The position numbers and the translations under genes were made by a program. Positions 1-34,730 of a stretch of 34,730 nucleotides of DNA are shown here, one piece after another. Location: the IMG/VR virus record IMGVR_UViG_3300036406_000072, positions 1-34,730 of that record; one strand, written 5' to 3'. Below the pieces are notes generated by a model. That model was not told the origin of the DNA and made no database searches. It saw only the letters and a list, made by a program, of their open reading frames with translations. This DNA is from a virus. Within the stretch, counting starts at the first letter, position 1, and each line of letters begins with the position of its first letter.

Positions 1-147
1 TTGCAAGACAGGCGCTTCTACTCCCTGTGCGGCAGCCAGTGGGAAGGCCCACTGTGGGATCAGTATGAGAACAAGCCCAAGTTTGAGGTCAACAAGATCA
101 TGCTGGCGGTCATTCGCATCGTCAACGAATACCGCAACAACCGCATC
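1..147. repeat. Left copy of 147-bp end redundancy
   Basis: These bases recur at 34584-34730 with an offset of 34,583. Only three positions differ: 1 (T versus C), 9 (C versus T) and 21 (C versus T). The redundancy lies inside the portal gene. It is best read as the overlap of a circular or circularly permuted assembly, not as a true terminal repeat. Confidence 0.93.
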
Positions 148-1956
148 ACTGTGGACTATGTGTCCAAAGATGGCACAGATAACGAAAAGCTGGCCGAGGT
201 TTGCGATGGGCTATACCGTGCCGACGAGCAGGCATCCGTGGCCGACGAGGCCTACGACAACGCCTTCGAGGAGGCAGTCGGCGGCGGCATTGGCGCATGG
301 CGGCTGCGCACCGTTTACGAGGACGAAGAGAACGGCGAAGATGACCGGCAGCGCATCCGCATGGAGCCAATCTTCGATGCCGACAGCTCGGTGTTCTTTG
401 ACCTGAACGCCAAGCGCCAGGACAAGTCAGACGCCAAGTATGCCTTTGTGGTCTCCAGCATGACCCGTGAGAGCTACAAAGAAATCTACAACGACGACCC
501 AACGGACTGGCCCAAGATCATCCACCAGTATGAGTTTGATTGGGCAACGCCTGATGTCGTTTTTGTGGCTGAATACTTCAAGGTCGAGGAGAAGATCGAG
601 ACCATCCGCATCTTCCAGGCCATCGACGGCACCGAGGAGCGTTACAGCTCTGCCGACTTCGCAGCCGACGAGACCCTAGAGGAAACGCTGGCAGCAGTCG
701 GAACCCTTGAGGTGCGGCAGAAAAAGGTCAAGCGCAAGCGCGTGCGCAAGTACATCATGTCCGGTGGCAAAGTGCTTGAGGATGCTGGATACATTGCAGG
801 CAACTGCATCCCGATTGTGGTGGTCTACGGCAAGCGCTGGTTCGTGGACAACATCGAACGCTGCATGGGCGCGGTGCGCCTGGCCAAAGATGCCCAGCGC
901 CTGAAGAACATGCAGCTCAGCAAGCTGGGCGAGATCAGCGCACTGTCCAGCGTCGAGAAGCCAATCCTGGTTCCAGAGCAGGTGGCAGGCCACCAGGTCA
1001 TGTGGGCCGAGGACAACCTCAAGGACTACCCGTACCTGCTGGTCAATCCGATCACAGGGCCAAACGGCGAGCAGCAAATCAGCGGCCCCATCGCCTACAC
1101 GAAAAGCCCACAGATACCTCCAGCAATGGCCGCGCTCTTGCAGATCACAGAGACCGACATGCAGGAAATTTTGGGCAACCCGCAAGGGGCTGACAAGATG
1201 GTCAGCGGTATGTCAGGCAAGGCCGTGGAGATGATCCAGACTCGCGTCGATATGCAGGCCTTCATCTACATGAGCAACTTTGCCAAGGGCATGAAGCGTT
1301 CCGGAGAAATCTGGCTGAGCATGGCAAGAGACATCTACGTTGAAGAAAAACGCAAGATGAAGGCCATTGCGCCAACTGGTGAGTCCAGTGTGGTCGAGCT
1401 GATGAAGCCTGCAATTGACACAGAAACAGGCGCGATGGTCATGGAGAACGACCTCAGCTCTGCCACCTTTGATGTGATTGCCGAGGTTGGCCCGTCCAGC
1501 AGCAGCAAAAAGCAGGCAACCGTCCGTGCCCTGACAGGAATGCTTGCCATGACGCAAGACCCAGAGACTGCGCAAGTCTTGACCGCAATGGCCATGATGA
1601 ACATGGAGGGCGAAGGCCTCAGCGACACAAACGCCTACTTCCGCAAAAAGCTCCTGCGCATGGGCGTGGTGCAGCCCACCGAGGACGAGGCCCAGGAACT
1701 CATGGCCGAGATGCAGGGCAAGCCCCAAGACCCCAACGCCATGTATCTCCAGGCAGCGGCAGAAGAAGCCACCGCCAAGGCCGCCCAGGCCCGTGCCAAC
1801 ACCGTCAAGACCGTGGCCGATGCTGAACTCAGCCGAGCCAAGACGCTGGAGACGCTCGGCAAGGTCGACGAGACTGCCCAGAATATGGCACTCACAAATG
1901 CAGAGGCCGTGCAAGAGATATTGCGCGGCCAGATTGTGCAGCCCGTTGTCAGATGA
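1..1956 (+). CDS. Portal protein, P22-like (5' end cut by the window edge)
   Basis: The portal is the dodecameric ring at one capsid vertex. It nucleates head assembly, holds the terminase during packaging and later carries the tail. The frame is open from base 1 with no start here. The missing 35 N-terminal codons are at 34479-34583, so the joined protein is 686 residues, against about 725 for P22 gp1. The sequence around 'CGSQWEG' and 'IVNEYRNNR' near the N-terminus is typical of P22-type portals. The Ala-rich helical C-terminus (residues about 590-640 of the window part) fits the barrel helix of that family. It sits between the large terminase and the scaffold, the canonical head-gene order. 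The identification is by recognition and synteny; no search was run. Confidence 0.9.
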   Translation: MQDRRFYSLCGSQWEGPLWDQYENKPKFEVNKIMLAVIRIVNEYRNNRITVDYVSKDGTDNEKLAEVCDGLYRADEQASVADEAYDNAFEEAVGGGIGAWRLRTVYEDEENGEDDRQRIRMEPIFDADSSVFFDLNAKRQDKSDAKYAFVVSSMTRESYKEIYNDDPTDWPKIIHQYEFDWATPDVVFVAEYFKVEEKIETIRIFQAIDGTEERYSSADFAADETLEETLAAVGTLEVRQKKVKRKRVRKYIMSGGKVLEDAGYIAGNCIPIVVVYGKRWFVDNIERCMGAVRLAKDAQRLKNMQLSKLGEISALSSVEKPILVPEQVAGHQVMWAEDNLKDYPYLLVNPITGPNGEQQISGPIAYTKSPQIPPAMAALLQITETDMQEILGNPQGADKMVSGMSGKAVEMIQTRVDMQAFIYMSNFAKGMKRSGEIWLSMARDIYVEEKRKMKAIAPTGESSVVELMKPAIDTETGAMVMENDLSSATFDVIAEVGPSSSSKKQATVRALTGMLAMTQDPETAQVLTAMAMMNMEGEGLSDTNAYFRKKLLRMGVVQPTEDEAQELMAEMQGKPQDPNAMYLQAAAEEATAKAAQARANTVKTVADAELSRAKTLETLGKVDETAQNMALTNAEAVQEILRGQIVQPVVR

Positions 1957-1989
1957 CAGAAAAAGGGCGAGAATGTAATTAACGGTATC

Positions 1990-2012
1990 CACCCAGCCGT
2001 TTTTAATGGGTG
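1990..2012 (+). promoter_or_regulatory. Hairpin just upstream of the scaffold gene
   Basis: CACCCA at 1990-1995 is perfectly complementary to TGGGTG at 2007-2012, with an 11-nt loop. The 3' arm contains the GTG at 2010 and ends 18 nt before the ATG at 2031. It could affect scaffold translation, but no T-tract follows, so it is not a terminator. Confidence 0.35.
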
Positions 2013-2030
2013 AGTTTGATGGGGTTGAAG

Positions 2031-2867
2031 ATGAATGAAAAGGCAGAAATTGATGACAGCGAGATCGAGGTAGAAGAAGAGGAAATCGTAGTCAACGAAC
2101 CCGTTGACGAGGTGGAAACTGAAGATACCGAGGAAGTTGTTGTCAGCATTGGTGAGGAAGCGCCACCTCCCGAAGAACAGACTCATGCGCCTGAATGGGT
2201 ACGCGAGCTGCGCAAGACGAACCGAGAATTGCAACGTCAGAACCGCGAGCTTCAGAACAAGCTGCAAACAACCGCACAGACTGAGACCAAGCCGGTCGTG
2301 CTGGGAGTAAAGCCGAAGCTGGAAGATCACGATTACGATGCTGATAAATTCGAGGCAGCATTGGCCGACTGGTTTGAGCGCAAGCGACAAGCCGACGAGG
2401 CCAACGCCAGGCAAGAAGCTGAAGTTATGAATCAGCAGAAGGCCTGGAAAGCCAAACTGGATGGCTACGGCAAGGCGAAAGCCGAGCTGCGAGTCAAAGA
2501 TTTTGAGGATGCCGAGGCCGTGGCCCTGGAAGTCTTCAACATCACCCAGCAAGGCGTCATGCTGCAAGGTGCAGATAACCCTGCTCTTGTCGTCTACGCA
2601 CTTGGAAAGAACCCGAAGAAGGCCAAGGAGTTGTCCGACATCAAAGACCCCGTAAAGTTTGCCTTTGCGGTAGCGAAACTGGAGAAAGAATTGAAAGTTA
2701 CCAATCGCAGAGCAGCACCCGCACCAGAGCGTATCGTCTCGGGAACTGGACGATCTTCAGGTGCGGTGGACTCAACCCTCGAACGGCTGAGAGAAGAAGC
2801 GGCCCGTACTGGCAACATGACGAAAGTCATTCAGTATCGGGCGCAGAAACGATCAGCACCCAAGTAA
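2031..2867 (+). CDS. Scaffolding protein
   Basis: This protein templates coat assembly and is normally released before or during DNA packaging. It has 278 residues from the ATG at 2031; the frame also offers starts at GTG 2010 and ATG 2019, and none has a strong ribosome site. The first 50 residues are very acidic (runs such as 'EVEEEEIVV'). A charged coiled-coil stretch follows ('ELRKTNRELQRQNREL', about residues 55-75), and the C-terminus is basic. This composition and the position between portal and coat fit a scaffold (P22 gp8 has 303 residues). The primary sequence of scaffolds is poorly conserved, so the assignment leans on synteny and composition. Confidence 0.75.
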   Translation: MNEKAEIDDSEIEVEEEEIVVNEPVDEVETEDTEEVVVSIGEEAPPPEEQTHAPEWVRELRKTNRELQRQNRELQNKLQTTAQTETKPVVLGVKPKLEDHDYDADKFEAALADWFERKRQADEANARQEAEVMNQQKAWKAKLDGYGKAKAELRVKDFEDAEAVALEVFNITQQGVMLQGADNPALVVYALGKNPKKAKELSDIKDPVKFAFAVAKLEKELKVTNRRAAPAPERIVSGTGRSSGAVDSTLERLREEAARTGNMTKVIQYRAQKRSAPK

Positions 2868-2885
2868 TTTTTTTAGGAGTCAATC

Positions 2886-4175
2886 ATGGCTAATAGTTTT
2901 TCAAAAGAAGAGCGCGTTGCGTTCGAGGACATCCTCGAAGGCTTTAACGATGCTCTGGTGTTGTCCCGCAACGTTTCCGTCTACAACACTGACGGCTCGA
3001 TGATGGAGCGCACCAACAACGTGATCTATCGTCCCCAGCCCTACATCGCACAGTCGTACGATGGCATGGATCAGACCGGCAACTTCACTGCCTACACCCA
3101 GCTTTCCGTCCCTGCAACGCTCGGCTTTCAGAAATCCGTGCCTTTCATTCTGGACGCACTTGAGCTGCGTGATGCCCTGCAAGAAGGTCGCCTGGGCGAA
3201 GCTGCAAAGCAGAAGCTGGCATCCGACATCAACATCGCCATCATGAACGTGGCCGCAGCCCAAGGCTCGCTGGTCGTGACCGTGAATACCGCTGCTGGTG
3301 ACTACGACGACATCGCACTGTGCGACTCGATCATGAACGAGCAGGGCGTCCAAGCCTTTGATCGTTACCTGGCCCTGTCCTCACGCGACTACAACGGCAT
3401 CGCTGGCAACATTGCTGGTGGTACTGCTCAGTCAGGAACTGCGTCTCGCAGCTTCGCAGGCAACAAGTCGAATAACGCCTTCGAGCGTTCTTATGTCGGC
3501 ATGGTTGCAGGCTTTGACACCTACAAGCTGGACTATGCAAACCGCATCGCAGCTCGCACTGGTTCAGACCCGACGATGAGCACCTTGGCTGCTGCCGGTA
3601 ACTACTACGTTCCTCAAGCAACCCAGACCGCTGCTACCGGCGAGACCCAGAACGTGGACAACCGCTTCCAGACCATCACGGTCTCCAGCACCACTGACCT
3701 GCCGGCCGGTACGCCGATCCAGATTCAAGGCGTCGAGGCTGTGCATCACATCACCAAACAAGGCACGGGTTTTTCGAAAACCTTCCGTGTGGTGCAAGTG
3801 GTTAACGCCACGACCTGTGTCATCACCCCCCCGATCATCTCGGCCCAGGGCGGTACTGACGCTGAGTTGCAGTATCAGAACGTGATCGTGACCCCAGCCG
3901 CTGGCCGCACCATCACTCGCCTGAATGTGGCTGCAGCACCCATCAACTGCTTCTGGCAGAAAGATGCGCTGGAGATTCTGCCTGGCCGTTATGCTGTCCC
4001 GTCTGATGCTGGTGTCGCAGTGATGCGCGCAAGCACCGACCAAGGCATCGAGCTGGTCATGCAGAAGCAATACGATGTCAACACCATGAAAACCAAGTAT
4101 CGTCTCGATACCTTGTTTGGTGTGGTCAATAAGCAGCCAGAAATGTCTGGCATCTTGCTGTTCGGTCAAGCATAA
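2886..4175 (+). CDS. Major capsid (coat) protein, P22 gp5-like
   Basis: This is the main shell protein. Its 429 residues match the 430 of P22 coat, and it directly follows the scaffold as in P22. A strong AGGAG site at 2875-2879 precedes the ATG. The N-terminal segment rich in 'DILEGFNDALVLSRNVSVYN' and the 'YIAQSYDG' and 'QLSVPATLGFQKSVPF' stretches are the kind seen in P22-type coat proteins (Pfam P22_CoatProtein). These proteins have the HK97 fold with an inserted domain. A short 18-nt gap separates it from the scaffold stop, implying co-transcription and high translation. Confidence 0.9.
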   Translation: MANSFSKEERVAFEDILEGFNDALVLSRNVSVYNTDGSMMERTNNVIYRPQPYIAQSYDGMDQTGNFTAYTQLSVPATLGFQKSVPFILDALELRDALQEGRLGEAAKQKLASDINIAIMNVAAAQGSLVVTVNTAAGDYDDIALCDSIMNEQGVQAFDRYLALSSRDYNGIAGNIAGGTAQSGTASRSFAGNKSNNAFERSYVGMVAGFDTYKLDYANRIAARTGSDPTMSTLAAAGNYYVPQATQTAATGETQNVDNRFQTITVSSTTDLPAGTPIQIQGVEAVHHITKQGTGFSKTFRVVQVVNATTCVITPPIISAQGGTDAELQYQNVIVTPAAGRTITRLNVAAAPINCFWQKDALEILPGRYAVPSDAGVAVMRASTDQGIELVMQKQYDVNTMKTKYRLDTLFGVVNKQPEMSGILLFGQA

Positions 4176-4186
4176 GGAGTTAAATC

Positions 4187-4801
4187 ATGAGCTATCAAGT
4201 AATCTTCACCCAGGGCACGGCTGTCGTCACTGTGCCCGCTGGCGAGAAAATCGCTGTTCAGGCCTTCTCACCGGCAAATGTGTTTCAGGAAGTTGGTTTC
4301 CCCAATTTCCCTGATTCGCAGGATTTGCTGCAAGTGGTCGAGAACACCACCTATGTGTCAGGCGCATTCACCAATGCCACTATCGTGACCATCCAGGCCG
4401 GTGCATCGGGCGCTTACTACTCGGTGGGCGTTGCTCCTGACATTAGCAACAATGGCAACTGGCAGCCCCAGGGCGCACCAGCCAACATTGCTGACGGTGG
4501 TTCGATGATCGCCACAGCCGCTGAATTGTTGACCGGCATTATCACCGCAACGCCTACGACAACCCGTAGCATTCAGCTACCAACTGGTGCAAACCTTGAT
4601 CTGGCAACTGAGTGGGCAATCGGTGATTCGTTTGACTTCAGCGTCATCACCTTGGCTGCATTTGCTTTGACCATCACGGTCAACACAGGCGTAACCATTG
4701 TGGGTTCTGCAGCAACTGCGGCTACGTCTGGTGCATCTGCACGATTCCGTTGCCGTAAGACTGCGGCTGATACCTTCGTCGTCTACCGCATCGGCGGCTA
4801 A
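4187..4801 (+). CDS. Probable capsid decoration or minor head protein
   Basis: The protein has 204 residues, is rich in Thr, Ala and Gly with almost no charged runs, and is predicted to be mainly beta. The start has an AAGGAG site 11 nt after the coat stop. It is the last gene before a strong terminator at 4808-4839, so it shares the highly expressed scaffold-coat transcript. That placement, plus the beta-rich virion-type composition, suggests a shell decoration or stabilising protein. No specific family was recognised, and the role is inferred from position. Confidence 0.55.
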   Translation: MSYQVIFTQGTAVVTVPAGEKIAVQAFSPANVFQEVGFPNFPDSQDLLQVVENTTYVSGAFTNATIVTIQAGASGAYYSVGVAPDISNNGNWQPQGAPANIADGGSMIATAAELLTGIITATPTTTRSIQLPTGANLDLATEWAIGDSFDFSVITLAAFALTITVNTGVTIVGSAATAATSGASARFRCRKTAADTFVVYRIGG

Positions 4802-4807
4802 ACCAAG

Positions 4808-4839
4808 ACAGGCCAGCAGAGATGTTGGCCTGTTTTTTT
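4808..4839 (+). terminator. Rho-independent terminator after the coat block
   Basis: ACAGGCCA (4808-4815) pairs perfectly with TGGCCTGT (4826-4833) around a 10-nt loop and runs into a T-tract ending at 4839. It follows the stop of the decoration-like gene by 7 nt. The next gene starts 15 nt after it with no obvious new promoter, so it probably attenuates transcription into the tail genes instead of ending it. Confidence 0.85.
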
Positions 4840-4853
4840 AACTGGAGAACGAT

Positions 4854-5024
4854 ATGCCAATGACCAAAGGTTACTCTCAGAAATCCATCGGCAAGAATAT
4901 TGCGATGGAAATGAAATCGGGCAAGCCACAAAAGCAAGCTGTTGCAATGGCACTCAGCACGGCAGCCAAGGCAGCAAAAGCCGCAGGCAAGCCAAGCAAA
5001 GCTCCGATGAAGAAGATGAAATGA
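4854..5024 (+). CDS. Small basic Lys/Ala-rich protein, DUF6496-like
   Basis: The 56-residue protein starts with 'MPMTKGYSQKSIGKNI' and ends in a Lys/Ala-rich tail ('KKMK'). The pattern SQKSIGKNI...MK.GKP.KQAVAMAL is one I associate with DUF6496, a small protein common in phages and some bacteria with no known function. A GGAG site at 4844-4847 precedes the ATG. Its stop overlaps the next start by four bases (ATGA, 5021-5024). It is very basic, so nucleic-acid binding is possible but unproven. Confidence 0.7.
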   Translation: MPMTKGYSQKSIGKNIAMEMKSGKPQKQAVAMALSTAAKAAKAAGKPSKAPMKKMK

Positions 5025-5320
5025 TTAAGTCAGCCGCAATCGTCAAGACCAAAACTCTCGCCCCGTGGCGAGAGTTGCGGCTGCAAAAGCGCAAAGCCAA
5101 AAAGATTGCAATGCTTGAGCGCAAAGCGATCAAGCAGTATTACCCATCCCGCATTGATGCCCCAATCATTGAGGTGCAAGCTGCACCGCAGGACGATGCG
5201 CCCCCAACCCGCACTGAGCTGGAGGCTAAGGCCACAGAACTTGGAATCAGGTTTGATGGTCGCACAAAGGACAAAAAGCTGGGACAATTGATCCAGGACA
5301 GACTGTCTACAGGAGAATGA
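5021..5320 (+). CDS. Small protein with a C-terminal HeH/SAP-like segment
   Basis: The protein has 99 residues. The first 45 are strongly basic ('ELRLQKRKAKKIAMLERK'). An acidic Pro-rich linker follows at about 50-63, then 'RTELEAKATELGIRFDGRTKDKKLGQLI', a helix-extension-helix pattern like the HeH/LEM or SAP-type folds that often occur in phage head-tail operons. Such modules bind nucleic acid or protein. The start overlaps the preceding stop (ATGA), so the pair is translationally coupled. Function unknown; the domain call is by pattern only. Confidence 0.55.
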   Translation: MIKSAAIVKTKTLAPWRELRLQKRKAKKIAMLERKAIKQYYPSRIDAPIIEVQAAPQDDAPPTRTELEAKATELGIRFDGRTKDKKLGQLIQDRLSTGE

Positions 5321-5321
5321 C

Positions 5322-5804
5322 ATGGGATGGACCAAGCGCCAATTTATTGAGCAGGCTTTCGATGAGATTGGCCTGGCCTCCTACGCCTTCGACCTCGGCC
5401 CAGAGCAAATGCAGTCTGCTCTGCGCAGGCTGGATACCATGCTGGCCGCCTGGAATGCCCTGGGCATTCGTCTGGCATACCCGCTGCCATCCAGCCCCCA
5501 AGACAGTGATCTGGACGAGCAGACCAACGTGCCCGACAGCTCCAATGAGGCCATCTACACCAACCTGGCCATCAAGCTGGCCCCGAGCTACGGCAAGCAG
5601 GTAATGCCTGACACCAAGGTCACGGCCAAAGAGTCGTACAACACGCTTCTGTCCCGTGCTGCCATGCCAATGGAGCAGCAATTGCCCAGCACCATGCCAG
5701 CAGGCGCAGGCAACAAGCCATGGCGCGTTTACGACAATCCCTTCATTCGTCCACCAGCCGATCCCGTCCTGGCCGGTCAAGACGGCCCAATCGAATACTA
5801 CTGA
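5322..5804 (+). CDS. Tail accessory factor, P22 gp4-like
   Basis: In P22, gp4 binds the underside of the portal after packaging, seals DNA in the head and provides the platform for gp10. This 160-residue protein matches the usual length (P22 gp4 has 166). Its N-terminus, 'FIEQAFDEIGLASYAFDL' followed by a helical 'LRRLDTMLAAWNALGIRL' segment, is typical of the gp4 family (PF11650). An AGGAGA site at 5311-5316 supports the ATG. The gene order gp4-like then gp10-like then needle-like mirrors P22, although here other genes are inserted between gp4 and gp10. Confidence 0.85.
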   Translation: MGWTKRQFIEQAFDEIGLASYAFDLGPEQMQSALRRLDTMLAAWNALGIRLAYPLPSSPQDSDLDEQTNVPDSSNEAIYTNLAIKLAPSYGKQVMPDTKVTAKESYNTLLSRAAMPMEQQLPSTMPAGAGNKPWRVYDNPFIRPPADPVLAGQDGPIEYY

Positions 5805-5816
5805 GGAACAGCAGTC

Positions 5817-6992
5817 ATGCCAACGATCAATCAACTATCGCCCATTTCTCAAGTATCCGGTGGCGATCAGCTCCCGATCTATGTGCCCAACAATGGTGAC
5901 GCACGCAGGGTCTCGGTTACGCAGCTTCTGCAATATTTCCAGCAGACGTTTGCATCTCCGACCTTAGCTACAAACCTGTACGTTCCTGGGACGGGCTTTA
6001 ACATCACTGTGCCAACACCCGTCAGCAATGACCAGTGGATGCTCTTGCAGCCTGCTGGCACACTGGCCACTGGCACGATCACCCTGCCATTGAACACTGG
6101 CGTTCCTGATGGCACCACGGTGCTGATTACGACCACGCAAGAGATCACCTCGCTGACCATTGCGCTGAATGGCGCGACTGCTATTTTTGGTGGAGTAACT
6201 TCGCTGGCCGCTGGCACCGCAACAGCAATCAGGTTCTACCAGGCAACGAATTCCTGGTATCAGATCAACGCTGAGACTGTTTATGCCGCTGGTGTGCAAA
6301 CTTGGTTGGCTAACCCAACCAGTGCCAATTTGCGTGCAGCAATGACCGACGAGACCGGCACAGGCGTGCTGGTGTTCAACAACACCCCGACGTTAATCAC
6401 ACCAATACTTGGCACTCCGACATCAGGCACTCTTACATCATGCACCGGCTTGCCAGTTACGACAGGCATCAGTGGCCTGGGCGCAAATGTGGCCGCATTC
6501 TTGGCAACCCCAAGCAGCGCCAATCTTGCTGCTGCGTTGACCGATGAAACTGGCACAGGGGCAGCAGTTTTTGCAAACACCCCCACACTAGTCACGCCCA
6601 ATATTGGCGCAGCCACAGGCACAAGTCTGGCAGTAACTGGTGCAGTCACTTCATCCGGAACGGCTGGCGTGGGCTATGCCACAGGCGCAGGCGGTGCAGT
6701 AACCCAAGGAACCAGCCGCACCACCGGCGTGACACTAAATAAAACCTCTGGTGCGATAACCCTGTTCAGCGCAGCAGGCACAACAGTCGCGACGACCTTT
6801 ACCGTGACCAATAGCACCGTTGCAGCAACCGATGTCATCATCCTGAACCAGAAATCAGGCACAGATCTCTATGACTTGATGGTCACAGCAGTTGGTGCTG
6901 GAAGTTTCAACATCACATTCCGCACCACGGGTGGCACGACAACCGAGCAGCCCGTTTTGAACTTTGCGGTCATCAAAGGCGTGGCCGCGTAA
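5817..6992 (+). CDS. Repeat-containing virion protein, fibre-like
   Basis: The 391-residue protein is Thr, Ala and Gly-rich and beta-type. Two copies of a ~34-residue motif are visible. One starts at residue 163 ('WLANPTSANLRAAMTDETG'), the other at 228 ('FLATPSSANLAAALTDETG'), and each ends in 'NTPTL[IV]TP'. This motif is frequent in phage fibre and structural proteins. The C-terminal 100 residues lack it and are beta-rich. It lies between the gp4-like and gp10-like tail genes, a place with no equivalent in P22. It is probably a tail-associated or capsid-surface fibre; which one cannot be told from sequence. Confidence 0.6.
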   Translation: MPTINQLSPISQVSGGDQLPIYVPNNGDARRVSVTQLLQYFQQTFASPTLATNLYVPGTGFNITVPTPVSNDQWMLLQPAGTLATGTITLPLNTGVPDGTTVLITTTQEITSLTIALNGATAIFGGVTSLAAGTATAIRFYQATNSWYQINAETVYAAGVQTWLANPTSANLRAAMTDETGTGVLVFNNTPTLITPILGTPTSGTLTSCTGLPVTTGISGLGANVAAFLATPSSANLAAALTDETGTGAAVFANTPTLVTPNIGAATGTSLAVTGAVTSSGTAGVGYATGAGGAVTQGTSRTTGVTLNKTSGAITLFSAAGTTVATTFTVTNSTVAATDVIILNQKSGTDLYDLMVTAVGAGSFNITFRTTGGTTTEQPVLNFAVIKGVAA

Positions 6993-7180
6993 TGGCAACC
7001 AAGCCCAAGTCCTCTGTCAATAAGGCGGCTGTTTACACCAAGCCGACTATGCGCAAGAACCTTTTTGAGAAGATCAAAGGGCAGGCTGTGCAGGGCACTG
7101 AAGCTGGGCAATGGTCAGCTCGCAAGGCGCAGTTGCTGGCCAAGCAATACAAGGCCAAAGGTGGAGGTTACAAGTCATGA
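6992..7180 (+). CDS. Small basic protein, N-terminal half of a DUF5872-type protein
   Basis: The 62-residue protein has 'YTKPTMRKNLFEKIKGQ' and 'GQWSARKAQLLAKQYKAKGGGYK'. I recall these as the front half of DUF5872-type proteins in bacteria and phages. The family's second half ('QKSLKDW...WRTKSGK...RYLPEKA') is here encoded by the next gene in another frame. The start overlaps the upstream stop by one base (TAATG at 6990-6994). The stop overlaps the next ATG (ATGA, 7177-7180). It is strongly basic; function unknown. Confidence 0.6.
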   Translation: MATKPKSSVNKAAVYTKPTMRKNLFEKIKGQAVQGTEAGQWSARKAQLLAKQYKAKGGGYKS

Positions 7181-7410
7181 AGGCCACGCAGAAATCGCTC
7201 AAGGACTGGAGTGCACAGAACTGGCGCACCAAGTCTGGAAAGCCGTCCAGCGAGACGGGAGAGCGTTATCTGCCCGAAAAGGCCATCAAGGCTTTGACCC
7301 CGGCTGAGTACGCTGCAACAACCCGCGCCAAGCGCGAGGCCACATCCAAGGGAAAACAATTTGCAAAGCAGCCCAAGAAAGTGGCCGCAAAAGTGGCGAG
7401 GTACAGATGA
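7177..7410 (+). CDS. Small basic protein, C-terminal half of a DUF5872-type protein
   Basis: The protein has 77 residues. It opens 'MKATQKSLKDWSAQNWRTKSGKP' and ends in a Lys-rich tail ('KQPKKVAAKVARYR'). It continues the family pattern begun in the preceding gene but has its own start and a good GGAGG site at 7162-7166, so it is made as a separate polypeptide. Its frame is shifted relative to the upstream gene. The stop overlaps the next start (ATGA, 7407-7410), so the three genes are coupled. Confidence 0.65.
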   Translation: MKATQKSLKDWSAQNWRTKSGKPSSETGERYLPEKAIKALTPAEYAATTRAKREATSKGKQFAKQPKKVAAKVARYR

Positions 7411-7703
7411 AAACACCGGCATGGCAGCGCAAAGAAGGGCAGAATCCAAAGGGCGGCTTGAACGCTGCTGGTCGCGCCAGCTTGAAGGCTGCAGGCCAGA
7501 ACATCAAGCCGCCTGTTAAGTCGGGTGACAACCCGAGGCGAGCCAGCTTCCTGGCTCGAATGGGCAACATGCCTGGCCCAGAGATGAAAAACGGCGAGCC
7601 GACCAGGCTGCTGCTCAGTCTGAAGGCCTGGGGCGCAAGCTCCAAGGAGGATGCGCGGTCCAAGGCCAAGGCAATCTCAGCACGCAACAAAGCCAAAAAG
7701 TGA
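7407..7703 (+). CDS. Small basic protein, DUF6321-like
   Basis: The 98-residue protein has 'AWQRKEGQNPKGGLNAAGRAS' near the N-terminus and 'NPRRASFLARMGNMPGPEMKNGEPTRLLLSLKAWG' in the middle. Both are features I associate with DUF6321, a family of short basic proteins found beside DUF5872-like genes in phages. No function is known. It is the third of three overlapping small basic genes just before the gp10-like gene, so it is probably made late with the virion proteins. Confidence 0.65.
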   Translation: MKTPAWQRKEGQNPKGGLNAAGRASLKAAGQNIKPPVKSGDNPRRASFLARMGNMPGPEMKNGEPTRLLLSLKAWGASSKEDARSKAKAISARNKAKK

Positions 7704-7707
7704 TGCC

Positions 7708-9153
7708 ATGCAAGTTCCAATCCTAAGCGGCATCTATACTGACAGCACGCCAGAGCTGCGCACCGCATACCCTGTGAACATGGTGCCGGTGCCAAAGGCG
7801 TCAGGCATCAGCAATGGATTCCTGCGCCCAGGCGATGGCATCGTGGCCAACGGCACAGGCCCAGGCGTTGACCGTGGCGGCATCAACTGGAATGGCGTCT
7901 GCTATCGCGTGATGGGCACCAAGCTGGTGTCGGTGGACAGCAATGGTGCTGTGACCGTGCTGGGCGATGTTGGTGGGCCTACCACCGAGCTGGTGACAAT
8001 GGACTACAGCTTTGATGTGCTGGCCATTGCATCCGGTGGGCGACTGTACTACTGGATACCAGTCAACACGCCAGGCACCATAGGCTGGAACCCAACTGCT
8101 CCGATCTTGCGGCAAGTCACTGACCCAGACCTTGGCGTGGTGCTGGACTTCTGCTGGGTTGACGGCTATTTCATGACCACAGACGGTGCCAATTTGGTAG
8201 TCACCGAGTTGTCAGACCCGACCCAGGTCAACCCCCTGAAATATGGCAGTTCAGAAGTTGACCCTGATCCTGTTGTGGCACTCATCAAGCTGCGCAACGA
8301 GGTCTATGCACTGAACAGCAACACCCAGGAGGTGTTCGACAACGTGGGAGGAGAGCTGTTCCCATTTGCACGCATTGATGGCGCACAAGTCCAAAAGGGC
8401 GCTCTTGGCACGCATGCCTGCTGCATCTACTTGGAACGCATTGCCTTCTTGGGCGGTGGCCGCAATGAAGCCCCAGGCATCTACCTTGGCGCGGCGGCCA
8501 CCACCCAGAAAATCAGCACGCAGGAAATCGACAATTTACTGCTTCAGTACACCGAGGCGCAACTGGTCAAGGTTCAACTGGAAGCACGCAACGACAAGAA
8601 TCACCAGCACCTCTACGTCCATCTGCCAGATCGCACGGTGGTCTACGATGCCTCAGCATCTGAGGCTCTGGAGCAGCCCGTCTGGTTCACTCTGACCACC
8701 ACAGTGGTCGGTTTCAGCCAGTACCGGGCACGCAATATGGTCTGGATATACGATAAGTGGCTGGTCGGCGATCCGCAGTCCAGCTCAATCGGCTACCTTG
8801 TGCAAGACACCGGCCACCACTGGGGCCAGCAAGTGCGCTGGGAGTTTGGCACGGTCATCGTCTACAACGAAGGCAATGGCGCAATCTTCAACCGCCTTGA
8901 GCTGGTCGCACTGACCGGCAGCGTGACCTTGGGCAAGAACCCGCAGATCAGCACCAGCTATAGCGTCAACGGCCTGTCCTGGAGTCAAGACCGCAGCATT
9001 GCTGTTGGCACGATTGGCAGCACGTCCAAGCGCCTAGCATGGTTCCAGCAGGGGCACATGCGCAACTGGCGCATCCAGCGTTTCCAAGGCGACAGCGATG
9101 CCCATGTGTCTTTTGCTAGGCTTGAGGCACAGATCGAGGCGTTGGCATACTGA
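7708..9153 (+). CDS. Packaged-DNA stabilisation protein, P22 gp10-like tail hub
   Basis: In P22, gp10 forms the hexameric hub below gp4, closing the DNA channel and holding the needle and tailspikes. This protein has 481 residues (P22 gp10 has about 472). The N-terminus ('ELRTAYPVNMVPVPK', then 'NGFLRPGDGI', then 'GGINWNGVCYRVMGTKLVSV') follows the gp10 pattern of PVNM, a 'GYLR.FPGI'-like segment and a beta-propeller-like start. The frame extends further upstream, but the ATG at 7708 follows the preceding stop by 4 nt and gives the family N-terminus. Its own stop overlaps the next start. Confidence 0.85.
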   Translation: MQVPILSGIYTDSTPELRTAYPVNMVPVPKASGISNGFLRPGDGIVANGTGPGVDRGGINWNGVCYRVMGTKLVSVDSNGAVTVLGDVGGPTTELVTMDYSFDVLAIASGGRLYYWIPVNTPGTIGWNPTAPILRQVTDPDLGVVLDFCWVDGYFMTTDGANLVVTELSDPTQVNPLKYGSSEVDPDPVVALIKLRNEVYALNSNTQEVFDNVGGELFPFARIDGAQVQKGALGTHACCIYLERIAFLGGGRNEAPGIYLGAAATTQKISTQEIDNLLLQYTEAQLVKVQLEARNDKNHQHLYVHLPDRTVVYDASASEALEQPVWFTLTTTVVGFSQYRARNMVWIYDKWLVGDPQSSSIGYLVQDTGHHWGQQVRWEFGTVIVYNEGNGAIFNRLELVALTGSVTLGKNPQISTSYSVNGLSWSQDRSIAVGTIGSTSKRLAWFQQGHMRNWRIQRFQGDSDAHVSFARLEAQIEALAY

Positions 9154-9947
9154 TGGCAACCGCACCACAATCCCGCAAGTTGAATCTGACCCGCGATCAG
9201 CTCGCGGAGTTTCTGACCGACCAGCAGCAAATCAGGCAGTTCGAGCTGCTGTTCTCTGCCGTCGATCAGCTCCAGGTTATTGTCGGAACGGACTTTGAGT
9301 ATCAGGCAGACACGGCGGCGGCCACAGCCAACGAGGCACTGGCTCAGATCAGTGCATTGGCACAAGAAACCTCTGTCAGCATTGCGTCATCCGAGAACAA
9401 AGCCAATCAAGCATTGGCGCTGTTAAATAAACTGACCGCAGCCGTTGAGGGTTTGCAAATGACCCCACCGCCAAGGGAGTTTAAGCGCAGCCGCTACGGA
9501 TCGTTCTACGACACCACCACGCAACCGGCAACGGTCATCAATACTGCGACGGCTATTACGTTCAACACGACAGACCTGAGCAACGGTGTTTATCTTGGTT
9601 CTCCCACCTCGCGCATCATTGTGGACAGCGAGGGAATCTACAACTTTGATACATCGTTTCAACTGGACAAAACCACAGGTGGCACTGCTGAGTTCTATTT
9701 TTGGTTCCGGCTCAACGGCGTGGATGTGACAAACAGCGCAAGCCAGATCAGAATTCAAGGCAACAACTCTGAAATTTTCTCGTCGTTAAATTACTTTTTT
9801 AACCTCAAGGCCAACGATTATGTCGAGTTGATGTTTTCTGTCAGCGACCTGAGCGCCGTGCTTACTGCCTTTCCTGCGGCTGCACCGCACCCAGGTATTC
9901 CGTCCATAATTCTCACAGTCAACAACAACATCGGAGGTGTCCAATGA
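9153..9947 (+). CDS. Tail-needle-like protein with C1q/TNF-type C-terminal knob
   Basis: The protein has 264 residues. Residues about 50-102 are Ala-rich heptad-like helix ('TAAATANEALAQISALAQE', 'SENKANQALALLNKL'), predicted trimeric coiled coil. From about residue 114 a beta-rich domain follows ('GSFYDTTTQ', 'FNTTDLSNGVYLG', 'SRIIVDSEGIYNF'), resembling C1q/TNF-like jelly rolls of phage structural proteins. P22 gp26 and Sf6 needle genes lie directly after gp10, and the Sf6 needle carries a TNF-like knob. Position plus architecture therefore suggest the plug and membrane-probing needle. The start overlaps the gp10-like stop by one base. It could alternatively be a fibre. Confidence 0.55.
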   Translation: MATAPQSRKLNLTRDQLAEFLTDQQQIRQFELLFSAVDQLQVIVGTDFEYQADTAAATANEALAQISALAQETSVSIASSENKANQALALLNKLTAAVEGLQMTPPPREFKRSRYGSFYDTTTQPATVINTATAITFNTTDLSNGVYLGSPTSRIIVDSEGIYNFDTSFQLDKTTGGTAEFYFWFRLNGVDVTNSASQIRIQGNNSEIFSSLNYFFNLKANDYVELMFSVSDLSAVLTAFPAAAPHPGIPSIILTVNNNIGGVQ

Positions 9948-10279
9948 CCGTCATCATCAAAGTGCTGATTCCTGCCAAGCAGGCCGAGAACAGCCAGACC
10001 ACTCAGTACACGGCCACCAACTGCAAGGCCATCATCGACAAGTTCACTGCCACCAACACGAGCGCAGCAAATGTGACCATCAGCGTCAACCTGGTGACCA
10101 GTGGCGGCAGTGCAGGCACGAACAACTTGATCGTGGACACCCGCAGCATCGTACCGGATGAGACCTACACTTTCCCAGAACTGGTTGGCCAGGCATTGGA
10201 GCCGAGTGGCTTCATCTCCACCATCGCCAGCGCAGCCACATCGTTGACAATCCGCGCATCTGGCCGAGAAATCACTTAA
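9944..10279 (+). CDS. Conserved small virion-type protein, function unknown
   Basis: The 111-residue protein is beta-rich and neutral, with 'YTATNCKAIIDKFTATNTSAANVTISVNL' and 'VPDETYTFPELVGQAL'. This type of short protein recurs in phage structural operons, but I know no function for it. A GGAGGT site at 9933-9938 and a four-base overlap with the needle-like gene (ATGA) show coupled translation. A minor structural or accessory role is the simplest reading. Confidence 0.6.
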   Translation: MTVIIKVLIPAKQAENSQTTQYTATNCKAIIDKFTATNTSAANVTISVNLVTSGGSAGTNNLIVDTRSIVPDETYTFPELVGQALEPSGFISTIASAATSLTIRASGREIT

Positions 10280-10290
10280 AGGAGAACAGC

Positions 10291-10689
10291 ATGGACAAAT
10301 TCATGATGATGCCCAAAGGCTTTATGGGCCTGCCAATGGATGAGGAATTCATCACCACGGCAGAAAACAAGAAGAACTACGTCATTGCGGTGCAGGACTG
10401 GAACTACGGCCCAGAGATGCCAACCAATGAGCCAGGCGCAAATAAAGAGTTTTACGCAGGGCTGGCCGAGGCCATGCAGTGCAGCGAAAAGGACGCACGG
10501 CGCAAGCATTGCTCAAATTGCGAGTATTACGACAACAGTTTTATGGCCCAAGTCAAGATCGAGCGTATTCCGATGGCAGCCTACGACAAAGGCGCAGGCT
10601 TTCGTGGCCACTGTGAAAAGCTGAACTTTATCTGCAACGACATGCGCGTCTGCCAGGCTTGGGAAGACCGGGAAGAATACGAGGATTGA
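10291..10689 (+). CDS. Cys-rich small protein, possible metal-binding
   Basis: The protein has 132 residues with Cys at 64, 74, 77, 108, 115 and 121. The arrangement C-x2-C-E-Y-Y ... G-x-C ... V-C-x2-W-E looks like a metal-binding knuckle pair. A related pattern occurs in the early gene at 24134-24331 and at the C-terminus of the nuclease at 27367-28398. An AAGGAGA site precedes the ATG. It lies between virion genes, but nothing marks it as structural. Zinc or iron-sulfur binding is inferred only. Confidence 0.6.
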   Translation: MDKFMMMPKGFMGLPMDEEFITTAENKKNYVIAVQDWNYGPEMPTNEPGANKEFYAGLAEAMQCSEKDARRKHCSNCEYYDNSFMAQVKIERIPMAAYDKGAGFRGHCEKLNFICNDMRVCQAWEDREEYED

Positions 10690-10767
10690 CGGGATGCCGA
10701 AATGTGGGAAAATGCAGCCGCTGAGCCTATCGAGCCGCCAGCAGCTCACCCTGAACAGGAGCTGCGC

Positions 10768-11217
10768 ATGTCTGGTGTCGATTGGTTGAGAGTGAACCTG
10801 CAAAGGGTTTTCGCGCTCCCAACGCCAGCCGTTGAATGGCTGCTCATGCTTTATGGGGCCATCCAGGTCTTTGATGATGTCGCAGACGGTGATCCAGTCG
10901 AGCGCGAAGACCTCAATGCGGTGATCTGGAACACCCTGGTGGGCATGAACCAGAACACATTTTGGATTGCCAACTCCCACAGTCTCGCACCCATAGTGGC
11001 CGCCATGATCCTGAAGTGGCAGGCATCCGACCAGGCCGAGCGATCAGGCAAGGCCGATGCACGGTCATTTGTCTGGCGTGCAGGGTACTATGACGTTGTG
11101 CTGATGACCGTGGCGCTGTGCCACGGCACTCGTCGTGCGACAGAAGATGCAGGCAGCGTCATGGAGTTGTATGGCGAGAAATTTGAAGACTACATGAAGG
11201 AGTTCAGCCATGCCTGA
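10768..11217 (+). CDS. Conserved helical phage protein with a DDxxD motif
   Basis: The protein has 149 residues from ATG 10768, chosen because AGGAG at 10757-10761 sits 6 nt upstream. A longer version from ATG 10702 would add 22 residues but has a weak site. It is predicted helical, with conserved-looking stretches 'EWLLMLYGAIQVFDDVADGD' and 'DARSFVWRAGYYDVVL'. It occupies the place of P22 gene 14 (between needle and gp7), but I see no sequence match to gp14. The DDVAD at residues 36-40 recalls isoprenoid synthases, but length and context argue against that. Function unknown. Confidence 0.6.
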   Translation: MSGVDWLRVNLQRVFALPTPAVEWLLMLYGAIQVFDDVADGDPVEREDLNAVIWNTLVGMNQNTFWIANSHSLAPIVAAMILKWQASDQAERSGKADARSFVWRAGYYDVVLMTVALCHGTRRATEDAGSVMELYGEKFEDYMKEFSHA

Positions 11218-11860
11218 TCCAGTCACTGGTTTAATCGTTGGAGGCTCGCAACTGCTTGGCGGCATGATGCAAGCCGATGCAGCAAGCGAGGCAGCAGGCA
11301 TTCAAGCAGGCGCAGCAGGCGAAGGTATTGCAGAGCAGCGCAGACAGTTCGATGCACTGCGAGCATTGCTCCAACCTTACACCGAGGCAGGTCTTCCTGC
11401 GCTTCAGCAGCAGCAGGCCTTGCTTGGCCTACAAGGCCCAGAAGCAGAGCAAGCCGCCATTGAGCGCATTCGAGGCGGCGAGACCTTCCAGGCATTGGCA
11501 CAGCAGGGTGAAGAGGCTCTGCTTCAGCGTGCCTCGGCCACTGGCGGCCTGCGAGGTGGCAACATCCAAGGCGCACTTGCACAGTTCCGACCAGCTTTGC
11601 TGAACCAAGCCATCGAGCAGCAATATGGCCGCCTGGGCGGCATGACGCAGTTGGGTCAGCGTTCTGCTGCCGGTGTTGGCGCTGCTGGAATGGAGTCTGG
11701 AACCAATGTGGCCAACTTGCTGGCCCAGCAAGGGGCGGCCAGAGCTGGTGGCGAGCTGGGCGAGGCCAAGGCATTCAGCGGCCTGTTCAACTTGCCTGCT
11801 CAGGTGCTTGGCTTCCAGTACGGTGCAGGCGGCAAGGCTGGCATGGGCTTCGGTTTTTGA
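11210..11860 (+). CDS. DNA ejection protein, P22 gp7-like
   Basis: P22 gp7 is packaged in the head and ejected with the DNA to help it cross the cell envelope. This 216-residue protein is Ala, Gly and Gln-rich and helical. It has the pattern I know from gp7-like DNA-transfer proteins: 'EQRRQFDALRALLQPYTEAGLPAL', then 'LLQRASATGGLRGGNIQGAL' and 'LLNQAIEQQYGRLGGM'. The N-terminal Gly/Ala stretch may insert in membranes. AGGAG lies at 11199-11203 inside the previous gene, and the two genes overlap by 8 bases. It is the first of three likely ejection genes. Confidence 0.75.
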   Translation: MPDPVTGLIVGGSQLLGGMMQADAASEAAGIQAGAAGEGIAEQRRQFDALRALLQPYTEAGLPALQQQQALLGLQGPEAEQAAIERIRGGETFQALAQQGEEALLQRASATGGLRGGNIQGALAQFRPALLNQAIEQQYGRLGGMTQLGQRSAAGVGAAGMESGTNVANLLAQQGAARAGGELGEAKAFSGLFNLPAQVLGFQYGAGGKAGMGFGF

Positions 11861-11870
11861 GGAATAGAAC

Positions 11871-13325
11871 ATGGCCACCATCAATCCATTCCAAGCCCCG
11901 ATCAACTACGCAGTCGATGTGCAAAGCCCTTTTGAGGCGGCACTCGGTGGTTTTAAGATGGGTTCTGTTGTTGCGGAGGCCGAAGCGGCCAGAGCTGCGC
12001 GTGAGCGTGCCCAAGCAGCACAAAGAGAACTCACCAATCTGTTCAAAAACCCCAATGCAACATCAGCTGACTATGCGAGGGTCACGGCTTTCTTGCCTAA
12101 AGACCAAGCGGCAATTGTCATGCAGGGCTTTGAGGCGCAGACAAAAGAGCAGCAACAAAATACTTTGCGATTGGGCACGCAAGTTTATACCGCCATCAAG
12201 TCAGGAAATTTGCCAGTTGCTGAAATGCAGCTCAAAGAACAAGCGGCTGCTCTAAGAAATTCAGGCAGAGAAAGAGAAGCGCAAGGGTATGACGACCTAT
12301 CAAATCTCATTAGGCTGAACCCAACGAACGCACAAGCAATAATTGGCTTGAACATTGCTGGGCTGCCTGGTGGTAAAGATTTTCTTGATAATGCTGACAA
12401 GGCTCTCTCAACAATCAGGGCAGAATCAGAGGCTCCTAGCAGATTGACAGAAGTGCGGGCCAATGCCAATAAAGCTGTCACGGATTCACAGCTCAAGGTG
12501 CAAGAACTTCGAGCAAAACTTGAAGCAGAGCCAGACGTGGCCCTTCAGAGACAGTTGAAAACTGAGCTGGATCAAGCCCAGGTAGATGAGAGAAGGGCTT
12601 TGGCCACTAAAGCTCAAGTCGATGCCAAATTTGCAGAAAGAAATGTGGTACAAGAACTCAAAAATAAAGCTGCAACTCTTGGCTTGACGGAGGCTCAGAC
12701 AGCATCTGCAATAGCTCAGGGCAAAAAACTTGATCTAGAAAGTAGAAAAATAGTGCTTGAGCTAGAAGCACTTAGGGCATCTGGAGGAGTTGATCCGGCC
12801 AAGAAGTTTGAGCAAGAAGAAAAACTTCGCAAAGAGTTTCAAGCACGCACCAAAGTATATGGTGAGCTTGGATCGACATTCTCAAATCTGCAGGCATCAG
12901 CTCAAGCCAAAACCGGACCTGGTGACATTGCGTTGATTACTGGATTCATGAAGATGCTTGATCCAGGGTCCGTTGTTCGTGAGACTGAATTTGCTGTGGC
13001 GCGAGACACGGCAGGCCTGTTTGATCGTCTTGCAAACCAAGTGCAAAAGTTGCAAAGTGGTCAGCTTTTCGAACTTAATTCGAAGCAGCGGCAAGAGTAT
13101 GTAGACTTGGCAAGGCAGTATCTTGGAGCTGCACAGAAAAAGGCCGCTGATGACAAAAATGCGCTTGGTGTGGTGGTCAAGAACTACCGCTTAAATCCTG
13201 AAAACGTTTTTGGCCCTGAGACTACACAAACTGCTGCACCATCTCCGGCACCTGCTCCGGCACCTGCTCCAGCTCCGGCACCAGCCGCCACAGGTATGCC
13301 CTCTGGTTTCAGAGTCATTCGGTAA
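11871..13325 (+). CDS. Putative internal virion or ejection protein (gp20 position)
   Basis: The 484-residue protein is almost entirely helical. Charged coiled-coil stretches lie around residues 150-320 ('LKVQELRAKLEAEPDVALQ', 'AQVDERRALATKAQVDAKF'). The C-terminus is a Pro/Ala tract from about residue 455 ('PAPAPAPAPAP') ending in 'GFRVIR'. It lies between the gp7-like gene and the very large protein at 13338, where P22 has gene 20. I do not recognise its family, so the ejection role is inferred from position and composition. Its second half is AT-richer than its neighbours (23 G/C of 60 at 13021-13080), hinting at a different history. Confidence 0.55.
   Translation: MATINPFQAPINYAVDVQSPFEAALGGFKMGSVVAEAEAARAARERAQAAQRELTNLFKNPNATSADYARVTAFLPKDQAAIVMQGFEAQTKEQQQNTLRLGTQVYTAIKSGNLPVAEMQLKEQAAALRNSGREREAQGYDDLSNLIRLNPTNAQAIIGLNIAGLPGGKDFLDNADKALSTIRAESEAPSRLTEVRANANKAVTDSQLKVQELRAKLEAEPDVALQRQLKTELDQAQVDERRALATKAQVDAKFAERNVVQELKNKAATLGLTEAQTASAIAQGKKLDLESRKIVLELEALRASGGVDPAKKFEQEEKLRKEFQARTKVYGELGSTFSNLQASAQAKTGPGDIALITGFMKMLDPGSVVRETEFAVARDTAGLFDRLANQVQKLQSGQLFELNSKQRQEYVDLARQYLGAAQKKAADDKNALGVVVKNYRLNPENVFGPETTQTAAPSPAPAPAPAPAPAPAATGMPSGFRVIR
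13244..13285 (+). repeat. Short tandem repeat coding for a Pro/Ala tract
   Basis: The 12-base unit TCCGGCACCTGC occurs at 13244-13255 and 13256-13267. It is followed by TCCAGC and a variant unit at 13274-13285. It encodes Ser/Ala-Pro-Ala-Pro steps at the C-terminus of the preceding gene. Similar Pro/Ala-coding sequence begins again in the next gene near 13470. Confidence 0.8.
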
Positions 13326-13337
13326 TGGAACAACACG

Positions 13338-16232
13338 ATGGCAACATATAAAGTTCAAGCACCCGATGGCAGCATCATTGAGCTGGAAGGCCCAGACAAT
13401 GCAACTGACGCGCAACTGATCCAGGCTGCTCAGGCAGCCTATGTACAGCGCCAGCAAGGCGCTCAGGCAGCTCCAGCACCAAGTGCGCCAGCACCGTCTG
13501 CTGCTGCACCTGCACCTGCGGCTTCGCCTGTGGCAGCACGCCAACCTGCGCCTGTGGCTGCTCCTGTTGCACCTGCACCTGCTCCTTCTGCAGCGCCTAT
13601 GGCAGCGCCTGTGGCTGCTCCAGCAGCAATGGCACCGGCACCTGCACCTGCACCGGCTGCGGCTCCCAGAGTAGCTAGGCCTGCTCCTGCCGCTATGGCA
13701 ACTCCTGCGCCTGTGGTTGCACCTATACCGGCAGCCCCTGCCCCTGCTCCTGCTGCGGCTCCAGGTCAGCCTAGGCCGATGGGATTTTTCGAGGGCTTGG
13801 TTGAGTCTGTGACTGGCACCAGGCGATCTGCATCCCCAGAGGTCTCTAGGGCACTGGCTGAGAAGCGAACAATTTACGACATGCCAGAGACGAATCAAAT
13901 GTCTTTTGGCTTGCTCAAATCGGCACTCGGTGGTTTGATGGCTGGCTCAGAAGAACGAGCCAAGATTTTTGCTGCAAACTTCCCAGGCTTGACTTATCGT
14001 CTTGATGCACAAGGCACCGTGTTCCTGCGCTCTCCTACTGATGGCAAAGAATACGTCATCGAGCCTGGGCTGACATCACAAGATGTCCCACGCCTTGGCG
14101 CATCCATTGCCGCCTTTACTCCAGCAGGACGAGCCGCAACCATTCCTGGCGCAGTTGTTGGCGCTGGCGCAACCCAGGCGGCCATCGAGGCAACCCAGGC
14201 CGTCACTGGCGGTCAAGTTAGCCCAGCAGAGATTGGTCTGGCAGCGGTCACAGGCCCAGCAGGACAGATTCTGCAGCGGGTGGCACCTCCGGTTACCGCA
14301 GCCGTTCGAAGGGGCGCACAGCGCGTCACAGGCCGCGCACCGGCTCCTGCTGCTCCTGCTCCCGCACCTCGCGTCGAGCCGACACTTGAAGCCTTCCCTG
14401 AGCCAAGCGTAGATCAGCAAATTGCTGGACTCCGGTTCCAGCAACAGCGTCTTGCATCAGAACCCCTTCAAGAAGGAGAGTCGGTATATCTGCGAGAACT
14501 TAGCATCAATGATTTGCAGCGACAGATAGATCAACTCAGCGCACCTCCTGTGGCTCCAGCAGCCGCAGCCATACCAGAGGCACCACCTCCTGCTCCTGGC
14601 CCTGCTGGCGCTCCTATGGGCACGGCAATGGCCCCAGAAGTGCCGCCTGCAGCAGCCGCTGCAGAGGCCACAGCAGGTGGCGTCATCGATGTTCTGAACC
14701 TGGCACGCAAGGCCGGAGGATTTGGTCCTGGCTCATCTGCGGCCAAGGCTCAACTGATTGATCTTGCGCAGATCAACCCAGAGGCCCGTGCGGCAGCCGA
14801 GCGCCTTCGCATAGACTTGCCATTTGACGTATTGAGCGACAACCCACAGGTGCGCAGTGCTGTGGGCCTGACCCGCGCACTGGTTGCAGGCGAAGCTGAG
14901 GCTGCATGGGAAAGCACTGTGCGCAACGCCATCCAGCGTGCCGACGAGGTGTCGCAGCAGTTTGATGCGAATTTCATTGCTGGCAGACCAGCTCCTGGGG
15001 CTACCTCACAGAAGATTGTGGAAAACTTGCAGCAGGCCAGGCAGACGCTGAAAACTGACGCCAAGGCGATCTACGACCGTATCGACGAGGCGGTGCCAAA
15101 GAATTCCCCAGTTGAGCTGAACAACCTAAAAACTTACCTCGACGACCTGCGTACCAACCTGGGCGCTGCAGGCCGCATGACGCCACAGGAATCCAATCTG
15201 GCCAAGATGCTGGAAAAGGGCGAACTGACCTATTTCGGTCTCAAGCGCGAGAAGGACTTGGTAGGCCAGGCCGTTGGCGGCCTGAAGTCACCATATGACA
15301 ACATGGCAGCCGGTGACCTCAAGCGCCTGTATGCTGCACTGGCCCAAGATCAACTGGACAACGTGGCAACGCTGGCAGGCGAAGAGGCTCGGCGAGAACT
15401 GCGTGCAGCCAACCTACTGACCGCCAAGCAGAAGGCGCTGGAGAAGCGCATCGTCGGCGCATTCGGCCAAGAGATTGATGGCAGCGTGGCCCAGCGTATG
15501 CAGACGGCCATCACAACGGCTGCAAAGGGCGATGCCGCAGCCTTCAATCGTCTTATGAAGGTGGTGCCAGATGAGTTGCAGAAGGAGACGCTGGCCACTG
15601 CCCTGGCATCTGTGACCGCAGGCAAGGCGGCAGGTCGTGCTGCAGGAGCTGCTGAAACCGTGTTCAGCCCTGCAGAGTTCACCAAGGTCTATCGTGGCCT
15701 TCGAGCCAACCCTCCTGTTTACTCCCAGATGGTCAAGATCATGGGGCCAGAGTGGGACCGTGCCTCGCGTGATCTCTACGAGATTTCGAGGCGCATTGCA
15801 GACGCACAAGCTCGCATTCCGACCACAGGCAAAGCCAACCAGATTCTTGGCGATGCAGCGGTCCAAGGTCTGATGGGCCAAGTCATGTCCAGCAGCGTGG
15901 CACAACGTGCTGCCACTGGCGTGGCCAGCATGGTGCCTGGCGGTGGCCTGATCGCACCAGATATCGTGCAATGGATGTCTGCATCCAAAGGCGCTGGTGT
16001 GCAGAAGGCTGCCAAGCTCTTTGCCTCACCAGAGTTCCAAGAGCTGGCTGTGCAGACTGCCACCAAGGGTGGCCAGCCAAGCCAGGCGGCGCTTCGTCGC
16101 ACGGCCATGAGCAAGTCCTTTGGGGATTTCGCAAAAGAAGCGAACCTGCCACAATCTCTAGATGCACGCATCCAGTTCTTGCAGAGTGCAATCCAAACAG
16201 GACGCCAATTCGACCAGGAGAACCAACAATGA
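13338..16232 (+). CDS. Large internal virion or ejection protein (gp16-like position)
   Basis: The 964-residue protein opens with 'YKVQAPDGSIIELEGPDNATDAQLIQAAQAAY' (residues 4-35), a short domain I know from the front of many podovirus internal virion proteins. A Pro/Ala linker of about 100 residues (43-148) follows. The body is mostly helical with two further Pro/Ala tracts near 332-345 and 401-442, and a Gly/Ala-rich stretch around 270-285 that could meet a membrane. No peptidoglycan-hydrolase motif is visible. It is the last large gene before the receptor-binding block, as gp16 is in P22. Role inferred: ejected with DNA across the periplasm. Confidence 0.65.
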   Translation: MATYKVQAPDGSIIELEGPDNATDAQLIQAAQAAYVQRQQGAQAAPAPSAPAPSAAAPAPAASPVAARQPAPVAAPVAPAPAPSAAPMAAPVAAPAAMAPAPAPAPAAAPRVARPAPAAMATPAPVVAPIPAAPAPAPAAAPGQPRPMGFFEGLVESVTGTRRSASPEVSRALAEKRTIYDMPETNQMSFGLLKSALGGLMAGSEERAKIFAANFPGLTYRLDAQGTVFLRSPTDGKEYVIEPGLTSQDVPRLGASIAAFTPAGRAATIPGAVVGAGATQAAIEATQAVTGGQVSPAEIGLAAVTGPAGQILQRVAPPVTAAVRRGAQRVTGRAPAPAAPAPAPRVEPTLEAFPEPSVDQQIAGLRFQQQRLASEPLQEGESVYLRELSINDLQRQIDQLSAPPVAPAAAAIPEAPPPAPGPAGAPMGTAMAPEVPPAAAAAEATAGGVIDVLNLARKAGGFGPGSSAAKAQLIDLAQINPEARAAAERLRIDLPFDVLSDNPQVRSAVGLTRALVAGEAEAAWESTVRNAIQRADEVSQQFDANFIAGRPAPGATSQKIVENLQQARQTLKTDAKAIYDRIDEAVPKNSPVELNNLKTYLDDLRTNLGAAGRMTPQESNLAKMLEKGELTYFGLKREKDLVGQAVGGLKSPYDNMAAGDLKRLYAALAQDQLDNVATLAGEEARRELRAANLLTAKQKALEKRIVGAFGQEIDGSVAQRMQTAITTAAKGDAAAFNRLMKVVPDELQKETLATALASVTAGKAAGRAAGAAETVFSPAEFTKVYRGLRANPPVYSQMVKIMGPEWDRASRDLYEISRRIADAQARIPTTGKANQILGDAAVQGLMGQVMSSSVAQRAATGVASMVPGGGLIAPDIVQWMSASKGAGVQKAAKLFASPEFQELAVQTATKGGQPSQAALRRTAMSKSFGDFAKEANLPQSLDARIQFLQSAIQTGRQFDQENQQ

Positions 16233-16714
16233 GCGCACTCTCGATTCAACCGCCATATCCAGCATTTGCTGGCGCTGACGGCCTGCCGCTGGAGAACGGC
16301 TACATCTGGGTGGGCACGGTCAACCTCAACCCACAAACCAACCAGATCGCAGTCTATTGGGATGCAGCTCTGACCATCGCAGCCGCGCAGCCCATCCGCA
16401 CGCTCAACGGCTATCCGGTCTATCAAGGCACGCCATCGCGCTTCTACGCTAGCAGCGACTACAGCATCCAGGTGCTGGACAGCAAAGGCAGCCTGGTCTA
16501 CACCTCACTCAATGGGAATTCAACTGGTTCAGGCTCTATTGCAAGCAACGCAACTGGCAATGGTGTGCAGACCATCTTTCCGGTCACATCCACACCTTTT
16601 GCGATTTACATCAACGGCGTTTACCAGAACCAAAACACCTATACGGTGTCCGGTGGAAACGTGACATTCTCAGAAGCGCCACCATTCACTTCGGTGATCG
16701 AATTCTTGGTTTAA
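16229..16714 (+). CDS. Tailspike head-binding adaptor protein, no catalytic part
   Basis: The protein has 161 residues from ATG 16229, which overlaps the previous stop (ATGA) and has AGGAG-type sequence upstream. The frame is open further upstream, but that part is antisense-like filler. The N-terminal 100 residues ('FAGADGLPLENGYIWVGTVNLNP', 'YWDAALTIAAAQPIRTLNGYP') match the P22 tailspike head-binding domain (PF09008). The C-terminal 50 ('FAIYINGVYQNQNTYTVSGG', 'FSEAPP') form a small beta adaptor common in tail-fibre anchors. In P22 this domain is fused to the enzyme; here it ends and a separate spike gene follows. It probably attaches the spike to the tail hub. Confidence 0.8.
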   Translation: MSALSIQPPYPAFAGADGLPLENGYIWVGTVNLNPQTNQIAVYWDAALTIAAAQPIRTLNGYPVYQGTPSRFYASSDYSIQVLDSKGSLVYTSLNGNSTGSGSIASNATGNGVQTIFPVTSTPFAIYINGVYQNQNTYTVSGGNVTFSEAPPFTSVIEFLV

Positions 16715-16724
16715 GGAGACCGAA

Positions 16725-17240
16725 ATGCTCAAGACAGTTACCAACTTAATCAACGCCAGTCAGATACAAACGCCTATCACACTGCCTGGAAATGTCACGT
16801 TGTCCACAGGCAACCTCATCATTGGCACATCTGGCAAAGGCATCGACTTCTCTGCCACACCCGGCACAGGCACAAGCGAGTTGCTGGCTGACTATGAAGA
16901 AGGTACTTGGACGCCTTCTGTAACTTCAACCAGCGGCACAATTACGCTACTTGGGCCAGTGTCAGGCACTTACACAAAGATTGGCCGCAGAGTTTTTGTA
17001 AATTTCAGCGTTGAAATTACAACTAACGGAACAGGCGCTGGCTCAGTTAGAGTAAGCGGATTGCCATACACGATCAGTGGTTTTGGGTCAGGTAGCGGTC
17101 GTGAGAATGGCGTGAACGGATACATGATTCAATCAGCAGGATTTAACGGAGCAACGCTTTTTGACATCCTTACATATTTAGGTTTATACCCCGGCGGTAG
17201 TGGGTTTAAGTTAGATGGCTTTATTGAATACAATGTGTAA
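16725..17240 (+). CDS. Virion surface or fibre-tip protein with 'EEGTWTP' domain
   Basis: The 171-residue protein has a beta-rich fold with the recurring phage pattern 'GKGIDFSATPGTGTSELLADYEEGTWTPSV' at about 38-66, then 'GTYTKIGRRVFVNFSV'. This pattern is frequent at the ends of phage fibres, so receptor contact or a fibre tip is plausible. An AAGGAGA site lies upstream. It sits between the adaptor and the pectate-lyase spike, and base composition starts to fall here. The exact role is unknown. Confidence 0.65.
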   Translation: MLKTVTNLINASQIQTPITLPGNVTLSTGNLIIGTSGKGIDFSATPGTGTSELLADYEEGTWTPSVTSTSGTITLLGPVSGTYTKIGRRVFVNFSVEITTNGTGAGSVRVSGLPYTISGFGSGSGRENGVNGYMIQSAGFNGATLFDILTYLGLYPGGSGFKLDGFIEYNV

Positions 17241-17249
17241 GAGGTCAAA

Positions 17250-18833
17250 ATGAGCCTGACAAAAGTTTCTTTTTCAATGATTAATGGCGCTATTGCCAAC
17301 GTGCTAGATTATGGCGCTGTTGGCGATGGTGTTACAGATGACACTTTAGCCATTCAGACAGCCATAAATGCAGCGGGAAAAGTGTATTTGCCAGCAGGTA
17401 CTTACAATATCACATCCCCGCTTTACATGGATTCTGGAACACAGATTATTGGTCAAGGCGTAAAAAATGTTGATTATACGCCGGTAGCTGGAAATCCTGG
17501 AACAAAAATTATCAAGACCACAAACACTGCTGGCGTGGGAAGCAATACTTCTCGCGGCGGCACTGTTACAGACAGCTATGTAAAAAACGCAATTATTATT
17601 TTGCGACACGCAGATAATGAATATTCTGAACTTTGTTCAATCTCCAATATCACATTAGAAAGCGACGGATATTTGGTCAATTACGGCATTTACGCACCAA
17701 GAACTACAAAACTGTCTATTGACAATGTTTATATTTACAAGTGCGAAATTGGATTCTTTACGCATGATTCTTGGTTGACGCAACTCAACAAATTTATTTG
17801 CAACTCCGACACGCAAAAAGCAATTAACGGCGGGCCTACCTACGGATGGGTATCTACAACAATCGGCATCCAGTGGGCAGATGATGGAACGGGTAACGCA
17901 ACTGGCACTGCCTTGGAAGCAAACAACTGCTGGGCCAGAGACTGCGATATTGGTTACTCAATTTACGGTCTTCAATATTCAAGTTTTAACTCTTGCGCCT
18001 CAGACAACATAAGCGACAGAGCTTACTTCTTGCTCACCAGTGTCCTAAGTCTTAATGGCTGCGGGCATGAAAATGTGCAGATTAAAAACGATGCTGCAAT
18101 TTATTGCGGAAACTCAAATCTAACGCTTAACTCATGCAATAACTTTCTTGTCTTTGGCGCTAACACCGGAACAACCGCAGCTATTACAGTGGATGGTGGA
18201 TCGGTGACTTTAAACTCTTGCGCCTTTGTCAACCTGACCAATCCCGGCACTACATACAACATTCTTGTAACCGGTGGCGCAAAAGTTATCAATAACGGAT
18301 CAGGACTTCCAACAAACGGAAATTCATTTAAAAGTTTAGCAGGCGGTAGCCAGTATTTGGGGAATGAGAGCATTCCACCATATGTGCAATCGCAAGATGC
18401 AGGAACGGTGTTTCGATACATGCAGGGGCGCGTTCGAGACAATCAAGTTCAGGAGAAAATCAATAAATCTGTTTTGTCTGCGGGTTCTACAATTGCAACT
18501 TTAACAGCAGCTTTGGTTGCTGGCGTAGAGTACGGCGTCTCTAGATTTTCCGTTTCTTATTACGATGGATCGTTTCCAACATCTGTTGGGCTGGCAGAAG
18601 TTATTGTTTCCGTGTACCAAGAAGGTGGCGTAACATTTAGTCAAAACATTTCAACTGTCTATAACGTAGCGGCGGGTAACAGTGTTGGCCCAACAGTTGG
18701 CCCAGCTTTTACGTTAAGCCGTGTTGGTGGTGTGTGGTCACTTGTTATGACGCCCGTATATGGCGATGCAACTTGCTACACCATTACCGCTGAAATGCAA
18801 AACATGGAAGGCATTACTTTAGCTTTGCCTTAA
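17250..18833 (+). CDS. Tailspike with pectate-lyase (right-handed beta-helix) fold
   Basis: The 527-residue protein has '[25 protein letters not shown]' and '[10 protein letters not shown]' at residues 18-55, the signature entry of the pectate lyase superfamily 3 beta-helix found in phage depolymerases. The helix continues to about residue 370 with many short Asn/Ser/Cys-rich coils. From about 400 a separate C-terminal domain probably trimerises or binds. There is no head-binding domain; that is encoded at 16229-16714. It probably binds and cuts a surface polysaccharide. The gene is much more AT-rich than its surroundings (17 G/C of 60 at 17581-17640), a sign of module exchange. Catalytic residues cannot be assigned by eye. 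Confidence 0.85.
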
Positions 18834-18846
18834 TTGAAAAACTGTA

Positions 18847-18885
18847 CCGGCCCAGTAGACCGGATTCTTGATTTCAACCGGAGGT
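18847..18885 (+). promoter_or_regulatory. Triple ACCGG element overlapping a ribosome site
   Basis: ACCGG occurs three times in the 56-bp gap: at 18846-18850, 18859-18863 and 18877-18881. The last copy runs into the GGAGGT ribosome site (18880-18885) of the gene at 18890. CCGG is self-complementary, so the first and second, or second and third, copies could pair in RNA. The latter pairing would hide part of the ribosome site. No T-tract is present. Confidence 0.35.
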
Positions 18886-18889
18886 TGTT

Positions 18890-19138
18890 ATGGCTATTAC
18901 TAAAGAATTGATTGTTGACCGCATTGAAGTGGTCGAAAACGGCTGCGTTCAGGTTCGCACCAAGACCGCCATCAAAGAAGACGGCAAGCAAATCAGTGGC
19001 ACATTTCACCGCCACATTGTCGCCCCTGGCGATGATTACAGCGGCGAGGATGCTCGTGTGCAAGCCATCTGTGCGGCAACGCACACGGCTGCTGTGGTGA
19101 GTGCATATCAAGCAGCCCAAGCTGCAAGAGGAGTCTGA
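18890..19138 (+). CDS. Conserved small phage protein, function unknown
   Basis: The 82-residue protein starts 'MAITKELIVDRIEVVENGCVQVRTKTAI' and has 'FHRHIVAPGDDYS' and 'VQAICAATHTAAVVSAYQAA'. It is a compact, mixed alpha/beta sequence of a type common after tail genes in aquatic phages. GGAGGT at 18880-18885 precedes the ATG. No function is known to me. It is followed one base later by the next start. Confidence 0.65.
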   Translation: MAITKELIVDRIEVVENGCVQVRTKTAIKEDGKQISGTFHRHIVAPGDDYSGEDARVQAICAATHTAAVVSAYQAAQAARGV

Positions 19139-19139
19139 C

Positions 19140-19496
19140 ATGGCCACCAATTCACAAATCGCATTTGCCCCACTTGGCAATACCGTTGTCATCCCTGCCA
19201 CCACTTCTGCGTCAACTGGTGTCCAGGCTTTGGTGTTCTCAAGGCTTGATGCTCAAAGCACGGGCCAATACCGCATCATCAACAACAGTGCCAATACGGT
19301 GTTTCTGGGCGTTGGTAACACTGCAGCAGAGGCAGCGGCCAATGCTGTGGCTCCTGTAGCTGGTACTCCTACAGCGGCCATTGTGCTGATCCCTGGTGCT
19401 GTTGAAGTGCTGCGCTTTGGGCGTGAGTCGTTCTTCAGTGGTCTGGCCCCTGCTGGCGCATCTACTGTCTACATCGTGCAAGGTGAAGGCATTTAA
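19140..19496 (+). CDS. Small beta-rich virion-type protein, function unknown
   Basis: The protein has 118 residues from ATG 19140, which has an AGAGGAG site a few bases upstream; the frame extends to 19101 but without a ribosome site. The sequence is Ala, Thr and Val-rich and beta-type ('QYRIINNSANTVFLGVGNTAAEA', 'VEVLRFGRESFF'), like small capsid-surface or adaptor proteins. Its position after the tailspike and before lysis genes gives little more. The stop overlaps the next start by one base. Confidence 0.6.
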   Translation: MATNSQIAFAPLGNTVVIPATTSASTGVQALVFSRLDAQSTGQYRIINNSANTVFLGVGNTAAEAAANAVAPVAGTPTAAIVLIPGAVEVLRFGRESFFSGLAPAGASTVYIVQGEGI

Positions 19497-19675
19497 TGAG
19501 CCAAGTCGATGCAACCGATGCAAGACTTCAGACGCACGAAGAAATTTGTGCGCTGAGGTATGAGCAGATCAATGAGCGACTCAAGCGCATTGAGGCCATC
19601 ATGATTAAGACTGCAGGCATCATGCTCGTGTCGATGGCAGGGACAATCTTTGCCGCAATCTGGATCACAAAATGA
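19496..19675 (+). CDS. Small coiled-coil plus TM protein, XhlA-like
   Basis: The 59-residue protein starts at ATG 19496 (TAATG overlap with the previous stop). Residues 1-35 form a charged helix ('HEEICALRYEQINERLKRIEAIM'), and 37-57 form a single hydrophobic segment ('TAGIMLVSMAGTIFAAIWI'). The helix-then-TM plan recalls the XhlA/haemolysin family that helps holins. It overlaps the next gene (ATGA, 19672-19675) and opens the lysis region, which supports that reading. Confidence 0.65.
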   Translation: MSQVDATDARLQTHEEICALRYEQINERLKRIEAIMIKTAGIMLVSMAGTIFAAIWITK

Positions 19676-19908
19676 TCGCAAGAGACAAGCTACAGCATCT
19701 CGCAATGGGCGTCGGCTCGACCGTTGTCATTGGTGCGATTCATCTCTTGCCAGTGGGATGGGCCGTTGCCATCGGCGGCATTGTGTTCGGCGTCTTCTAC
19801 GAGTTCCAGCAGTGGTATCGCAAAGAGGGTCAGCCTGACGTTTGGGATGCTATTGCAACGGCTCTGCCCGGTGTAATTGCCGGAGTGGCTTTTGAGTTAA
19901 TAAAATGA
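19672..19908 (+). CDS. Small membrane protein of the lysis region
   Basis: The protein has 78 residues with hydrophobic segments at about 13-32, 33-44 and 64-76 and a conserved-looking loop 'YEFQQWYRKEGQPDVWDAIATALPG'. Proteins of this type recur next to phage lysis genes and are sometimes annotated as putative holins. It overlaps both neighbours by four bases, so the three small genes are translated as a set. Exact role unknown. Confidence 0.6.
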   Translation: MIARDKLQHLAMGVGSTVVIGAIHLLPVGWAVAIGGIVFGVFYEFQQWYRKEGQPDVWDAIATALPGVIAGVAFELIK

Positions 19909-20384
19909 TCGACCCCATAACCGCGCTTGCTGCCGTATCGTCAGCGGTCAATCTCGTCAAGAAGGCGGTCAAGACTGTTCAAGACGTGCAGTCTTTGGGG
20001 CCAGTTCTGGGCCAGTATTTCGACGCCAAGGCGCAGGCCATCGAGGTTGTGGAGAAGGCCAAGATGGGCGGATTTAAGGGGTCGGCACTTGGCAAGGCAC
20101 TAGAGCTGGAACTTGCTCTGGAGCAGGCTCGGGAGTTTGAGGAGCAGGTGAAGATGCTCTTCTTCCAGTCCAACAAGATGGATGTCTGGATGCGCATTAC
20201 GGCCAGGGCCAAGCAAATGGAAGCCGATGCCGCCCGTGCTGAAGGCAAGCGCAAAGCTGAGGCAAAACGCAGGCAGGCCGAGATTGACGACATCATCTTA
20301 ATCACGATTGCCGTCCTTACATCAGTATTTGTTCTCAGCCTGACCGTTTACTTCATAGTTGAGATGGGGCAGCGGCATATATGA
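19905..20384 (+). CDS. Coiled-coil protein with C-terminal TM, function unknown
   Basis: The 159-residue protein is helical and charged in the middle ('MEADAARAEGKRKAEAKRRQAEIDD', about 105-130). A C-terminal hydrophobic span at about 130-153 ('IILITIAVLTSVFVLSLTVYFIV') anchors it. An inner-membrane protein with most of its length in the cytoplasm is likely. The frame overlaps both neighbours by four bases. It sits in the lysis block and may modulate holin action or superinfection, but there is no direct evidence. Confidence 0.6.
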   Translation: MIDPITALAAVSSAVNLVKKAVKTVQDVQSLGPVLGQYFDAKAQAIEVVEKAKMGGFKGSALGKALELELALEQAREFEEQVKMLFFQSNKMDVWMRITARAKQMEADAARAEGKRKAEAKRRQAEIDDIILITIAVLTSVFVLSLTVYFIVEMGQRHI

Positions 20385-20995
20385 CCGAGAAGCTCAACGC
20401 CAACACCACCCTCGATAAAATTCTGGGGTATGTGGACAGCCCGTTCAAGCTGTTTGCGGTAATTCTTATGGCGGTAATTGCCTTTGCTGGTTTTGCCCTG
20501 TACGAAAGCCAAGAATTTATCCGAGACGCCTACAAAGAGTCGCAGAAGCTGCCAGAGATACGGACAGACCGAGCCGATGATGCGGCGACGATGCTGTTCA
20601 AGCAAACTGGCGCAACGGTAGTGGCGATTTTCAAAGTCAACCCGCTGTTCAATTCCAGGACGCTCTACAAGGCCTACACCAAAGACGGGCGCGACAAGAC
20701 GATTGAGAACATCGATGTTGGCCTGTTCACGCACAATTCGTCGAATAACTCAGATGTGGTCAAGCTGATGACCAATGAGATACCATGCGGCGAGTATCGA
20801 TACGCACAGTCCGAGGTCGGGCTTTGGTATCTTGAGAAGGGCGTGACATACACCTGTCGAGTCAGTGTTCCGCCAGACTCGCATCGCTTCGTGGGACAGA
20901 TCACAGTTGGCTGGGCAGCGCAGCCAGCAAACCTAGAGCAGACAAAATTCATGCTGGAGATTGCCAGCGCAATGTTGACCAAGAGAGGAAGCTGA
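20381..20995 (+). CDS. Membrane-anchored periplasmic protein, function unknown
   Basis: The protein has 204 residues with one N-terminal TM at about 21-44 ('LFAVILMAVIAFAGFALY'). About 155 residues follow on the far side, mixed alpha/beta, with 'GATVVAIFKVNPLFNSRTLYKAY' and two Cys near 135 and 157 that could form a disulfide in the periplasm. It lies directly before the holin and overlaps the preceding gene by four bases. It may act in lysis control or envelope modification; no family recognised. Confidence 0.55.
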   Translation: MTEKLNANTTLDKILGYVDSPFKLFAVILMAVIAFAGFALYESQEFIRDAYKESQKLPEIRTDRADDAATMLFKQTGATVVAIFKVNPLFNSRTLYKAYTKDGRDKTIENIDVGLFTHNSSNNSDVVKLMTNEIPCGEYRYAQSEVGLWYLEKGVTYTCRVSVPPDSHRFVGQITVGWAAQPANLEQTKFMLEIASAMLTKRGS

Positions 20996-20996
20996 T

Positions 20997-21488
20997 ATGG
21001 ACTGGCTCAAGCAGATCGCACCAACGATTGCCACCGCACTGGGTGGCCCACTTGCAGGCATGGCCGTTTCTGCAGTCTCCAAGGCCATTGGCGTGGACGA
21101 GGCAAAGGTCGGAGACCTGATCGCCTCCAACAAGCTGACCGCCGACCAGATCGCGCAGGTCAAGCTGGCCGAGATCGAGCTGCAGAAGCAGGCGCAGGAG
21201 CTGGGCCTGAACTTTGAGAAGCTGGCCGTTGAGGACCGCAAGTCTGCCAGGGAAATGCAGGCCACCACTCGCTCAATGATGCCTCCAATCTTGGCTGGCG
21301 CTGTGACCCTGGGTTTCTTCGGCATCATGGTAATGATGTTCTTCAACCAGATTGACAGCAACAACCCAGCCATTTTGATGATGCTGGGCAGCCTGGGCAC
21401 CGCCTGGACAGGCATCATCGCCTACTACTTTGGCAGCTCGGCTGGCTCCCAGGCCAAGACCGATCTGCTCTCCAAAGCCACCAAGTGA
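20997..21488 (+). CDS. Holin, 3-TM type (PF11351-like)
   Basis: Holins form the inner-membrane lesions that let endolysin out. This 163-residue protein matches the '3TM holin' family: an N-terminal weakly hydrophobic Gly/Ala segment (11-31, 'IATALGGPLAGMAVSAVSKAIG'), a charged helical middle with 'LAEIELQKQAQELGLNFEKLAVEDRKSAREM', and two strong TM segments at about 96-117 and 124-147. The sequence 'TTRSMMPPILAGAVTLGFFG' is typical. It lies 7 nt upstream of the endolysin start, the usual partner arrangement. Confidence 0.85.
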   Translation: MDWLKQIAPTIATALGGPLAGMAVSAVSKAIGVDEAKVGDLIASNKLTADQIAQVKLAEIELQKQAQELGLNFEKLAVEDRKSAREMQATTRSMMPPILAGAVTLGFFGIMVMMFFNQIDSNNPAILMMLGSLGTAWTGIIAYYFGSSAGSQAKTDLLSKATK

Positions 21489-21495
21489 GGACACC

Positions 21496-22008
21496 ATGAA
21501 ACAGAATTTTGAAGCTGCACTGGCTGCCGTCCTACATCATGAGGGTGGCTTTGTGAACCACCCAAAAGACCCAGGTGGCATGACGAACCTAGGCTGCACC
21601 AAGAAGGTCTGGGAGGAGCATTGCGGCCACGAGGTGGACGAGAAGACCATGCGTGCGCTCACGCCTGCCGATGTGGCTCCTCTGTACAAGACAAAATATT
21701 GGGACAAGGTGCGTGGCGACGAGCTGCCGTCTGGCGTGGACTATGCTGTCTTTGATGCCGCCATCAACAGCGGCCCAGGAAGGGCTGCGAAGTGGCTCCA
21801 GACGTGCGTTGGTGTCGAGCCTGATGGTGGCATAGGCCCAAAGACTTTGGCGGCCGTGTCGGCCTTTGACTCACAGCGACTTGTCGAGGATTATTGCAAT
21901 CGCCGACTGTCATTCCTGATGTATTTGGAACACTGGCCAACCTTTGGCAAGGGCTGGGAAAGGCGCGTTGCTGATGTAAAGGCCAAAGCCATCAGCATGA
22001 TCGCCTGA
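21496..22008 (+). CDS. Endolysin, glycoside hydrolase family 108
   Basis: This peptidoglycan-cutting enzyme releases progeny at lysis. It has 170 residues from ATG 21496, with GAGG 6 nt upstream. The 'HHEGGFVNHPKDPGGMTNLGCTK' segment at 14-36 is the GH108 signature, with Glu16 the expected catalytic acid. The second half ('AINSGPGRAAKWLQ', 'DGGIGPKTLAAV') matches the peptidoglycan-binding domain usually fused to it. There is no signal peptide, so export depends on the holin. It is the last plus-strand gene; its stop lies only 3 nt from the stop of the converging early operon. Confidence 0.93.
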   Translation: MKQNFEAALAAVLHHEGGFVNHPKDPGGMTNLGCTKKVWEEHCGHEVDEKTMRALTPADVAPLYKTKYWDKVRGDELPSGVDYAVFDAAINSGPGRAAKWLQTCVGVEPDGGIGPKTLAAVSAFDSQRLVEDYCNRRLSFLMYLEHWPTFGKGWERRVADVKAKAISMIA

Positions 22009-22011
22009 GAC

Positions 22012-22323
22012 CTACTGAGTGGCCTTGCGATTACGGCAGGCCTCACGCATTGCTGGGGTGAAGTCAGGGTGAAACGATGCAAGGCTGCAGTCAATGATGC
22101 GCCTCTCTGGTGCCAGGGCAGCAGACGCTGCGATCAGGACGATCCACAGGCAGATGACAAATGTCACGCCAAGCACCACCAGCATGGCACTGGCCATCCT
22201 TTTCAGGTATCCAACCACAGGGCTGGCAGGCAGTGGCTCAGCGGCCAGCATGACTGGCCTGCACTTGGCCACACGAGCAGGGCACTCGCGGCCCTGCACG
22301 CAGTCGTAGTCACAGCAGTTCAT
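22012..22323 (-). CDS. Small Cys-rich membrane protein
   Basis: The 103-residue protein begins 'MNCCDYDCVQGRECPARV', and a single TM span lies at about 43-70 ('ASAMLVVLGVTFVICLWIVLIAASAAL'). A short tail 'CSLASFHPDFTPAMREACR' follows. The start at 22323 overlaps the preceding stop (ATGA); an upstream ATG in frame is less likely. It is the last gene of the minus-strand operon. The N-terminal Cys cluster may bind metal. Short membrane proteins of this kind are common in phages with unknown function. Confidence 0.6.
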   Translation of the reverse strand: MNCCDYDCVQGRECPARVAKCRPVMLAAEPLPASPVVGYLKRMASAMLVVLGVTFVICLWIVLIAASAALAPERRIIDCSLASFHPDFTPAMREACRNRKATQ

Positions 22324-22475
22324 TTGTCCAGGCCCAAGAACAGACAAGCGTGCTTGTGGCTCACGCCTTTGGAGTCGATGTAGGTCTCACCGCAGCCGAC
22401 CATCCACTCGGCCAGCAGGACGGCGACAGCCACCCCAATGGCCAAGGCCAGCGCAGCATGAAGCAGCCATTTCAT
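22320..22475 (-). CDS. Small membrane protein or lipoprotein candidate
   Basis: The 51-residue protein has a hydrophobic helix (residues 4-27) ending 'WMVGC', a near-lipobox with Cys28. The remaining 24 residues hold one more Cys (44). If processed it would be a tiny lipoprotein on the periplasmic face; otherwise it is a single-pass membrane protein. The start overlaps the upstream stop, and its stop overlaps the next start, so it belongs to the early operon. Early small lipoproteins in other phages block superinfection, which is a possible role here. Confidence 0.55.
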   Translation of the reverse strand: MKWLLHAALALAIGVAVAVLLAEWMVGCGETYIDSKGVSHKHACLFLGLDK

Positions 22476-22627
22476 TTCTTGGCCTCCGAAGGTGGCACCC
22501 AGCCCATTGCGCGAAAGCGATCCATGATGTTGGTGGACGCTGCTGGCACATAGCGCCAGTTGGGGTTGAGCAGGCTGGGCCTGATGGCCAGCCAAGAGGG
22601 TTGTTGCGTTTGTTGCGTTTGCTTCAC
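22472..22627 (-). CDS. Small protein, function unknown (GTG start)
   Basis: The protein has 51 residues from GTG 22627, supported by an AAGGAG site 7 nt upstream on the minus strand. An 18-residue longer version would start at GTG 22681 without such a site. It is Gln/Pro-rich at the front ('QTQQTQQPS'), then 'LLNPNWRYVPAASTNIMDRFRAMGWVPPS'. No TM. Its stop overlaps the next gene's ATG. I recall similar tiny phage proteins but no function. Confidence 0.5.
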   Translation of the reverse strand: MKQTQQTQQPSWLAIRPSLLNPNWRYVPAASTNIMDRFRAMGWVPPSEAKK

Positions 22628-22691
22628 GTTCGGCTCCTTGCCAGTTGGTTGCGATGACCATATCTTACCACGATTTCCCACAATCTAATCA

Positions 22692-22710
22692 ACTAGGGAC
22701 AAACCCTAGT
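22692..22710. repeat. Perfect 7-bp inverted repeat
   Basis: ACTAGGG (22692-22698) and CCCTAGT (22704-22710) flank a 5-nt loop. The right arm overlaps the stop codon of the zinc-ribbon gene at 22706-22864. No T-tract follows on the minus strand. On the plus strand a T-run begins about 10 nt later. It may be an operator, an RNA hairpin after the stop, or a weak antisense terminator. Confidence 0.5.
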
Positions 22711-22864
22711 CTTTAGGATTTTTTGCAGCAATCACCTTGGCCACCGTTTCCAAGGTGGTGAAGCGGTGCATGTTGGCGCACTCATAGCGCCTGTACTTTG
22801 TATTCTCTGCACGCTGGCGAGTTTCCTGCACCAGCGTCCAGGTGCCACATACTGGGCACTTCAT
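22706..22864 (-). CDS. Small zinc-ribbon protein, NrdR zinc-finger-like
   Basis: The protein has 52 residues. Its 'MKCPVCG', a 'V.ETR' step, 'RRYEC' and 'HRFTTLE' follow, in order and spacing, the N-terminal zinc ribbon of NrdR, the repressor of bacterial ribonucleotide reductase genes. Likely ligands are Cys3, Cys6, Cys29 and His33 (NrdR has four Cys). The ATP-cone that senses nucleotides in NrdR is absent. The start overlaps the upstream stop (ATGA), so it is coupled to a ribbon-helix-helix gene. It may bind DNA as a regulator; the target is unknown. Confidence 0.7.
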   Translation of the reverse strand: MKCPVCGTWTLVQETRQRAENTKYRRYECANMHRFTTLETVAKVIAAKNPKD

Positions 22865-23034
22865 GAGGCCACCTTCTTGCCCTCATCTGCCAGCCCCTGT
22901 TTGATGTAGTGCAGCACCTGGGCGGCCAGCGTACGGGTGTCGTTTTCAGCCTGGCGGCGCAGCGCCAGCTCAACATCTGCTGGGATGCGGATCGTCATGT
23001 AACGATCCTTGGTCTTGGCGTCTGCGGCGGCCAT
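22861..23034 (-). CDS. Ribbon-helix-helix DNA-binding protein, Arc-sized
   Basis: The protein has 57 residues. The strand 'RYMTIRIP' (11-18) followed by 'DVELALRRQAENDTRTLAAQVLHYIKQGL' (two helices, 20-48) is the MetJ/Arc/CopG fold, which binds DNA as dimers through the strand. P22 Arc has 53 residues and represses the ant gene. This protein has the same size class but lies in the early operon. The start shares one base with the upstream stop (TGATG). Likely a transcriptional regulator of phage or host promoters. Confidence 0.75.
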   Translation of the reverse strand: MAAADAKTKDRYMTIRIPADVELALRRQAENDTRTLAAQVLHYIKQGLADEGKKVAS

Positions 23035-23273
23035 CAGTCCGTGCCCCCAGCATTGGTGACCACATCCTCGAACATGTCTGCGGTGGCCTGGCCGGTGGCC
23101 AGCTCGACAGGAATGCCATGCGTGAGCAGGCTCACCAGATCGTCCTGGCCAGCCACCTCAATGTCGAATCGGGTCTGGGCTGCATATTTGATGGCCTGGG
23201 CCTGATTGGCTGCACGAATCAGGCGGTGCTTGTTGGTCTCGGTGTCGGTGACGACATAAATGCGCGTGGTCAT
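23034..23273 (-). CDS. Small early protein, function unknown
   Basis: The protein has 79 residues from ATG 23273, overlapping the nuclease stop (ATGA). It opens with a beta-hairpin-like 'TRIYVVTDTETNKHRLIRAANQAQAIKYAA', then an acidic helix-rich tail. The first part resembles short 'interaction with a ligand then helix' modules seen in phage early proteins. I cannot name a family. It is placed between the VRR-NUC nuclease and the ribbon-helix-helix gene. Confidence 0.6.
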   Translation of the reverse strand: MTTRIYVVTDTETNKHRLIRAANQAQAIKYAAQTRFDIEVAGQDDLVSLLTHGIPVELATGQATADMFEDVVTNAGGTD

Positions 23274-23647
23274 GTGTTTCCTATGTGATTGGTAAAAAAA
23301 GCGCTGATCTGCTCTTTTGCATGACCAGCACCTTTTCCCACTATACAACAGAATCCCACACTTTCGAGATATGCGATCCAGTCTTTTTGCTCGGCGCTGA
23401 GGCTGCCGCCTTTGCTGCGTTTCATCTCGACCCACAGGCTCCAGGCAGGCACAAACAGATCGGGCACGCCAGAGGCCACGCCTTCTGCCTTCAGGCGGCC
23501 AGCGGTGGCCTTACTCCTGGCACCGCCATTTGGAATGGCAAAGATGCGCACGTCTGGCCAAGTCTGCCGAAACCAGCGCACCAGCTCGCGCTGCTCAAAA
23601 TGTTCTGAAGGCGCTGCCTCAGATGCCGTGGTTTTTGTGGAAGCCAT
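23270..23647 (-). CDS. VRR-NUC domain nuclease
   Basis: The 125-residue protein is a single-domain member of the VRR-NUC (virus-type replication-repair nuclease, PF08774) family, PD-(D/E)XK fold. The motif string is present: 'RIFAIPNGGARSK' (34-46), 'SGVPDLFVP' with Asp63, 'LWVEMKRSKGG' with Glu74 and Lys76, and Gln87. Such stand-alone proteins probably process branched DNA in replication or recombination. ATG 23647 is preferred over an upstream extension because it gives the family N-terminus; this start lies within the end of the HNH gene (29-base overlap). Confidence 0.85.
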   Translation of the reverse strand: MASTKTTASEAAPSEHFEQRELVRWFRQTWPDVRIFAIPNGGARSKATAGRLKAEGVASGVPDLFVPAWSLWVEMKRSKGGSLSAEQKDWIAYLESVGFCCIVGKGAGHAKEQISAFFTNHIGNT

Positions 23648-24146
23648 GCTGCTCCTCTGCCTTTCTGCGTGCTGCAACTGCGTCATCAAACGACTCAAAC
23701 GAACCCAAGTGCATCGACCTTTTTTCGATGCGAATCTGTGCCTGCCATCGTCCGGTCTGTGTGTGTTTGAAAACACCAGTCACGCCAGATGAGTTGCGCC
23801 TTGATTTCGACAGATTCATGGCGTTCTGCGTTCTTTGAACAACCCGCAGGTTGGCAATCCTGTTGTCTGTCTTGTTGTGGTTGATGTGGTCAATCTCTCC
23901 ATCTGGCCAGTGGCCATGGTGCAATGCCCAGGCAGCACGATGCGCAAACAGTTTCTGATTGGCTATCGCACCAAACAGATAGCCGTTTGAGTGTGGTGCG
24001 AAGAGCGCTAGCTTCCCAGCAAATCGAGAGTTCCAGCATGGTCTGCATGCGTCGCAATGCAACCATGTGAACTTGCCGCTTGATGCGTCATATTCGACTC
24101 GTGCGCGCAATTCTTCTATGGTGATCTTATCCATCAAAACGGACAT
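23619..24146 (-). CDS. Free-standing HNH endonuclease with AP2 domain
   Basis: The protein has 175 residues from ATG 24146, chosen for the GGGAG site 5 nt upstream (minus strand). HNH core: His69-Arg70 and 'GEIDHINHNKTDNRIANLR' at 83-101, with Asp86 and His87 as the metal-site pair. A C-terminal AP2-type DNA-binding segment runs from about 120 to 168 ('SSGVTGVFKHTQTGRW...GSFESFDDA'). This plan is that of mobile homing-type nucleases. It overlaps the gene before it by 13 bases and the gene after it by 29, as expected for an insertion into a packed operon. Confidence 0.88.
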   Translation of the reverse strand: MSVLMDKITIEELRARVEYDASSGKFTWLHCDACRPCWNSRFAGKLALFAPHSNGYLFGAIANQKLFAHRAAWALHHGHWPDGEIDHINHNKTDNRIANLRVVQRTQNAMNLSKSRRNSSGVTGVFKHTQTGRWQAQIRIEKRSMHLGSFESFDDAVAARRKAEEQHGFHKNHGI

Positions 24147-24331
24147 GCAAACTCCCACTTCTCGCAGGCATTCACCTCGTCAGCAAACTCGCCTGGCGGC
24201 CTCATGTCAAAGACCGAGCAGTGGCCTTCCTGGTTGAAATGCTCGCATGTGTGACAGCACTTCGGCGGCCCAGACTGAAGCCACTGGCGATAGTCCAGCA
24301 GGAATTGTGGCTCTGGTGGTCTGGTGGTCAT
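24134..24331 (-). CDS. Small Cys-rich protein, possible metal-binding
   Basis: The protein has 65 residues from ATG 24331, overlapping the upstream stop (ATGA). Cys pairs: 'CCHTCEHFNQEGHC' (32-45) and 'ACEKWEFAC' near the end. The pattern CxxCE-aromatic ... GxC ... AC-x2-WE is close to that of the late gene at 10291-10689. It probably binds zinc or an iron-sulfur cluster. Position beside the exonuclease and HNH genes suggests a DNA-related role, but this is inference. Confidence 0.6.
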   Translation of the reverse strand: MTTRPPEPQFLLDYRQWLQSGPPKCCHTCEHFNQEGHCSVFDMRPPGEFADEVNACEKWEFACPF

Positions 24332-24762
24332 GCTGCGCTCTCGACTGAGTTCATGTCCACGCTGACATACCAATCGCGCAGCGCCATGGCGTCTGCAAGC
24401 GCGTTGTGCGGGTTCTTGGAGACCGTATCGACGCGGAGCACCTCCATGGTCAGCGGTGGCGTGTTCAGCCTTGTGCCTGGCCCGGTGACCAGGACTTTGC
24501 AGAACCACATGATGTCCTCTGGCCAATCGGCAATGATGTGCACAGAGTCAAACTGATTCAGGAACACCTCCAGCCAGCTTTGCAGAACATCCAGCGTGAT
24601 CCAGTCTTCATGCAGCTTTGGCATCACGTTCTCTGCAACCCATGGGTCTGGGTTGGCGCATCCAAGCACGCGGTAAAAAGACCATCCGTTTTCAGCAACC
24701 AGCGCCAGCGAGATCAACTCGCCACCGTAGCTGTTCCACTCGCCATCAATGAAAACTCTCAT
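24328..24762 (-). CDS. DEDDh 3'-5' exonuclease, Rv2179c-like
   Basis: The protein has 144 residues from ATG 24762. AAGGAG sits 6 nt upstream of this ATG and abuts the earlier in-frame ATG, so it decides the start. Residues fit the RNase-T-like fold of the Rv2179c family (PF16473): 'FIDGEWN' (Asp6, Glu8), 'IIADWPED' (Asp79) and 'PHNALADAMALRDW' (His119, Asp124), with the family's odd Trp after the first motif. These enzymes trim RNA or DNA 3' ends. It probably acts in phage nucleic-acid processing. Confidence 0.8.
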   Translation of the reverse strand: MRVFIDGEWNSYGGELISLALVAENGWSFYRVLGCANPDPWVAENVMPKLHEDWITLDVLQSWLEVFLNQFDSVHIIADWPEDIMWFCKVLVTGPGTRLNTPPLTMEVLRVDTVSKNPHNALADAMALRDWYVSVDMNSVESAA

Positions 24763-26348
24763 GCCCATCTCCTTTTCATCACTCTAAAAAACTTGCCATC
24801 GCGCTTGAACTCAATGCTGGCCGGTGGTTGCGTTTGATTCATGTTGGCCACCATCTCCTCCAGCGACTGCACGTTCAGGCCACCAGGCACGATCTGGCTG
24901 CGCTCAGCCATGTTGACCAGCTTTTGCATGGCCATCTGTCCCGCATATCCCTCGTGCAAGATCGGCAGGTACTCGGTGATGGCCGGATCACTCAGGCCAC
25001 CGTAGTAGGTCACGGCGATCATCTCCTTGCCACTGGCCTTGCTGATGTGCCTGCGCCAGTTCCAGCTCGTCACATCCAGGTCTTTGCCTTCCAGGCCCAT
25101 GATGTCGTCGTTGCGCAGCTCCAGCTTCTTGCGCTCAGGCTCAGGGAACGGATGCAAGCAGGCAGGGCAGACGGCCACCGAGATGGCGCACAGCTCACCG
25201 CAGTTGTCACAGACCTTCACTGGTGCCTCACCATTGCCATCTCCTGCCTTCTTGGGCGGCTGCACTGCGGTGATCGGCCCGTGCGTGGCTACCACCCCAG
25301 CAAAGTCCAGTACCAGGCAATGATCGGTGTGCGACTTCACCCTCATGCCTCGGCCTGCCATCTGGACGTACAGGCTGGCCGACATGGTTGGGCGCAGCAT
25401 GGCGATCAGGTCTATGTCAGGATAGTCGAACCCGGTGGTCAGCACGTTGGCGTTTGTCAAGGCGCGTAGGCGGCCAGCCTTGAACTCTGTCAGCATTCGC
25501 TCGCGCTCCTTCTTCAGAGTTTCACCCGTCACGCACTCAGCGGTCACGCCTTGCTGGCGTAGGACTTCGGCTACATGCTGCGCGTGCTTGACGCCTGTAC
25601 AAAACACCAGCCAGGCCTTGCGATCTCCTGCCAGATCAATGATCTCGCGCACAACCCGCTGATTGTTGTCGTCGGTGTCAACGGCTGCCTGTAGCTCGGC
25701 CTCGATGAACTCGCCACCTCTCTTGTGCACGCCAGTCACATCCAGCTTGGCCCTGGTGACCTTGGACCGCAGGGTGGCTAGGTAGCCCTTAAACACCAGC
25801 TCCTCAATGCTCACAGGCTCGATCAGGGCATCGAACAGGGCAGGCTTGTCAGTTATCAGGCCGTGCCCCAGACGGTATGGCGTGGCCGTGAGACCGATGA
25901 CCCGCAGGCTCGGGTTGATTGCCTTCAACTCGGCCAGCAGTTTGCGGTATCCACCCTCGTCCTTGTGGTTGACCAGGTGGCACTCATCAATGATGACCAG
26001 ATCGATATGGCCCAGCTCCTTGGCCTTGCTTCGCACCGACTGGATGCCAGCAAAGGTGATCGGCTCTCCGAGCTGCTTCTTACCGATGCTGGCGCTGTAG
26101 ATGCCCATCGGAGCGCCTAGCCAGTGCTGGCGCATCTTCTCGGCATTCTGTTCGATCAACTCTTTGACATGCGTCAGCATCAGCACCACGGTCTCTGGCC
26201 AGTTCTGCAGCGCATCCTTGCATAGCGCGGCCACGATGTGGCTCTTGCCTGATCCGGTGGGCAGCACCAGACATGGATTGCCTGAGTGGCCTGCCTCGAA
26301 CCACGCATAAAGCTGGTCGATGGTTCGCTGTTGGTAGTCACGCAGCAT
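24759..26348 (-). CDS. Superfamily 2 DEAD/DEAH-box helicase with zinc finger
   Basis: The 529-residue protein has a Walker A 'LPTGSGKS' (29-36), DECH box at 121-124, 'GLTATPYR' motif III (152-159) and 'QMAGRGMRV' motif VI (329-337). After the helicase core a four-Cys cluster (Cys380, 383, 394, 397; CDNCG...CPACLHPF) suggests a zinc ribbon. The tail of about 130 residues resembles a known phage accessory region. Type III restriction-like helicases of this kind act in phage replication or recombination. The stop overlaps the exonuclease frame by four bases, so they are translated together. Confidence 0.88.
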   Translation of the reverse strand: MLRDYQQRTIDQLYAWFEAGHSGNPCLVLPTGSGKSHIVAALCKDALQNWPETVVLMLTHVKELIEQNAEKMRQHWLGAPMGIYSASIGKKQLGEPITFAGIQSVRSKAKELGHIDLVIIDECHLVNHKDEGGYRKLLAELKAINPSLRVIGLTATPYRLGHGLITDKPALFDALIEPVSIEELVFKGYLATLRSKVTRAKLDVTGVHKRGGEFIEAELQAAVDTDDNNQRVVREIIDLAGDRKAWLVFCTGVKHAQHVAEVLRQQGVTAECVTGETLKKERERMLTEFKAGRLRALTNANVLTTGFDYPDIDLIAMLRPTMSASLYVQMAGRGMRVKSHTDHCLVLDFAGVVATHGPITAVQPPKKAGDGNGEAPVKVCDNCGELCAISVAVCPACLHPFPEPERKKLELRNDDIMGLEGKDLDVTSWNWRRHISKASGKEMIAVTYYGGLSDPAITEYLPILHEGYAGQMAMQKLVNMAERSQIVPGGLNVQSLEEMVANMNQTQPPASIEFKRDGKFFRVMKRRWA

Positions 26349-26676
26349 CTTGCCCCCTTGCTCGGATGGCCGCCTCTATCTCGACGCTGCCGCCGTGCAT
26401 GGAAACGATGTCGATGCACGCCTCACGCTCGGCTTGCACGCCATTGACCATCCCCCTCGTCCAGTTCTCGGCAATCTGCCACTCCAGCTCTTGCAGCAGG
26501 TCTTCGGTCGTGTCACCGTGGCCGGTGGCGTAGCCGCGATCAATCATCCATTGCGCCAGCTTGTTGCGCTCGGCTGCGGCGACAAGGGCGGCGAAGCGTC
26601 TCAGTGACCCGTTGTCTCCATCAAAGCCTACGAACCCAGCCACACGGGCAATGCGGGTGATGTCGTCGCGGGTCAT
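26338..26676 (-). CDS. Early protein, function unknown
   Basis: The protein has 112 residues, helical and acidic at the C-terminus. Segments: 'TRDDITRIARVAGFVG' (2-17), 'ELEWQIAENWTRGMVNGVQAEREACIDIVSMHGGSVEIEAAIRARG' (63-108). The second part resembles a small regulatory helix-turn that recurs in phage and prophage proteins of the 'AEREACI' type. It overlaps the helicase start by 11 bases and the previous gene by 4. Expressed early by position; function unknown. Confidence 0.55.
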   Translation of the reverse strand: MTRDDITRIARVAGFVGFDGDNGSLRRFAALVAAAERNKLAQWMIDRGYATGHGDTTEDLLQELEWQIAENWTRGMVNGVQAEREACIDIVSMHGGSVEIEAAIRARGQDAA

Positions 26677-26939
26677 GTGTTTTTCTCCTTGAGTTTGGCT
26701 TCAATTGCACGAACAAATGCCAACACATCTTGATATTTCCAATGCTCATTCGGCGCGGGCCAAGTTGGGTTAATTTCATGCAGTTCAGGTTCCGTCAGCC
26801 CAACCCATTCACGCGTTGATGCTGCGCCAGTCTTGTAAGCCGACCGCAGCGCCCATGTCCATTGCTCACGGTCAGTGTCGTCCATCGTGTCAATTTCAGC
26901 GGGCAGCGGGTATTTGACAAACCATTCGTCAAAAGTCAT
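26673..26939 (-). CDS. Early protein, function unknown
   Basis: The protein has 88 residues from ATG 26939, with AGGAGA 7 nt upstream. An upstream extension without a ribosome site is rejected. The N-terminus is acidic and aromatic ('TFDEWFVKYPLPAEIDTMDDTDREQW'), and 'LRSAYKTGAASTREW' follows. The C-terminus is basic. Predicted soluble; no family named. It overlaps both neighbours by four bases. Confidence 0.55.
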   Translation of the reverse strand: MTFDEWFVKYPLPAEIDTMDDTDREQWTWALRSAYKTGAASTREWVGLTEPELHEINPTWPAPNEHWKYQDVLAFVRAIEAKLKEKNT

Positions 26940-27370
26940 TTCTTCTCTCCTATGCCGTGCGCGGCCTCGATGGCGCGGGCAAAATCGGTTTGCTTTTCGC
27001 CACTGCAATAGTTGACCAAAGTGATTTTGCACTGCTCGATGATCTGGCCGATCCGATCATCCGTCAGCGGCTGGCGCTGTGCTGCGGGTGGGGTGGTGTA
27101 CCGTTCTTCGGCTTCTTCAACACAAGCAATTGCCGCATCGAGTCGGATCAATTCATCGCCGGAATCGATTTCCTTAATCATCTCGGAGTCGTAGAGCGCG
27201 TGTAGGTGCTCAATGATTTCATCCGCCCACGCCACCGGCTCCTGCTTCTCAGTCTGCTCGATGGCGGTGCGGAGGGCGGTGATGGCTGGATCAACAATTT
27301 CGTCGGCAAGTGATCGATAACGGCACTTTCCCAACGCTTCCAGCGCCTGCTTCATTGCTTCGATAGTCAT
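26936..27370 (-). CDS. Early protein of the 'MTxEAxKxALEAL' type
   Basis: The 144-residue protein begins 'MTIEAMKQALEALGKC' and has 'ITALRTAIEQTEKQEPVAW' near 30-50. This N-terminal pattern is common in phage and prophage early proteins (sometimes labelled Eaa-like) whose function is unknown. The rest is acidic helical and ends with 'DFARAIEAAHGIGEKK'. It overlaps the preceding nuclease gene by four bases. Probably made early; no enzymatic motif seen. Confidence 0.6.
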   Translation of the reverse strand: MTIEAMKQALEALGKCRYRSLADEIVDPAITALRTAIEQTEKQEPVAWADEIIEHLHALYDSEMIKEIDSGDELIRLDAAIACVEEAEERYTTPPAAQRQPLTDDRIGQIIEQCKITLVNYCSGEKQTDFARAIEAAHGIGEKK

Positions 27371-28398
27371 CCCACAATCCTTCCACCAAACTGCTTGCGC
27401 AGGTCATGCAGTTGAGTCCAGCCCTTGTCTGCACAGGCAGCAGCATTGGCCAACAGCTCACGCGAACTGAACACGCCCTCGATCTCAGGATCGCCATTGG
27501 CCACATTCGTGCCATTGATCTCGTAAACCGCGGTGTAATCGTCCGGCCCATCCTTGCGCTGCCACGGCACCAGATCAGGATGTAGGACATGGCCTTCACA
27601 GCCCGTGCGCTGGGCATCCACCGGGATCACAGCATCCCACTTGGCACAGTGCCACTCGCTGGCCTTGGTGGCCGTGCTATGCGCACAGGTGCGGCAGTTC
27701 ACATGCTTGGTGGTTTTGGTGCTATGGCAGAACTCATGCGCATCGCAGAACTTGCACTGATACCAGCTCGGGTCTGTGCTGATGGGAGGCGGTATCCGAT
27801 CCTCTGTGACCAGCCTGTGGCCTCGCTGAATGTACTTCTCGGCCACCTCCTTGTCGTAGCGCACACGCTCGGTGTGGATGCGGTCATCGTCCTTGCAAAC
27901 GGCCAGATAAAAAGCACGGTCGATCTTGGTGCCGTGCATATAGAGCTGCATCTGGACAAAGTGCTCGGGCTTTGATTTCTCGACGCCTTCTTTCACCAGA
28001 TCATCAAATGACTTCTTGCTGTGCGTCTTGAACTCGGCCACATGGCGCTTCTTGGGCGCTTCAGGCACTCCTGACTCGATGATGGCGTCTAGGCTGCCAG
28101 AGACATGGCAGCCAAGGTCAACACGGCTCTGTGCGCTGCCTGTGCTGCGCACGTCCATGCCGATGGCTCGTAGGTCTGAAACGATGGTTTCCTCTTCCAT
28201 CTGGCCCCTGCGGAACAGGCGCAGGACTCGGCCAGGAAACTTGGGCTGCACAGCCCAGCGAAAGCTCAGCCACAGCCACCTGTCACACACATGGCCGAGC
28301 TGGCTGCAACCCATGTGCGGCCTGGGCACCTCGGCCTTGGCCTCATGTGCTTTGTCAATCAACCCCTGGATGCTATGATTTGCTTCGGGTATCTTCAT
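27367..28398 (-). CDS. Cas4-like PD-(D/E)XK nuclease with extra Cys cluster
   Basis: The protein has 343 residues from ATG 28398, with AGGAGA 8 nt upstream; the 16-codon upstream extension lacks a site. Core motifs: 'GSLDAIIE' with Asp104, 'AEFKTH' with Glu122 and Lys124, and Gln150. Cys31 or Cys38 plus Cys215, Cys218 and Cys224 could hold the iron-sulfur cluster of Cas4/AddB-type nucleases. A second set (Cys235, 238, 251, 267) follows. Beside the SSB-like and Sak4-like genes, it is the likely end-resecting exonuclease of the recombination system. Confidence 0.75.
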   Translation of the reverse strand: MKIPEANHSIQGLIDKAHEAKAEVPRPHMGCSQLGHVCDRWLWLSFRWAVQPKFPGRVLRLFRRGQMEEETIVSDLRAIGMDVRSTGSAQSRVDLGCHVSGSLDAIIESGVPEAPKKRHVAEFKTHSKKSFDDLVKEGVEKSKPEHFVQMQLYMHGTKIDRAFYLAVCKDDDRIHTERVRYDKEVAEKYIQRGHRLVTEDRIPPPISTDPSWYQCKFCDAHEFCHSTKTTKHVNCRTCAHSTATKASEWHCAKWDAVIPVDAQRTGCEGHVLHPDLVPWQRKDGPDDYTAVYEINGTNVANGDPEIEGVFSSRELLANAAACADKGWTQLHDLRKQFGGRIVG

Positions 28399-28430
28399 GG
28401 TTCCCGTCTCCTTCCTGTAGTTGCCACATT

Positions 28431-28463
28431 GCCCCAGGCGCCTCACGGTTCCTGGGGCTTTTT
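28431..28463 (+). terminator. Plus-strand terminator hairpin inside the minus-strand operon
   Basis: GCCCCAGG (28431-28438) pairs perfectly with CCTGGGGC (28451-28458) around a 12-nt loop, followed by TTTTT at 28459-28463. The T-tract is on the plus strand, opposite to the genes here. It would end antisense transcription coming from the lysis side. On the minus strand the same arms form a hairpin between two genes. Confidence 0.7.
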
Positions 28464-28468
28464 CTTGC

Positions 28469-28990
28469 TTACTTCTTCAGCCAGGGCGGCGCTGCCTTGG
28501 CCGGTGCTGCCTGGGCGGCAGGTGCTGCTGCTGGTGCGGCTGGCTTAAATGCTGGGGCTGATCCACCATTGATTGCGCGATAGCCCTTTACATCGTTGCT
28601 GGCCTCGTAGGTCTTGCCAGTCTTCTCATCCGTGCGTGCAGCACGAATCGCCAGCTTGATGTTGACGCTGCTGCCGATCAACTGGTCGGTGTCCGTCACT
28701 TTCGACAGACCAATCGCTCGCATGATGTCCCCAAGCTGCTGGCGGCCAATCTCTTCGGCCTTGGCATTGGCGTTCTTGATGTTCAAGTTCGAGAACACAA
28801 CTCGGCCCTGGTGGCTTGGGCCTGTGATGTCCAGGCGAATCTTGATGTACTGGCCGGTGCCATCGTTGGTGTCCTTCAGCTCGGCCTGCGTGATGTTTGC
28901 GTTGTAGTTGCCCTCGGGCAGAGGTGCATAGCTTCCACCATTGCCTTGCGGCAGTTCGTTTGCGTCAAAGGTTTGTCCAAGAAAAGCCAT
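28469..28990 (-). CDS. Single-strand DNA-binding-like protein, DUF669
   Basis: The 173-residue protein has an N-terminal 'MAFLGQTFDANEL...GSYAPLPEGNYNANITQAELK' and 'GTGQYIKIRLDITG', characteristic of DUF669 (PF05037). That phage family is predicted to have an OB-like fold and sits beside recombination genes. The C-terminus is a Pro/Ala linker (about 143-168) ending in 'PPWLKK', not the usual acidic tip of an SSB. The gene lies between the Cas4-like nuclease and a small charged protein, with the ATPase gene just upstream. It is likely the ssDNA-binding partner of the annealase-like ATPase. Confidence 0.8.
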   Translation of the reverse strand: MAFLGQTFDANELPQGNGGSYAPLPEGNYNANITQAELKDTNDGTGQYIKIRLDITGPSHQGRVVFSNLNIKNANAKAEEIGRQQLGDIMRAIGLSKVTDTDQLIGSSVNIKLAIRAARTDEKTGKTYEASNDVKGYRAINGGSAPAFKPAAPAAAPAAQAAPAKAAPPWLKK

Positions 28991-28993
28991 GAT

Positions 28994-29386
28994 TTACTCC
29001 TTGATGGTGATTTTGAAAGATGGGCGGCCAGCCTTGGCCGTTATTGCGTCTGCCAGTGGGCGGGTAATGGTCTCGTCTGCAGCCTTCCAGAGTGCCATGT
29101 TGATCTCTGGCGTCCAGCGGAACAGCCGTGCCAGATGCTCGGTCAGGCCATGCTCGGCGGCCAGCTCTTGCAGCTTGTCGCTGTCGACCTTGCGGTCAAT
29201 GCGGCCAGCAATCTTGACCACAAAGCCGTCTGGCTCCGCAGTCTCAGTGCCCTCGAAGTTCTCAGCCAAGGCCAGCAACTTGACGATCTTGTCCTCGATC
29301 TTGCGGCGCTCAGCCGTGGCCTTGCCTTCTTCGGTCTTGTAGCGCAGCCAGTCTGCGCTGAGTGCTTTCAGGTCGGCGTTCATCAT
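28994..29386 (-). CDS. Early charged protein, function unknown
   Basis: The protein has 130 residues from the first of two adjacent ATGs (29386), overlapping the ATPase stop. It has a helical front ('LKALSADWLRYKTEEGKATAERRKIEDKIVKLL', about 5-37) rich in charged residues. Then comes a beta-type 'PDGFVVKIAGRIDRKVDSDKLQEL', and it ends 'RPSFKITIKE'. It may accompany the recombination ATPase or its DNA-binding partner. I do not recognise a named family. Confidence 0.6.
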   Translation of the reverse strand: MMNADLKALSADWLRYKTEEGKATAERRKIEDKIVKLLALAENFEGTETAEPDGFVVKIAGRIDRKVDSDKLQELAAEHGLTEHLARLFRWTPEINMALWKAADETITRPLADAITAKAGRPSFKITIKE

Positions 29387-30060
29387 GCTTTGCCCCCAAT
29401 CTTGGCAATGACTGCGCTCAGGTCCGGTGCCTCCCAGGCATCCAGTTTGCCGCTGCGATCCTTGGCCAGCCAGAGGCCATCGCTGTCGCACATCAGCGCA
29501 CGCTGAGTATTGCCATCGCCATCCTTCTCGACACGCAGGGCCAGCACCTCGTCGAAGAAGTAGGGCAGCGCCTGGCCGGTCTTGTTGCCAGGCATCGATG
29601 GCGAGTACAGAACCCGTCCCATCTCGTCCTGCGTTTTCTCCAGCTTGGCGCTCATGTACACATGGCGGCCAGGCAGATCGCGGAAGGCTCGAATGATGTC
29701 GGCCATCTGCTCCTGCATCGCACCGTAGGCTTGCCTTGGGTCTTTGGTGGCCTTCTTCTCGGTGTTCAGGCAGACCTCAGCAATCTCGCTGATGCTGTCC
29801 AGTGCCACCGATTTGTAGGCCTTAGCCTCGTCGCTGCTGGTCAGCCAGGTATAGGCCTCCTGTAGCTCGGTCATCGAGGTGATCTCAATGAACGGCAGGT
29901 CTGCGTCCTGGATGGACAGCAGGCCACCCTCTGCCGACAGCACAATGGGGCTGGGCAGCGTCTTGATGAGGCTGGTCTTTCCAGCCCCTGCCTGGCCATA
30001 AACCAGGACTTTCACACCGTTGGCAGCCAGGCTGCCGGTGGTCTTCACGTTGATTGCCAT
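29383..30060 (-). CDS. Sak4-like RecA-fold ATPase (AAA_24)
   Basis: The protein has 225 residues from ATG 30060, with AAGGAG just upstream on the minus strand. Walker A is 'YGQAGAGKTS' (21-30), and Walker B is 'YKSVALDSISE' with Asp88. The length and the pattern 'TSLIKTLPSPIVLSAEGGLLSI' match the AAA_24/Sak4 group, single-strand annealing proteins that work with a nuclease and an SSB. It is the first gene of the early operon, directly downstream of the promoter region. The whole set (ATPase, SSB-like, nuclease) forms a plausible recombination unit. Confidence 0.8.
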   Translation of the reverse strand: MAINVKTTGSLAANGVKVLVYGQAGAGKTSLIKTLPSPIVLSAEGGLLSIQDADLPFIEITSMTELQEAYTWLTSSDEAKAYKSVALDSISEIAEVCLNTEKKATKDPRQAYGAMQEQMADIIRAFRDLPGRHVYMSAKLEKTQDEMGRVLYSPSMPGNKTGQALPYFFDEVLALRVEKDGDGNTQRALMCDSDGLWLAKDRSGKLDAWEAPDLSAVIAKIGGKA

Positions 30061-30108
30061 GTTGGCTCTCCTTCTTGGTTGCTGCGCCTTTGGGTGATTC
30101 CGTTCGCG

Positions 30109-30122
30109 CAGTGGTTGCACTG
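30109..30122. promoter_or_regulatory. Perfect dyad, operator candidate
   Basis: CAGTG (30109-30113), a 4-nt spacer GTTG and CACTG (30118-30122) form a perfect 14-bp dyad. It covers the -35 of the plus-strand promoter and the predicted start region of the minus-strand promoter. A Cro-like protein is encoded 60 bp downstream, so a Cro operator is the natural reading. No second copy was seen. Confidence 0.5.
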
Positions 30123-30144
30123 TATCATATTTTCCGGTTAAGAT
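30115..30144 (+). promoter_or_regulatory. Rightward promoter candidate for cro and primase
   Basis: TTGCAC (30115-30120) is separated by 18 nt from TAAGAT (30139-30144), each 4 of 6 or better to the sigma-70 consensus. It lies about 40 bp before the Cro start and overlaps the operator dyad. Confidence 0.4.
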
Positions 30145-30149
30145 GTCAA
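30124..30149 (-). promoter_or_regulatory. Leftward promoter candidate for the early operon
   Basis: On the minus strand a perfect TTGACA (30149-30144) precedes TATGAT (30129-30124). The spacer is 14 nt, short of the usual 17, so the true -10 may be shifted by a few bases. It drives the gene starting at 30060. Confidence 0.5.
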
Positions 30150-30183
30150 CACCCCGCGAAAAATTATTTTGAAAGGACGGATG

Positions 30184-30363
30184 ATGAAAACGCAAGAGGC
30201 AATCGACTACTACGGCAGCACCAAAAAGCTGGCTGATGCATTGGGCATTTGGCCGCAGGTGATCTACACCTGGGGCGAGACTCCACCAATGGGCAGGCAG
30301 TATGAGCTGGAGGTCAAGACCGAAGGGACACTGAGGGCAGATCGGGAGCCAGTTAATGGCTGA
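30184..30363 (+). CDS. cro: Cro-type repressor, P22 Cro family
   Basis: The protein has 59 residues from ATG 30184, with AAGGA 6 nt upstream; an ATG three bases earlier is possible. The sequence 'YYGSTKKLADALGIWPQVIYTWGETPP' (9-35) is a helix-turn-helix, and the overall pattern is that of the P22 Cro family (PF14549). Cro proteins bind operators and turn down early or CI promoters. It sits just right of the operator dyad and overlaps the primase gene by 8 bases. No CI partner exists in the window, so it may only throttle the early promoters. Confidence 0.8.
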   Translation: MKTQEAIDYYGSTKKLADALGIWPQVIYTWGETPPMGRQYELEVKTEGTLRADREPVNG

Positions 30364-32371
30364 CCTTTCAAAAGTCCTTGGCGGCCCTTGGGCACCACCA
30401 CCAGAAAAGCTGGTCGCACCACCAGAGGTGCAACTCATTGATGCAATGCGTGCGGCAGGCCTCGAGCCACCGAGCGAAATCCTGATGGATGGCAAGATTC
30501 ACAGGTTCCGATCAGGCACCAAAGGCGCACCAGGCCATGGCGACAAGCCAGGCTGGTATCTGGTCTTCGGTGATGGCATTCCAGCAGGGCGCTTTGGCTG
30601 CTGGCGTTCTGGCATGGAGGTGACCTGGCGAGCTGATGTAGGACGCAAGCTCACGCAGACGGAGGAAATGGCCCACGCCAGACGCATGGCAGAGGCCAAG
30701 GCGCTGCGCGACGCTGAACTGGAGCGCAAGCACCAAGTGGCCAGCGAGACAGTCGAGAAAATCTGGACAGGTGCCCAAGGAGCCAGCCCAGAGCATCCAT
30801 ACCTGCAGCGCAAAGGCATTGGCGTGCATGGCGCACGGATTACAGGAGATGGTAGGCTGGTGCTTCCACTCTACGACCAAGACGGAACGCTGGCCACGCT
30901 GCAGTATATTGACCACGACGGCGGCAAGTTGTACCACCCAGGTGGCCAAACTGGAGGAAAGTTCTGGATGGTAGGCTCACTGGATGAGCCTGGCGCACTG
31001 TTTGTGGCCGAGGGTTTTGCCACAGCAGCCACCATTCACGAGACCACCAACAGGCCGGTGGTGGTGGCATACAGCGCCAGCAACCTCGTGCCGGTAACTG
31101 GCATCATGCGCGAGATGTATGGCGCAACTCAGGACATTGTGATCGTGGCAGATCATGACAAGTCTGGAGTTGGGCAGCGGTATGCAGAACAGGCCTCGGC
31201 CAAATTTGGAGCGAGGATGGTCATGCCGCCAATCGAGGGAGACGCCAACGATTATGCCCAAGCAGGCCACGACTTGGCCAGCCTTCTGCTCCCACCAAAG
31301 GACGACTGGCTCATCCCAGCAGATGACTTCTCAGCCCAGCCAGCACCAATCTCCTGGCTTGTTAAGCGTTGGCTGCAGTCCCAGGCGCTCATCATGGTTC
31401 ACGGCCCATCGGGCGGCGGCAAGACATTCGTCGTGTTGGACTGGTGCTTGCGCATGGCCAGCGGCATCGAAGACTGGGCAGGCCAGAAGGTTCGGCCAGG
31501 CAATGTGGTCTACCTGGCAGGAGAAGGCCACCACGGCCTGCGTGGGCGCGTTGCAGCCTGGAAACACTACCACCAGGCTGGTCACCTGGCCATGTGGTTG
31601 TCCAAGGACGGCTGCGATCTCAACACCGCAACCGGTTACATCAAAGTGGTCGAGCAGGTCAGAGCGTTGCCAGAAAACCCAGCCGTGATCGTGGTTGATA
31701 CCCTGCACAGGTTCTTGGCCGGTGATGAGAATAGTGCCCAGGACGCCAAGACCATGCTGGATGCCTGCAACAGCCTGATGAATGAGTTTAAGTGCAGCGT
31801 GATCCTGGTTCACCACACCGGTGTGGCCGAGGAAGCCCAGCACAGGGCCAGGGGATCAAGCGCCTGGCGAGGCGCTCTGGACATCGAGATCAGCATCGTT
31901 CCAGGCAAGGACGACCAGCCCATGCAGATCGTGCAGCGCAAGTCCAAGGATGCCGAGATGGCCCAGACGGTCTTTGTTGAGCTGCAGCAGGTGACCATCC
32001 CAGGCTGGTATGACGAGGACAACCAGCCTGTGACCTCGGCAATCATCGTCCAGTCGCAAGCCCCAACATCAGCAAAGAAGGACGGCAAGATCGACAGCCA
32101 TCGCAAGACCTTTGAGAACGCCTGGTGGGCATCTGGTGCCGAGGAGCGCAACGGCCAGCCATACCTCAGCAGGTCGGCCATGCTGGACTACCTGATCCAG
32201 AAAATGGATGTCAGCGAGACCTCAGCCAAGCAGTACCTCAAGCCAAGCGTGCCAGGAAAACCAATCGCAGACCTGCTGACAGCCGAGATCATCGAGGCCT
32301 TTGAGCATGGCTGGCTGGTGGTCAATGAGACTCATGCAAGTTCCATGCTCATTCGCAAGTCGGAGAGATGA
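30356..32371 (+). CDS. Primase-helicase (Toprim plus RecA-like helicase)
   Basis: The protein has 671 residues, with ATG 30356 inside the end of cro. The N-terminal half carries a Toprim domain: 'FVAEGFATAATI' (Glu219) and 'IVIVADHDKSG' (Asp266, Asp268). The C-terminal half is a RepA/AAA_25-type hexameric helicase: Walker A 'GPSGGGKT' (350-357), Walker B 'AVIVVDTLHR' (443-452) and 'ILVHHTG'. It resembles the primase-helicase of many phages and plasmids. Such proteins load at the origin and make primers. The putative origin follows directly. An N-terminal zinc motif is not obvious, so DNA primer synthesis is inferred from the domain set. Confidence 0.88.
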   Translation: MADLSKVLGGPWAPPPEKLVAPPEVQLIDAMRAAGLEPPSEILMDGKIHRFRSGTKGAPGHGDKPGWYLVFGDGIPAGRFGCWRSGMEVTWRADVGRKLTQTEEMAHARRMAEAKALRDAELERKHQVASETVEKIWTGAQGASPEHPYLQRKGIGVHGARITGDGRLVLPLYDQDGTLATLQYIDHDGGKLYHPGGQTGGKFWMVGSLDEPGALFVAEGFATAATIHETTNRPVVVAYSASNLVPVTGIMREMYGATQDIVIVADHDKSGVGQRYAEQASAKFGARMVMPPIEGDANDYAQAGHDLASLLLPPKDDWLIPADDFSAQPAPISWLVKRWLQSQALIMVHGPSGGGKTFVVLDWCLRMASGIEDWAGQKVRPGNVVYLAGEGHHGLRGRVAAWKHYHQAGHLAMWLSKDGCDLNTATGYIKVVEQVRALPENPAVIVVDTLHRFLAGDENSAQDAKTMLDACNSLMNEFKCSVILVHHTGVAEEAQHRARGSSAWRGALDIEISIVPGKDDQPMQIVQRKSKDAEMAQTVFVELQQVTIPGWYDEDNQPVTSAIIVQSQAPTSAKKDGKIDSHRKTFENAWWASGAEERNGQPYLSRSAMLDYLIQKMDVSETSAKQYLKPSVPGKPIADLLTAEIIEAFEHGWLVVNETHASSMLIRKSER

Positions 32372-32377
32372 TTATGG

Positions 32378-32576
32378 TTATCCACAGACTTATCCACAAT
32401 CATGGAAGGGTAACAGGTAACTATGACGTAAAAAAACGTAATCAGTTACCTGGGCAAAGGCTGCGTTTAGGGTAACGTAACGTAATCCCCCCCTTTAGGG
32501 GGGGTTACCAGTTACCTAACGCTGCGGCCAATTCCATAACCAAGACCACATAAAAAGTGTTGAAAAGTTATCCACA
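32378..32576. other. Putative origin of replication (DnaA boxes and GGTAAC elements)
   Basis: The gap between the primase-helicase and next gene is noncoding (226 bp). It holds three perfect DnaA boxes TTATCCACA at 32378-32386, 32390-32398 and 32568-32576. GGTAAC occurs at 32409-32414, 32416-32421 and 32471-32476, and its complement GTTACC at 32445-32450, 32504-32509 and 32511-32516. CAGGTAACT (32414-32422) and AGTTACCTG (32444-32452) are a perfect inverted repeat. A short A-rich run lies at 32430-32436. This layout fits a DnaA-dependent origin with phage-encoded iteron-like sites. No experiment or search backs it. Confidence 0.7.
32487..32504. repeat. Perfect C7/G7 hairpin in the origin region
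   Basis: Seven C (32487-32493), TTTA (32494-32497) and seven G (32498-32504) form an all-G:C stem. No T-tract follows, so it is not a classic terminator. It is flanked by GGTAAC-type repeats. A single-strand initiation structure or protein site is possible. Confidence 0.75.
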
Positions 32577-32597
32577 GGAAAGTAAGCAAGCACTAAC

Positions 32598-32780
32598 ATG
32601 ACACAACCAATCGACAAACCCAACTTCGCAACATGGGAGCGCGACAACCTGGTGCGCTTTTGTCAGGACTGCTACGCTGCACTGCTGGTCGAGCAGGAGG
32701 CCAACGAGCAGCTCAGGATTGACCTCAAGGATGCAATGAAGATGGCGCGGCAGCAAATTCTGAAGGACAATGCAGCATGA
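32598..32780 (+). CDS. Small protein before the terminase, function unknown
   Basis: The 60-residue protein begins 'MTQPIDKPNFATWERDNLVRF' and is helical with a charged end ('LRIDLKDAMKMARQQILK'). Similar tiny proteins commonly precede the small terminase in phages, but I know no function. Its stop overlaps the terminase start (ATGA, 32777-32780), so they are co-translated. Confidence 0.65.
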   Translation: MTQPIDKPNFATWERDNLVRFCQDCYAALLVEQEANEQLRIDLKDAMKMARQQILKDNAA

Positions 32781-33229
32781 CCACGAAAACACACAAAGCA
32801 AAGACTGGCGAAAAGAAGCCAGTCAGAAGGCACGAGAACAAGGCCGAGTTGATCGGCTTGGTGCTTTCCGGAATGCGTAACGGTCTGAGCGCATTCAAGG
32901 CCTGCGAAGCCGCTGGTTTGTCGCAAAGCACTTTCAACCTGTGGGTCAATGAGGATGCAGAGCTTGCCGCAGAATACGCGCGCGCGAGGGAAGACCTGAT
33001 CGAGCGCATTGCAAACGAGGTGATCGAGTTGAGCGATGCCGATGTCGGAATGCAGCCAGACGGCAAGAAAGACTGGGCAGCGGTGCAGAAGCACAAGCTG
33101 CAGGTCGATACCAGAAAGTGGCTGCTGTCAAAGCTGGCCCCGAAAAAGTACGGCGAGAAGATCGAAGTTTCTGGCGATCCTGCCAATCCGCTGGTTCAAC
33201 GCATTGAGCGCGTGATCGTCAAAACATGA
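32777..33229 (+). CDS. terS: Terminase small subunit, Sf6/PBSX-like
   Basis: The small terminase recognises phage DNA and starts packaging. It has 150 residues. 'ISAF'-type helix-turn-helix: 'GLSAFKACEAAGLSQSTFNLWVNED' (about 37-61) is the DNA-binding part. The middle helices ('YARAREDLIERIANEVIEL') build the oligomer ring, and the C-terminus ends 'RIERVIVKT'. It overlaps the large subunit start by four bases, the usual terS-terL pairing. The family match is good by pattern; the packaging site (pac) was not located. Confidence 0.85.
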   Translation: MTTKTHKAKTGEKKPVRRHENKAELIGLVLSGMRNGLSAFKACEAAGLSQSTFNLWVNEDAELAAEYARAREDLIERIANEVIELSDADVGMQPDGKKDWAAVQKHKLQVDTRKWLLSKLAPKKYGEKIEVSGDPANPLVQRIERVIVKT

Positions 33230-34449
33230 GCGTCCTGCAACTTGCAACCCCCGAATGGGCGCTTCCCCTGCTGGAGCCAAGCCGCTACAAAGGCGCATGG
33301 GGTGGCCGAGGCTCTGGCAAGTCCCACATGTTTGCCGAGCTGATGATCGAGGCCCACATCATGGATCAGAAGCGGCGCAGCGTCTGCGTCCGTGAAATTC
33401 AGAAGTCCCTGAACCAGTCCGTGAAGCGCCTGCTGGAAACCAAGATTCAGGACATGAACGCTGGCGCTTACTTCGAGGTGCAGGATGTTGTCATCAAGTC
33501 CAAGAAGGCAGATGGCGCAATCATCTTCCAAGGTATGCAGAACCACACAGCCGACTCGATCAAGTCGCTGGAGGGCTATGACTGCGCCTGGGTTGAGGAG
33601 GCCCAGAGCCTGAGCCAGACCAGCCTTGACCTGCTGCGGCCAACGATCCGCAAGCCAGGCTCAGAGCTGTGGTTTACCTGGAACCCACGCGATCAGTCCG
33701 ATCCGGTGGACTTCCTGCTACGCGGCCCGACACCGCCAAAAGATGCCACCGTCCTGAAGGTCAACTTCACCGATAACCCTTGGTTCCCAGAAGTCCTACG
33801 CGACGAGATGGAGTACGACAAGCGGCGCGATCCTGACAAATACAGCCATGTCTGGATGGGCCAGTACCTGACCAACAGCAGCAGCCGAGTGTTCAAGAAC
33901 TGGCGCGTTGAGGACTTCGAGGCACCGCCAGACGCCATCCACCGGCTCGGTGCTGACTGGGGCTTTGCAGTCGATCCGACCACTTTGGTGCGCTGCCACA
34001 TCATTGGCCGCACCCTCTACATCGACTACGAGGCCTACATGATCGGCTGTGAGATCGTGAATACCCCTGAGCTGTTCATGACCGTGCCCGAGGCCGAGAA
34101 GTGGCCCATCGTGGCCGACTCGGCCAGGCCAGAGACCATCAGCCACATGAAGAAGAACGGGTTTCCCAAGATCATGACGGCGATCAAAGGCCCAAAGTCA
34201 GTTGAGGAAGGCATCGAGTTCCTGAAGAACTACGACATCGTTGTCCACCCGCGCTGCATCCACACAATTGACGAGCTGACCCTTTACAGCTATAAGCAAG
34301 ACCCATTGACCGGCAGAATATTGCCCGTGCTGGAGGATAAGAAAAACCACGTCATTGACGCCTTGCGGTATGCCTGCGAGGCCGTGCGGCGATCCAGCGC
34401 AGCTAGGCCCATTGCTTTTACCCCCATCGCCAATATGAAAAAGTGGTGA
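33226..34449 (+). CDS. terL: Terminase large subunit
   Basis: This is the packaging motor: ATPase plus nuclease. It has 407 residues. Walker A 'GGRGSGKS' (26-33), acidic Walker B near 'CAWVEEA' (Glu124/125), then the RNase-H-like nuclease with Asp244 in 'GADWGF', Asp298 in 'ADSARPE' and Asp378 in 'VIDALRY'. The type is Terminase_3/PBSX-like, often linked to headful packaging. That and the circular permutation implied by the window overlap point to a headful mechanism. It is followed 29 nt later by the portal start. Confidence 0.93.
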   Translation: MSVLQLATPEWALPLLEPSRYKGAWGGRGSGKSHMFAELMIEAHIMDQKRRSVCVREIQKSLNQSVKRLLETKIQDMNAGAYFEVQDVVIKSKKADGAIIFQGMQNHTADSIKSLEGYDCAWVEEAQSLSQTSLDLLRPTIRKPGSELWFTWNPRDQSDPVDFLLRGPTPPKDATVLKVNFTDNPWFPEVLRDEMEYDKRRDPDKYSHVWMGQYLTNSSSRVFKNWRVEDFEAPPDAIHRLGADWGFAVDPTTLVRCHIIGRTLYIDYEAYMIGCEIVNTPELFMTVPEAEKWPIVADSARPETISHMKKNGFPKIMTAIKGPKSVEEGIEFLKNYDIVVHPRCIHTIDELTLYSYKQDPLTGRILPVLEDKKNHVIDALRYACEAVRRSSAARPIAFTPIANMKKW

Positions 34450-34478
34450 GACAATTGCACAAATTGAGGAATTAATCT

Positions 34479-34730
34479 ATGGCCAGAATCTCAAACGACC
34501 AACGGCTCTCGAATCTGCACAGCGAAGCCCTGCGCCAGTTCAATGACATCCAGACTGCGCTGCGGGATGAGCGCCTGCAGTGCCTGCAAGATAGGCGCTT
34601 CTATTCCCTGTGCGGCAGCCAGTGGGAAGGCCCACTGTGGGATCAGTATGAGAACAAGCCCAAGTTTGAGGTCAACAAGATCATGCTGGCGGTCATTCGC
34701 ATCGTCAACGAATACCGCAACAACCGCATC
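34479..34730 (+). CDS. Portal protein, 5' part (cut by the window end)
   Basis: The ATG at 34479 starts 84 codons of the P22-like portal and runs into the window edge. The first 35 codons (34479-34583; 'MARISNDQRLSNLHSEAL...ERLQC') precede the overlap with base 1; the rest duplicates 1-147 in the same frame. A GAGGA site lies a few bases upstream. Joined with 1-1956, it gives a complete 686-residue portal gene. Confidence 0.92.
   Translation, partial: MARISNDQRLSNLHSEALRQFNDIQTALRDERLQCLQDRRFYSLCGSQWEGPLWDQYENKPKFEVNKIMLAVIRIVNEYRNNRI
34584..34730. repeat. Right copy of 147-bp end redundancy
   Basis: Identical to 1-147 except at positions corresponding to 1, 9 and 21. All three changes are silent in the portal frame (TTG/CTG Leu, GAC/GAT Asp, TAC/TAT Tyr). 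Confidence 0.93.

Follow-up and report, generated by a model that had tools for sequence, protein, structure and literature searches.

We propose that the 226-bp gap at positions 32372-32597 of a 34,730-nt viral sequence (IMG/VR record IMGVR_UViG_3300036406_000072, the whole of which is called the window here) is very probably a replication origin, a reading drawn from its repeats and from their pattern of change among relatives. We also hold it highly likely that this origin is read by the primase-helicase whose gene immediately precedes it, and that the protein's C-terminal winged helix and the repeats, or iterons, behave as a matched pair whose specificity can be switched. This would locate a likely origin in phages of a widespread, mostly uncultured group, and name a candidate domain for reading it. 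About 20 matched protein-DNA pairs found in relatives make up a natural series, and in one comparison the last 72 residues of the proteins differ at three positions and the origin is rewritten. Such a series makes testable how initiator and origin change specificity jointly when a mismatch should be lethal, and it is unusually good material for the study of origin-specificity change. The protein itself joins an RSF1010-type helicase to a primase and a proposed origin-binding domain in a single polypeptide.

Organization of the interval

The interval begins directly after the gene for a 671-aa primase-helicase (30356-32371) and is followed by a 60-aa ORF and then by TerS and TerL, with the start of TerS lying 180 bp downstream. 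Its G+C content is 43%, against 56% in the window. It holds three exact copies of the DnaA box TTATCCACA, all on the + strand, and no further copy without mismatch occurs in the whole 34.7-kb window. Six of the window's 15 copies of GGTAAC/GTTACC are packed into 108 bp of the gap, a multiplicity of short-motif copies such as iteron origins have. In 2000 dinucleotide shuffles of the gap the six hexamers were never reached, and at least one DnaA box appeared in four; when the whole window was shuffled 100 times, three boxes never fell inside 200 bp. A sequence-only reading of the window had reported the three boxes and the six hexamers, and these are borne out at their exact positions and far above the shuffled level. 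Both inverted repeats that it described are confirmed as well, a perfect one of 9 bp (32414-32422/32444-32452) and a pair of 13 bp at 92% (32409-32421/32504-32516). Its remark that this is the only sizeable noncoding block is plausible: one other gap was checked, at 4802-5020, and contains a terminator-like stem with a T-run as well as, at about 4854, a lysine-rich ORF of 56 codons, which falls below the 60-aa cut-off of the ORF listing.

The same reading had called the phage P22-type. The P22-like head genes (portal, scaffold, coat and head closure) bear this out, as does the Sf6-like TerS, but the replication module is not of the P22 gp18/gp12 type. The reading had also offered cumulative GC skew as a check. 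The skew turns at about 30.0 kb and does not single out the site, and because this turn coincides with the flip in gene orientation it is uninformative as a locator of the origin. Direct comparison with named phages at the DNA level gave only short DnaA-box matches. The ends of the window (1-147 and 34584-34730) share 147 bp with three mismatches, and the window is plausibly a circular assembly; the mismatches lie at the outer end of the repeat, and the overlap is therefore inexact.

Table 1. Features of the interval and of the adjoining primase-helicase gene, in window coordinates.
Feature	Position	Strand	Basis or remark
Primase-helicase gene, 671 aa	30356..32371	+	Pfam, PDB profile, AlphaFold
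Winged-helix domain, codons 570-671, proposed iteron reader	32063..32368	+	AlphaFold; class-specific columns
Codon 626, Gln, helix alpha3; proposed specificity residue for iteron third base	32231..32233	+	Column association, 8/8 switches
Codons 632-633, Val-Pro, loop after alpha3; proposed second specificity position	32249..32254	+	Column association
DnaA box 1, TTATCCACA	32378..32386	+	Exact match; tandem pair retained in the window's group
DnaA box 2, TTATCCACA	32390..32398	+	Exact match; spacing 11 or 12 bp in relatives
Iteron 1, GGTAAC	32409..32414	+	Motif match
Iteron 2, GGTAAC	32416..32421	+	Motif match
A-tract CGTAAAAAAACG, between inverted iterons	32427..32438	.	Near-invariant in aligned relatives
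Iteron 3 (GTTACC on +)	32445..32450	-	Motif match
GGGCAAA-type element, between the two halves	32453..32459	+	Conserved alignment columns in relatives
Long hairpin: outer, iteron and variable apical stems	32461..32524	.	Fold z and covariation
Iteron 4, GGTAAC, followed by GTAAC and GTAAT	32471..32476	+	Motif match
Hairpin apex CTTTAG	32493..32498	.	CTATAG, CTTAAG, CTTAG and similar in relatives
Iteron 5 (GTTACC on +)	32504..32509	-	Motif match
Iteron 6 (GTTACC on +)	32511..32516	-	Motif match
DnaA box 3, TTATCCACA	32568..32576	+	Exact match; next gene starts just after

The primase-helicase and its C-terminal domain

Pfam assigns Toprim_3 (E 8e-13) and AAA_25 (E 1e-36) to the 671-aa protein, and a profile built from 81 relatives matched a single PDB entry, RSF1010 RepA (1g8y, E 1.7e-6, residues 323-502). 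AlphaFold models the full-length protein with a mean pLDDT of 83.9 and its last 102 residues alone with a pLDDT of 91 and a pTM of 0.82. The elements of this C-terminal model (H6-23, E32-36, H37-46, H52-59, H67-73, E77-80, E83-86, H89-101) follow the order H-E-H-H-H-E-E-H, which is that of a winged helix. Helix alpha3 comprises residues 621-628 of the protein and contains residue 626, with residues 632-633 in the loop that follows it. Against the PDB the domain finds only generic winged helices, weakly (E ~0.05), and no close solved relative; among viral models, a Prim_Pol protein with the same winged-helix domain is the one strong match, and a comparison with plasmids gave no match. A search of genomes for prophages returned a single relative, at 70%; it lies on a MAG contig of 4.1 kb whose host assignment is unreliable.

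Exchange of the hexamer among relatives

Scans with the primase-helicase protein returned about 390 loci, 231 of them distinct and with both a complete C-terminus and sufficient downstream sequence. Among the closest 80 loci one layout of the interval is mostly kept, with two DnaA boxes, inverted iterons flanking ACGNAAAAAAACG, the GGGCAAA element, an iteron set within the hairpin, and a DnaA box. Among relatives the hexamer is swapped in every copy simultaneously while this layout stays. The types include GGTAAC, GGGAAC/GGAAC, CCCCCT, TGACCC, GGTACA, GGTTCA and GGGACA, and a table of hexamer against recognition helix holds about 20 of them. Among named phages, GGGACA occurs in Salicola phage CGphi29, GGTACA in Idiomarinaceae phage 1N2-2, and GGTTCA in Alteromonas phages XX1924 and PB15; in XX1924, PB15 and 1N2-2 the interval still lies behind the primase, with different genes downstream.

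About one quarter of the distinct relatives have another C-terminus (SRRNLIDGK type and others). These relatives carry a small ORF or other sequence downstream, without iterons, and their origin must therefore lie elsewhere or be different. In L242, L317, L313, L253, L319 and similar loci the iteron interval is replaced by a small ORF, often MNKKLTQLKAKLRAAQAELAIRTRT....

The DnaA boxes behave differently from the iterons. Perfect boxes number three in 45 and two in 13 of the 61 close relatives, and the tandem pair is spaced by 11 or 12 bp. The upstream pair is missing in the CCCCCT, GGTACA, GGTTCA and similar classes, and is inverted in part of the TGACCC class. Clustered consensus boxes, here three perfect ones, are what a DnaA-dependent origin would have, but constancy of the boxes across the origin family, which such an origin would also have, is not seen. 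Since they are kept in the window's own group and are absent, inverted or reduced elsewhere, we regard them as an accessory, lineage-specific addition, most simply a means of using host DnaA. They are not universal, being absent or reduced in most other classes. The sequence-only reading had held that relatives keeping the flanking genes without boxes or repeats would tell against an origin. The repeats are found to persist despite different downstream genes, and its proposal of a compact origin combining host DnaA boxes with phage-specific iterons stands as the best reading.

In L045, L053, L039 and L046 the hairpin is followed on its 3' side by TTATCCACA and then by a second inverted repeat, AAACCCTTTAG...AAAGGGTTTAGAAGGAG, which precedes a gene whose product starts MGKMYAGN and may be a regulatory hairpin.

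A hairpin conserved in pairing

The right (3') half of the interval is one long hairpin, with a fold z of -4.8 as DNA and -5.4 as RNA for the 132-bp core. In 36 aligned relatives, 96.7% of cells are paired and 11 of the 23 pairs have changed on both sides, giving a covariation score of 0.353, against 0.01-0.08 for slid structures. Two iteron pairs change from T-A to G-C along with the class switch and, because they follow it, are by themselves no proof of structure; pairs outside the iterons also covary. At the apex, the six pairs beside the core CT-(0-3 A/T)-AG are about 95% Watson-Crick over 55 distinct apices and use all four pair types. Pairing is conserved at the apex, and sequence is not. 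A structure-conserved, sequence-variable stem-loop 3' of a prim-helicase-winged-helix gene, as in the pRN1/BIP-1 type of origin, is thereby found here.

It might be supposed that the winged helix binds the repeats as an operator and controls downstream late-gene transcription, with no role in the start of replication. The interval does lie just upstream of the late genes TerS and TerL, and winged helices are often transcription regulators. However, no sigma-70-like promoter is found on the + strand of the interval, the genes downstream are variable, DnaA boxes flank the interval, and the hairpin stem is kept by pairing rather than by sequence. Moreover, the proposed reader forms one polypeptide with a primase and a ring helicase, and stays so joined even when the primase type changes. 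We judge an operator unlikely and favor an origin.

The strength of the stem covariation, together with the fold z of the RNA form, could also suggest that the hairpin acts in a transcript, as a terminator, a regulator or a primer RNA, and that the repeats are simply its stem. This appears quite unlikely to us. Rfam offers no family (the best score, 20.8 bits, is at chance level, the gathering score being 55), and no T-run follows the stem on its 3' side. In the apical stem G-T and A-C mismatches are equally rare, which indicates no strand preference. A functional RNA would also leave unexplained both the tracking of the hexamer by the winged helix and the switching of iteron copies that lie outside the hairpin.

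Residues that track the hexamer

The two best-sampled classes, GGTAAC (38 loci) and GGGAAC (35 loci), were compared column by column along the primase-helicase. Only two of the 671 columns, 626 and 633, separate the classes perfectly, and 632 comes third. Within this close group, column 626 is Q in all GGTAAC loci and V, once T, in GGGAAC loci, and column 633 is P, Q or I in the former and T, N, S, V or K in the latter. On a tree built from residues 1-590, which excludes the winged-helix domain, the hexamer class changes 12 times, and residue 626 tracks it in all eight independent supported pairs (p = 0.008); the comparison columns 617, 568, 671 and 659 do so in about 0-3 of those pairs. Wherever column 626 is resolved, Q occurs 33 times with T as the third base of the hexamer and never with G. 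Asn at this position goes with both T and G; the 626 rule is therefore local to the close group, and a one-residue code for all classes was rejected.

The neighboring genes do not behave in this way. A Cro-like regulator gene (30184-30363) precedes the primase gene. It is not associated with class, its best column reaching 0.32, and the ORF downstream is up to 98% identical across hexamer classes, so that neither is the reader. The Cro-like neighbor was rejected as a candidate also on the ground that non-homologous versions of it adjoin near-identical iterons; the presence of dissimilar small regulators at this site beside such iterons marks it as a separately exchanged module.

The end of the gene adjoins the origin, these phages are clearly mosaic, and the class labels are scattered on the tree. 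The association at 626 and 633 might accordingly be incidental, arising where recombination moves the end of the gene and the neighboring origin as one segment; we regard this as very unlikely. Codons 634-671 lie nearer the origin and have a mean class association of 0.01-0.13, against 1.0 for codon 626, and because they are barely associated linkage is not the cause. Two loci, L008 and L009, illustrate the point: over codons 600-671 they differ in amino acid only by Q626V, S632A and P633T, so that the protein between 633 and the origin is the same, with a few synonymous changes. Their iterons are rewritten, with hardly any change in the flanking DnaA boxes or in the gene downstream. The pairing of V with G recurs independently in a distant lineage, where L378 has V with GGAACA.

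A motif-matched change in the cognate initiator is expected of an iteron origin, and it is seen here at 626 and 633 and in eight of eight switches. On this comparative evidence the iterons are most likely read by the winged helix at the C-terminus of the neighboring primase-helicase, and with no link nearer the origin the protein is most likely its own initiator.

A cos or pac site for packaging, recognized by the small terminase whose gene lies downstream, was rejected as exceedingly improbable: TerS is close by in the window, and repeats and hairpins are known at such sites, but the interval stays with the primase and not with the downstream genes, as in XX1924, PB15 and 1N2-2, and the hexamer class tracks the primase-helicase helix across classes in which the next ORF is nearly identical.

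A possible sequence of events

If the interval is an origin of this kind, the winged helix would bind the GGTAAC hexamers, both in the inverted sets beside the A-tract and in the arms of the hairpin, as the covariation suggests. The bound subunits might then deliver the RSF1010-RepA-like ring helicase to the DNA, and in the window's subgroup host DnaA on the flanking boxes could aid in opening the duplex. The hairpin would form next, by extrusion as a cruciform or within the exposed strand, and could mark the site of helicase loading or of Toprim priming. A switch of specificity would minimally involve 626 and 632-633, together with the rewriting of every iteron copy.

Relation to known systems

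Precedents can be named for the steps of this scheme. By mechanism, the closest systems are SaPI Rep, Cch2, P4 alpha, pRN1 ORF904 and RSF1010. SaPI Rep and SCCmec Cch2 are self-loading initiator helicases whose C-terminal domain binds iterons directly 3' of their own gene, the iteron of Cch2 being the 5-nt AAGTG (PMC7581432). The phage system would share with them a C-terminal origin-binding domain, as proposed here from sequence, and has its iterons directly 3' of the gene. In place of their DUF927 or Primase_Cterm (D5) domains, however, Pfam finds AAA_25 and Toprim_3; the phage protein joins a helicase of RecA fold, like RSF1010 RepA, to a Toprim primase, and its interval has in addition DnaA boxes and a hairpin that covaries.

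In P4 alpha, a single polypeptide carries primase (Toprim-type), helicase and origin-binding domains and acts at an iteron origin (PMC4234260). The phage protein is like it, going by description, in uniting primase, helicase and proposed origin-binding domain and in the use of iterons. The helicase of P4 alpha belongs to another family, and its iteron has another sequence.

In pRN1 ORF904 and phage BIP-1, a prim-helicase with a C-terminal winged helix is followed directly 3' of its gene by an origin stem-loop conserved in structure and not in sequence (PMC4234260). Those proteins have an SF3 helicase and an archaeo-eukaryotic primase, whereas the phage protein has an AAA_25/RepA-like helicase and a Toprim domain, and their stem-loop comes without iterons, whereas the phage interval has both. 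RSF1010 (IncQ) proceeds from iterons to a ring helicase and then to priming at the hairpins ssiA and ssiB, which its RepA exposes (PMC4234260). The phage helicase domain is RepA-like (1g8y), with a sequence relation that covers the helicase core, but RSF1010 divides the work among three separate proteins, RepC, RepA and RepB', where the phage has a single fusion that includes Toprim and winged helix; the primase types also differ, being Toprim in the phage and RepB' in RSF1010.

The PLE satellite offers a precedent for matched exchange, since its initiator RepA has a DNA-binding domain that covaries with the iteron origin, the two being exchanged as one module, with cognate pairing borne out by replication tests (PMC8263062). 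There, two replicon types are found in the satellite and the domain is an N-terminal RepA_N, whereas the phages present about 20 hexamer types and single-residue resolution. The origins of P22 gp18/gp12 and lambda O/P have a separate origin-binding protein whose own gene contains the iterons; in the window the iterons come after a fused primase-helicase gene and not inside it. We did not find this combination of features, or this number of specificities, in the literature searched, in which subscription papers are thinly represented.

Portability of the module

We would tentatively extend this picture, as a possibility that we do not favor outright, to a portable module of winged helix, matched iterons and CT-(A/T)-AG hairpin that exists in some 20 mutually exclusive specificities, may be switched by very few residues of a recognition helix, and may have moved between Toprim and Prim-Pol proteins, its diversity being maintained by conflict between co-infecting phages or parasites that exploit or attack one another's origins. 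Phage MW202867 (MW202867.1, L388:1875-3900) bears on the matter of movement. Its protein comprises Prim-Pol, PriCT_1 and AAA_25; the RepA-like helicase and the winged helix are fused to Prim-Pol, not to Toprim, and the winged helix is the same domain, at 46.6% identity. Directly 3' of its gene are GGGACA repeats, inverted DnaA boxes and the hairpin ACACACC-TATA-GGGTGTGT, which is of the CTATAG type. That winged helix, iterons and hairpin all recur in a Prim-Pol phage implies that the module is portable across primase types, and the sharing of the module by Prim-Pol and Toprim proteins argues against a hairpin read by the Toprim domain alone.
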